Of a stretch of DNA of 64,000 bases, positions 1 to 64,000 are shown one piece after another. The DNA is from Coffea arabica. Its lineage: Eukaryota; Streptophyta; Magnoliopsida; Gentianales; Rubiaceae. The notes under the pieces were generated by a model. That model saw nothing but the letters and a program-made list of their open reading frames with translations, was not told the origin of the DNA and did no database searches. Location: the NCBI RefSeq assembly GCF_036785885.1, contig NC_092323.1, forward strand, positions 6,178,501 to 6,242,500, read 5' to 3'. Both the position numbers and the translations under genes were made by a program. Within the stretch, counting starts at the first letter, position 1. Each line of letters begins with the position of its first letter.

Positions 1-1350
1 AAAAGGCAAAGTGCCTATTGCATTTTGGAAGGTAGAAGCCAATACCTCTTTGTGCACAGCTAAACCAACGATAAAGAGCAAATAATAGTTAAGTTGGTTG
101 ATCATTCGCTATTAGTTTTGCATCTAAATTATAGTTAAGTTGGTTAATCATTCGTATTACTCATTTAACTAATTCTGTCAAAATAGTTTCGAAATATATC
201 ATAAATTATGAGGGTATATCTGTCAATTCATCATCAATGATATCACAAATAGGGCCCAATAACCTGACAGGGGAGGTATCTGATATTTTACAAAGTTCAG
301 GAGAGGTGAGTGAGACTGTCAGAAACCTCAGGAGAGGTTTCTGAAATTATCCCCTTATTTTTTTAAGCAACTTTTATTTAGAAAATTCAGTGCCACTTAA
401 TTAATTCAAATGTTTCCCTAGCAGTGACGTGACATGAACACTTAACAATTTTAGTGCTCAAATTATGCGAAGTAACAGGGGCATAAAAACCACCTTGATC
501 ATATTCTCTAAAGATTCATATTCTCAACCCTATAAAGTTCCTTATTGCCACTAGAGTAAACCATCATGATTGGCTCTTTCAAAGTAGCAAAACACCTACT
601 ACATTTCTTGCACATTGCTATTCTTGCTATTGCACATCATTTTTTTTTTCTTTTTGCCTTTCATTCATGCCAAATCAAATAAGTCTAGCCCTGATGTTTA
701 TGGGTGTTCATTGGCCAATAATCGGGAATTTGGTAAAAAAAAATTTGGTAATTCAAAAATTGATTTTTTAAGACCAATATTCAATCACTGTCCAAACCTT
801 AGTTTGATAAATTGGATCAGAGAACCAGTAATTCGGTAATATCTGAAATATCAATAGTGAGTTAATATATTTTAATTTTCTCTAAAAAATTATTGTAACA
901 AAATAATATCTTATATGTTTTTCCAATAAAATTCAATCAACTCAAACAAACATAATATGTAAAAAAAAAAAAAGAAGGTTCATAATCCTAAATCCTAACT
1001 CATAATCTCAATTCTTAAATAACATTGAAATATATAAGAATTTCAAATTTAATTGTTAAGCTAAACTTCAGCGTATCAACTTCCATTAAAATTTTACGTC
1101 CAATTATAGTTATAAATAGTTTAACTAATTAGTATTTAGTGATAGGATTAACATTTACTCTTATATTTAGTAATATAGATAAGTGGGCAAATATTCTACT
1201 TCGACTTCTGTTGATTTTAAGCGAAAGAATGATTTTACTTAATTATTCTTCAAATTTTAAGTGGGCATTGGCTGTGCTCAGCACAACCTGAATTCTGCTT
1301 GTACTTCGTATTGGTTGCTCTAGTAAATCTCATGCTGATTCTTTTGGCAG
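1..1350. other. AT-rich spacer with a relic Mutator-type terminal repeat
   Basis: No gene is supported. Bases about 240-352 read like the right terminal inverted repeat of the element at 15506-16916: 'gggaggt' motifs followed by 'ggagaggtttctgaaatta'. No matching left end is visible, so it is a truncated copy or its other end lies outside the window. The rest is low-complexity A/T sequence. Confidence 0.5.
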
Positions 1351-1351
1351 C

Positions 1352-1600
1352 CGATTAACCACTGGGCCAATGGCTCAGTGGCCATCAGGGATGGGCTTAA
1401 ATCCCTTCTTGGACTGTAGATGAGGGTTTAAATCTCACTTGTAGCAAAAAAAATCTAAGGGTTGTGTCAGAATACTCCCTTGGTCTAGTTGGGTCTGTAT
1501 ACCCATTAGCCCCCTACCACAGCCTCCTTAGGCTTCCCCTCCCTCCTAAATTAGGATAGAACTAGTAGGAATACCCGTGCTATGCACGGTGCTGATATTA
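1352..1600 (+). repeat. tRNA-derived SINE-like repeat, 3' part disrupted
   Basis: A box A-like 'tggctcagtggcca' (about 1370) is followed by a box B-like 'gggtttaaatctcac' (about 1424). The body 'ttggtctagttgggtc' and 'ttaggatagaactag' resembles the repeat in the SRFR1 intron at 43190-43345. The A-rich tail is missing, and similarity stops where a Helitron-like terminus begins near 1562. No target duplication was found. Confidence 0.45.
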
Positions 1601-3400
1601 TTGAAAATAAAATAAAATGGTGAACAAATAAAGGTGAAAAAATTTTACCAATAAAATTAAAATATAATATATGTTTAACAATAGTTTGAAATATAATAGA
1701 ATGTATATATCATTCAAGAACCGTCTTTTTTCGGTTGTATGAGAAATTTTTTTATCATTGTATGAGAATTGTTAACAAAAAAATACAATAGTTAATATAG
1801 AATAGCATCAATATAATTTAATACAATTGTGTTGTAATCAAATGAAAAATATGCACCAATTGAATTGTTATTAGCACCCATAGTTAATGAAGCAATCCCT
1901 ATATAAAAATATTTTGGTACATGTAGTAATTGGTAATCTATAAAATAAAATAAATTGCTAATCTATAAAATTGCTAAGTTGTCTATAAATAGCATCAATA
2001 GAATGTAATACAATTGTATTGTAATCGAACAATTGTAATACAATTGTATTGTATTGTATCTATAGTTGATTTAGCAAGATAGTGCAGCCAAAAAGTGAGT
2101 ATGTAAGATGAGTATGACGATATAAGAAACTGTATATTTACCATGATCACGCAAAATTATTGGTGATGTGGATGCCTGGCGATCTTGAGGACAGTTAGAT
2201 TTTTCTTTTCTTTGATCTAGAAATAAAATTAATATTAAATTAAAAATCAATAGTTTATGTATTTATTTTATGTGTAAATAGTGATACATTGTATGAGAAC
2301 TGTTAACCAAAAAAATACAATAATTAATATAGAAATAGTATCAATAGAATTTAATAGAATTGCATTGTAATCAAATGAAAACAATTACAGAGAAGTGGTT
2401 ACCTGAACTAAGGAATGCAGTTTTAAATGCTCAAAAGTGCCTTGACGATTGCACATATGTCAGGGGCTTGGTAAGTTTTTTGCTCCTCTTGAATCATTTT
2501 CTTTTTTCTAATTGTAATATATTACTTGCAAGTGTTAAGTAGGACTTGGCTCTAACCTTTCGTTTAAGTACTTTAAGCAATGAACTATTTATTCCATGAG
2601 TTGAATTGTGCTGTTGCTAGATAGATGAATCACGTAGTTGTAATTGTCATTGTTGATAAAGAAAAGAAAGGCTAGAATGCAATTTTGCCAAAAGGATTTC
2701 TGACGAAATTAAAAATTAATCCAATTTTAATAATGGACGTATAGTGGCTTAGTTATTAGTAGTATCTGAATTGTTTTTCTCCAATTATAAACCATTTTTA
2801 ATTATTTTTTTTAATTATCAAAAAATCTTTTTTTTTATTTCATGCACGATCATTTTTTGAATAAAATTATGAAAATAACTATCGTAACACCTATTTTATG
2901 TGATAAATGTGCAATAAAAATAATTAAAAAAATTTCAGTAATACAAACAAATAAATTTTTATAATATACAATTTATGTTAGAAATAGTAGAACCTTCAAT
3001 CATGAACCTATACCATCCGCAATTATATAAGTAAGCAATACCTTTTTATCTTTGCTTTACAGTGTAACAATAAGCAAACAACCGTTCATAAGATTTTGTA
3101 AAAAATTTTCAGAAATAATGGATGATCAGAAAATCAATGCAATATCATTCATGACAAAAAACAAAGCAAAAGCAAAACATACTTAAAAGGCAGAGGGGAC
3201 TGACCTGAAAAATTAAGCCGGCCGCAAGAAGGTTGATTTCTGCTGGAGTCTCTGCACATAATATCTTCCACTACTGCTCACAAAAGAAACAAAATCAATA
3301 CATTTACAAAATCGATAGAGAACCCAAAACAAATAAGAAACTGAGAGAGAGGGTGAGGGAATTAACTCGATAAGTTAATTAAGTCGATCAGTAAAAGAAG
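1562..3400 (-). mobile_element. Probable non-autonomous Helitron (3' terminus at left)
   Basis: Read on the minus strand, the left end has the plant Helitron 3' signature: a GC-rich hairpin (plus strand 'acccgtgctatgcacggt', about 1574-1591) about ten bases inside a terminal CTAG followed by T. The interior is non-coding and A/T-rich. A block of about 90 bp at 1757-1850 recurs at 2289-2380 and in part at 1981-2030. The right boundary is not clear and may lie as far as 3978, where the minus strand reads TCTAGA, but the base outside is not the expected A. Confidence 0.4.
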
Positions 3401-3965
3401 AATTTGTAGGAGTAATTGTAGGATGAATTAAGATAGTGGGATAGTGGGAGTGAGATAGTGGGAATATTGATTGGTGATAAGGTGATAGTGGGAATATTGA
3501 TTGGTGATAAGGTGGGTTATAACCCACTACTTTTTTACGTATTAAAATAAATATACAAAAATATGAGTTAAGATAGTGGGATGGTGGGAGTGAGATAGTG
3601 GGAGTATTGATTGGTGATAAGGTGATAGTGGGATAGTGGGAATATTGATTGGTGATAAATTTGTAGGAGTAATTGTAGGATGAATTAAGATAGTGGGATA
3701 GTGGGAGTGAGATAGTGGGAATATTGATTGGTGATAAGGTGATAGTGGGATAGTGGGAATATTGATTGGTGATAAGGTGGGTTATAACCCACTACTTTTT
3801 TACGTATTAAAATAAATATACAAAAATATGAGTTAAGATAGTGGGATGGTGGGAGTGAGATAGTGGGAGTATTGATTGGTGATAAGGTGATAGTGGGATA
3901 GTGGGAATATTGATTGGTGATAAGGTGGGTTATAACCCACTACTTTTTTATGTATTAAAATAAAT
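3401..3965. repeat. Tandem repeat array, about 257-bp unit, with 16-bp palindromes
   Basis: A unit beginning 'aatttgtaggagtaattgta' starts at 3401 and again at 3658. Each unit contains several 'gatagtgggatagtgggag' and 'aatattgattggtgataagg' subrepeats. The perfect palindrome GTGGGTTATAACCCAC occurs at 3512-3527, 3777-3792 and 3925-3940. The array ends about 800 bp upstream of the ABCF4 start codon. Confidence 0.85.
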
Positions 3966-4369
3966 ACAAAAATCTAGAAAAAAATATGACAAGTTTAGAA
4001 GGCATTGAGAGGGTTTCTGCTAAAAATCCCTTCCTGAATACATATAGATATAGATAAGTTATACAAATGTATCGACAAAAAAAAGTCTTTTGGCAGCTGA
4101 CACGTGTGATCACAGCCCCCATATGGGTGGACCAGGTGCGTGCGACCAAGACATGTAAATGCACGAGTGTTGCTTCCTCTTCCGGGCACTTAAAAATTTC
4201 TTTCTTTGCGGCTTCCGACCCGATTTCCCTTTCGGATAGATATACACTGCAAAAATCCCTCCCCTGCCAAGCTCCCAACATACATATTCTTTTGTAATTA
4301 AAATTTCCCAAACCCTAGAGAAAAGCTTTCCACGAACTTGAGATCCAAAGCGAGCTCCTTTTCATTTCT

Positions 4370-4743
4370 TTCCAAGGTATCATCAAATCGTTCTGGGTTT
4401 TTTTCTCTTTTATTATTTGCGCCCCTAAATTAGGTTATTTAGTCTCTTTTGTTTATTGAACTTTTCTGTATGTTGGTTTGCGTTCTGTCTTTTTTCCCCT
4501 CCTCGAATTCAATTCATCATCACATCCCATGAAGAATTGGTTTAGATGCTAGATTGGTTATCTTTTTCTTCATCTACTAAAAGTTTGATATTAGATGACC
4601 ATTCATTCGTTTCCTTTTCAATTGATCTTTAATTTTTTTTTTCGGCTGGCTGTTATCTGTTATCGTTTCCTTTTTTGTTGATTTTACGGGTCTGTGCCTC
4701 ATTTACTTTTTAATTTTGGTTGTTTATTTTTTGGTCATTAAAG
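4370..4743 (+). other. Probable 5'-UTR intron of the ABCF4 gene
   Basis: A leader exon ending 'ttctttccaag' is followed by 'gtatcatc' and by about 360 bp of T-rich sequence. The tract ends 'ttggtcattaaag', eight bases before the ATG codon region. The pattern fits a leader intron with donor near 4375 and acceptor AG at 4742-4743. No transcript evidence is available. Confidence 0.55.
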
Positions 4744-4750
4744 CACTGCG

Positions 4751-6934
4751 ATGGGTAAGAAGAAAACAGATGATGTTGGGGCTAAGCCAAGTGGTAAAGA
4801 CGGGAAAAAAGAGAAGCTTTCTGTTTCTGCTATGCTTGCTGGTATGGACCAGAAACCTGAAAAGACCAAGAGTTCATCTTCTTCGTTGAGCTCTGTAACT
4901 AGTAAGCCGAGGTCAAAATCAGCTCCCAAAGTGTCAGCTTACACTGATGATATTGATCTCCCTCCTTCTGATGATGAAGAGGAGGAAGGCTATGGTTCTG
5001 ATGAAGAGCAGGGACAGAATGCTTCTCGTACGCATCCAAGCAGACAGAACAGAATTGATGGTAGGCCGCTTGAAATTTTGGTTACTGACAAAGAGTTGAA
5101 GAAACGAGAAAAGAAGGATATGATTGCTGCCCAAGCTACTGAGATTGCTAAACAAGAGGCCCTTAAAGATGATCATGATGCTTTTACGGTAGTTATTGGT
5201 AGCCGTGCTTCTGTTCTTGATGGTCAGGATGAAGCTGATGCCAATGTCAAGGATATAACAATTGATAATTTTTCGGTGTCTGCTCGGGGAAAGGAGCTCT
5301 TAAAGAATGCATCAGTTAAGATATCTCATGGAAAGAGGTATGGATTGGTTGGTCCCAACGGCAAGGGCAAGTCTACTTTATTGAAGCTTCTTGCTTGGAG
5401 GAAGATTCCCGTACCCAAAAACATAGATGTCCTTTTGGTCGAACAAGAGGTGGTTGGTGATGATAGAACTGCTCTTGAAGCAGTTGTTGCAGCTAATGAA
5501 GAACTCATCAACCTCCGGCAAGAGGTAGCTAGTTTGCAGAATGCATCTTCAGATTCTGTTGGTGATGAGAAGGACGATGATGATGATGATGCAGGGGAGA
5601 AGCTTGCCGAGTTGTATGAAAAATTGGAGCTAATGGGTTCGGATGCTGCAGAGGCTCAGGCATCAAAAATTCTTGCTGGGTTGGGTTTCACCAAGGATAT
5701 GCAGGCCCGTCCTACCAGGTCATTTAGTGGTGGTTGGAGGATGAGAATTTCACTAGCTCGGGCACTTTTTGTTCAGCCAACTCTGTTGCTATTGGATGAA
5801 CCCACCAATCATCTTGACCTGAGGGCCGTTCTCTGGTTAGAGGAGTACTTATGCAGATGGAAGAAAACTCTTATTGTTGTTTCGCATGACCGTGATTTCC
5901 TTAATACTGTTTGCAATGAAATTATTCACCTCCATGACATGAAGCTGCAATATTATCGTGGAAATTTTGATAGTTTTGAAAGTGGATATGAGCAGCGTCG
6001 CAAAGAGATGAATAAGAAGTATGAGATTTATGACAAGCAGTTGAAAGCTGCCAAGAGGTCTGGAAGTCGCACTCAACAGGAGAAGGTCAAAGATCGAGCC
6101 AAATTTAATGCTGCCAAGGAAACGTCCAAGAGCAAAGCTAAAGGCAAGGCTGATGAGGATGAGCCGCAGCATGAGGCCCCTCAAAAGTGGAGAGATTACA
6201 CTGTGGAGTTCCATTTCCCTGAGCCTACAGAGCTAACACCTCCCCTCTTGCAGCTCATTGAAGTTAGTTTCAGCTATCCAAATCGACAGGATTTTAGGCT
6301 ATCTAATGTAGATGTTGGTATTGATATGGGAACTCGTGTTGCTATTGTGGGGCCTAATGGTGCTGGGAAATCTACCTTGCTGAATCTTCTTGCTGGTGAT
6401 TTAGTTGCCACAGAGGGTGAAGTTCGGAGGAGTCAAAAGTTAAGGATTGGCAGATATTCACAGCACTTTGTGGACCTTCTGACAATGGATGAGACGCCAG
6501 TTCAATATCTTCTTCGTCTTCATCCTGATCAAGAGGGCCTGAGTAAACAAGAGGCTGTTCGTGCAAAGCTGGGGAAATTTGGACTCCCCAGCCATAATCA
6601 CCTTACTCCAATTGCAAAATTATCTGGAGGACAAAAGGCCCGGGTTGTCTTCACTTCAATTTCCATGTCAAAGCCACATATTTTGCTATTGGATGAGCCA
6701 ACTAATCATTTGGATATGCAGAGCATTGATGCACTAGCTGATGCGCTTGATGAGTTTACTGGCGGTGTTGTCCTAGTCAGCCATGACTCAAGGCTTATAT
6801 CACGCGTATGCGAAGATGAAGAACGAAGTGAAATTTGGGTAGTGGAGAATGGGACTGTCGAGACTTTCCCCGGCACTTTTGAGGAGTACAAGGAAGAGCT
6901 CCTCAAGGAAATAAGAGCGGAGGTTGATGAGTGA
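4751..6934 (+). CDS. ABCF4: ABC transporter F family member 4 (GCN20-type ABC ATPase)
   Basis: An uninterrupted 727-codon frame encodes a soluble ABC protein with two nucleotide-binding domains and no membrane segments, as in the ABCF/GCN20 family. The first 95 or so residues are Lys/Ser/Asp/Glu-rich and probably disordered. Domain 1 has Walker A GPNGKGKST (residues 201-209), signature SFSGGW and Walker B LLLLDEPTNHLD (about 345). A charged linker follows, then domain 2 with GPNGAGKST (about 534), LSGGQ (about 625) and a second LLLLDEPTNHLD (about 646). Yeast Gcn20 acts with Gcn1 in eIF2-alpha kinase activation; Arabidopsis ABCF4/GCN4 (about 723 residues) is the likely counterpart and is linked to translation and stomatal immunity. 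The start follows a probable leader intron. The gene converges on the LRR-WD40 gene downstream. Confidence 0.93.
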   Translation: MGKKKTDDVGAKPSGKDGKKEKLSVSAMLAGMDQKPEKTKSSSSSLSSVTSKPRSKSAPKVSAYTDDIDLPPSDDEEEEGYGSDEEQGQNASRTHPSRQNRIDGRPLEILVTDKELKKREKKDMIAAQATEIAKQEALKDDHDAFTVVIGSRASVLDGQDEADANVKDITIDNFSVSARGKELLKNASVKISHGKRYGLVGPNGKGKSTLLKLLAWRKIPVPKNIDVLLVEQEVVGDDRTALEAVVAANEELINLRQEVASLQNASSDSVGDEKDDDDDDAGEKLAELYEKLELMGSDAAEAQASKILAGLGFTKDMQARPTRSFSGGWRMRISLARALFVQPTLLLLDEPTNHLDLRAVLWLEEYLCRWKKTLIVVSHDRDFLNTVCNEIIHLHDMKLQYYRGNFDSFESGYEQRRKEMNKKYEIYDKQLKAAKRSGSRTQQEKVKDRAKFNAAKETSKSKAKGKADEDEPQHEAPQKWRDYTVEFHFPEPTELTPPLLQLIEVSFSYPNRQDFRLSNVDVGIDMGTRVAIVGPNGAGKSTLLNLLAGDLVATEGEVRRSQKLRIGRYSQHFVDLLTMDETPVQYLLRLHPDQEGLSKQEAVRAKLGKFGLPSHNHLTPIAKLSGGQKARVVFTSISMSKPHILLLDEPTNHLDMQSIDALADALDEFTGGVVLVSHDSRLISRVCEDEERSEIWVVENGTVETFPGTFEEYKEELLKEIRAEVDE

Positions 6935-8696
6935 TGTGACATGTAAGATTTATATTGCACAATTTCTGATATACAGTCCTGGCAAAGCTAGTTAAACTTT
7001 TTTCCAAGTTACCAGTCTATCTGTGAGAGCAATATTTTCTTTAATTTTCTTTTCTAAGTTTTTATTTTCTCTTGCTGTTAATCATTTTGATACATGATTT
7101 TTGAGTGTACTCACCTGTGGCGATCTTAGGGAACAGGTATATTATATTGTACTTGGTGCAATATTTTTGGCTGTCTTGGATGGTAGGCCAATAAATCTGC
7201 TGGAGAATTTTCCCTTTACGTCAAATGTGTTTGATTTGTTTCATTTGCATCTTGAACTGATTTATCTGTTGTGTGGCTTCTAATTTATTATCCTTCTCCA
7301 ACTCCTGTTTTTGCTTTTAAAGAAATTAGAAGTTGTTGAGAAGATTTGGAACCTTGATAATTATGGCTTGAGAAGATCAGAAATAGTGTTCCAAAGTCCA
7401 CACTGAGATTTTCCAAATGGTTGTCTGTTTGGGACAGAAAATTAGCTTGAAATTTATTAGTCATTAGAAAATTGATTGAGTTCAATTAATTTTGCGATCT
7501 CTTGGTTCTTTCTGTGATTTACGAGTCTCATTGTAACCATTAACTCGTCCTGGTTTTCATTCTGTTCTGCTTGCGACGTGTGATCTCTCGAGAGGCGGAA
7601 AATCTCAATAAAAATAAAAAGAAAAAGAACGAAAGATACAGCAAATGCATTAATTTTCATGTGGCCGCTTGGAGTTGGAGGTAACAAATCTTGAAAATCT
7701 AGAATGACCCTCTGGAGATTACATATGTTGAAAATCTGTTAAAGGTTTTCTTTATCATAAATTAGATGATTTCTAAGGCCATTGGCATGGTGAGCTTCAA
7801 ATCAAATGCCGATGGATGAATCAAGGGCACTTGGGAATTTCTTTAGAATTGAGCATGTCTCTGTAACAAGGGCACTCGTGACTTGTTTCCATAGGTCCCT
7901 GAGGGAACGCAATTGCATCTCTGGCAATAAGGTTCACTCCTGCCTTCCCACATCTATCAGCACACTTTTGAGCCGCAGAAACACGATCTAAGAGACGGCA
8001 AGCAACCCTTCAGTTCATTAGTTTGAAGTTATCAACTCTAAACCTGCCGTTAAGCAGTCACATTACGAGTCCTGGCGCTGCAGTCTAAGTACTTACAGGA
8101 GGTTTGTTGCATTAGGAAACGACATGAATCAGTGTAAAGGGTTTCCGGGGATGGGATGGGAGAGACAGAATGGGACACAGGTAAGCAGTATTCAAAAGAG
8201 AAAAGTGCCTCAAAGAAGCCGGGCAAATAATTAGATGCTTTCGACATGGCGTGACCTAGTGGGCTTGCTGACACTCGAGGAGACAGTCCTAATTAACAAA
8301 GCTCTTCGTGCAAAGAAGGTTCCACACAGCTTGTCCGTCAAACATCTTACATACATTTTCCGAAGGCGTAAAGCTCTCTGCATTCTCCTAACTACCGTCT
8401 ACAACTTGCCATTGCCTAGGGAAACCGCACAGGATGTCTACATTATCATTGTAAGAAGTTTGGCCGCACTTTAGGTGCCAAACCTGGTACCTCCCAATGC
8501 ATGTTACCTTTCAAGGATCTTTTTCTTGGGTGTTTGTGTGGGGTGGGGGAGGGCAAAAAAACATTTCCCCTCCAAAAATACTCTTCATAACCCAATGGAT
8601 TTTGATACCTCCATTTTAAACATATCACTGAACAAAGCCAAGATTGGACTTTGAAGGAGGTCCTGGTAATAGGACTTGTGAGTTCTAAAAGTATAA
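6935..8696. other. Convergent intergenic spacer
   Basis: This spacer holds the 3' ends of the ABCF4 gene and of the minus-strand LRR-WD40 gene. No other coding region, RNA gene or repeat could be recognised. Short open frames here have no family signature or coding-like composition. Confidence 0.6.
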
Positions 8697-11600
8697 TCAA
8701 CCTCCCCATCCAAAGCGAGGGTAGAAATCTTGGGATTCAGAATCTTGTTTAGCATGATGACTTGAAGCCAGCAAATTGACCTGTGTGAGGAAGTGCATTT
8801 GACTGACCATCACAAAAGATGACGTGTCGTCATTGATATGAAGAATGAGGGGGTTTAACTTTTACCTTAACAATCCCCCATCGTGAGCTTGGACGAACAT
8901 AGGCAGCTAAAACAGCCATATGAAAGTGCTGTTTCGAAAAAAATGAAAAATAAAACATAAACATTGGCAGTGAGTAGGAACCGTTCACTTGCACGGACAA
9001 TAAAAGAGACTCGGTAATAAAATACTTCAGGAAGACGCCATTTTGAAGCCGAGACAACTTACACGAAATGGATCACTTCTCAAAGACTGCACATACATTG
9101 AGCTCCCCAGAGTCCTATCCTGTAAAAGAAATCAAGGAAGCAAGCTTTCAGGACATGCTATCGTGATTTTTCAGTTGATTGTTCTTAAATTTGTCTTTTG
9201 CAGGAAGTCACTGCTGATAACAAAGAAAGGCACGTATCTTAAATGCTCCAAGACTGCACTATACCTGCAGATGGACATCCCTTAACCGCCTTCCCGTTTG
9301 GGCACAGCAAATTCTTAGAATGGATTCATCAGAACTTCCACTGATGATATAGTCTCTACCGTTCATGTAATATGATCTAGTGAAATTATGAGAACTTCCT
9401 GTTGAAGATATTTCAAATCTTGTGTGAAGCCTCCCATCAACGGCCAAAAGTTGTCTCACCTGCGACCATGACAATTAAGCCTCATGTTAAACTGGCACAA
9501 GATCATTAACTAATTACTGCTAGTGTTTTTTAAAAATTGATGGCTCAATGGTATTGACATCACGTGACACTGATAATTTGGTTGTTCTTGACTTTGTTAC
9601 TTGTCACATTTAAATCTACTAAGTCACACTCTGGTAGCATTACAAATCCTAACTGAATTAAAGGGGGTGACTTATCAGGCCTCTGGCAGGAATTTGCATT
9701 CTGCTCTAATCTAATGTATATTAGTAGTAGCTGTAGTTAATGCCAATCTGACTGCTTTTAGGGCTTGAGTTACAATCTAAATACCTCATTGTCCACGGCT
9801 GATACAAGCAGATAAAGGTCATCAGGTGAAAAGCAGACCATTACATTTCCTCTTGAGCTTGAAGAAGTATAGCAAGGTAGTGTTGGTTTTTGTCTTAAAT
9901 CCCACATCTTGACATCACAGTCATATGATGAAGTAACAAGAAGGTGTGGAGAGCAATTGGCAAATTTAGCAACATTAATTGTTTCTCGATGTATATCTGT
10001 CAACAACTGCAAGCGTCTGCCAGTGCAGAGATCGTATACTGCAAGTTTTCTCGAATAACCACTAGCCAAGAACTTATCATCACTTGAATTAACATGAATT
10101 GAAGTCAGCTGATCAAAGTCATCATAGAATTTAGTGCTGGAAGTCCAACGGCTATCCTCAACTTTTGTTGTCACTTGATTGATGTCATATAATCTCAAGG
10201 AACCTTTCTCAAAACCAGCAAGAAGCTAACATAGCAAAATCAAGAATAAATAATCAGCAGTAGCCCCATAATCCTGTAGTTTGAAACTCCATAATTTAGA
10301 GCCCTCAGTTTGTTTGTACTAGAATACTTCAATGCGGACAAGCACCGAAGCATCAGATTGTACGTCGAGCTATGATAAAGTAACAAAATCATGACAAATA
10401 AAACAGCAGTCAAGGCAAGTGCCTACCTTTGCTGGATGCTGATTAAGCCAACATAGTGCCATTGCACTGTTAGAAGTTTCCAAGGCTGGAATATACTTGA
10501 AGAGGCTTCCTTTATCATGATTGATGACAACCACTTCCCCATCCAGTGTTCCAAAACCCATTAGAGAAGCATCAGATGGGTGATACTCAAACTGCCTAGG
10601 CCGGAGGCTTCTGCTACCTTCTCCCAAAGTACTGCAGATCTGAGACATAGGAAGGTGGACGGGCCACACTGAAGAGCCAAATTTTGCCGCACAAATGGAC
10701 CTGGTATAGAAAAATTTACTCTTTTGGCAAGATGACTGCTTCTTTATGGTAGACCTTTCATGGTATCCACAACTTGTTCCTGTCTCACGCATATACAAAA
10801 TGTTGCTAACACTCTCCCCATGCTGTCGTTTATATGGCAAGTACTCAAAATATTTTGAGAAGACCATTTTGGCCATGTCCCTGTCCACAAGTCTTACTGG
10901 GATGTTATCTAGAACCTGTAAATGGGGTAGTGATGCAATCATGTACTCCCTGTAGTGGTTCTCAAAGCAGATTGGAGAAGGATTTTCTAGAACTTTCATT
11001 TTAGAGGCAATTGAGGAATCTTTCACATCCAAGTCAAGCACACTTGTAGGGGACTCACCATCCTCTTCAGTCTCCAATTTTGCATGAGAAACCTGGCATA
11101 TGCCAAACAATTGATCAAATAACAGAATAATTGTGTTCCATCTATCAATAAGACAAGTAAAGCTGTTTCAGACCTCAATCTGCAGCATGCTCAAGCCAAC
11201 TGATACAGGATGAGCATTGGAAGACCGACCAGATGAGCTAATTCCATGAAGATTATATGACATCTTACCTATTAATCTATCATCTATTGAGTTGTGAGAT
11301 ATGCTGTGAGTATGAATATTTACTAATGAATCTCCAACAGAGACAAATTTGGGCGATTCATCTTGAATAGAAGATTCAACATTCCCAACAGAAATAGTTG
11401 TTTGTTGACACTTTGAATGCTCACTCGTGTGCTCTGCCACATTTCTGTCACAAGCAAGATCTCTTCTCTCTCTGGACAAAGTAGGACATGATCCAGTGTT
11501 TTTGCAGCACGCACAGTTTTGAAACCGGATTTCAACCAAGGAATTTAATCTGGACAAGGCAGCACTAGTTGTCCACAGATTTGCAACTCTTGTTCCACAT

Positions 11601-14191
11601 AGAGATATCCGCATCAGATTTGGCATGTTAACAAAACAATCATTCTCCAATGTAGAGAGAGAAGAACAGAAGTCAAGACTAAGGGTGTGTAATAGCATAA
11701 AGCCTCCAGCGAAGTTGAAAGCATGGAACTCATTGAACCTTAAATTCATGACATGACATTTTAAACCACCATGGAGAATATCACTGTAAAAATACATGGA
11801 GGCAAACGATAAGTTTGGTTGGATAGGAGAAGCTAAGTCTTGCCAAAAATAAAAAATTTGATTTCTTTTAGAATTTTTTTTTTATTGTTTTTTAGTCCCA
11901 AGTTATGCATTCATGATTGCATTACGACCACAGAGGAACTAGCAAGTCAATAATGCAAAATCCTGTTTTCGAAGTTTCTACTTCTGTTTCTTGTAGCTGT
12001 TTCGTCATGGAGGAAAGTAAGCAACATAAGGTGGACCATATGAGTTTTAGAAGATAGTCTGGGTAAGAGAAAGCAACTCTCATGTGGTATTGAAACTAAA
12101 TCGTATAGGAGAGCTGTAAAACATACCATAAGATATCCTTCCGGACAGATGCATCTTGGAAATCAATGACTTCAAGTTTTGAATTGGCTGCATTTATTAG
12201 AGACAATATAGATTCTTGGTTTAAGACACAGGGTGATCTACAAAGAATGTCAACTGCATCACACTGCACATCAAGGAAGACATCTGTAACTGGAGATAAA
12301 TCACAATCCTCAAGTTGGTCTAAGAATACTTCTATAGTGCATTTCTGGTGGTTGATTCTCTGTATAACAGCCTGAAAAAAAAAAAAAAAAGTCATCAGGG
12401 TAAAGTCCAAGAGTTAGGAAGTGTACAAGGATGCTATATCCACAAAATTCAGCACTGTAGCTATGTAAATCAAGGGATATACCTCATAGTGGCACAGAAG
12501 TTTGAAGCTTCTTATCAGAATGAAATAAGATAAACATTTGAAATCTACTTACAAGAAGAGAAATACTTCACCATACGATGGATCATAACCCCTTGGAAGG
12601 AAATAATTGAGGACTGTAGTTATCCACAAGAGTTGTGGTGTAGTTACAAAGCACGGAGCAATAAACACATTCATGAAACAAAGAGAGCTTGCCACCAATT
12701 AATTCACCCACATATATACAACCAAACGTCATCCAGAGCTGCTGAATGGGAAATCAAAAATTGCCATAACCATGGGTTTTACGTCATTCATTTCTAATCT
12801 TATTCCATCAACCCAGAAAACTTGAAAAATGAAGAATAAAAAATAAAACTTTATTCTATCAAGAAGCAAACAATACTATGTAAACTGTTCCTGCAGTAGA
12901 AGAATTTGGAGAAAAAGCGAGAAAAAAAGAGAAAAAAAAAAAACAACAACAAAACAAGTTGAATGCTAGGAAACCTTATGAAGCCATGACACGACTGCAG
13001 TATTTGGTAGCGCCTGATGCCTCTTGCAGGAATCCAGATACCTAGCAACAAGTTGTAACATAATGCAGGTTAACAAAGAATTCAATAAACCAAAACATTA
13101 TCAAATGATTCTTCCTGTTTAACGCAGGCATGTAAATTTTAAAACCATGAAAGTGCATTATTTCACCTTTTAACACTAAAGGCCATGAGTATTGGCCAGA
13201 CAGCAGTACTAGATTCAAAGAAATAGATAAATAAAATGAGAATGGGCCATCACCAATAGAAAATTCAAAGAAATTAACAAAGAACTAGTTTATCTAAAAG
13301 AAATGCCAATCACTGCTCAAATAATGGTGATGGATCAACTTAACGAGTTTTACAACCTCCTTCAGATACGACCTAACAGCAATAGAAGACTTTGAAGTAG
13401 CATTCGTGTAATATTTATCCAAAAATTATTAGTACAAGTGGGACGAAGCCTTTTCTCTACGAAACTGAAGAAAATGACAGAAACCTCCCCTAAGACCATT
13501 TTCTTTGTGATAAGTTTTACTACCATTGAAGAGGTAAAATTTTCAGCTTCTGGGCAGTGGCATTGTGGCATAATTCTTTAGCAGTTAAAGGAAATTTGCA
13601 CCTCCCCATCAGCGAACCTTAAAAGCACAAAACTTTTAAAGAGTTATCGCTTTCACACTTAATCGTCCATCGGTATCACAAAATGAACCAGGTAGCTCAG
13701 CTTCTTCTTCTTCTTCTTGTTCTTGTTCTTGTTCTTGTTCTACTTTACCCCCCCCCCCCCCCCCCCAACAACACCCACGCCCACAAAAAAATAGTAGTAG
13801 AAAATAAAAAGCACTTAACCAGCATGCAAAACTCATAATAGCATCGGAAAAAATAATAAAAAAAACCTCCACTCGTCATTGGGAGCTAAGACAATATCGA
13901 AAAGTATAAAGAGAAAACAGAGCAGAGGGTGCTTTATTAAAAATTTTTTAACCAGATATGAATTCCAAAGGGTAATCCTTTCTGGAGCCAAAAGAAGGCA
14001 GCCATTACAGGGAAAATGGCCATGATTCAGCTAAAATAAAAATGGATACGCTACTGTGAGAAAGAAACGCGCAGCATAAATTGAAAAAAAAAAAAAAAAA
14101 GAAAGAAAAAGAAAGGTTGAAAGCTAGCTAGAGGAAGAAGGAGAAGGAGAAACCTGGATTCTAAGCTGGAGACATTATTATCAAGAGACAT
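8697..14191 (-). CDS. DHU1: LRR plus WD40 protein with DWD motif, DHU1-like CUL4-DDB1 receptor
   Basis: Ten exons were deduced from GT-AG signals: 14154-14191, 12975-13041, 12127-12371, 11174-11783, 10427-11092, 9785-10225, 9265-9459, 9063-9086, 8866-8928, 8697-8780. They sum to 2433 bases, or 810 residues, with every junction in phase. The N-terminal third resembles leucine-rich repeats (for example LLHTLSLDFCSSL and MPNLMRISLCGTRV). A Ser-rich linker is followed by WD40 repeats. One blade ends DCDVKMWDLR, giving a WDxR box at about residues 650-653, the motif by which DWD proteins bind DDB1 in CUL4 ubiquitin ligases. Architecture and length fit plant proteins annotated DWD HYPERSENSITIVE TO UV-B 1. 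That name is from memory and less certain than the domains. Exon 8 is only 24 bases. Intron 1 contains CTT/GTTCTT repeats and a poly-C run (about 13695-13767). Confidence 0.78.
13695..13767. repeat. CTT/CTTGTT microsatellite and poly-C run
   Basis: Repeated 'cttctt' changes to 'cttgtt' and is followed shortly by a run of about 19 C. It lies in intron 1 of the LRR-WD40 gene. It creates a spurious Gly/Glu-rich frame on the opposite strand. Confidence 0.9.
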
Positions 14192-15159
14192 GGCTGTGCT
14201 GTCGACGAATTCAACTTCTTGGCTTTGTTGAGCGCTAAAGAAACAAGGAAAGAAAGAAAAAAGTAAAAGAACCAATGGATGATTGGTTATTGGTTGAAGC
14301 GTTGAAGAGGAAGTAATGGCAATAAAGTTAGGAAAATTCTACTACTACTATATAAGCAGAGTCAATGTTCACCATTGAGTCAATCATTATACTACTCAGA
14401 GAAGAGAGAAGTGGATAAGCACAACCCACTCACTCAGGATTCAGGGATGGTAAGCTAAACTTGTACGTAGTCTTTTTTTCAAGCCCAAAGGACTTTTGAT
14501 ATTTGTACGTAGTCGTAATGCACGTACTTATCATGCCATTTAACTCTGCCCACCAAATTTAGTTGGCTTTTTGAAGCTCCGTCAACATCGGTCCACCCGC
14601 CTTCATTAATTAATTAATGTGCGTGGATATTGAACGTGACAAATTAATAATAATAATAATGCCTAGTTACTACTACGGGGGATTCCAAGAAAGAAATCAT
14701 GCTAGCAGTAATTCACCATCTTATTCATCACCATGGATTCATAATCATGGACACATTTCTAGTGTCGTGTAGACCAAAAAAACGTTTGTTATTGACGTCG
14801 TACAAGGTAAAATGTACAATTCTTTAGATTAAGTTTCTAATTTTCCACTAAGAGAGGCAGGTGTTTTTTCTTTAATTTACCACCTAAACCCCCCCAAAAA
14901 CAACTGATGTTTCCTTTTTTATTATTATTATTATTTTGTATTTTTTTTACCATTTCGAGCTTTTGACCAACAACCGAGTGATGCAAGGTAAAATGTTCCT
15001 CAACCATATACCACTATTTATACAGCAGAAGATAATGTAGACGGTAGTAAGACAGGTGAATGTCATCGCCGATCCAACAAGTGCAGATGCTAAACTTTTA
15101 AATGGCTATGGTTTCTTACCGCAATTTCACAAGACCAATGCAAATCCCGAGCGACCTCT
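14192..15159. other. Spacer upstream of the LRR-WD40 gene
   Basis: It should hold the minus-strand promoter and leader of the LRR-WD40 gene. A TATA-like 'tatata' lies near 14348 on the plus strand. Beyond about 14450 it is AT-rich with short homopolymers. No gene seen. Confidence 0.5.
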
Positions 15160-15233
15160 ATTGCGACTAGGGGTGCTGTCGAGTCGAGTCGAGCTCGAGT
15201 AGTGTAGTGAGCTCAAGTTCATTAAGCTCCTCT
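15160..15233. repeat. 74-bp tandem duplication of a hAT left end plus flank
   Basis: The segment 'attgcgac' plus 'taggggtgctgtcgagtcga' recurs 74 bp downstream at 15234 with few changes. The duplicated unit includes the target-site sequence and the first roughly 65 bases of the hAT element starting at 15242. The duplication therefore arose after or during that insertion. Confidence 0.75.
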
Positions 15234-15505
15234 ATTACGACTAGGGGTGCTGTCGAGTCGAGTCGAACTCGAGTAGTGCACTGCACTACTCGAGCTTGAC
15301 TCGAGGCAAAATAACCATGCTCGAGCTCGTCAAGCTTTTAAAATTCGAACTCGAGTTTAATTAAATGTAATTAATTCAAATCAAAGTCAATCGAGCTTAT
15401 TCGAGTTCAATCAAGTCTAATCAAACTCAAGTAATAAAAATTAATATTTTATATATAATTTTAAATAAAGGATATTATTGACATTTCACAATAATTAAAA
15501 TTAAA

Positions 15506-16916
15506 GGGATAATTGCAGAAACCTCCTCTAAGATTTCTGACATTTGCACTGACCTCCCATCTAGGTTTAGAAATTGCATTCACCTCCCCTGAACAGTAAC
15601 AATTCGTTGCAGAAACCTCCCTGACAGCTTGATGTCCCATTAAAAAATTATTTGTAGAAGTGAGATAAAACATTTCTTCCAATTTTGCCCTCATCTTGCT
15701 TGACAATTATTATTTGCTTGACAATTGCTTAACTAATTATCTAATTAGTTAATAGTTAAGATAATTAACTATTATCTATTAACTAATTAACTAATTAACT
15801 AATTAATTAATTAACTAATTAACTAATTTCTATTTATCTAATTTACTAATTAACTAATTATCTAATTAACTAAAGTTGTTGTCTGTCTGAAACTAATAAA
15901 CTATTTGCATGTTAAACTAATTAACTGCTTAACTAATTAACTAATTAACTAACTAACTGATTAACAGACTATTTGCATGTTAAACTATATGCAGTACGCA
16001 TTACCTATTTAAAGTATCGGCTCTTTATGGGTATTTTACTTTCAAACATTTAATTTATGATAAAAACATCAATGTTTGTAAGTAAAATTCAAAAAGTGTT
16101 ACAGTAAAATTTAAATTAGTTAATTAGTTAATTAATTAATTAGATAATTAGTTAGTTAATTAGTTAAGCAGTTAATTAGTTAATTAGTTTAACATGCAAA
16201 TAGTTTATTAGTTTCGGATAGACAACAGCTTTAGTTAATTAGATAATTAGACAATTAGTTAATTAGATAAACAAAATTTAGTTAATTAGTTAATTAATTA
16301 ATTAGATAATTAGTTAGTTAAGTAGTTAATTAGTTAATTAGTTCAACATGCAAATAGTTTGTTAGTTTCGGACAGACAACAGCTTTAGTTAATTAGATAA
16401 TTATTTAATTAGTTAATTAGATAAATATAAATTAGTTAATTAGTTAATTAATTAATTAAATAATTAGTTAATTAGTAATAGTTAATAGTTAATTAGTTTA
16501 ACTATGCAGAAATAGTTTGATTAGTTAATAACTATTAACAATTAGATAATTAGTTATTAGTTTAACTATGAAGAAATAGTTTGATTAGTTAATTAGTTAA
16601 TTAGATAATTAATTAATTAGATAATTAGTTAATTAGATAAAATAGAAATTAGTTAATTAGTTAATTAATTTAATTATGCAAAAATAGTTTGATTAGTTTA
16701 ATTTGTTTAACAAATTAAACGTTGGTTTTGATGAAAGTACTCAAACCTTTCATCTGATAAAGTCAAATCCAATAGGGGTACTCTAGTAATTTCACACACT
16801 TTTACCTTTTAAATTAGTTCCAACTTTTTCTAGTGGAGGTTAATGTAATTTCAAAATTAATAGGGGAGGTCAGTGTAAATATCAGAAATCTCAGGGGAGG
16901 TTTCTGCAATTATTCC
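15506..16916. mobile_element. Mutator-like TIR element nested in the hAT copy
   Basis: Long inverted ends of about 50 bp: the left begins 'gggataattgcagaaacctc' and the right, reverse-complemented, begins 'ggaataattgcagaaacctc'. A perfect 9-bp target duplication AAAATTAAA (15497-15505 and 16917-16925) points to the Mutator superfamily. The 1411-bp body encodes no transposase. It is almost entirely imperfect TTAATTAG repeats arranged as a palindrome. Confidence 0.85.
15720..16690. repeat. TTAATTAG-type low-complexity inverted repeat
   Basis: The left half is made of 'aactaattaactaatt' and the right half of its complement 'ttagttaattagttaatt'. A more specific block at about 15870-15990, with 'gttgtctgtctgaaactaat' and 'actatttgcatgttaaacta', reappears inverted at about 16156-16240 and again at 16316-16400. 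The right arm has thus been duplicated. The transcript could fold into a very long hairpin. Confidence 0.85.
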
Positions 16917-17113
16917 AAAATTAAAATATATATTATAAAAAAACTCGATAGAGCTCGTCGAACTCTCGAGTATTATATTTTCAAGATCAAACTCGACTCG
17001 ATAGTTCTAACGAGCAGTTCAAGCTCGAGATTGAGCTTGGTCAACTGAGCTCGAGCTGCTGACCAAGTAGCTCGCGAGCAGCTAGTTGGTTTAGCTCCAA
17101 CCCTAATTACGAC

Positions 17114-18255
17114 CGTGTGGTGGTTTAAGCAGGTGCACCGACATTTCGTCTTAACCGATCTACGTAAGGTAAAAGTAAACATTCGAGTGGAGGAAATGCT
17201 GCGTTGAAGATCATTAGCGCTACAGAGATTGGAGTCAGACGACTCGGCTTGTGGGCACCACTGCACCAGTGGACGATACTTTCATTTGTTTCGATCTGCG
17301 CAATTCTAATCCGTCTTTTGTTTTCCCTGCGCTGCTCGCGGATATGAACTACTATAGAATTGTAATGTGTAGTTTGGACTTCACTCCTTGTTATTTACAC
17401 TCCCTCTATCATTTTTATTATATAATTTTTATTTATTAAACTATATGATACAATAATAAATGATGAAAGTGTAAATAACTAAATATGGAGTGTCAATAAT
17501 ATTTTCCTTTTTCAATAACAAAATGATTATAGCGAGCATTGTTGAATATGTTTGATGCGGTAGCAGAAGCGTAAATTTTGGATTCATTTTACGAACAAAA
17601 TTGATAGAAGAACAAAGGATCAAATTACGTTCAAACCCTAAACACGGATCTTTGAGTCAATGATAACGAGAGAAAATTTTCAAACAATTGGAATAACCAA
17701 GCAAAAATTCATTAATATTTGATGAAAAAGGAATCCCTTACAAAAATCCTAACTATGCCTTTATAAGTCACAATGAGCCCTACTCTTAAAAAAGGAAACA
17801 AAACATACGTAAAACCCAAAACAAACAAAAGTGCGTTATTTGACTGGAATGTTATCTGACAATAATGTTTGACTCTACGTCCGATTTAATGATAATCATC
17901 CATTTATTTTAGTAGTTCTATAAGCTAAACAAGAACTAGAATATGACGGGCCATATGTCGAGTGCCTGACTCGACTTGACTTAGCTTCATTCACGATCTT
18001 TTCTCTTTCACCATACAATTACAATCCTTATGCATAAAATTAATAAGAAAACTAATAAATATACTACTAAAAATAATATGATTAACCAATTATTCAACTT
18101 AATCAATTTTTTTGGTAGTTATATTGATACATAATGATGGATTGAAGAACTAAAGAATCCTCGAACCGTATCAATGTTAAAACTATTCTATTATCAAATT
18201 TTCTCCAAATCTCGGTATATACATCCAACCTTTACCATGAATTCCCGTCAATCAG
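17114..18255. other. AT-rich spacer
   Basis: No gene, RNA or complete repeat is recognised. Several short A/T-rich frames have no family signature. Confidence 0.5.
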
Positions 18256-18260
18256 TATTA

Positions 18261-19900
18261 GGGGTAATTACATGTACTTCCCTTATGGTCTGGCAAAATT
18301 ACAAAACAAAACCCCCGAGGTTAGGCAAAACTACAAATCCCCTCGCCCCAACAAAACAAAAAGAACGGGCAAAAAGATACCCTCTTAATGTCCATGGACG
18401 TTAGACATTGAGCCGATGTCAGCAAAAATGTAGCACCAAGGCCCAGAAATACCCTCATAGTGCCCGTGTCTCATGAACAGCAAATATTAGCTTCCATATT
18501 TACCCTTTTCCGCTAAAGGGCCGCATTGTTTGCACACAGAGTAAAACACGTGTACGAAGAGTCGGTTAATAAAATAAAGAAGGAATTCTCCTGTCCCAAA
18601 TCGTAAAGCTGCAACTCGGGTGGCAAGCGCTAAAAACTATTACGGGTGAGTTTTGGATCCTTTCACTTTGGGTTTAGGAAATCTTTTGGGTTCTACAGAT
18701 TTGGGATTATCAAGCTAACTGCAAAAAGCTAAAAAATGAATGAAATTCTTGTATCAAATTTACAGTTATGATGATTACTTATGATTTGGAGTTCTTATCA
18801 AACAACAGTTACAGCGACGAAAAGGGCAGAGTGGTTCTTACCTTTCATTTTCGACTGGTTGGGAAGCTTTTTCTTTTTTCTTTTTTTTTTTTAAAAAAAA
18901 AAATTTCAGTACTTTTTCCTGAAATATGTTTTATTAGATCTGCAACTGGCCTGTCCATATTCCATAACGATTATGGCGCGTCGGTTAGACTGGCTCTATG
19001 TGTTGTATCGAAACAACATTAATATCAATTGTTCATGAAAATGTTACTGTTTCAGATTTTTAATACACGGATGCATATAGTATACGCACCATTGCAGCAA
19101 TGAGAGCTTCAAGGTATGCGTACTGGACGGACCTGGTGGTAGAAGCTTCAACTTAACCTGAGATGCTCGACTTGGACTTCTGCAGAATAAATGGACTTGA
19201 GAGTTTCGCTGCTTAGGAGCTTGAATAACATCAATTTCCTGTAAAAATGTCTCCTTTCGTTTTAAATCATCAACAAAGGCCATTTTTTTTTTTTAAGGTT
19301 AGAGCCCTCGACACAACCATACAAATCAAGATCGGGTAAAGGGTTACCAATTTTGCTTTGCTCCTTTCTTGGCACAAACCAAAATGCTTTGACAACGAGT
19401 GCTCTCTGATTTTGATGAAGCAGTAATCATGGTCTTCAATCCAATTTTTCCTGTGCGATTTTTTCATTTTTCTTTTGGATGAAAATCATCTATAATGTGG
19501 CTAGGTTGGTTTGAGTGGCCTTAAAGAGGAGAGAGGGGGAGCAGGGGACGACAGGACAGGCTTTAAGAATCTTTTGATGGTGTGAGTGATAAAATGGCTT
19601 TTGGATTTGGCGCATAAGGGGTACGTTGGTAATCTAGTAAAGTTATATTTTTGGCTCTGTCTTTCTACATTTTCCATCGGGCAAAATTAACAGACGTTAG
19701 TGGGAAGTTGTAATTTGATCAAATCTCAAGGTTCATTTGGTAATTTGGCCAAACCACAAGGGAGGTAAATGTAATTAAACTAACTGTCAACTACTGTGGC
19801 AATTTGGCCGAACCAGAGGGAGGTAAATGTAATTAAACTAACTGCTAACTGCTAACTGCTAACTGCTAACTGCTAACTGCTAACTGCTAACTGCTGTGGC
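18261..19900. mobile_element. Candidate Mutator-like element with captured sequence
   Basis: The left end 'ggggtaattacatgtacttc' followed by 'ccttatggtctggcaaaatt' matches, inverted, the sequence ending near 19780 ('aatttggccaaaccacaagg' then 'gaggtaaatgtaattaaac'). That gives an imperfect inverted repeat of about 40 bp. The right end is partly repeated at 19797-19840. No target duplication was found. On the minus strand the interior has two exon-like blocks with plausible splice signals, at about 19350-19440 and 19100-19230 (the latter including QAPKQRNSQVHLF). No parent gene was recognised. Confidence 0.45.
19843..19896. repeat. 7-bp tandem repeat (TAACTGC)n
   Basis: About eight perfect copies of a 7-bp unit directly follow the second copy of the inverted-repeat end of the preceding element. 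Confidence 0.9.
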
Positions 19901-20811
19901 AATTAATATGCCCCTCAAGCTGTGCTAACATGTCTGATTGATAATCTTGGTGGGAAGGATCAATAAATCAATTATAGATAAGCTCAAATTAGTACTGTAC
20001 ATAATTAAATATGAGCTCTTATATTTTGTGCCCTATTAGAGGTAGGTCCTGTATTTAGTTGTTTGCAAAAGTCGATAAAGTTTACGCAATTTAAGAGGTG
20101 GATGATAATGTTTGAAATTTATAATGAGCCCACTCTATATATTTTTTGTACTTATTATACGTCTTAAGAGCACATAATAGAATAAATCATTTAATATACC
20201 ACATTTTTTTGTATAGGTACTTGGCTTGGAAGAATTTTGAAACAGGTAGAAATCATACTGTCTAAGTAAGGCCTGAGGATAGTCCTTGTTCTTTGAAAGA
20301 AAAAAAGAATTTACTAGCATCAATTTAGTGGAGTGGATGCTGTACTAGTTACAAGTAAATTATGGAATTGGTCCTCAGTTTATGTCTGGCATAAGCTTTT
20401 TGGTTTTGTACTGCTTTTCCAAGCAGACTAACCGTGATTCCTCACTTACCTTGATACTTGAAGTCGTAGCCTAGTTTAATTTTGTACACTTTTTGCCCTT
20501 CCATGCGGTAATTGTCCTTGTTCTTACTATAGAACTAGTGCATTATATAGGATAAAACTGAATAACATCAAGAACCATGCATCCAAATTTTCTAATTTAA
20601 AAATATATTTACACTGACAACCAACGTAGGAAATATTCCTCTTATATATGCTGCCATAACATAGAGGAAAAATGGCAGTTACAAGAAATTTGTATCCAAT
20701 ATGTAGGAGAAGGTGATTCTGCTAATGGGAGAGACCGCACCTATTGTGAAGAAAATTTATGATAGAAGTTTTCCTTCATATCATGAGTGGCAATTCGGCG
20801 TAGATTTGAAG
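19900..20811. other. AT-rich spacer left of the hAT element
   Basis: Nothing recognisable as a gene. It forms the left flank of the 4.4-kb hAT insertion. Confidence 0.5.
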
Positions 20812-20819
20812 GTTATGAG

Positions 20820-23800
20820 CAGGGGCGGAGGGAAGGGGGGGGCCAGGGGGGGCAACCGCCCCCCTCCAATTGTTAAAAAAAAAAATTTCTAAGTAAAAAA
20901 AATTTTATTATTATGTTTTGCCCCCCCAAAAATTAATCAAAAAATTTACTTTGCCCCCCCAAGAGCCCAAATAATAATATTTGAAAGTTCAAATAACAAA
21001 GAATTATTTTCTTAACGTATGGAGTGCAAAGAAAAGATAGCCAGACACCAGTTAGTTAACTTTGGCAATTGACTGCCACAATTCTTCTTCCTAAGTAGAA
21101 ATGTCAAAGTAGAAAATAGAAACGTCAAAGGCTTGAGCCTTGAAGAACTTTCTCCTGTGAAGGCTTGAAGAAACTTTTTCCTGTGAAGACCTTCCCCCGC
21201 TGGCTAAGGAATGCCAGCCCTCAATGTCACCGTCAACATTCCCAGTCGGAAATGGATCCCGGTGGCTGCCCCTCCAATCGAAGATCTTCAGTTGCAACGC
21301 CAAAATCTCCTCTGATTAGGCACGTATTAGAACAACGCCAGGTGAGTGTTTTTCCGCACCACCAACTCCTCTGCTCTAGCAACTTCAGCCAGGAAAGAAA
21401 TCAATTCCTCGTTAAATCCCCACGTCCTGATTCTTAATTTTCCTCAATCATCATCGCCCATATCGAATATCTTCTAACCCAGATTTTACTTTTCTTGCCC
21501 CCAAAATCCCCTGTTCGCTTCCGATGAGTTTCCAAGCAATGGCTTTTGATCATTTCCAACCCCACATTTTGCGGCCTTCATGCACGGCGATATTCCCTGG
21601 AGGACACTGCATCTGCCCAGACTGCCCTCTTTCTGATTTGCAATAGATGAAACCCCCGAGCTGAATTTCATTTCTCTCAAGAATGATTATGTGAATTCAA
21701 TGAGTAGCATCGTTTTCCACTTAGGTGATTTGTTTGATAATCATAATGGTGAAGTCAGGTTTGACTTGAAGAATGATTATAGAAGAAAGTAAGGATTGTA
21801 CATTTGTACCATTGCATTTTGCATGGTCTAGCCGTCTAGGTAATTTTTTTTTTTACAATTGGAGGGGTGTAAAAATTTTTTTTTTACTTAGAAATTTATT
21901 TAGTGAAATGTGGGTGTAAAAAAGTTCGCCCGCTAGTTGTTTGATGAATTGATCAAGAGGAACTTGTATTATTTTTCGTACTTGTAGCATTGAGTTTTAT
22001 TGGGCAAATAACTTGTCGCATTGAGTTTTAGTTTTCTGCTTGTCATTTTAATGATTTTATTTTATCATTGCTTTATTTATCATGGTTTTCTAGACAGCAG
22101 GCAGTAAGACCTCCTGAATATTTGTTCCTCTAGAATTGTCTATCTTTGTTTCTCGACATTGTGCTGAGAATTTGCTATGCAATTTAAGGAGTTTAAATTG
22201 TACATATTTATTATGGTCGGTTTCCGTTTATACTTTATAGTAATGCTTGTTTAGACTATAGAAACTTTTACTGGCATGGATAGTTATTGATTATTTTTCG
22301 GATTACAGTAGTTGATGAGTTCAAGTAGGTGTTAGTTGTTCAAGTTCAGCCGATTTAATAACAAGCTATGAAAACTTCCTTGAGATATGTTTGAAATGAG
22401 AACTTGTTCTGCTCTAATGGAGATCTTTTATCATTTGTTTGCATTTTATTATTCAATAATACTTTGTGCATGTCACTTATGTCTACTTAGGTTGCAAATG
22501 TTCTTGCTGCTTTTATTCCATCTCTATAGGCCATAATCAGCATTTCTCAATCAATTTTATTTCGATTACAGGTTGTTGTTTGTTGCAAATATAGTGGTAA
22601 TGGCCAACAGGACAATTGATTCTTTTTTCAAGAAAAGACGTCTAGAACCAAGTGGAAGTGGTGAAATTCCTTGTCCTCTTCGTGATTCTTCTCCTAAGCA
22701 TCAAACAAATAAATTTTGTAGAGCTGAATCATTAGAGTTTGATATTTCATCCATAGAACGTGATCCTGGAAAGAGAAAATCCATTTGGGAATATCTAGAG
22801 CATCAAAGGGATGAGGTACGGAGAGCATATACTAAATTTGGGCCATACCAACCTGAGCTTCCGATTGAATCAATGGTTGTTGACAAGAAGGGCCGACGTT
22901 TCCTTTTCTCTTGGTATAAATTGTTTCCAGATTGGTTGGAATTTTCTCCAACAAAGAATGCTGCCTTTTGTCTTCCTTGCTCACTTTTTTCCAAGCCAAC
23001 GGACCGTTTTGGATCAATGGCCTTCACAACTAGTGGATTTAGATCATGGAAGAAGGTAAATGATGGAAAAAATTGTGCTTTTTTAAATCACATTGGAAAA
23101 GATCCTAACTCATCACACAAAGTGGCAATGCAATGCTATCATGATTTGGGAAACTCATTGCAACATCTTGACAAAATTATTGAGAAGCAAAATTCTGAGC
23201 AGGTTGCAAAAAATCGGTTGCAACTTCAAGTTTCCATAGATGCTGCAAAATGGTGTGCATTTCAAGCGGTGGCTTTTAGGGGTCATGATGAAAGTTTAGA
23301 TTCTAACAATCGAGGTAATTTTATTGAGTTGATCAAGCATGTGTCTTCTTATAATGAAAAAGTGGCTGCTGTGGTTCTTGATAATGCTCCTCGAAATGCA
23401 TCTTATACTTCTCCTACGATCCAAAAGGAGATATTGTCCATTTGGTCGATCAAGATACAAAAGCATATTCGAGAGGAGATTAGTGATTCAAAATTTTCTA
23501 TACTTGTTGATGAGGCTCAAGATAGATCAAAAAGAGAGCAAATGGCTATTGTTCTTAGATTTGTGGACAAGCAAGGCTATATTCGAGAGAGATTTTTTGA
23601 CATTGTTCATGTGCACGAAACCAATTCCTTGACTTTGAAGAAGGAGATATGTGATGTCCTTTCTCGCCATAATCTTAGTGTGCAAAACATTCGTGGCCAA
23701 GGATATGATGGAGCTAGTAACATGCGTGGAGAATGGAATGGACTGCAAGCATTATTTATTCAGGAGTGCCCCTATGCATATTATATTCACTGTTTTGCTC

Positions 23801-25220
23801 ATCGACTGCAATTAACATTGGTAGCAACATCTCAAGAGGTAATTCCTGTGGAACAATTCTTTACAAATTTATCTCTTCTTATAAATTTAGTTTCATCTTC
23901 TTGCAAACGGGTGGACCAACTTAGAGTTGCTAGAGCTGCTAGAATTGCTGAATTGATTGCTATTGATGAACTTGAGACTGGTAGGGGTCAGAATCAGATG
24001 GGTACCTTAAAACGGCCAGGGACTACAAGATGGGGGTCTCATTTTAGTTCTATCTGTAGCTTATTCACAGAATATGAAGACATTTGCTCTGTCCTAATTG
24101 ATGTTATCAATTATGGAAATACATCAACTCAAAAGAAGTGAAGCTGACAGAGTTTATGATTTCATGACATCCTTTGATTTTGTTCTTGTTATGCATATGA
24201 TGAGGGACATTTTAGGATTTGCACAAGTACTTTCTCAAGCTTTACAATGCAAATCTCAAGATATTTTGAATGCCCTTAAATTGGTTTCAGTAACAAAGGA
24301 TCGACTTCAAAGTTACAGAGATAATGGATGGAATGAATTGTTCACCAATGTAAAGACATTTTGTGATGCACGAAATATAGAGATGCCTGATATGAATGTC
24401 ATTTATAAAGCAGGTCGAGGAAGAATTCGAAAACAAAATGATCCAATTACCATGGAGCATCACTACAGGATTGATGTGTTTTTGGCAACGGTTGATTCTC
24501 AAATACTTGAAATGAAGAATAGGTTTAAGGAAGATGTAATAGAGTTGCTTATTCTTAGTTCAGCATTGCACCCCAAAGATAATTTTCAGGCTTTCAATAT
24601 TGAACAAATTTGTCAACTTGCAAACAAGTTTTATTCAGCTGACTTCACAGATCAAGAGAAGTTACACTTAAGAACTCAATTAGAGCTTTTCCAAATTGAG
24701 TTTTCCTGTAATTCTCAACTTCAAAATTTGTCATCACTTCAGGAGTTGTGTCAAGTGTTAGCGAAGACAAGAAAGTCAATGTGCTATACTCTTATTGATA
24801 GATTGATTCGTCTTATTTTGACTCTTCCTGTTTCAACAGCTACAACAGAGCGTGCATTTTCTGCTATGAAAATCATCAAGACTTGTTTGCGTTCTAGGAT
24901 GGAGGAAGACTTTCTTGCCAACTCTATGATAATGTATATTGAGAAAGAAATTGCTAGAACTTTTGATGTAAATTCAATCATTGATGACTTTGATAAAATT
25001 AAAAATCGTCGTGCACAATTTCATATGTCTCACACAGTCAAATAGATTTGTAAATATGATGATATTTTTGTATATGTGAAGCGTATAAGTAATTTTCATT
25101 CTATATAAGGTTGTTTCTAATCTTATGGTATATATGTTCACATTATTTTTTTTGTAAATATATTTTACTTTCATTGTTATAGACTCGCCCCCCCAAAGTT
25201 AATTCCTGGCTCCGCCACTG
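20820..25220 (+). mobile_element. 4.4-kb hAT transposon, nearly intact
   Basis: The terminal repeats are CAGGGGCGGAG on the left and, reverse-complemented, CAGTGGCGGAG on the right (10 of 11 identical). A perfect 8-bp target duplication GTTATGAG (20812-20819 and 25221-25228) fixes both boundaries. The element carries one transposase gene in its right half. The left 1.8 kb holds poly-G/C subterminal sequence, a probable leader exon ending 'acgccag' then 'gtgagtg' near 21340, and an inverted copy of the subterminal sequence at about 21848-21897. The perfect target duplication suggests a recent insertion. Confidence 0.93.
22600..25045 (+). pseudogene. hAT transposase (ZMYM1/TTF-type zinc finger), one frameshift
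   Basis: The first frame (22600-24141) starts MANRTIDSFFKKRR just after an acceptor-like 'gattacag'. It includes a TTF-type zinc-finger region (FCLPCSLFSK followed by SSH) and the DUF4371/RNase H-like core with ILVDEAQDRS, GQGYDGASNM and HCFAHRLQL. The second frame, offset by one base, runs to 25045. It ends with the hAT dimerisation region LPVSTATTERAFSAMKIIK. The homology passes from one frame to the other near 24125-24140, at a short A run, so a single one-base change separates the two parts. Otherwise roughly 810 residues are uninterrupted. It belongs to the ZMYM1-like class of plant hAT transposases, which cut and paste DNA through the terminal repeats. Whether other copies supply activity cannot be seen. 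Confidence 0.88.
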
Positions 25221-25228
25221 GTTATGAG

Positions 25229-26095
25229 CATTTTATTTATTTTTTAATTAGACATTTCGGAATTTAAGTTGAGAAATCAAACCCTATGCCTGTTTAAGGT
25301 TTAAGAAGAAACAGAAGCATCTGCATAAACTGAAAAGATCCGAAGTTACTAACAACAACCGCGATGAAGAGAGTACGGTTGACTTTCTCGCCGCTTGAAT
25401 AAAAATAGTATCGACGAGTATCAACCATTGAGACCCACGAAAGAAATTGAAGATTAAAACACTAGTGGTAAAAATGGGGATTCAGTTTCCAGCAGGTGTT
25501 AGCCAACTGAAATAATCAGCAATTTTGTAACCTTGAAGATTAGGAAACGGAGAGTTTAGGAGAATAAAGCAGTTCTTCCCACGGAGCTGCTAGCTTTTTG
25601 TGGTATTCCCGTTCTCGTACATCAATGAGCAATTGATAATCTTTTGTTTTCGTCCACATTATTATTTTTCTTTGTCTCCTTACTGAAACGGGAAGACTTT
25701 TGCTTATTATTTTTCTTTGTCGCTGCTGCAGTTAGCAACTTTCAGGAGGGTAATAAGAAAATAAGAGAACAAAAAGGAGATTGAAATTCTCGTCAAATGG
25801 GGGGTGACAAGAGAATTTCACAGACGAAAAAGGGTAAAAGTATTCTTGGATTATATATATATAGAGTCCACGGGGAATCAAGCAGTCAAATACAAAAAGC
25901 TACAACAGTCTTCCCCTCGAATACTAACCAAAGAATTACAAAGCCAATGTGGCAAAATCCCCCAACGGATCCAAATCGAGCTGCTCATCATGTGATAAAT
26001 AAATAAACATAAACCAAGGAATATGTTAACACCAAAATGACAAAGATGGGTGGGGACAAAAACAGTAATGATACACCCGCGTGATGTCTACATCC
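25229..26095. other. Spacer downstream of the AGP gene
   Basis: It includes the right flank of the hAT insertion and the probable 3' UTR of the minus-strand arabinogalactan gene. Short open frames at 25800-26000 overlap in several phases and have no recognisable domain. Confidence 0.5.
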
Positions 26096-27946
26096 CTAGA
26101 AGAAGAGCCAGCCAAACACACCCCATCCCAGAACCAAGCTTCCTACCACCTTCAATTTCTCTGCTCCACTCTGCAATTCAGATCCAGAATTCAAGATTAT
26201 TAGTGAATCAGAACGTGTTAGCAATTTAAATAGACTGTTGTAATTCTAGTCTACCAATAGAACCCAGTTGTGATCTGAACTGATGAGTAGTAGAGTATAT
26301 TTTTCCACTTGTATACAGCTTATTATATATTATTATTATTTTGGGGGGAGCAGTACTCTGTATTTTTAATTTCTCTCTGGTGGAATTATTATGTTCAGCG
26401 TGATGCGGGTGCATCGATTGGCCCAAGTACTTGCTGCATGTGTTGCCTTTTGGACCGACCCCAGATCTTTTCTTTTGCTGTTTCCATCAGAGTTGGTTCT
26501 GAAGCGCTACAGTCGAGGATTCCATGCCGTTGGTTGGGCTATGGGTGCAAGCCTCAGATGCCCTCACAGCTGGGCTCTGGAGGACCCACGCCGCTATTAT
26601 TGGTTTAACACCTCGAGGCCTTCTTTCCGAGTACGTAGTACATAGCTCAGTAAAACTTGGGCATAATCTCAAACCATGAACTGAACTTAACTAGCTACCC
26701 AACCTGTTTTGATCTTAGACATTAAACAAGTTGAAATCTGTTTAGATCTTAGACATTAATAATCAAGTTGAAATGCTGCTAGTTTCACCTGTCAGTATGG
26801 CGCTTATCTCAAGTACAAACTTGGAACCAATACCCCCACCGACAACTTGAAAGGCAATTACAGTACATATATTTGTCCTTGTTTGCTTCTATAGATTAGC
26901 GACCAGTGACCACACGCGCATCGCTGTCGGTAGACGCTACCATATACTACCATGCGCCGCTTACTGGCCAAAAACCATCTAACAAGCTGTGTGTGGACGT
27001 TTCACAACTCGTGCCAATTCACCGCTCCCGGCATTAAAATCCTCGGCATAAACACTACTATATTCCAATATTTTTAACTAAAAGTTGGTACTATGATTTT
27101 CTATAGCGTTTTTTTTTTTTGGCTTTTTGGTTTTCTAACCAATGAACAAGATCAATGAGATGCGAGTGGAAACGGAAAATGAACAAGTAATGGCGAAGTG
27201 AAATGCGTAAAAATAACAGATCTAGAATAATAACAGCAAAAATTTAAAAGTAATGAAAGGACACGTACGTTATCGGGAAGTGATGGACCGGGAGACCCCG
27301 AGTCAAGACCAGGTCCGGGAGCGTCGGAAGGAGGTGCGGGTGGCCCGTGGAGCTCTGGTGCGGGAGCCGGTGATGGCGCATGGTGCTTCTTCCCCTTCTT
27401 CTTGCTTGGAGCTGGAGCCGGAGGCTCGGAAGCCGGAGCTGGAGTTGCCGCCGGAGGAGTAGAAGCTGCAGGTGGAGTAGCAGCCTCTGGAGCCGGGGAA
27501 GGAGGAGACTGCACTGGCGCAGCTGCAGGTGGCGAGCTCACCGGCACTGGAGCTGGAGGCGCGCTCCCGGGAGCTGCGGCCGTAGGCGAAGACGCCGGAA
27601 CAGGAGTTGCGACGGTCGGCGGTGCACTCACCGGAGCTGCAGCTGGAGGAGTTGAAACAGCTGTTGGAGGGGCGGCAACAGGAGCGGTGACCGGAGCTGC
27701 AGGCGTAGTTGGCTTAGCAGTAGGAGCAGCAGCTGGAGGATTCGAAACTGCAGTTGGAGGGGCGGCAGCAGGAGCAGTGACCGGAGCTGCAGGAGTGATT
27801 GGCTTAGCAGTAGGAGCAGCTGCTGGAGGAGTGGGCACCGTAGCCGCGGAAGGAGATTTAGCAGGAGCAGCGGCAGGACTTTGACCGCCGACGGTGGCGA
27901 CGACAATGCAGATCAATGCAAGTCCGAAACAAGATTTCCGATCCAT
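26096..27946 (-). CDS. Lysine-rich classical arabinogalactan protein (AGP17/18/19 type)
   Basis: Two exons, 27269-27946 and 26096-26170, join in phase to give 250 residues. Residues 1-21 form a signal peptide (LALICIVVATVGG). Residues 22-180 are Pro/Ala/Ser/Thr with many AP, SP and TP dipeptides, the substrate for prolyl hydroxylation and arabinogalactan addition. A basic patch SKKKGKKHH (181-189) marks the lysine-rich subclass. A second Pro-rich stretch follows. Exon 2 encodes SGAEKLK and a hydrophobic tail, VVGSLVLGWGVFGWLFF, a GPI-anchor signal. The mature protein should sit on the outer plasma membrane or wall. Residues 42-71 are repeated at 72-101. A 1.1-kb intron separates the anchor exon. 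No exact Arabidopsis counterpart is claimed. Confidence 0.88.
27644..27823 (-). repeat. 90-bp tandem duplication inside the AGP coding region
   Basis: Two adjacent 30-residue units, each starting AAAPTAKP and containing TAVS, differ at only a few positions (I/T, A/V, N/T). This is a recent in-frame expansion of the glycomodule domain. Confidence 0.85.
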
Positions 27947-28042
27947 GGCTCTGTCTTCCTTTGGGGGGGAGAGAGAGAGCGCCAGAGAGAGAGAGATGAG
28001 TACTTAATGAGGAGGTGACCGGGGAAGCAGAGCGGAGAAGGC

Positions 28043-28050
28043 GTATATAA
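28043..28050 (-). promoter_or_regulatory. TATA box of the AGP gene
   Basis: The minus strand reads 'cttatatacgcc' about 100 bp upstream of the start codon. That spacing fits a short plant 5' UTR. Confidence 0.55.
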
Positions 28051-28051
28051 G

Positions 28052-28994
28052 TAGACGTGTTAAGGTGTAGATGAGGTGCATCAACGGCAACAAAGGTTTG
28101 ACGTTTGGGGTGGCCCCGTGACAAAAAAAGAGAAGAAAGAAAACTAACAAACAAACGAACAAAAGTGGCCGCGCGATTAAAACAGACTGGAGTCACTGGG
28201 CTGGACTAATTTCTGCGGGAAGGCCCAATTTGCATGTAATTAGGTTGGGGATGGCCACGTCATGACTTCCACATAACGCGCTGTTTTTAACTTTTTTTTT
28301 CTTTTAATTTTGATTAAAATAACGCGTTGTACAGTACGGCGGGTTTTGGTGTCGTACTAGGCTGGATTTTGGTAAAATACTTATTCGGTTTGGGGGTCTT
28401 CGATCGTAAGCATTTCCTACTACAGCTGGAAATGGGCTTTTGCGTGGGACCGCATCGGATGAGAGACCAATTACAAGAACGCACGTGTGCTTGCTGGCGA
28501 TAATTGTGGAGTAAGTTTACTGTAAGGAAGGCTAGCTTTAGCTGGACTCTCATGGCACCGTCAAGGGGGCGGGGCCCTCTTTGATGGTGCGATCTTTTTA
28601 ATTTCTTTCTTGTCTTGTAAACAAATTTTCTTCTCCAGTTCTCTCTCTCTGCTGCTTCTTCAGCTAACCATGAGGATGAGGAGAAGAAAGGGGCAAACAA
28701 AAAGAGGAAACCAAAGCAGAGCAAATCAAATCTTGTATGGAATTTTGGTAAAGATTAGAGTCCGTGGTGTCTTTTTCTACTATTGTTGAAACCCTTTTGC
28801 TTTAGTTGGGTGGAGGTGCCTTCTGTTTTAAGGCATTGTGAGAGTAGTTTTGGTTTTTAGAGGGGGAACTTATTGCAGCATCGATGGTATAATGAGTGAT
28901 CCCAGTTAGTATAAGTATCATATGCAATGATAGAGAATTATGAAAGAAAAGAGGCGTACAAGTTGGACAGCTGGTAGATTGTTTCTTAGGAGTT
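28052..28994. other. Spacer upstream of the AGP gene
   Basis: Upstream regulatory sequence of the minus-strand AGP gene is expected here. A 136-codon frame at 28314-28724 is low-complexity and judged non-coding. Confidence 0.5.
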
Positions 28995-29010
28995 GAGAAG
29001 GTGATCAAAT

Positions 29011-29219
29011 GCCATTGGGCCTTTGGTCCAGTGGTCATCCCAAGCCTTCTTAAGCTTGGTGGTGCGGAAGGTCAAGTGTTCGAATCTTGCCTTCCACAAA
29101 ATTTGTTACAATATGTGACGGTCTTCATTTGACCAGTTTCGACGGAGTTTCTACTCACGTCGAGATAAGCTAGTTTAGGTTATAGGAATTCCATCGTGTC
29201 GACAAAAAAAAAAAAAAAA
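29011..29219 (+). mobile_element. tRNA-derived SINE with poly(A) tail
   Basis: A 209-bp insertion with box A-like 'tggtccagtggtcatc' and box B-like 'tgttcgaatcttgc', a unique body, and a tail of about 16 A. It is flanked by perfect 16-bp target duplications GAGAAGGTGATCAAAT (28995-29010 and 29220-29235). The intact duplications and tail indicate a recent insertion by LINE machinery. Confidence 0.92.
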
Positions 29220-29235
29220 GAGAAGGTGATCAAAT

Positions 29236-32200
29236 TATTCTATACATTTCCATTACTGTACCATATTCATGTCACCATTACTTTACTCTCCCGGAATCAT
29301 AATTAGCATTCTTGCCTTCGTCTATAGTAATCGCATGTGAACTCCATTTTGTGCACCCTCATTTTCCCCTTTCTTTCTTTTTTTTTTTTAATGTTTTCCT
29401 TACATGAGTTCACGCAAAAGGAAAAAAAATTATTAAAAAAAATGAGGACCAAAGGCAAGGAGAAAAAAAAAAAAAAGTGATGAGCTTTCACCGGTGGTAT
29501 CCATTGTTGGATTGTATATCTTATTCCTGTTTGTATGTAATATATATATTACGTTGTGTACTGAGAATACAAAGTGCAGGTCTAATAAACCGAATAAAGA
29601 AGAGAGAATTAACTGTCATTGACATGAATTGCTGAAAAGGAAAAAATATATATAAAAAAATTGTCTTCGATATGAAGTTTCCGGTTATGCCACTTATAAC
29701 TCTTCTCCAAATGTCCTTTATTTTTTATATATTTTTGTTCAAAATGAAAATTTAAACCTAACGAGGAAGAGTGGAAAGGAAAGGACTCGAGAGACTTGAC
29801 TAATTATCCCGTTAAACTTTGGAGTCTTTTTATGCCAGTTAACTGGTTATCTAAATTTCAGTCTAACAATCAATCTAAACATTCGACAATTGTCTCAAAT
29901 CACAATTAGGAAGCACAATTAGGCAGACATAAACGTAATTTGCCCAAATAACCATATAGTCAAATCTCCTATAGGACAATTAGGAAGCTATAAACACAAT
30001 TGCGTTTGCCCTTTTACCAGCAAGGCCGAAAGAAAGAGACGCACTTCTTCTTTTGGTCAAACAAACAAGAGATCGACAATTGACCTTCTGAGGATTGTTG
30101 GTGGGTACATTAACAGTAGCAGGTGGTCCAACTCCCTCTTCTAACGTTCCTTTGTACTCTCCTCTAATTAATTTTGTGTTTGTTACGCAGGGCATAAACC
30201 CTGGTAGTACTAATCAGCTCAACCCACCTCTAGCCTTTTTGTAGATTCATCAGGTTTGATTCTGAATTTGTTCCTCTTGCTCTGTCAACGGGGCCGGAAT
30301 GGGTTTGGGCCTTTCTAGATTGTGGGGTCCTCCGGTCCAGGGCCAGTTCTGTTCATTTCTGCTCAGGCCTGAAACAAGTTAACGAAAAGGTCCAGCGGGG
30401 CGCCATTGATGACGGAGATGAAGTGCTTGATCTCACTGCGGGATGGCCTTGGCCCGTGTGGAAGTAAATAACTATCAGTCTCTGTTTACACAACTCTAAA
30501 GTACATTTTAACTGGTTAAACATATGAACGCCTCATGATTCACACGGAATCCTTGTTCTAGGCTTTTTCGTCTTCCCGTTGACATATTTTAAACCGAGTC
30601 TTTTTAGAAGTTCAGTAGTTTTATAATTGTATTTATCATTTGATAATTAGATTAGAATTGGTATTAAATTTGATTTAAAAAATAGAGTTAGGTTGTATTT
30701 TGATATTACAATTACAATAAATTTATGTTAGTAATTTAGAAGTTCAGTTAGTTTCTTTCCTAGATATACATATATATGTGGCCTTATGGTCGAATGTTCA
30801 ATTGGACAATTCCATGTGAAAGTTGAGTCAATATATGTTAAGCATTGCTCCCGTATCTTTCTTTTGGTTGCTTTTGTGATTGATTAATCACCCGAGCCCT
30901 ACTCTTATTATTTTATTTTTTTTGACTAATCAAAGTCGCGGTTTAATGATATCATTGTGAGTTTATTTCTTGGTTTGTAAATTATTTATTTTCTAATTTT
31001 TGAGATGACATGTTTACTTTTACTTCGTGATTTTTTCTACTAACACTTCCTTACTTCTACGTGACAAAATGCAATACAATTAAGGATCAAATACATGGAG
31101 GTGAGACAGATGCGATTGAGGTTCTGTGCGATTCGTATCTTTTACAATATTTGGTGTATCTTTAGACAAATTGTTATTCTTTCTCATAGTGTTTTGTATA
31201 CATAAACAAAATCAAATAAAAAAAAAGTCCAAAATTCACGAGTAAAACAAGATAATTTAAATACAGACCAAAATATGTAAGAAATACGATGGTCCTACAC
31301 AATTATACCTAATGCAATCTCACTTGTACCCATTCCTCGATGTATCATGCAACTTTCGATTGCTCTACATTTTTTTAAACCCCGAGACCAAGTATATATT
31401 AGTATTATACACCAAAAACCAATTCATCATTTTAACACTTACTCATGCTTTTCTTGATTTTTCTCTATTTATTAATGCTAAGATCTACTTCTCTTTGTCG
31501 CTGTCATAATATTTTACCATCCTATTTAGCAGGAAAATATTTTGTCACTAGTTACCGCCGCGTGATATGGTCACGTGCCTAAGAACACGCTGTTCCATAA
31601 CCCTTTTCGGTAAAAAGTTCTACAGCAGAGGATGCAATGCCTTTTTATTAAGCCTTTGACGGACAGTTGATGCTGACAACAGATGTTAAGATATGAACTA
31701 AACTACGGAAGATCTGGGCATGATTTATGTTGTATACTATTTTTCCCTTAGTCGGAGTTTTGGGTATCGGTTGATATGTGTTTCTTGAAGATATGAAAAG
31801 TATGCTTTTGGGTTAGGTAGCCCTCCAATAATCAAACTAGGTGGTGCTTAAGACCGAAGAGATTCAACACTCTCGCGCTTTTTTCTTTAGGACGGAAGCC
31901 GCATTTTCTTGAGACCAACCCCATTTGTACTTTGGTCTTATATAATATTGCAATCTTTTGCATTTGGGGTTCAAAGTTGGATAAAATTCTAATGGCTAAG
32001 CAGCTTTTTCAACTCACTCTGGTTAGAACATACGAACGCCAATTACTTTTGAAGCCATTCGCTAACTTCTTGTGGACTCTAGACGGGGACCAGAGCTAGT
32101 TCTTAGGGTAGGGATGATATGATCCATGGCAAACATCATTACACTCTCGAGTCTCGACCTGGATAGTGGATATGCCCCCATATCTGGCAGGTTATTTTTG

Positions 32201-32809
32201 ACGCTTTCTTTCTTTGGCCCTAGTTTTGGCTTCGAAATTACATGTACAATACGGCTGCCATTGCCTCGTTGGAATGGAGCCGGGAACTCCAGATCTTCAC
32301 ATATGTCTTGGTTTCTGATCTGACGTTAAACAGTCCTGCTTTAATTTACCTAGCCAGGCACTTGATGCATTAACCCAGTGGAGTAGCCAAAAATCTTTAA
32401 AATGAGTCTTACCAGGAGACTCCAGTTGTCGCTTACTCTTTTCCCGTGTACCCTAAAGCCAACTTATGTTCGCTATTAAAGCTACCCTACATCTCTTGCA
32501 GTTCCAACGATGGACTTTGCTTATTCATCGATTGCCCACAAAGCTAGAAAAGTACTAAAATGTTAGTAATCTACCAAACACTAACAACAATTGCCAAGGT
32601 TGATTTTTCGATGCAACCCTCCAGAAAGTGTACGGTGATTATATTGAGTCCTGACTAACTCAAAATTGAGCATTTTCAAACCCTTTTTGCGGTAGCTCTC
32701 TCGACATTAATTTTTTTTTTAATTCACAAGACTAAGAAGGGTGCCAAGGCTGATTAGTTGATAAATAGAGCATATCTATTAGATATAAGTTGGCATCAAT
32801 CAGTTTAAA
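29236..32809. other. Long AT-rich spacer, no gene recognised
   Basis: No open frame with a recognisable domain. One short coding-like stretch at 30390-30467 (containing DDGDEVLDLTAGWPW, then a stop) follows an acceptor-unlike context and has no partner exon. It may be a gene relic. Homopolymer runs and A/T repeats account for much of the rest. Confidence 0.5.
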
Positions 32810-34720
32810 ATGGAGTGGCCCATCAATTGTCATCAAATTCTCTCTCGCCATTTGGCATCCGGTCTTGAATTCACCACTAGTCCTCAATCCTTAACAGTCA
32901 ATCCATTTAGACTCTTGATGTCGTGCAATATTCTAGAAAAAAGCCAAATTTCTCCCATATGGTTAAGGAGACACAAAAACCTGACCAGAAAACACCGAAC
33001 GCAGCTCAAGTGCATCAAAACCTGTTGCCTCTTGTGCACCATGAATGAGCTTGATCCATTTGTAAGAAGATCAGGGTTAGCTAAATGCTTCAGTCAGTTG
33101 CATCTCATAGAAGATGAAGACCTAGTAATCACCTTGAATGGCCTCTGGAACGTGGCACTGTCGCAGCCAGACGATGCTGAATTCCCATCACTCGGCATCT
33201 TCAAATGCATGGCTAAACTCATTGATAGAAGCATCAATGACGGAAACTGGCCATCAAGGGGAAAAAATGCGTGCGTCCCTTATTACGCAGCGCATATCAT
33301 TGGTTCGTACACCATGAACAAGGCACAACTCGCGGATATAGCTATTAAATCCGGGGTTATAGGGCCACTAATGGAGCTTCTTAGAGGTAAGGCCAGTTGG
33401 ATTGAGCAAAGAGTCGCTGTTAGGGCCCTTGGACACCTTGCTAGCCATAGAAGAGCATTTAGAGCCATTACCATCCATGAAGAGGAAATAATAAGCTTAT
33501 CCAAGAACATAGCCTCCACTTGCTTTGGTACTGTCTACAATGAATTTGTAAGATTGAAAAGTCACAAAAGAGTGGAATATCATCGTGATCTCATGACGAG
33601 AGGGTGCGGGGGTTTGGAGGTGGAGAATAAGAAGGCTGAGGAATGGGCTAGCCAACTCCAATGCTGGTCCCTCTATCTTCTCAACTGCTTTGCTACCAAA
33701 AAGAGGTCTCTTAATCTCATCTGCGACAGAGAGTTCTTGGAAGACTTGACTGGTATGTGGGGGGGCTTACAGAATCAGAGTTCTTTTTCTGGTGTTTGCT
33801 TAATAAGAAGCCTTTGTCTCACTAAAGATGGTAGAAGAAGCATTGCCAATTCGAAGCAAGTTATAGTGACTCTTTGCAATCTATCTAGGTCTTCTGATAA
33901 AAGGCAATACAAGGCAATTGAGAGCATTCTTTCACTTCTTCAGGATCAAGAAACAAGATTTGTAGTGATAGAGTTTGTCGTACCTTTTCTGGTCGATTTG
34001 GTTGAACTTAAAACCATTAGAGGAGGAGGATCAACCACTGTTGGAGACAGAATCACACGAGTGCTTTTGCAAGATTATGGAAGAATCAAGTGCGGCCAAT
34101 TAGCTCTGAAGAACAAGAAATCTCAAAATGCTCTTGATGAGGTGTGGAACTTAAAAGTGGAGAGAAGAAAGAAGGATAGCATGACATCCGAACAAGATGT
34201 CAGTGAAAGAAAAGTCATGGTGGGCATGTTGAAACGTGAGGGAAACCAGAAATTTTTGTCAGGTGATACTGAGGAAGCTGTGGCAGTTTACACCAAGGCT
34301 CTGGAGTTGTGTCTTTTAAATATGATAAAAGAAAGAATTGTCCTCTATAGTAATCGGGCTCAATGTCATCTACTCCTCAGAGAAGCAAAATTAGCCATTA
34401 GTGACACAACTAGAGCTCTATGCTTATCTGGTGCCCTGGGTCCTCACAGCAACAGCCTATGGCGAAGATCACAGGCTTATGACATGCTAGGGATGGCCAG
34501 ACAAAGTATGGTGGACTGCTTGATGCTCATCAATCAATGGACCAAATTTAAAGCTAAAGGGCACGTGAAGATCCCATACTATGCAGTCCGCATGTTTAAC
34601 AAACAGATCAGTGCAACGTCTCCATTTGGGACTTCGACACCCAACCTTAAGATCATCGACAGCGGGGCACGAGAGTCTATGGCTTCAGGGGACCAAGTTG
34701 ATCAGCATCGGAGAAGATGA
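32810..34720 (+). CDS. ARM-repeat protein with C-terminal TPR domain
   Basis: A single 636-codon frame. Residues about 90-400 form helical armadillo-like repeats, for example VIGPLMELLRG followed by QRVAVRALGHLAS and later IESILSLLQD. Residues about 473-580 are a three-unit TPR domain beginning MLKREGNQKFLSGDTEEAV and including LYSNRAQCHLLL. Such TPRs often bind the C-termini of Hsp70 or Hsp90. The family is seen in plants as ARM-repeat/TPR-like proteins of unknown function, and I assign no specific name. The start is uncertain: later in-frame methionines at residues 37 and 78 are alternatives, and residues 1-77 look poorly conserved in character. Both repeat types suggest a protein-protein adaptor in the cytosol. 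Confidence 0.8.
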   Translation: MEWPINCHQILSRHLASGLEFTTSPQSLTVNPFRLLMSCNILEKSQISPIWLRRHKNLTRKHRTQLKCIKTCCLLCTMNELDPFVRRSGLAKCFSQLHLIEDEDLVITLNGLWNVALSQPDDAEFPSLGIFKCMAKLIDRSINDGNWPSRGKNACVPYYAAHIIGSYTMNKAQLADIAIKSGVIGPLMELLRGKASWIEQRVAVRALGHLASHRRAFRAITIHEEEIISLSKNIASTCFGTVYNEFVRLKSHKRVEYHRDLMTRGCGGLEVENKKAEEWASQLQCWSLYLLNCFATKKRSLNLICDREFLEDLTGMWGGLQNQSSFSGVCLIRSLCLTKDGRRSIANSKQVIVTLCNLSRSSDKRQYKAIESILSLLQDQETRFVVIEFVVPFLVDLVELKTIRGGGSTTVGDRITRVLLQDYGRIKCGQLALKNKKSQNALDEVWNLKVERRKKDSMTSEQDVSERKVMVGMLKREGNQKFLSGDTEEAVAVYTKALELCLLNMIKERIVLYSNRAQCHLLLREAKLAISDTTRALCLSGALGPHSNSLWRRSQAYDMLGMARQSMVDCLMLINQWTKFKAKGHVKIPYYAVRMFNKQISATSPFGTSTPNLKIIDSGARESMASGDQVDQHRRR

Positions 34721-35762
34721 GGGAGACGAAATAAGTCCGGCACTGCTAAGTGCTAAGCTCAACAATCTAAATTAAGAATGTAGTCCATAATATATACGTG
34801 TTATCAACTTATCATAGTTAGCTACAGCTTAATTTTGAGTGGCACGACGTTCTCTTCTTCTTGTCCGGTTCAAAGCTTGTTATCTCTTTGTCTAAATTCT
34901 TTCAATTTTCAACCAGTTGTGGCAATTTTACTCACCGATTCTATGTCTAAATCAACTTACTTGAATATAACCACAGAAAATTATCTATAACCATCCTCGC
35001 GCCTGAGTGAGTAATTGTTAAAGAGAGCCAACCTCACCAAATACGCACCCACCATTAAAATCTAGAGATACTGTTTGTTGATTAGAAGGAGATGGATTTT
35101 CTTGCTGGATATCGTATCCTACCAACCCCATCAATTTAAAGATTTCGTGGGAGCCCATAAGCGATGGCTCTATGATTTTCATATGTTTGGCATCTTAGTA
35201 GGAAGTGTCCAAATAGTTAAAAGATAAGCTGGTTCAACGTTAGGAGTACTTTACAGAAGTTTTGTTTCAGCCCCTCCTGTTTTCGCCTTCTACCTGCCCC
35301 GTCTCTTCAGCCAAAAGCCTAAAAGTCCATGATTGAATTGTAGATCGCGAGTGTGTTTGAAACCAAAATTATTTCAAATAAAATATTTTACTTGCATTAA
35401 AAACACAATATTCAATAAACGTTTTATTTTTTCAACAATTTTTTATTTCACATAAATCACATTTTAAAAAGTATTATACTAATTATTTTAAATAATATTT
35501 CAAAAAAAAATCTCCTATCGTGTTTCTGCACATGCTTACTCAGATCGGCAAAGTTGTAAATCATTTATTGGAACTCAAATATTTAAATCACAATATCACC
35601 TTCTCAATCTGAATCTGATTTCATCTCCATCCTCATGTTATTAGTAATCATTAAAAACTCAAAGATTTAAATCACCCTATTAGTTCCTCAATTGGCACCT
35701 GTTTTGATCTGTAATAGAGAAAAGATGGCCGAGGTGGTTTATCCCAGACAGATGTACAAGAG
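34721..35762. other. Spacer downstream of the ARM-TPR gene
   Basis: AT-rich, with no gene or complete repeat recognised. It probably includes the 3' UTR of the preceding gene. Confidence 0.5.
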
Positions 35763-36137
35763 CATGGTTCAAAGCCACGATTGTGGTCGCGATTGTGATT
35801 CGGACCATTTCACATAGGTCTTAGTATATCGATCGTGGTCTCGACGAGACACAAATTTTTGAAACATTCAATATTCTAAAAGTTGAAAAAAAATGATAAA
35901 TAAAAAATAAAAAATTAGCAAAAATAATAAAAATTCAAATTAACTCGGAATGACTAGGGACAATTCAACCATTTCCATCCGTCTCGGAGACGTCTCAACT
36001 GAATTCTCGATGACTCGATCGAATTCTCGACAATCCATTATTTCAGAATCATCTCGTCCCGATATCAAAACGAAAAGCTCTTTTCCGATAACGACTCGGC
36101 TAAGTCATCTCGGTCCCGGCCGAATCTTTGAACCATG
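35763..36137. mobile_element. Small TIR element (MITE-like), 375 bp
   Basis: It is bounded by the perfect 12-bp inverted repeat CATGGTTCAAAG / CTTTGAACCATG. The interior has 'tcgg' and 'ctcga' rich segments unlike the flanks. No target duplication could be identified, so the superfamily is open. Confidence 0.5.
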
Positions 36138-36444
36138 TATGAGAGGCTTGCTTTGAACAGCTCAGGACAGAGTAGGAGGCTAATCTGCGTTACTTTTCTA
36201 AGGCTTTCAAAGACAAATCAATATTATCTTCAAATGATAAAAACATCACTTTTTTTTTTTATGAATACTTTTCCTTGAGTTAAACGCTTCTATCGAATTT
36301 CTGTATGGCACGTTACTTTTAGACCACCCTCATTTGCTAACTTATGGTTGTGGGTAAAGAATTCGATCTGAACACAACGTTCTGTAAAAGCACCTACAAC
36401 TATTAAAGATGAAGTAAATACCACTGGAGCATTATGTGCACGTC

Positions 36445-37084
36445 TGGAGTGGAACGAATATCAATTGGCTCAAGAGATAGGGACAGTAAAAGAGGGACAA
36501 GGGGCAGGAAAAGTTGAGGTAAATAGGGGCTGGGAGAAACCACAAGATAACTGGATCAAAATTAACACGGATGCAGCTCTGAATAGGAAGACCTGCAAAG
36601 CTGGATGGGGCATTGTGGCAGGAGATAGGCATGGAAAGCTGATAGGCTCCTGGGCGTGTCCAACTACAAGATGTGCAGAAGCAAAAGTGGAGGAAGCTTT
36701 GGCGTTAAGGGAGGCAATGGTATTGGCCAGGCGAGAGGGGTGGAGGAAGGTGGAATTTGAATCTGACTGCAAACTGGTAGTAGATAAGGTCAATGCACAT
36801 GAGGAGGAGATTAGCATAGCTACTATACTGGCAGATATATGGAGATTGAAAACTGAATTTGATAAATGTTGTTTTTCCTTCACTAGAAGGACAAACAACT
36901 CTGTTAGTCATCAAATAGCAAAATATGCGATAGGCTTGATAGATATTGCTGAATGGAAGTGTGACTTCCCAGCATGGCTGCTGGAGCTAGCTCAAGCAGA
37001 CTTGGAGGAGCGAAGGCTCTGACTTTGTAATGTTTTTGTGATTAATATGATGTTGCCGTTTGGAATATATATATATATATATAT
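36445..37084 (+). mobile_element. 5'-truncated LINE (L1-like) with 27-bp target duplication
   Basis: A 27-bp direct repeat beginning 'ataccactggagcattatgt' flanks the insert (36418-36444 and 37085-37111). The insert contains only the 3' end of LINE ORF2 and ends in an (AT)n tail of about 24 bases instead of poly(A). Length, truncation and long target duplication all fit target-primed reverse transcription. Confidence 0.85.
36447..37022 (+). pseudogene. RNase H domain of a truncated LINE ORF2
   Basis: The frame is open from the 5' break to the stop and has no ATG near its start, so it is a truncated reading frame. Residues read WIKINTDAAL, GWGIVAGDRHGK, EALALREAMVLARREGW and FESDCKLVVDKVN. 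These are the D, E and D positions of the plant LINE RNase H family (RVT_3). The upstream part (EYQLAQEIG) resembles the linker before RNase H in L1-type ORF2. No stops or shifts have accumulated, consistent with a young copy. Confidence 0.8.
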
Positions 37085-37324
37085 ATACCACTGGAGCATT
37101 ATGTGCACGTCCAGCCAAAAATCCATGTGCATGTCCAGGCATAAAGAGTTTAATTAGAACATGTATTATTTCATGGTATGTACAACAATTGAATAAATAC
37201 ATCATCATTCCTTTTCTATTGTATATCAAAACGTGGTATTTGTGATGCAATGGAAGGATAAAGTTACAAATTTAAAAAGCCTCACTAGACTTCTAGAAAA
37301 CGTGCCTGTTGAGTAGATGACACC

Positions 37325-40300
37325 TCAGTCAGAATAGGTGCTCAAAGCAGCAACAACTGATCCTGTTGTCTCAAACGTGGATGCAACATCTGGATAGCCT
37401 TTCCAGGAGGTAGTGACCTTGAGAGATGGATATAACCAACTCCTTACAGAAGCCATAAAGGAGTTGGGATCAAAGTTCAGAATCGCTTCCCAGTCCAACT
37501 GCAAGCCATCTGGAATGCTGCCAGTGAACTCCATGTTAGCAGCAAGCAGTAATCCAAGTAATACTACAAAGCCAACCGCAGCAGATCCCCTGGAAAGTGG
37601 CATGAAATTGTACCTGAAAAGCATATTAAACTCATCAAGATAAGGAAAGTGATGTTCTAGAGGACAAGTAACTTTGCAGCAACGATGTTTACCAGTAATA
37701 TGTCATCCTCAAGACTGCTTCTCTTACGTTCTCCAGCATATCAAAGTCAGTTGATCCAAAAGTTTCACCACAATATGCATCACATAGTGCCTGTACATTC
37801 TTAAGTTAGATTTGGAAGGCAAACAGATCAGCTGAAGATTAATTGAAGCACCTTTGTCACAGCCCCGCAACTCCAAGTGAAAATGAACAAGATAACTAGG
37901 CGCAAAACACTAGGATGAGGAATTTTAGCAACAACTCTGTGTTTTTGCAACACACATTTGGAACCACTTTATCAAGCATATGGTTCATGGTTTTAGTTCA
38001 ATTAAGTACAAGAAAAAAGGATACAAAATATACTAGGCGGAGGAATCATAGCAAAAATTCATTTGTTATTAGTTACACGTTTGGAAGCAATGAGATAAGG
38101 ATATACTTCAAGTTAAAAACAGTCATTCTTTCAACATGTTAGAGATTCAAAGATAATAACATATTTACAAAGTTGCATCTACAGTTTAATTACAAAAATT
38201 CATGTTTGTGATGAGTTACATGATCGGGAGCAATTACATAAGGATATGTTTCAAGCTATAATCAGTCATTTTTTCAAAATGCACAACATATTAGAGATTC
38301 AAAGATAATAAATAATTATAGTTTAATGCACTGGAATACTGTAAACATCATTTGATTTACTCTAAGCCATTGTGTGGTTCTACCTGCTTCATTTTACTAT
38401 CTCTCAGCATTTTTTATGAACCAAACAAAGGATAAAAAAGTAATAACCTGTTTTCTTACTGTGAACAAATGAAGCATAAGTTGTTCTTTGAATGACTCAA
38501 AATGAATATCTAGCCTCCAAAACCCACTTTGAGCTCCATTTGCTAGTTTTGAGCCCATCCTTAATTGTCCTCTTGCAACCCCACCACCTTCACCCCACAC
38601 CCCACCCAACAAAAAAAAAAAAGAAAGAAAAAGAGTAGGTCCCATGGTTCTATTGTACGCTTTTAATACCAATACGCAATCACCCACCATTATTATTCAT
38701 ATTATTATTATATAATCAGCTCTCATGATAAAGAACAACATAATCTGTAACTGGGAAATAAGTTCCTAATCGATATAAAAAACCCAAACAAAAATACCAA
38801 GAATAATGTTATCTAAGTACAAAATTTGATGGCAAACCATTTTGAGTCCATTATAATTATGGTTTGCTTGGTTTTAGGATGTAAGCTGAGAGCATTTCAA
38901 CCTTGGCAGTTACCAAGTGATCTTCCAAACTTTGACTCATATGACATTTAATTTTTCATTTGTCTGAAAACCTTAACATTGTGTATAATTTAAGAAGATA
39001 ATTAATACAAGATACCTTGAATACATGAAATACAAATAAAGGGCAACATACCTCCCATGCAGCTGTCATTTCCAAGTCAAAGTCTTCCCATCTAGATGGG
39101 GTACAAGGTGTCCTGACAGCAAAGTCAAATCCATTTCCCCTAAAAGCCACAACATAATATGATTAACAACCGTAGGATGCCAGAAGGAAATTTAATATAG
39201 ATAATAGAATAAAAACTGCATTACAATTTCACAAGGGTGATTCTTGTTCCTTCAAGACACTTCCTGAAACAAAAGATTAACAATAACTATTCATGTTAAA
39301 CAAGAACCTAAAGTGTCACAATGTTGATTAAACTTGCAGGTCGGCATACTGAAATCATAATAATGTGATGGGAGAACAAATACCCCTCAACTGCTGTACT
39401 ATTACACCAAGTAGCCACCCAGAAGTCATCCCCAATGGCTTGGTAAAGATCAGAGCAGGACTCTGCATTCATTACCTAAAAGTTGCATTTGAGATGTAGT
39501 CACTAAGGTTAATACCTTGACCAGTAAAGGAAAATCAAAAGTGATTTATGGACATCTATCTTTTGTTAAGTATAGCATGACCACAACACAACTTACCTGC
39601 TGCAATTTCTTATCTTCAGACAGGAGAACAAGGTTATCCTTCTTGTCACATACATATTTCCTTTCCTTAATGACCATCTTGGCAGTATTTAGCATCCTAC
39701 AAGATAGCAAATAGTAAGCAACTTTCAAATTAAAGTTACTTTAAACATCCATTTCATTCAAAACTTTACCTTGGAAAGTTTGGAAAGTATCGAACAACCT
39801 TGGCTTGCCCAAGGACAAGTGGAGTATGAGAACCAAATCCAGAATTGAACTCTTCACTGCATTACAGAAAAGCCGGCACGTAAACAAACTATATATTTCA
39901 GCCAAATAAAATAACATATAGCATTAAAGATGGTTGGTCTGAAGCACCACAAACAAATTCGCACGCTTAAAGAAGATTTTATTTCCTAGCAGTCGAGATT
40001 ATTTACATCCTTTTACATCTTAACTTTTATCCTGTAACTCATCCGCTCAGAATGGGCATGCAGATTCAGGGTCAAAAGGAAGTGCTTCTTGACACATAAT
40101 AGAACAGTATTACTATCATAACAGACTCCATAAAAAGATGTCTGAATTAACATAGCAAATATGGTAGGACTTGTTTCCATCTGAATGTTATGAATACATA
40201 CAAGACTTTCCATCTCCAATTTACTTCCTTGTACAAATTAGACACGTCATACCTTGAAATATACCATATCAGGAACAAACAAAAGTACCTTAACTTGTTA

Positions 40301-43300
40301 ACCCACACAACAGGATCACAAGGTTCAGATATTTGTCTCCATTTGACGGCCAAATTGTACACATCATGCCATGACATTGTGGACCGCAGAGGTGATCTGT
40401 CTTCCAATAAGCTATATGATGTTGATATTTCAGACAAACTACTAGTACTACAGCCAGCACCACCTCTGTTCTGACTAGGTTGATTCAGTTTTTCCTTTCG
40501 TCGGACTTTCCTGCCAGATTTTGCGGTACCTTTACTTGAATGTTTCCATTCTGCCTGTAAAGAACGCCAAGCCTTTGAGACCTTTTGTGCAATCTCGATA
40601 GCTGCCAATCCTGCCATCCGATGCTGGAATTCCAGAAAATAAGAAAGCATCAGAGGCATGCAATAGATAAACTCAAAAGAAATCATAATGGGGAATCATA
40701 ATCATGAAAAATAGCCAATTACTAAATAAATCTTATAATGGAACTAATTATCTTCAAGAAGAGCAAATGAAGTCATGTACATAAATCCTCACACACAAAG
40801 GATGGTGCAAAGCTGAATTCTTTAGCACCAAAAATTGAAATGCAACAGTGTTACAAGAAACATAGTCCTTTTTGCAAAAAGCCAAGATCAGATATCCAAG
40901 GGAAATTTTACTTCAAAATCAATAGATATGTAGGAAGAGCAATTAAGATATTGGCAAAGGCAAAGTCACCTTGCTGGATTAGAAACAAAAGGAGGAAAAG
41001 AAACTGAAGCATGACATATAACGCGTAAACCTTTTCTTCTTGGAACAGAAGCATAAGCATTCATCAGCATATGAAATAATAAAGGGGGGAATTATTTTGG
41101 TCAATCACCTGACGCCTGTTGGCCAAGAAACCAGAGCAATGACATTGGATCTTCTTGCCAATAGAATCTGCGGCTTGAAGAAGAGTTGTTCTTGGCTTAG
41201 TTATGGAAAATTCTTGCTTTCTCAGCTTTGCCTTTCTCAAAGAATCACGTAAAGGTGGTTGCCGGTAAACCTTTTCACAGACATTTTTTGGGTGCAACCT
41301 TTTGCACCAGTATTCCTGAAAATACAGAAGAAAGTCAATGATGCACAAGAACTTCAATAAGCAACATGCATACAAGAAGGAATAATGCACGACCAGAAAT
41401 CAATAATTTTTATGAATTGCAATACTTTGACAAAAATGCTTTGGTACATCACAAACTCTTGGAAACATTTAAAGCAAGTAGATGCCGCAATTAAAGTAAG
41501 CTAATAACTGGTTCAATAAGAAGACTCAAAAGGAAATTAAACAATTGCTTGATAAATTTTGAACTTGATATTCATATTATCATGAAGAGAATAATTGTAA
41601 CTCCATATGATATTCAAATTTGCATTTTAGCATCCAACCACCACTCTCAGAAACACTGGGGTTTGCAACTGACTTAAAGTGCAAAATCAGCAAGTCACAT
41701 CTGAAGACGCATTGAAGTGAACAACTTTCACTGATTACCTTAAATAGAGGATCTATATCTCCATCAATATCAAACCAACGAAACTCGCTGTTCAGCTTCG
41801 ATGCTGTGTATAAAGCAATCTCTTTCTGCAAGAAACAATAATAGAAAAGGTGAAAGGAAGGGCTGTAAAAGTTACAATAATTGAAAGTGAAATCTGATGA
41901 GGTCCTGTTTTGCTCAAGCTGGGAGAGCATGATCACTAGAGCTTTGGGTGAACCAGCAATTAGATGAAAATGATGAGCATATTAACTTCTATTAACTTAA
42001 TGTTCACAGGCAAACAGACCAATACCAATTGGCATTATACAACATTGTATGACACTGCAATAGATAGTTTCTGACAAGACATGGATATTTGGTTCTCTCT
42101 CCAGCTGAGATGGATAAGTATTAAAGATACATACACAAACATACATGTCTATGTTTTTCATCATAAGTGCTTAAGAAGCACGCCAATGAACGTGTATAAA
42201 TTACAAGATGTATAGTGTGCATAAATAATCTGAAAAACATTTTACCATCACCAAGTTAATCTTTCATTTCAACATGAAGACATATATATTATTGATTCCA
42301 TCAGTGTAACAGCAGCAAAAGCAACCATCAAAATTTAATGGACGTTCAGCAACACAGAAAACCTAGTGTCCTCCCAAAATCACACAGGCATGATTAACAC
42401 ACCTCCAACAAATGTTAAAGGCCCAAAATAGTACTGGCCACCCTAGATTTGTGAGAATTCATAACTTGCTCAACTAGAAAACAGCCAAATTGTAACATTT
42501 CCAACTAACATCAAAGACCCAAAATGTCATTATGCATACCGCATTGTGACAGATCTCACAAGACTTTCCTTGCCAATATCAGTTCAAAAAATTTGATTCT
42601 CAACAAATATGTGACAGCCTACAATGCATTTTGGGATTCAAGGGACTATCTTTCCTTCAACATAATGTGACAAAGCAGAAGTAGGAAGTCTAAGATTGAA
42701 AACCCAAAACATCCTTATGCAAAAGAAAAAAGATGAAAACCAATAATGTATTCCAACATCTCATTTGGCTCATCGTCATCCAAGTATCAAACTACCTGAT
42801 AGAAGGCCAAGCATTGAAGAACAAACTTTTCCATTGAATCCAGTTCCAAATCCAAAGCAGCATCATAATCTTTCACCTATGACATAAAATGCCTACTCAG
42901 ACTATAGGAAGCAGCATATAATTCTCTGGTAATAAACTTTGGCGGTATGAAAGAATATCAGAATATCCACGAATATCCACATACTGCTTCTCTATATTCT
43001 CCAATTGCATGATGGCACGAAGCTCGTAAATACAAACACTCAATGTTAGAGCTCTCAAGACTCAATCCAACTGATAATTCCTTTATGGCATTCCTGAAAC
43101 AGTCAATTCAATTAATTAAAACAGAAAGTTCATTACTACCAACAAATAATCGACTTCAATTATATGACATCCAAAGTGTGTGCAGTAGTGCACCTCATTG
43201 GTCTAGAGGTGGGATCCACTCCCTCTAGCCCCCCTTGGCCCAGTTGGGTCCTCCCCTAGTATAGGTTAGACTAGGTCCGCCCCTAGTATAGGTTAGACTA

Positions 43301-46300
43301 GGAACAGGAGTAGGAATTGACAATTGACAAAAAAAATAATAATAATAACATGAAAACCATACGTCCCCACTTATTCCAGGGGTTAAGAAGGAAAGAAGGA
43401 AAAAATGAAGACCATCAGACAGAAAATTTTGTTTAAAAGGTAATCACCAGTATTAGATGAAACAAAAGACTTCTACAACACTTCTGGAGATGCACAACTG
43501 CATTATAAACTGAAGATGCTTAAAGCAGTGACATCCAATAACCACAATCATCAGCTTTATCCTCTATCAAATACCCCCATCAACTTTATCCTTAATAAGA
43601 ATAGCCCCAAAATTCAGCCCTTATATCCATTCAAGCCAATCCAAAACATAAGCATTACATACTCAACTTGGGCATCCAAGACCATCCCAAACATAAAATA
43701 AAAGGATCACAGCACAAGGAAAAGTCTCAGGTTACAAAATTAGCAGTCAAAATGACTATACATGTCCTGAGAAGCAACTTTCAGCATCAGAATTGATTAG
43801 ATAATTTCCGAAGTTCCAAGAAATTCTAGATTCAAATCTCTAAACGTGAATAGTAAAGCTTTAGCACTCTTACTTGTGGTCTCCCATCCCATGAAGAAGT
43901 AGTCCACGCAGGTGATAAGCTTTGGTAAACCTATCAAATAAGCATTGGCAAAACCCAGTGTTTTCCAGTCAAGTGCCAGAGATAGGAGTACATCCACAAT
44001 TCAGCAATAGGTCACAGTAACCTCTACAGTCTACAACATGGACTTCATAGTATGTACCTGCCATCGATTTCCAGGAGTTGCTGGAGACATTCCAAAGCTT
44101 TTGATGAATTTGCCAGCTCTTGATAAAACTGTCAAATCAATGAACACATTCTTCAAAAATCAAATCAACAAACTGAACCCCCAAAACTGAGGAATTTGCT
44201 AGTGGCAAAAGGTGTCAACCAAGTATACATTTATGAAAGTTCATACTTTTGACCATGAGATTTAGTTTTCTGGATCAAATCTCTATTTCTCAAGTATCAA
44301 TTCAACTTTCTACATGAAAAACATATTTGCCTGAGTCTGCAAGCCAAAATATTGAATCTTTCTTTTCAAACAACACACATTCCACGGGAGAAGTTTCTTA
44401 CAACATTCAAATGCCTGCCCAAACCGTATCAATCAACCACCACTAAATCAACAGCTGTCATTGTTTTTAATAGAAAAAAAAAGCATACAGAGATTACTCG
44501 AAAAATGAGCATCCATGAATACATGGCAAGTACAAGAAAGCTAAAGGGAATGTTAATAAACAGCATGCCCATGATATGGTTATGCTCCCCTACAAAGATA
44601 TTGAACAAGTGTAAATGTAGGTTCTTTCTTGAGGGATGAAGAAAAAATAAAGGCTCAAAAGGATTACAATTGTAGATAATAAAGTTAATTATACATTTAT
44701 ATGGAATAACCAATTAGAGGCAAGAAAGAGTAGAAGAAAGAGCCGGATCCATTTGTTTACCCCTAACTGCCAAACACAGTAGTTCTTTCAATGCAAAAAG
44801 TAGAATTCTTTAAGCGTTCAAGAGGAGTTAATCTCCATGATAATTTAAAATACAGATGAAAAAGAAATGAACATTAATGAGGTCTCCAACAGTAAGTATA
44901 ATAACTAAAAAGAAGGTAATATTCTATAATGAGAACTAGACAAAGAATCAAAATGACGACATAAATAAGGAACCTAAGCTGAAAGAAAGAAGCATCTAAG
45001 TAAATAGACAAGTATGACAACCTCCTAAACAAGGCCTAGTTTGGGAGTTTAGACGAATGACTTGAAGCTATGAGCAAAAGAAGAGGAGAAAGGAAAAGAA
45101 TAGGTTCTCATGTATTTGGGAGTCAAAAGAAATGGAATGATTTGGCACATATAAGTCTTCCCCAACCCTTTTCTTTCCAATTTGGAGAGAAAATCCTTGC
45201 TTACTGTAGCACGAAAACTCATCCCCTATTTCCCTGTTGCTCTCTCCACCTCTATCCAACTAATTCACCCAAACAAAAAATTTTAAAAAAAATGAACTTA
45301 AGCTTCTCTTTTCTTTTCGCAAATCCCTAACTACCCATCAAGCTGTAAAATAGCATTGTGGCAAAAAATTGAAATAAGCAAACAAAGCAGAAAAATGTAG
45401 CTTTTGGTGGCAGCTGAGACACCAATTTCTACTTTTATGTAGATACCTGTGCCAGATGAGCCCATGCCTCAACGAAACTCCGATCAAGTTGAATTGCTTT
45501 TTTATGTGCCTCCTCCGCCTTCGCATATTCACCAAGTGAAGACAATGACAAACCCTGCAAAAATTCTGAAATCTCTAAAGGAAAACCATACGACAGTTTT
45601 GGATATGCTGAAGATAAAGTGCCATCAATTTTATTTAATAATAAAAAAAGGACAAGCTAATGTCTTGTGGACTCACCAAATATGTGTAAGCAGATTTGTT
45701 GGACTTATCAAACTTTACACATGCAGATAAGTCTTTAACAGCAGCATTGAAATCCTTAAACTTGAAATTAACAATTCCTGCAGTAACACAGACCTTGTGA
45801 CGACTAGCATACCATGTGACATCACTATGTCAAAAAAGGAATTCCACCATTATCGCAATTTGTATCTAACATGAGATTGGCAATCTAGAGCTCACGAACT
45901 ATATCATATCAGACAGCCAGTTTTGTAGACAATGTTAAAATTTGGATGCATGACCATAGCCACATTCCAAACAATGATGCAATCACTAAGATTAACGAAA
46001 TTACCTCTTTCATGTAATATATCTTCCGAATCTGGCTCATATTCTAATGCCTTGGTCAAGTCACCAATTGCCTGGTAGAACAGATACATAGATATGCCAT
46101 AAACATGAAACAGGAAAGTAAACAACAGCAAAAGAAATGTAAAATCGTGTCATGAAGCAAAAAGCAAGCATAAATTTGATTTCAGAAATAACTATAAATA
46201 ATGATGCCACATGCTTCAGATTCAACACTCATCCTTCCCATGGAGTAACTTTGAGTGCTAAAGCAAGCAACTAGTCAGACCTATCATTTCTCCCCATAGC

Positions 46301-49300
46301 ACCACAAACACTGGAGTAAGCCCAAAAAGAGGAAGCATCTTATGGACTTCAAACTCTTCAATCGAAGAAATTTACACTACAACATTAAAGTTGTAACGCA
46401 AAAGTTGCACAATCTAGTAACAAATACTGCATCAAAGATCCCTCAAAATTTCTGCACTCAGAAGTAAGTTTTCGGAGTTCTCATCTTCTTGAAATCAAGC
46501 ATAACAAATATCTCAAAGTATAACCAGAGACTCTTAGCTCCACCTTCCCCAGATGAAATAAACAAATAATATCTAATAATTTATCATATATATGGAACAT
46601 GAAGGAAAATCAAACCAAGCAAGCTCCAGAACAGAAAGATTCAAGAAGCAAGGCAAAAGGCTAATTACCTCACCAGAGTCACCCAAGGCAGCTCTGGCCT
46701 GTCCTCTGCGCTTCCATGCCTCACCAGCTGCTGGATTTGATTGTATGGCCTAGATAAACCGTCAAGTTATTATTAAAATTTAGCACCAACAAAAGGAATG
46801 ATCACATGTAGGACAAATGTTCCACATACTTTTGTAAAGTCAGCAATAGCAGCATCAAGTTCACGTCGGAATGCATATGCAGTTCCCCTTCCTATAAGTG
46901 CTTCAGGATAAGTAGGATCCTCTTGAAGTATCTGCAGATGTAGCACAAGACAATATAAAATTCTCTAAACAGAAGGTAACCAGATTTTACAACCCCTTTC
47001 CACTGAGCCACTAGCTGCAAAAAGGGAGGGATAAAGACACCAATCTGGAAAACCAAGAGAACAACTCTTCAAGATAGGATAAACACTAACCTGGTCAAAG
47101 ATGGATATAGCATGGGCATAATTTCCTTCATTTACCTGAGAAAGATATCAGGTTATGTTCCATATGAGAGTCTTTATAGGGACAAGATAAATAAAAACTA
47201 AAGTTCATGCAGTAAAGAAAGGCCTTTTAACCAGGGCATCAAATTATTTCTTGCATACAAATATAATAGGATCTAATATTACGATTAGAGGGGAAGTAAA
47301 ACAATCATAAAGACGCATGCGGTTTTACAATCCTGCCACCATCTAGCACATAGATAGAAATACTCCCTCAAGAAAAGCTAAACAAAATTGTGTTATATAC
47401 TATTGAAAAGTTCCCGTACAAGTCTTTGCCCCAACTATCTAGATGAGGAACATTAACTAGCATTATACAAAATACAATTGGTAATAGTTTTACCAGGCTA
47501 CAAATTATGTTGGGTATTCTGTCACCGAAGGGCATGCATGCTATATTCTCTGTTAATATTGGGCCTTGTGGAAGAATGTGTACACGAAGTTTCTTTTATA
47601 GGAAGAAATTCCATTTTCTTTAGAAACCCGTTAACCATGACCTATATATGATGCAATCCATAGAGTGACTTTGACTAACAATCAATACAACTGTTACCAT
47701 GTTTGTTCACATATTTTCAAATATGACAAAAACAAAAGAGAAGACAAAAAATATAATTCGACCAAAGACCACCAACTCTTTATCTCATGTCCTTCAAATA
47801 ATACTGAACACTCCAAGAAAATATTTTAAGACTCTGGTTGTTTGTTAAGAGAACATGCACAGTATAAAAGTATATATTTTTAGCGAGAAAACTGGAAACA
47901 TACCTGTGCTATTCCCCTTGACAATCGAAAATCGACATTTATTGAATTTGTCTTTGAAATCCTAGCTACACAGAACTTCTTGCCTTTTGTAGCTTCATTG
48001 GACCATTCTTCATGCATTTCCAATTTATTGCTCGGTCGAATTTGAATCTCGGGTATACCACTTGTTTTAACAGAAATGGTTGGACCTTTGATGCAAGACT
48101 GAGTTGGATCCTTTGACTCACCAAGTAATAGAGACTCATCACCCAGTTTATCATCAATTTCTTCAGTTCCAACATGTTTTTCTTCAGTTCCAACATGTTT
48201 CTCATGAATTCCATTTGTTTGGTTGTCAAACTTTTTATTCTCTGATGTACTATCATTTAAGTTACATATACCAGAGCTACCATTTGATGATTCACAGCTC
48301 TCTAACTGATCATTTGACTTGCTTAATGGTACAAACTGACCATTAGACTTCCTGTAGTCGTCACAAGTTTCATCTGATTTGACAGAGACAACAGTTGCAG
48401 ATTCATTCACACAATAACTGGACTCAGAGGATTCAACTGTAAGGTTCTCGTTTGCAGCAGAATAACCTTGTTTGGCACCAACGAGAAGCTCTTCCAGCTC
48501 CAGCAATTGTTTCAAATCTGCAGACTGACGAAGAGCATGCTCATAGCCTTGCTCCCATACCTGAACAGCTTCTTCTCTTCTTCCCAATGAAGAAAATGCA
48601 CGACCTATGTGCAAAGATGAGCAAAACCAAGTTCAAAATGTGCCTTAACATTTAGAATAGGCCCAACAGAAACAATGAAATGGCTAATCCATTTCAAGCC
48701 CCAAAAAAAAAAGAATTAGGTATCAATCCTGCCAATAAAGAGAGATATTGTAAAAGGAATGTCAAAGTAAAGGATCTATAAAGGATTTCTATAAATTTTT
48801 TCTATGTTCTCCATATTTTATACAGTGATATAATTTCATAATATCCTCCAGACAGTATGCGGCATGGTATGAAAAGAAGAAGGTAGGCTAGTTCAATTCA
48901 TTGACACAAATCACAAGCCATGATATCAGAAAAACCAGTTCTTACTTTAGATACCCTTACAAAAACATATAAAATCATTCTTAGTTTACTATTTTATTTG
49001 ACAAATTAAAATTCCTTGAAGAACAAATTATCCTTCCAAGTGTATTTTGTAATGACCCTGTACAAAGCTATTGAAACAAAACTTCAAATCCTGCCTAAAC
49101 AACCAACAACTTACAGAGACCTGTCCTTAACACTACTTAATTTATTAGCAGTACTTCGGCAAGCATAAAATAGCCGTTCAAGATCTAAATGAACATAGCA
49201 GTCAGTACTATCAGTCGAAGCCTAAGTAGTCAGAACAAAGGGAACATTGATGCTGATTAGTTATGATTCTGCCTTATTCCAACAGCAATCAACTCACAAC

Positions 49301-49970
49301 TGCAGGATGAAGAAACAAGGCAGGAGATTTACAGTGCCACTATGACATCAACTAATCGAAAAGAACTTTTATAATTCAGAGCAAAATCAAATCTTTTTCA
49401 TTTTCATATATAGTGAAGCATAGAAGGACTGAATTTCACAATAGATTTGAAATTGCAGTCTTTATCTATTTGCATCACTAAGATAAAGACCCCAACATTA
49501 TGCAACGACCAACTATTGAACTTAATTAAATCATAAATTGTTGACACAAATTCAAGGAAAAAAGAAATAAATTATTAGAAAGTCAATTACCTTTGAGAAT
49601 GTAGGCTTGGAGAAGAGTAGGATCAAGCTGAAGGGCCTTATCGCAATCTTTAACCACGTGTTTGTGAAGCTCCAATTGACTATAGCAGAAAGCCCGATTA
49701 CTACAACCACCAGAAATTCACAAAACAGGTCAAACTTTTTCTTTCCCACCGAAAAAAAAAATTACGGTTATAAACAATCAATTGGAAAATGGTACAAAAA
49801 GATGAGGTTAGAAGCTGCATGTATGGAGTTTGGTAAACAGAGACGGACCAGATGTCTTGAATGGCGCAAGATTGAGCAAGGAGATTATCCAGTATGCGAA
49901 TTGCCTTGGACCAATCTTTGGAGGTGCAAAGCTTGGCCAATTCAATTCTCTCGGACACCGTTGACGCCAT
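37325..49970 (-). CDS. SRFR1: SRFR1 (SUPPRESSOR OF rps4-RLD1) homologue, TPR immune regulator
   Basis: Twenty-three exons were deduced: 49849-49970, 49591-49700, 47904-48604, 47091-47135, 46830-46931, 46669-46749, 46005-46071, 45677-45777, 45447-45554, 44058-44128, 43874-43930, 42985-43093, 42796-42876, 41739-41825, 41109-41315, 40289-40623, 39770-39856, 39597-39696, 39384-39475, 39225-39263, 39052-39139, 37693-37790, 37325-37613. The total is 3177 bases or 1058 residues, near Arabidopsis SRFR1 (about 1050). The protein starts MASTVSERIELAKLC. It has an N-terminal TPR block (about 1-110), an acidic Ser-rich linker (about 130-290), a second TPR array (about 312-620), a conserved C-terminal region, and one hydrophobic segment GFVVLLGLLLAANM near 977-990. 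SRFR1 dampens effector-triggered immunity, with reported partners EDS1, SGT1 and TCP factors at membranes. An upstream in-frame codon at 50093 is less likely as start. A SINE-like repeat lies in the intron at 43094-43873. Confidence 0.95.
43190..43345 (+). repeat. SINE-like repeat in an SRFR1 intron
   Basis: It contains 'cattggtctagaggtgggat', 'ccccttggcccagttgggtc' and a duplicated 'cccctagtataggttagact' of about 25 bp, and ends 'gacaaaaaaaataataataa'. The body is related to the repeat at 1352-1600. No clear target duplication was seen. Confidence 0.55.
48158..48201 (-). repeat. 21-bp tandem duplication in the SRFR1 linker
   Basis: Two adjacent copies encode KHVGTEE twice (HEKHVGTEEKHVGTEEIDD). 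This in-frame expansion lies in the fast-evolving acidic linker. Confidence 0.85.
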
Positions 49971-50093
49971 CTCGGGCTCCCTCCTCCAGTCGTCGGAGTA
50001 GAAGAGGGAGAAAGTACACTTAACGGATAGATCAGAAACGCCCGCACCGCACCGGAAAGAAGAACAGGGGCCAAAGTTCAAAAGTTTTGCCAC

Positions 50094-53000
50094 AAATCCT
50101 TTTCTTGTGATCCAAGGGCTCTGAAATGTCTCAGCTGGATTTTTATTTTCCTCGTTTTCTTATTTCTTTGATATTCGAGGTTTCGGCCTCCTTTGGACTT
50201 GTATTACTATATATTGCATCAGTAGGGAAAGGAGAAAATGGGTTGAAGTTGAAACTTGACTCGGGGGGAAAATGGGAAAGGAAAGTAGAGTTGGGGGGCG
50301 TGGATCATATTTGTTTATTTCTGGGGGAGATGATAGAATATTAAATTCCAGGGGTGAAAGATGTAAAATCGTGGGGAGTAGAGTCTACGCACGTGTCCGG
50401 TTGTATAAAATAAAATCGGGGGATTGAAGACAGTTGGCATGGCCGAAAGTAAATTGCTTCCAACAGCAGCTGTACTTTTTATGTCCGCAGTTGTACACTT
50501 GTACTTATAGCTTCGAGTTTTGTATTAAGGCAAGTTTTGTGTTAGATTAGATCATAACTTTTAGCCATTTCTACTATGCGGACAAGTAATCCTCGATAGA
50601 TCGTAATCCCTCTTTCCTTTTTTTTTTTTTTTCCTGTTCGAAAGATCAATAGATACTAGTCCAGCACCAAGCAATGCACACAAAAATAGAAAATGGTTAA
50701 TAGTAATTAGTATCTTCCTATGTACAATGCACGAGTCCTAAATTTGATGTTAAAAAATTGTGTCATCAATTCAATCTCAATTTTACCTTTACATGATGGA
50801 GTACTATGCAATCGCATCTCATCTTCCATAATACCCCAATATTTAAGCAACTGCTGTCACACACTCACAACAATTACCAAGAATGCTCCGTTTGGATTGG
50901 TCATTTTTTAAAAAATAAATTTTTCAAATACAATGTTACAGTAATACATAATATCTCAAAAAGTATTTCATCCATACAAAAAAAAATTTCATACTGCTAC
51001 AGTAAAATTTTTTAAAAACACTTCAAAAAATAGCTAATCTTTTTTCTTTGAGAATTTTTCTTAATGCGTAGACACATTACTTGTGCCTTTTCCACTAGTT
51101 ATTACTAATGGAAAGCTAATTGCATACTAGACCGCGGAGATAGAGGGAAGGGGGGGGGGGGGGGAATCAGTAAATTTCAGGGAAGATACAAGCAACTTTT
51201 AGCCCACTTGGCAGCGTAAAAGCGCAACAGACTGCAGACAAGTAGACAGGCCTTTTCCCTGCGCAAGGAAAGAATTGTGGAAGCTGCGTCACCGCCATAC
51301 GCGATGAAGAGCAGAAGATCCCTTGCTTGAGAAACAATTGTACAGGCCTGCAGAGCCCTGCACGTGAACGGATAAGGGCCTTGCATGAGGTTCGTCACTG
51401 CAGAGGGCCAGGGCTTGTAGATTCGTGGGCTTGCTGTCGTGTGTGTCTTGAAGAATAAACGTAGTCCACAACAATACAGGCCCGTCATTCGTCCCCATCC
51501 CTTCTAATCCAAAGGCTTGAGCTTGAAGAACATGGAGGATCGTTCTCTCTGACTTTCTTGAGATCCTGCTCCCTTGGTGCTTACTTTTGGCAGAATATCA
51601 ATTCCTAAGACCTAAGCTAATCTCACAAGTCCAATCGAAAGATAATTGCTGACTTTTAGCTACACTTATGAAATTTAAATCCTAGATACTCACATCCTCA
51701 CCAGATGATGTGGGACTCATGCCCCCTTGGTGCTTACGAGGTGGAGAGTTTTATCTTTTCTTCTCTTTGCTTTGGTCAAAAGGTGGGTTTAGGCACATAC
51801 ACGCGGGGTTGCGACCCCAAGTACATCAAAGTCCTATATAAACTGCGCAGAGACATGGCGAATCTTCTGTCCAGATACAATGAATATTCCTACTGATTAG
51901 GTGTTAATATTTCTTGTATAGGCATCGGTTAGTTACGTATCGGGGGCCTTATAAATAGTTGTAATGGGATAGAAGGGTCTCTTATGCTATAACAATATTT
52001 TTGGCTCATTTTTTTTTTTCACTGCCCTAGGCTCTTCTTTCAATTCCTCTGCTTTAATCTTCTTCTTCTTCCATTCCTTCCTTATTTCATCTTCAATTTA
52101 ATCTTTCCCTCGATTCTTCATCTCTGAGATCCTAGCATCTTCCAAGTGAGTCGCCCATGCAGTGCTTGAGTTTTGGCATATACTGCTTTTCCTCCGTACA
52201 TATGAACCAGTCTGCATTCCCAATCTTTGCGCTTATCCAACTCATGGCCATTTTGATTAAATTATAATGACCTTGTTCTCGGTTGCCTTAGATTTTACGA
52301 AATCTGAGTATAGAAATTGATTATAAAAGAAATAATCAAAACCGGTAAAAACTATTTTAAAGTTGATTATATATTTTAACTTTTTTGGTCACTAAAAAGT
52401 CTATACTCAAGATAGAAAAGCAGCCGATAACATCATAAAAAACTGATTATTCAAAATTAGAATCTATACTCAATTAAAATAATCAATCGAAAACAGTCCC
52501 AACGTAGACTACTTACAGGCCCTTCTTTAATTAATCAGATCCTAGCTCGTGAGTCTGGCTCTATTAAGGGTCTCTATGAATCTCTTCTCCAATGCAAGCT
52601 TCATTCCCTGTATTATAGTCCAAATTTCTGGCACTACGTTACTCGCCTTCCCCAATTTCGTGTAAAATCCCCCCTTTCCAGCAGCCCCATTCATCTCATA
52701 CTACTCCACCAGCTCCCTGCAGCTCCCGGATCATTTATGCATTTAACTTCACTGCTGACTCCCTGGTTATCCTTTCTTGCTAATTCTTGCACTTGTTTTG
52801 CTTGGGCCATAATTTGCTTGTAGGGTAATATTTATACTTAGGAGTGATGTTTGTTTTTAACCCTCATGACATAATGAAGCTACAATTTGCTTGCGAATTT
52901 GACCAGAGGCAAGAGCTACCGATGGAGTGATGTAAAATTTGTGTATTGGTTTCCGTCTTGAGCTTGAATAGGGAAAAAAACAAATCCATTTGTGCAGTTT

Positions 53001-53575
53001 TTTTTTACCCCAAAATTTTCGTAGGGTTGTAAGAGTGTTTCTCAACAATTGAAATGCAAAAAAAGACGATATATTTTTTTTTCTCAGCCAGTTCGTATTT
53101 AATGCAATTTTTAAAAGCTACGAAAGAACTCACCAACTAAGAATGATCTATATAATATAAACAGGGATGGATCATGAGTTTTAAGGGTTTCAGTAGAAAA
53201 AAAAAATTATGAATATCCGAAAAGAAAGCGGAATTTGGAAAGTTTTCTAGAAAAATTGCCTCCAGGTGCTGTCAGTGCTAAGCGTCGAGTCTTCAAGACC
53301 GTTGAAAGTTGGGGATTGTGACATTCTTTTTTATTTTTAATAAAAAAAAAAAATCTTATTAGACGCATCTAATACTCCACTGAAAGATTCTTCATTTTTT
53401 TCCCTTGGATTGCCTTTTCTCAAAGGAAACTCGCGAGCATACATGTACCGGAAAATCACCTTCTCAAAAAAAAAAAAAACATTTCCCACTAAACAAACTT
53501 CGTTGCACAAATTAACCACACCATTTTCCACAAAGACGCTGCAAATAAACAAGAGTACAAGTAAATAAAAATTCC
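50094..53575. other. Spacer between SRFR1 and KAI2 copy A
   Basis: The left part should hold the SRFR1 promoter. A GC-richer island at about 51130-51560 carries a 103-codon minus-strand frame of unknown nature. At 51900-52000 a 'ttataaatag' motif lies in a stretch without a recognisable gene. Nothing else is supported. Confidence 0.5.
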
Positions 53576-55184
53576 CTAAACCATAATATTATGACGAATG
53601 TGCCTGAGCAGCACCGGAACGACGACGTCCGGCGAGCTCAACTGGGGAAGATGACCGTCGGTGGACATGACCTCCACCACGGACTCACACCCCAGATTTT
53701 GATGAAGGTACTCGGAGACCACCACCGGTACGGCCAAGTCCTTCATGCTCTGGATAATGTGACAAGGCACCCTCACATGGGCTAGCAAATGTCTCGTGTC
53801 ACTACAGAAAATGGTTTGAGCAACGCTGAGTGCTATGTCAGGCCTCATGTTGAATAATGTCCTGCTGAATTCTTGCACGGCAACCGAGTCCATGTCTCCT
53901 CCAACGGCCAAGGGTGCAAATCCGTCGCACCATGCCCTGTAATTTGACTTCATGGCTTCGAATAACTGGTCCAGACCTTCCTGCTCGAACCCTCCATAGT
54001 AATCCACGTCGTTAAGGTACCTGTTTGATTGGAGGAAATTTGTTTTTAAACAAAAATAAAAGCAAAATAGAATGACGAAAGAAGTGTAGGAAGAAAAAAA
54101 AAATTAATTTAATCAATTGACTACACGTAGAATTTCCTTTTTATGTTTGTCGGATTATGAAGGGGGTGGGGATGGTTTTGCTATTCCAGGCCCCACTTCA
54201 AAAGTCATTATTCTTTTCTACTAAGTGGAAAAAACAAATGGAATGGAATACATCAATTCCAACTTGTAAGTCTCAACCCGAAGGCTGCGTCAACTTGAGA
54301 GAAAATAGATTGCTATTGTATTACGTTCGCTTTCATGATACGGGGTTGGGAACAAATGGAAAGCAGCAGACGGTATCTGACATACCTGCAGGTGGTAAAA
54401 TATAGAGCTTGGTTGATTTCACATTATAAAATTTTTAGGATAAAATAATTCCAGAAAAAATTTTCCCCCTAAAAGGAAATGAAATTTCTTCCATCATTAG
54501 GAGTTAGAACAGTAAAAGCAACAAATATTCCGCAGGATTAGACGACGTGATTTTTTTCCCCTTGGCCTGCAATTAACCCCAAAAGATGGAAACCAAGGAT
54601 TATGGCTGCAGTTCTTCTTGTAAACAACACCGACCCCTTGCCTGAATATTGTACTAAACTAGCCCATAAGAAGTAACGAAATTTTGGGAAAATTTATGGG
54701 TTTGTTAGCTTAATTCCAGTACGTGTTCAGTATACTTTGTAATTCAGGTGTACCAGCTGGGCGTTGTGGGAATTAATTTGCAGCAGCAGCAGTACTAGTA
54801 ATTACTATTTAGTTACCTAGGAGAGCCAGAAACCATGACGAGTTTGGTGAAGAGGTCAGGGCGAGAAATAGAAGCGACGGCGCCAATCATGGCCGAAACG
54901 GAGTGGCCAACATATATGCAGGAATCCACCCGGAGCTCCTCCAGTATTGCGATCACATCACAGGCATAGCCCTCCAGAGTAGCATATCTTTCGAAGTCAA
55001 AGTAGTCCGGATTGGTGGTTCCGGCGCCCATCTTATCGAACAAAATAACCCTGTAATCCTCCACTAGGTGTGGCACCAGGTGCTTCCACACCGATTGATC
55101 CGTCCCGAACCCATGCGCCAGCACTATGGTCTGCTCCCCAGAACCTACGACCTTGGCGTTGTGAGCTTCCTCCACTATCCCCAT
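53576..55184 (-). CDS. KAI2: KAI2/HTL karrikin receptor paralogue A (alpha/beta hydrolase)
   Basis: Two exons, 54817-55184 and 53576-54020, give 270 residues, the exact length of Arabidopsis KAI2, with the intron at the conserved site after SGSP. The start MGIVEEAHN matches the family N-terminus, so the in-frame upstream codon is ignored. The catalytic triad is intact: Ser95 in VGHSVSAM, Asp217 in MKDLAVP, His246 in DGHLPQL. Pocket residues Tyr124, Phe134, Leu142, Phe157, Phe174 and Phe194 are present. KAI2 perceives karrikins and an unknown endogenous ligand, then binds MAX2 to trigger SMAX1 breakdown. Differences from the usual sequence include FDKMGAG for YDNMGAG and SVAQTIF for SVGQTIF. 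Confidence 0.92.
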
Positions 55185-55560
55185 CTGATTTCTGTTACTA
55201 GTACCACTTATTCTCGTTCCCTTCTCCTCGCAAATTTGGTGAAAGTGATAACTAATTAGGTCTAATAGCAAGGCTGGCTAATTTTTAAGGTCGTTCCACA
55301 AGACTCGAAAACTTGTTTATATTGGGATTAAGCAGGCACTTGGGCTTTGATTGTCTGTTACTTGACTTACTATCTGTGAGAATTTTTTAGCACTTTTCTG
55401 GGCGGTAATGGAGAGAGAGCTTTATAGTGGGATGAAGGATGATGACTAACGACTAAGAACCACATGTGCTTCGACATTGTTCTTGATGAGAATATACGTA
55501 CATACGAATGGTCATGCTGTGTACATGCCTATACAAAGTTAATTCTCAAATTATTAAAAA
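55185..55560. other. Upstream region of KAI2 copy A
   Basis: Promoter and leader sequence of the minus-strand gene are expected here. No individual element can be named with confidence. Confidence 0.4.
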
Positions 55561-55564
55561 AAAA

Positions 55565-56212
55565 AGTAAAAAATCCAGGGAGTTCCTAAATTATTATCAT
55601 TGTACATTTTGCACTCTTGATATATTTTTTTCTTTCAATTGGCCCCTGAACAATTAAAACTTGATAGTTTAAGGACTTCTGATCATTTTAGACATAAATC
55701 CAAACGGAACCGATGGGCATTGTTGTCCAACATTAATCAAAAGCATCGAGAGAGAGAGAGAGCAGGAGTAGAAATTCTGAGAGAAAAAAAAAACCTTTAT
55801 TTTACTTAAATTCTTCATCAAATTTCTCCATAAAATTCCCAAATTCATTGATTTCATACTTGAAAAGGACATGAAAAATCTAATGAAACTTTGGACACTC
55901 GAGTATGAAATCAATGAATTTGGGGTTTTTGTAGAGAAATTTGATAAAGAGTTCAAGCAAAATAAAGGATTTTTTCTTTTAAGGGTTTCTGTTCTTACTC
56001 TCGCTACTTTTTATTAAGTTCTCAATACCTTTGATTATGGTCAGACAATAATGCCCTTGTATTTCGGCAGAATTTATGTTTAAAATGGTCAAAATTCCTC
56101 AAAGTATACATTTTAAATTGTTCAGGAACCAGTCGAAGACAAAAAAATAAATCAGGGGTCAAAAGTGGACAACAATGACAGTTTAGGGACTCCCCCAACT
56201 TTTTTACTCTTA
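55565..56212. mobile_element. Foldback (long inverted repeat) element, about 650 bp
   Basis: The two halves are inverted copies over about 300 bp each. The outer ends 'aagtaaaaaatccagggagt' and 'actcccccaacttttttact' pair. Inner blocks 'ttcattgatttcatact' (about 55843) and 'gtatgaaatcaatgaa' (about 55902) pair across a loop near 55862-55900. The arms have diverged moderately. T/A-rich flanks 'ttaaaaaaaa' may be the target duplication. Confidence 0.75.
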
Positions 56213-56215
56213 AAA

Positions 56216-59200
56216 AAAATACTAGAAAATTAAAGAGAAAAGTTAATTCGCTTAAGTGTTGACGTTTGACGCGTATACAACTTGAAATTATTCGTCTGCA
56301 TGTGGTCGTCATCCATTTGTGAGCTGATCGAGGGGTCACGGACAGCTGTTTATGCATTTTGATTAATTCAATCCTTCTGCATACCACAGAGGGTTAAGAA
56401 TTTTATAATACTAATCAAGAAGGATCAACAAATTTGAGAGACAATTGAAGTTTGCATGATGGGCAGTGGAATCTTCTGGGGCTGTGACGGGGATTGGTCG
56501 ACGAAATTGTGTGAGATTCCCTCCTAATGGAGTCAGCAGTTTTATAAGTGTTGCCCTGCGCGGACTCCATGCTCTGAAGATTACGACTCATCTTGCTTGA
56601 TTGGATCTTCGAAATTGGCTAGTTTCTTTAGTAACACAATTATTGGGGGGTTGTTGATGCTGATGTTTCTGTTAGTTTCATAAGAAGGTTGTTACTGTAC
56701 TTAGCGGCATACTTTAACTTCCATGATGAGGATATGCATGGAGTATTTGTCGTAGCATACAATTCGAAAGACGATACCAGACGATAAACATATAGAGATA
56801 ATTCTCTGTAGTAATTAATCTTTGCTGAAGTTTGGAAAAAAAAGATTAATCTTAGCTGAAGTTGAGAATGCCCAACAGGTCACATCGACCGTAATTTCAC
56901 AATAGACAGCCTTGCATTCGTCTCACTGTTGATGAGGTATTATTTTCATGTTGGAGCCCAACTGAGACTGACATAATGGGCTTCTCATTTCGCTCTCCAG
57001 CAACCAAGAGGTCTAGGCAAATGCTACTCCATGGTGAAAGTGCACTAATGCAGCATATTCCGGTCGATTGCACGCTTTTGTGCGGAAGTCTACATCCACC
57101 AATGTCATCGTAGTTTTACCAAGAATCAAATTAGAGAAAGTTACGGATGCTGTTTTTAATTAGAGGTGATTTATGATTTTGTGCAAGAATTTAAGGCCTT
57201 TATCTAATTTTAGAAGCCGGACACGTCAGAATTGAATTTGAGAAATCAAGACAGACTTCCGACCTGGAAAAATATTAGCTACACCACGTCACGTGACAAT
57301 ACACTAATACCAATCAAAACTACGTCAAATAATGCGGTGAATCACTCCTTATCTAGCATTTACTATACAAGAAATGACCAATCACCATTATTTAATGATG
57401 AGTGATTGATATTAATGTACTATACGACTTACGTGGCACACCTAATACCTTTTCCTTGAACCTCAGATGCTTATGGAAGGTTTTGCGAATATTTATGTTA
57501 ATAAAAAGAAAATTTCCAATCTCCCGTTTAGAAACTAATTAAACAAAACTGAAGATAGTTATAGGTAATCTAAAATAAGGAAGAACTGAGCAAATTTCTT
57601 CTGCAACTTTAAAATAATGTGGACCAGTTCATATGCTATAACAAAAAAGAAGAAATAAAACCGTTGTTTTGTACTCAAATGAGACTAGTATGATGAACGA
57701 ACAATAAACTACGCCACGACAGGAATATGACAACGTCCTTTTCTCTTCTTGCTCCTGTCCAAGTCTACAGTTCACGCGTAAGGAAATTTCATTTGAATTG
57801 TTTCGAGGGATGCTCTGCTCATTTTGATGCATCAATTTGCTGTAAGATCAATCTCCCATTCAGATATCCTGGGATTCGAGAGGACTGTGGAGGGACCAGA
57901 GAGAGGAAGTAGGTGCGATTAAGGCCCCTTCCGGAAAATATATTTTATTATAGATTAATAGAGTTATAAACGAGCTGAACTGTTTGCTTTCAAGTTCAGT
58001 TGATTAGGTTATCAAGTGATGCTCAAGTTCGGCTCCTTTATGTAACGAGTCAAAATTTTTGTTTGAATTTAACTTGTTAAAATTATCTTGAATTCAAACT
58101 CGAACTTGATTTCGATTCATATAACATGAATGAGTCATTTGAACTTGAAAAGTCTAAATGTGTTTAATTATCTTATACAATTTTACAACTCAAAAAATAT
58201 AACCAATTTAAGCCTATTTAATGAGAAAAATTACGCCAAATATAAAAAGGATTTGTAATATTTAAACAAAATAAAATCTTAAGCAACCAAGACAAGATAA
58301 ATCTACATAATTACTAAGAAAAATTAGTAATATTTGTTCGAATAAATGTCTAAACGAGTTTAAACAAACTATTCTTGAGTCAAACCTAACTTGGTTCATC
58401 TAATTAAACAAGTCTAATTTAATGTTTGAGCTTGCTCATTTAATTAAATTTACGAGTTGAACTCAAGCTTATACCAGCCAAAGCCAAGCAGGCTGTACAT
58501 TTAACAGATCTACACATTAATCAACTATAGTAGAACATTTTTATTTGCTTTCTTTACATGTTGTCCCGAATGATACTAAGCAAACACGCATGTTGATTCC
58601 CTAGTAAAGAAAAACTACCCATATTGAACTGCCACGAGCTAGGAGCACGTCACGTTATTTGTTCTGAAAATTTCGGATTAGTAAAGGTCCGGTTGACCTG
58701 ATGAATGCATTGTAAACTTAGTAGGTCATTGGGTCAGCACGACTCCTTTATTCGTATGGCCATTTTTATTTTTTTTTTTCCTGTTAACCATCGACTTCTA
58801 CGGATGAGGAGAGTTAAAAGAGATAGGTTATGCCTTTAGACCAAAAGATTGTACTGCTGCACATGATTTAAATTTTATTGTAATTGTAAAAATTTAAACC
58901 TGTGACCTGCACCATATATAGTATTTCACTCGGTGGCTAACCCGTCAGGGATGAGAGTTAGTTTGGGGCTGAGCATCCTGATATAGCAAGACTGTAGTCT
59001 TGTCACCTGCCGATTGACCATTTGAGACAAGCATTTAAAGACTCCAGAGTCCAAACCAAGACATCTTTTGAAGACTCGAGTGTGAATTTCTCATGGTATA
59101 TTATTGGTGTTACCTATGATAAGAAGGGACATACCTGCATATATGAACATGTATGTTAATATGATAAAGACCTCAGATGCATCTTTATACTTCGTCTGAT

Positions 59201-61622
59201 GACGAGAGGCATGTGTGTATATTTGTAGTCTGTTATAAAAAATGGTGCAAGAATTTCGTGTATGTTTTTATTTTTTATTTTATTTTTTTGTCTACACAGG
59301 GGTGTATGTTCATTATTGATCAAATGGGTCATGAGTCCAACAGCTAATTTAGGCCATTTCCCTGATTGATTGATTGATATATATGCGTACCGAAGTTTTA
59401 TGATTTTCACCTCTGAGATGTTTTATTTTTCAAGGAAGTGTATATATATATAGAGAGAGAGATGGTAGATGCTGTAATTCATAGAGTTGCAAATTACTCT
59501 TAGATCCTGTTTGATAACCCAATTCAATATTTAAATTTAATAGATTCAGATTTTAATATATTCAGACCGTTTGATAATAAAAAATTGAACATTTGAATTA
59601 ATTAAGTGCCACTGAATTTTCTGGGTAAAACTTGCTTTCAAAATTAAGTAATAAACTATTCACTTATCACTGAATGTGATATGCACTCAAATGTATTGGA
59701 TTTAATATTGGGAAAATGACCTGTTTCATCCTTCACATTTCGTAAAAGTATTCTTTTCGTCCCTCACATTTAAAACGAAACAAATTGGTCCTTCACATTT
59801 AAAAACCCAAGCTTTTACATCCTAGAAATAAACTCTCAGTTGTGAATCAAACCAACCCGGTTACAAATTTTGGGGATAGAATTGGTAGATCACTCGCAAA
59901 AACATATTTCCAACAAATAAATTAAAGCAATTAAACAATCTTAATTAAAACCCATTTGTTTCTTCAAAAGAACGAAATAGCGCTAAAGCTCTCAAGCACT
60001 AAACCCTTAGACATATTCCTCAGTTTTCAGACTTCAGTTTCATTACTTCTTTTTAAGTCTTACCATTTTCCTATATCTTTATCCCTAAAATATATGTATT
60101 TCTACTATCTAATTTGTGGATGCTTTTGTGTATTTCTCTTCCCTAAAAGTTATCGCGTTGGTCACCTAACTCCTATCCAGTTCTTAATTTGGGCTTATAT
60201 TTGGAAAATCCCGTCCGTTTGTCTGACAATTAAACTGACCACAAAGAAAAGTTTCTTGTTCCATTTGTGGTCTGACGGAAAGCCCAATTACTGGAGTTTT
60301 TGCTTCCACACTTATATTGATAGGTCTGAAAACAGTAGCATGTTTTGGGCTTATCCTATTTCAGGCATAATGAGCTGTATGCCAGAATGTCCACTTAGCC
60401 CAACGCAAGTTGGCCCGCTTATATGTACCCTTCTGATTCAAACATGCGCGTGGCATTGCCCACGAAGGTTATAATACATACATGTGAAGAAAAGCACAAC
60501 GGCCATGCGGTCCTTCTCTTCAAGTAGCGCCTTCGGATGTTGTCCGGCATTGCAATGTTAATTAGTGAAACTTATTCTGGAGTTTTATTTGTGAAACCTT
60601 CTTTTAGTTTTAATTACAAGCACTTGGTAATGTTTAGCTCTTTTTTGGCAAGTGGAGTTTTGTTAGTTTAAATCAATTCGTGTAATTCTTATTATCATTA
60701 GTATGAACTCATACAATGTTGGTGTAATCGTAAATTGTACGCTAACTTAATTGTATGAATTGTAAATTCAAGTTTACATAAAAGAATTACATTAAACGAT
60801 TTGAGTTGAACTTTTAATTTGTCGAACATGGTTGGTATCACGCGGACAAGGGGCACAAACGGTTGCAGGTGCAACTGTTACTGCCGATTGTGTGCATTTT
60901 TTATTGTGCGTAATTTTGATTACACACGGTGCAACTTTCTTTGCACACGACGTAACTTTAGAACAAATTTTTATAGGTTCCACACACGGCATGAAAATCG
61001 AGTTACAAGATATAATCTGAGTCGTACAAAATTTTTTGATCAAATCATAGCCGTCAACTGCCAGGAACGGTTGTTCCTGCCCCATTTCCGTATCATGCTG
61101 TTGGGAGTCAGAAGCTTGAAAACGTGTCGTCCCCTCACGGTCACATCAAGCGCGGGTCCAGTGTATCTCTTTTGCCACTCTCAATTCCAGCTCAGCTCAT
61201 AATATACCCACCCTCCAGGGCAATTTCTACAAGCTGCCAATTTTAGAATTAGTTTTGACTTTTCAGTTTGCACCACCGTTCAAATCTTATCCATTACAAT
61301 GAGCTAATAATCTTGTCAAGACTGAGCCTTTAGCAATGAGAATTCTTAGGATCAAGTTTTCACTAAATTGTAATTTGTCTGCACGAGCGTTATGATCATT
61401 ATGCATCAATTGTAATCTTAAATAACACGATTGAAAAAAACGATCACTAAAACATACAATTACCTCTAAGCTGTAAGAGGAATTGAAAATGGAAACAAAC
61501 GTTACAAATATTTTTTTTACAAAAAAAAAAAAAACGCACGCACACGCACACGCACACAGTCAAAGCCCATCTACGAAGCTTAGTACAAAATACAAGTACA
61601 AACGACGTCCGCTGATCAGAAA
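56216..61622. other. Repeat-rich spacer between the KAI2 paralogues
   Basis: At about 57940-58510 lies an old relative of GAGCTCGAG-rich repeats, with alternating 'ctcgaactt' and 'gagttgaactcaagctt' motifs. At 59710-59870 a repeat-type end reads 'aaatgacctgtttcatcctt' with several 'cttcacattt' units. A 172-codon plus-strand frame runs 59956-60474. At 60830-61130 a repeat has 'ggttgcaggtgcaactgtta' and the near-palindrome 'aggaacggttgttcct'. No host gene is supported. Confidence 0.5.
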
Positions 61623-62543
61623 TCACTCATTTCCAATATCATGTCGAATATGTCGGAGAATGACCGGAATTGTGATGTCCGGCGAGCTTAACTGTGGCAG
61701 GTGACCCTCCGTAGAAATGACCTCAACCAGAGACTGGCCCCCAAGATTCTTGTGGAGATACTCCGACACTGCTAACGGTACGGCCAAGTCCTTGGTGCTT
61801 TGGACGATATGGCAAGGGACGGTGACGCGGCAGAGAAAATGCCTGAGGTCGAACGTAAATATGGTCCGAAACACGCTCAGTGCTATGTCCGGCCTCATGT
61901 TGAACAAGGTCCTGCTGAATTCTTGGACGGCAACCGAGTCCATGTCTCCCCCTACCACAAGGGGTGCAAATCCAGAGCACCACGACTTGTAATTGGCCTC
62001 TATTGCATTGCAGAGTTGATCCACATCTTCTTTCTCAAATCCTCCGAAGTAGTCGTCAGTGTTTATGAACCTTCAAGAAATCAAAAGGGTAAGCAACTTT
62101 TTTTTTTTGGAAGTCATGGTACATAACGACTGCAATCAATCCTAACTACTGGATTGGAAGCGAAACTTTCTTTACCGCGGGGAAGCCGCAATCATGATGA
62201 GTTTCTCGAAAAGATCAGGGCGAAAGATGGAGGCAATTGCACCCGTCATGGAGGACAGAGAATGGCCGACAAAGATGCACGATTGAATTTGGAGCTCCTC
62301 CAAAATGGCCAGTAAATCATAGGCATAGCCTTCAAGAGAGGCATATCTTTCGAAGTCGAAGTAGTCGGGGTTCGTCGTTCCAGCTCCCATGTTGTCGTAA
62401 AGGACGACGCGGTACTCATCAACAAGGTGAGGTACGAGATGTTTCCAAAGGGATTGGTCGGTGCCGAAGCCATGGCCAAGGACGACGGTCTTCTCGCCTG
62501 ACCCCAGGACCTTCACGTTATGTGCATCTTCAGCCACTCCCAT
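61623..62543 (-). CDS. KAI2: KAI2/HTL karrikin receptor paralogue B (alpha/beta hydrolase)
   Basis: Two exons, 62176-62543 and 61623-62070, give 271 residues with the intron at the same site as copy A, here only about 105 bp. The triad is Ser95 (VGHSLSSM), Asp217 (TKDLAVP) and His246 (EGHLPQL). It keeps [14 protein letters not shown] but differs from the usual receptor around the active site: Leu96 for Val, Ser98 for Ala, Phe124 for Tyr, and SVFRTIF for SVGQTIF. Residue 96 has been implicated in ligand preference in other KAI2 proteins. The intact frame and splice sites argue for a working gene. It lies 6.4 kb upstream of copy A in the same orientation, so the two look like tandem duplicates that have since diverged. 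Confidence 0.92.
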
Positions 62544-62677
62544 CTTCTTCTTCAGTCACTAACGGATGCCAAGCCTCTCTCTCTCTCTTTTCAACTTCTT
62601 CCTTCTTGCCTGTTTGTCTGGGGAACACGTTAATGTAATGGGACCGTAGCCGTGGACTATTGGGAGGCCGCTTGGAC

Positions 62678-62685
62678 TTTTTATA
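62678..62685 (-). promoter_or_regulatory. TATA box of KAI2 copy B
   Basis: The minus strand reads 'TATAAAAA' about 135 bp upstream of the start codon, in a locally GC-rich setting. Confidence 0.55.
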
Positions 62686-62689
62686 AATC

Positions 62690-64000
62690 GCGGACCGGTG
62701 GTAGGGATCAAATGAAAGGCATTGATCACTTTCATTGATTAAAAAATAATGAGATCGATGATATTCTTTCCAGCTTTTAGGGCTTCAGTCTTCAGGACCA
62801 TATGTGTGTGATATTTGTTCATCGCTCATCCGTTAATATCTAACCGTCCACGACATAAACTCGTGTAGGTGGTTAATTCATTGGGTTGGTTGATGCCATT
62901 GCTCGCTTATGAGTTGCAAGTTTCCCAAAATCTATCCTCCCACCTAAAAATAATTATTGGAATTTGAGACGGGCATTCGTCAAGAGAAAAACAGCAATGG
63001 CATTATTGGAATTTTTTTTTTTTTTTTTGTGTGGCTAAATCATTTAGTCCATGAATATTAATTATATCAGGAGGCTCTAACTTAGAGGTCTTGTGTTTAA
63101 ATCTCCCTTCCTTCCACCACTTCTTAAAATACCACTTCTACCTTACTAGAATTTTCTTTTGTCCTGAGTAATCATCATTGGGCTCGTTAAGATTTTTTCC
63201 AGGTATTAAATTTTTGAATAAATAAGATTAATTAGAAAAGATATGTAAGTGCAAGAGGGAGCAATCCTATTATTATTAGTGGTGTATGATAGAATTGGTG
63301 GAATTCAGGTGTGCTAACGGAAATGATTTCCAAAGAAAGTAAATCCATTGTTTGATTTGTTAATTTTATGCAGGAATTGAGATTTTAAATTATCACGACA
63401 CGGGTAAGTCAATTTACTTTAGTATTTATTGAAGGTGATTAAAACTCAAATACTTTACCTTTTCATTCCAAAAAGCAAATAGGGTCATACAATAATTTTA
63501 AAAAGTAAAGTCCATTTATGAATATTACAAACTAAAAGTCTTGAGGATTGCTATACTGCATTGTCTAGAATTTTTGGGGCCAATTTGAAAATTTTTAAAA
63601 TTTTAGCATATTCCCCATCTTTTCTCAAGGGAACTTTGAAACCCTTCACAGCCTCTATTACTCTACTAAAACTTCTGGCGCTGATGGTGGAGGAAATTGC
63701 AGCTGGCAACAAGCCTTCCTAACCCTGCTCTCGTAGTAAGACAAAAACTCCCATCTCCCTCATTTTCCTGTCTTGACAGAGAAAGAATATAGGTCGATTC
63801 GAGGGAAAGAAAGTAGAAGCTTCCTTTTTTTTTTCCGTCGGATACGATAGACCTACACTATTATTTCTATACTAAAGGGAGGGAGGCGTGGAGAGACCCA
63901 AAGATAACTCAGAGAGGACTAAACTACCACTGGACCAGACGGGTACATTATACACTCGTATAGATTTTTTAAGCAGACCCATATATAGTGGCAATTAGTG
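62690..64000. other. Spacer at the right end of the window
   Basis: No gene recognised. At 63013-63125 a T run is followed by 'gtgtggctaaatc' and box B-like 'gtgtttaaatctccc', which may be a SINE fragment. The last 300 bases are CT/GA-rich and might be a leader of a gene beyond the window. Confidence 0.4.

Follow-up and report, generated by a model that had tools for sequence, protein, structure and literature searches.

Tandem KAI2 genes of the Y124 and F124 types in Coffea arabica

The gene pair and its surroundings

The window analysed here, a stretch of 64 000 nucleotides of Coffea arabica DNA, contains two complete KAI2 genes, copies A and B, which are intact, have two exons each and share one orientation, on the minus strand, as the preliminary description had stated (Table 1). 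Both proteins match Pfam Abhydrolase_6 and Abhydrolase_1 above cut-offs, which places them in the alpha/beta-hydrolase fold family, and against solved KAI2 structures they reach E values of 7.7e-144 (B) and 2.6e-150 (A) in the best full-length match. A KAI2 pair is also found at the corresponding place on the homoeologous contig (C13), and both genes are intact there and on the contig that carries the window (C14); this recurrence, together with the structure-match E values, excludes chance as an explanation of the pair.

The motifs previously picked out (GHSLSSM, Phe124 and SVFRTIF in B; FDKMGAG and SVAQTIF in A) were confirmed, and alignment (AtKAI2 numbering) places all three members of the reported triad, Ser95, Asp217 and His246, in both copies. 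The estimate that the copies differ at roughly a quarter of exon 1 was a fair one (108 of 368 bases, or 29%, and 32 of 123 residues, or 26%); over the full proteins, 75 of 270 residues differ. The spacer shows 90-94% blastn identity to C13 across most of its length, and blastn between the neighbourhoods of A and B gave no significant matches outside the exons.

Table 1. Features of the KAI2 pair (positions are those of the window)
Feature	Position	Strand	Details
Copy A gene (KAI2c / Y124-type)	55184-53576	-	two exons, 270 aa
Copy A exon 1, start codon at 55184	54817..55184	-	gene model, GT donor; tblastn
Copy A intron, 796 bp, GTAACT...AAACAG	54021..54816	-	
Copy A exon 2, including stop codon	53576..54020	-	gene model
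Copy B gene (KAI2i / F124-type)	62543-61623	-	two exons, 271 aa
Copy B exon 1, start codon at 62543	62176..62543	-	gene model, GT donor
Copy B intron, 105 bp, GTAAAG...TTGAAG	62071..62175	-	
Copy B exon 2, including stop codon	61623..62070	-	gene model
6.4-kb spacer, B upstream and A downstream	55185..61622	.	blastn

An exon-2 search of the genome, which scores the best candidates only and so gives counts that are lower bounds, returned at least 11 matches: four are copies A and B of the two homoeologous contigs, two are D14 (on C19 and C20), and five are weaker (35-41% identity) and presumably represent D14-like or DLK genes. A third KAI2-like piece is present on C19 and C20, its exon 2 being absent among the matches listed.

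One receptor of each type

By its diagnostic residues, copy A is an ordinary KAI2c, or Y124-type, receptor. Along with the complete triad, it shares 212 of 270 residues with AtKAI2 and 215 of 269 with PsKAI2B, and its pocket departs from that of AtKAI2 at one of 13 non-catalytic positions. Residue 190 is Ala in copy A, Gly in AtKAI2 and Leu in PsKAI2B, and F49 and K51 of copy A correspond to Tyr and Asn in all of AtKAI2, PsKAI2B, copy B and ShKAI2iB. Among chains listed for both copies, A outscores B by 21 to 40 bits against AtKAI2, PsKAI2B, ShHTL1 and 8vcz (D14L, which we take to be rice KAI2). Its diagnostic residues, V96, Y124, L139 and A161, are those by which the Y124 type is defined in the literature (PMC11350264, PMC12988820).

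Copy B is an ordinary KAI2i, or F124-type, receptor, with the F124-type set L96, F124, V139, V161 and F190; Val139 replaces the consensus Ile139, and is given also for LsKAI2b and ShKAI2i in PMC12988820. Its pocket agrees with that of ShKAI2iB (PDB 5dnu) at 12 of the 13 non-catalytic positions examined, and the two proteins are identical overall at 196 of 266. The ShKAI2iB residues corresponding to L218, L187, Lys136 and Asn144 of copy B are Met, Arg, Pro and Gly, respectively; three of these, Pro136, Gly144 and Arg187, belong to the features that, according to the published structure description, drive the ShKAI2iB lid helix inward. All 11 residues given as contacts of (-)-germacrene D in petunia PhKAI2ia (review list in PMC12988820) occur in copy B, against eight of the 11 in copy A. 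Considering chains listed for both copies, B exceeds A by 57 bits against ShKAI2iB and by 14 to 47 bits against every KAI2d, HTL4/5/7/8, 9wgm and 9wgq chain, so that the KAI2d strigolactone receptors of Orobanchaceae score nearer to B throughout. Copy B was considered as a KAI2d and rejected as such: it has Phe124, whereas KAI2d proteins are reported to have a small hydrophobic residue at 124 (PMC12988820).

Age of the division

Our tree included three outside KAI2 proteins (AtKAI2, PsKAI2B and ShKAI2iB) and the genome's own D14, a label that agrees with DAD2 and D14 being the structures it matches best; for ShHTL1 and the KAI2d proteins, the comparison was one of scores. Copies A and B group with KAI2, apart from D14 (100/100). 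Within KAI2, copy B joins ShKAI2iB, flagged as a long branch, with support of 100/99, and the tree test rejects a clade made up of A and B alone (p-AU 0.00015); the branching order of A, AtKAI2 and PsKAI2B is without support in this tree. A four-point check on phmmer bits gave 952.9 for {A, ShHTL1} plus {B, ShKAI2iB}, the two alternative pairings reaching 864.5 and 856.0; on scores, this favours a place for A with the asterid KAI2c proteins. Synonymous sites between A and B are saturated (dS about 2.6). It is thus very probable that the locus holds, in tandem, one gene of each standard asterid KAI2 type and that their division came before the split from the Striga lineage. Since B forms a clade with ShKAI2iB and the A+B clade is rejected, the pocket change, as judged from sequence, is old and shared and predates this lineage, and is not to be credited to local adaptation after duplication.

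A rival history, along the lines of the preliminary description, is a recent tandem duplication confined to this lineage, after which the pockets diverged adaptively. The physical tandem and the five pocket differences with reported functional weight speak for such a history, but it is extremely improbable: the copies are not each other's closest relatives, B has all five of its pocket states in common with ShKAI2iB, dS is saturated, and flank similarity between A and B is no longer significant. Nor is the change between A and B significantly enriched at the pocket, where a focus had been predicted (five of 13 pocket positions differ, against 70 of 254 elsewhere; one-sided p = 0.29), and none of the six pairs tested showed a significant excess of pocket change. 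Both sequences match ordinary orthologous types, and the outcome is largely the one which the description had itself named as contrary to its proposal. That the F124-type residues of B arose independently, merely converging on KAI2i, would be easier to entertain because a pocket comprises few sites under shared pressure and because ShKAI2iB is a long branch. We consider it very improbable, as the grouping of B with ShKAI2iB holds (98/98) when 26 pocket and near-pocket columns are removed, and the A+B clade is again rejected on the remaining columns (p-AU 0.0025).

One copy might also be decaying or redundant. Between C13 and C14, copy A differs at seven of 270 residues, the changes including Cys75 and Gly138 in the window copy and Arg210 in the C13 copy. 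Against this, neither gene is disrupted on C13 or on C14, and each has fewer nonsynonymous changes than expected under neutrality: homoeolog dN/dS, taken across the first 269 codons, is 0.28 for copy A (p 0.023) and 0.15 for copy B (p 0.006; one-sided Fisher tests, below neutral). Both copies therefore look purified between the two homoeologous contigs, neither looks neutral (a possibility that had been raised earlier), and decay or redundancy of either is very improbable.

The windowed synonymous difference between A and B dips to about 0.45 at codons 151-190. Neither test of A-B gene conversion was significant, for this dip or otherwise: the longest identical run is 23 nt (permutation p = 0.085), and the longest run of identical synonymous codons is seven (p = 0.40).

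Ligand preference and the tandem layout

The pockets of A and B differ at positions 96, 124, 139, 161 and 190, the set by which asterid KAI2 proteins of the Y124 type are reported to be told from those of the F124 type (PMC11350264 and PMC12988820, citing Martinez et al. 2022), and for this reason it is likely, on sequence grounds, that their ligand preferences differ. Of the earlier proposal that ligand preference diverged after duplication, a difference in preference thus stands as likely; a local, post-duplication origin does not, given the pocket states common to B and ShKAI2iB. From what is known of the family, each protein would close over a small ligand, which Ser95-His246-Asp217 may cleave, and the receptor would then change shape and recruit the F-box protein MAX2, leading to degradation of SMAX1-type repressors. 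Copy A would respond to the endogenous KAI2 ligand, and copy B, with L96/F124/V139/V161/F190, to a different set, most likely with KAR1 favoured over KAR2, and possibly including a sesquiterpene such as (-)-germacrene D, by analogy with petunia PhKAI2ia. The KAR1 preference is a guess, because KAI2i ligands are not uniform: GR24, a strigolactone analogue, destabilised a KAI2i protein of Castilleja (PMC11697714). Both genes may have been retained because the ligands they read differ, the division having taken place before the split from the Striga lineage and not in coffee. The KAI2a and KAI2b genes of legumes (Lotus, pea) are likewise duplicates with diverged ligand preference (PMC7808659, PMC11350264), but come from an independent duplication and have other key residues, 157, 160/161 and 190 (PMC7808659, PMC11350264, PMC12988820).

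The pair is ordinary in kind: both types of this smoke/hormone receptor are known from asterid plants, and what is new is their tandem layout. In the literature searched we found no description of a tandem KAI2c-KAI2i pair, which is weak evidence, as most subscription papers lay outside the search. KAI2i has been a source of new small-molecule senses in asterids: lettuce gained one for karrikinolide and petunia one for a volatile sesquiterpene, and parasitic plants came to sense host strigolactones by way of KAI2d (PMC12988820, PMC11350264). The layout suggests that KAI2i originated by tandem duplication and that the side-by-side position may preserve an old duplication. Going further, we tentatively raise the idea, which we hold to be somewhat less probable than its negation, that the pair preserves the very tandem duplication from which the asterid F124-type receptors arose, a line that would include the forerunners of the germacrene D receptor in petunia and of the strigolactone receptors in Striga, and that copy B is a receptor for volatile sesquiterpenes and/or KAR1 in coffee. 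If so, a conserved and a derived receptor still adjacent would reveal the beginnings of the derived type, in tandem rather than whole-genome duplication, and would offer, within one non-parasitic plant, a matched pair for testing which residues set ligand choice; otherwise, the result is plain good annotation of two receptor genes. In tomato, Solyc02g064760 and Solyc02g064770, both KAI2 genes, are presumably neighbours; one paper lists the second simply as a 'Probable esterase'.

Two KAI2 types in tandem

The preliminary description was accurate in recording two KAI2 genes: both models are complete (see table), their GT-AG introns split the same codon, and both proteins have Ser95, Asp217 and His246 (AtKAI2 numbering). 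The proteins share 195 of 270 residues and the bases agree at 260/368 positions in exon 1 and 320/445 in exon 2; these exons are the only significant blastn matches between the two neighbourhoods. Synonymous divergence between them has reached saturation (dS about 2.6; dN 0.17), and nothing convincing was found for gene conversion between A and B.

Published accounts divide asterid KAI2 into a Y124-type (V96, Y124, L139, A161) and an F124-type (L96, F124, I139, V161, with conserved F190) (PMC11350264; PMC12988820; both citing Martinez et al. 2022), the residue sets being carried by the lamiid clades KAI2c and KAI2i, respectively (PMC4705300; PMC12988820). Copy A has V/Y/L/A at these four positions, with Ala190, and copy B has L/F/V/V, with Phe190; Val139 is also given for LsKAI2b and ShKAI2i (PMC12988820). 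At 13 noncatalytic pocket positions taken from a table in that review, copy A is the same as AtKAI2 at 12 (the exception is 190) and copy B the same as the Striga protein ShKAI2iB at 12 (the exception is 218). Of the 11 residues tabulated for coordination of (-)-germacrene D by petunia PhKAI2ia, copy B has all and copy A eight (PMC12988820).

Coordinates of the KAI2 genes, KAI2-like pieces and neighbouring features
Feature	Location	Position	Strand	Structure
Copy A	window (C14)	55184-53576	minus	796-bp intron; 270 residues
Copy B	window (C14)	62543-61623	minus	105-bp intron; 271 residues
Copy A	C13	4565365-4567031		
Copy B	C13	4573112-4574037		
KAI2-like piece	L012 (C20)	3007-2759		
KAI2-like piece	L011 (C19)	3251-2988		
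ABC_tran frame	window	4742-6934		730 codons; two domains
DHU1/WD40 region	window	9773-11167	minus	open frames
hAT-type transposase-like region	window	22537-25045		two overlapping frames

In a nine-row tree (A and B from both contigs, AtKAI2, PsKAI2B, ShKAI2iB and the two coffee D14 proteins), copy B grouped with ShKAI2iB (100/99, in a small set where ShKAI2iB has a long branch), and forcing A and B together was rejected (p-AU 0.00015); the order among A, AtKAI2 and PsKAI2B was left unsettled. ShHTL1 is termed KAI2c (PMC12988820), and phmmer scores favour the pairing {A, ShHTL1} with {B, ShKAI2iB}, at a sum of 952.9 bits; the two alternative pairings reach 864.5 and 856.0. From these sequence comparisons, we infer that the A/B split predates the divergence of the coffee lineage from Striga.

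The F124-type residues of B might instead have arisen independently, merely converging on KAI2i. When 26 pocket and near-pocket columns were removed, B still grouped with ShKAI2iB (98/98) and forced A+B gave p-AU 0.0025. Taking into account the long ShKAI2iB branch and the response of a Castilleja KAI2i protein to the strigolactone analogue GR24, which counts against a simple ligand rule (PMC11697714), we consider convergence very improbable, and conclude with high confidence that the pair is a tandem of standard asterid types, KAI2c (A) and KAI2i (B), divided before the split from Striga. It is possible that a later rearrangement brought the two together, but this is less simple than an ancestral tandem layout. 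An ancestral layout would mean that the F124 type started out as a tandem duplicate, although a single genome cannot show ancestry. In the part of the literature covered by the search, a tandem KAI2c-KAI2i arrangement was not described.

Ligands and selection

By analogy with other KAI2 receptors, the protein would close upon binding its ligand and through the chemistry of Ser95, whereupon MAX2 would join and SMAX1-type repressors be degraded (PMC12988820). The presumed signal for KAI2c proteins is the endogenous KAI2 ligand; for KAI2i proteins it is karrikins or, as in petunia, (-)-germacrene D (PMC12988820; PMC4705300). Copy A may be expected to serve the endogenous ligand, and copy B KAR1 and/or another specialised ligand. 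In ShKAI2iB, KAR1 is held by Phe190 and Leu142, and changing Val139 to Leu raises KAR1 affinity about two-fold (PMC4979206). Copy B shares L142, V139 and F190. It does not have Pro136, Gly144 or Arg187, which are linked to the inward-moved lid of ShKAI2iB (PMC4979206), so its cavity need not be as small.

The divergence in ligand preference proposed earlier is plausible, but as an old, known asterid split rather than local adaptation after duplication, an A+B clade being rejected. Each copy does have its own departures from the usual KAI2, but for A these mean little: its F49 and K51 (55032-55040; on both contigs, with Tyr and Asn in AtKAI2, PsKAI2B, copy B and ShKAI2iB) fall outside the key residues listed in the review, where Ala190 is typical (PMC12988820). 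A-B differences were not enriched at pocket sites (5/13 against 70/254 elsewhere, p 0.29), nor were differences in the other five pairs tested. Between C13 and C14 (first 269 codons), copy A has seven synonymous and seven nonsynonymous differences (dN/dS 0.28) and copy B six and three (0.15), each below neutral in one-sided Fisher tests on these small counts (p 0.023 and 0.006).

Genome setting and neighbouring genes

The assembly (1.198 Gb, 131 contigs; window on C14) is read as a young allotetraploid, since the tandem pair occurs on both C13 and C14, in surroundings aligning at 90-94%, and D14 (DAD2 and D14 being its top structural hits) likewise on C19 and C20. A third KAI2-like piece covers just residues 6 to about 88-92; neither the 6-kb loci nor the genome exon-2 matches listed include an exon 2 for it. 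Since it occurs on both C19 and C20, it seems to be a truncated copy of some age. Three further relatives are more remote and presumably D14-like, sharing 40-45% identity with KAI2 over exon 1; they lie on C14 (L013, about 14 Mb from the window, with no C13 partner among the matches listed), C11 (L018) and C12 (L019). The assembly also holds methyltransferase genes close to the caffeine-pathway enzymes XMT (2eg5; 131/141 residues identical to the XMT-like gene, counted from the printed alignment) and DXMT (2efj), both structures presumably from Coffea canephora. Together with the genome size and ploidy, these genes point to Coffea arabica, a lamiid asterid of the Rubiaceae, as the host.

Elsewhere in the window, one open frame of the hAT-type region carries DUF4371, and the next frame, which overlaps it, carries the hAT dimerisation domain. 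The DHU1/WD40 region matches the N-terminal part of DHU1 (DWD hypersensitive to UV-B 1) and WD40 repeats, the domain matches coming from the tabulated interval and more open frames reaching 12413. The single ABC_tran frame we take to be ABCF/GCN20-like.
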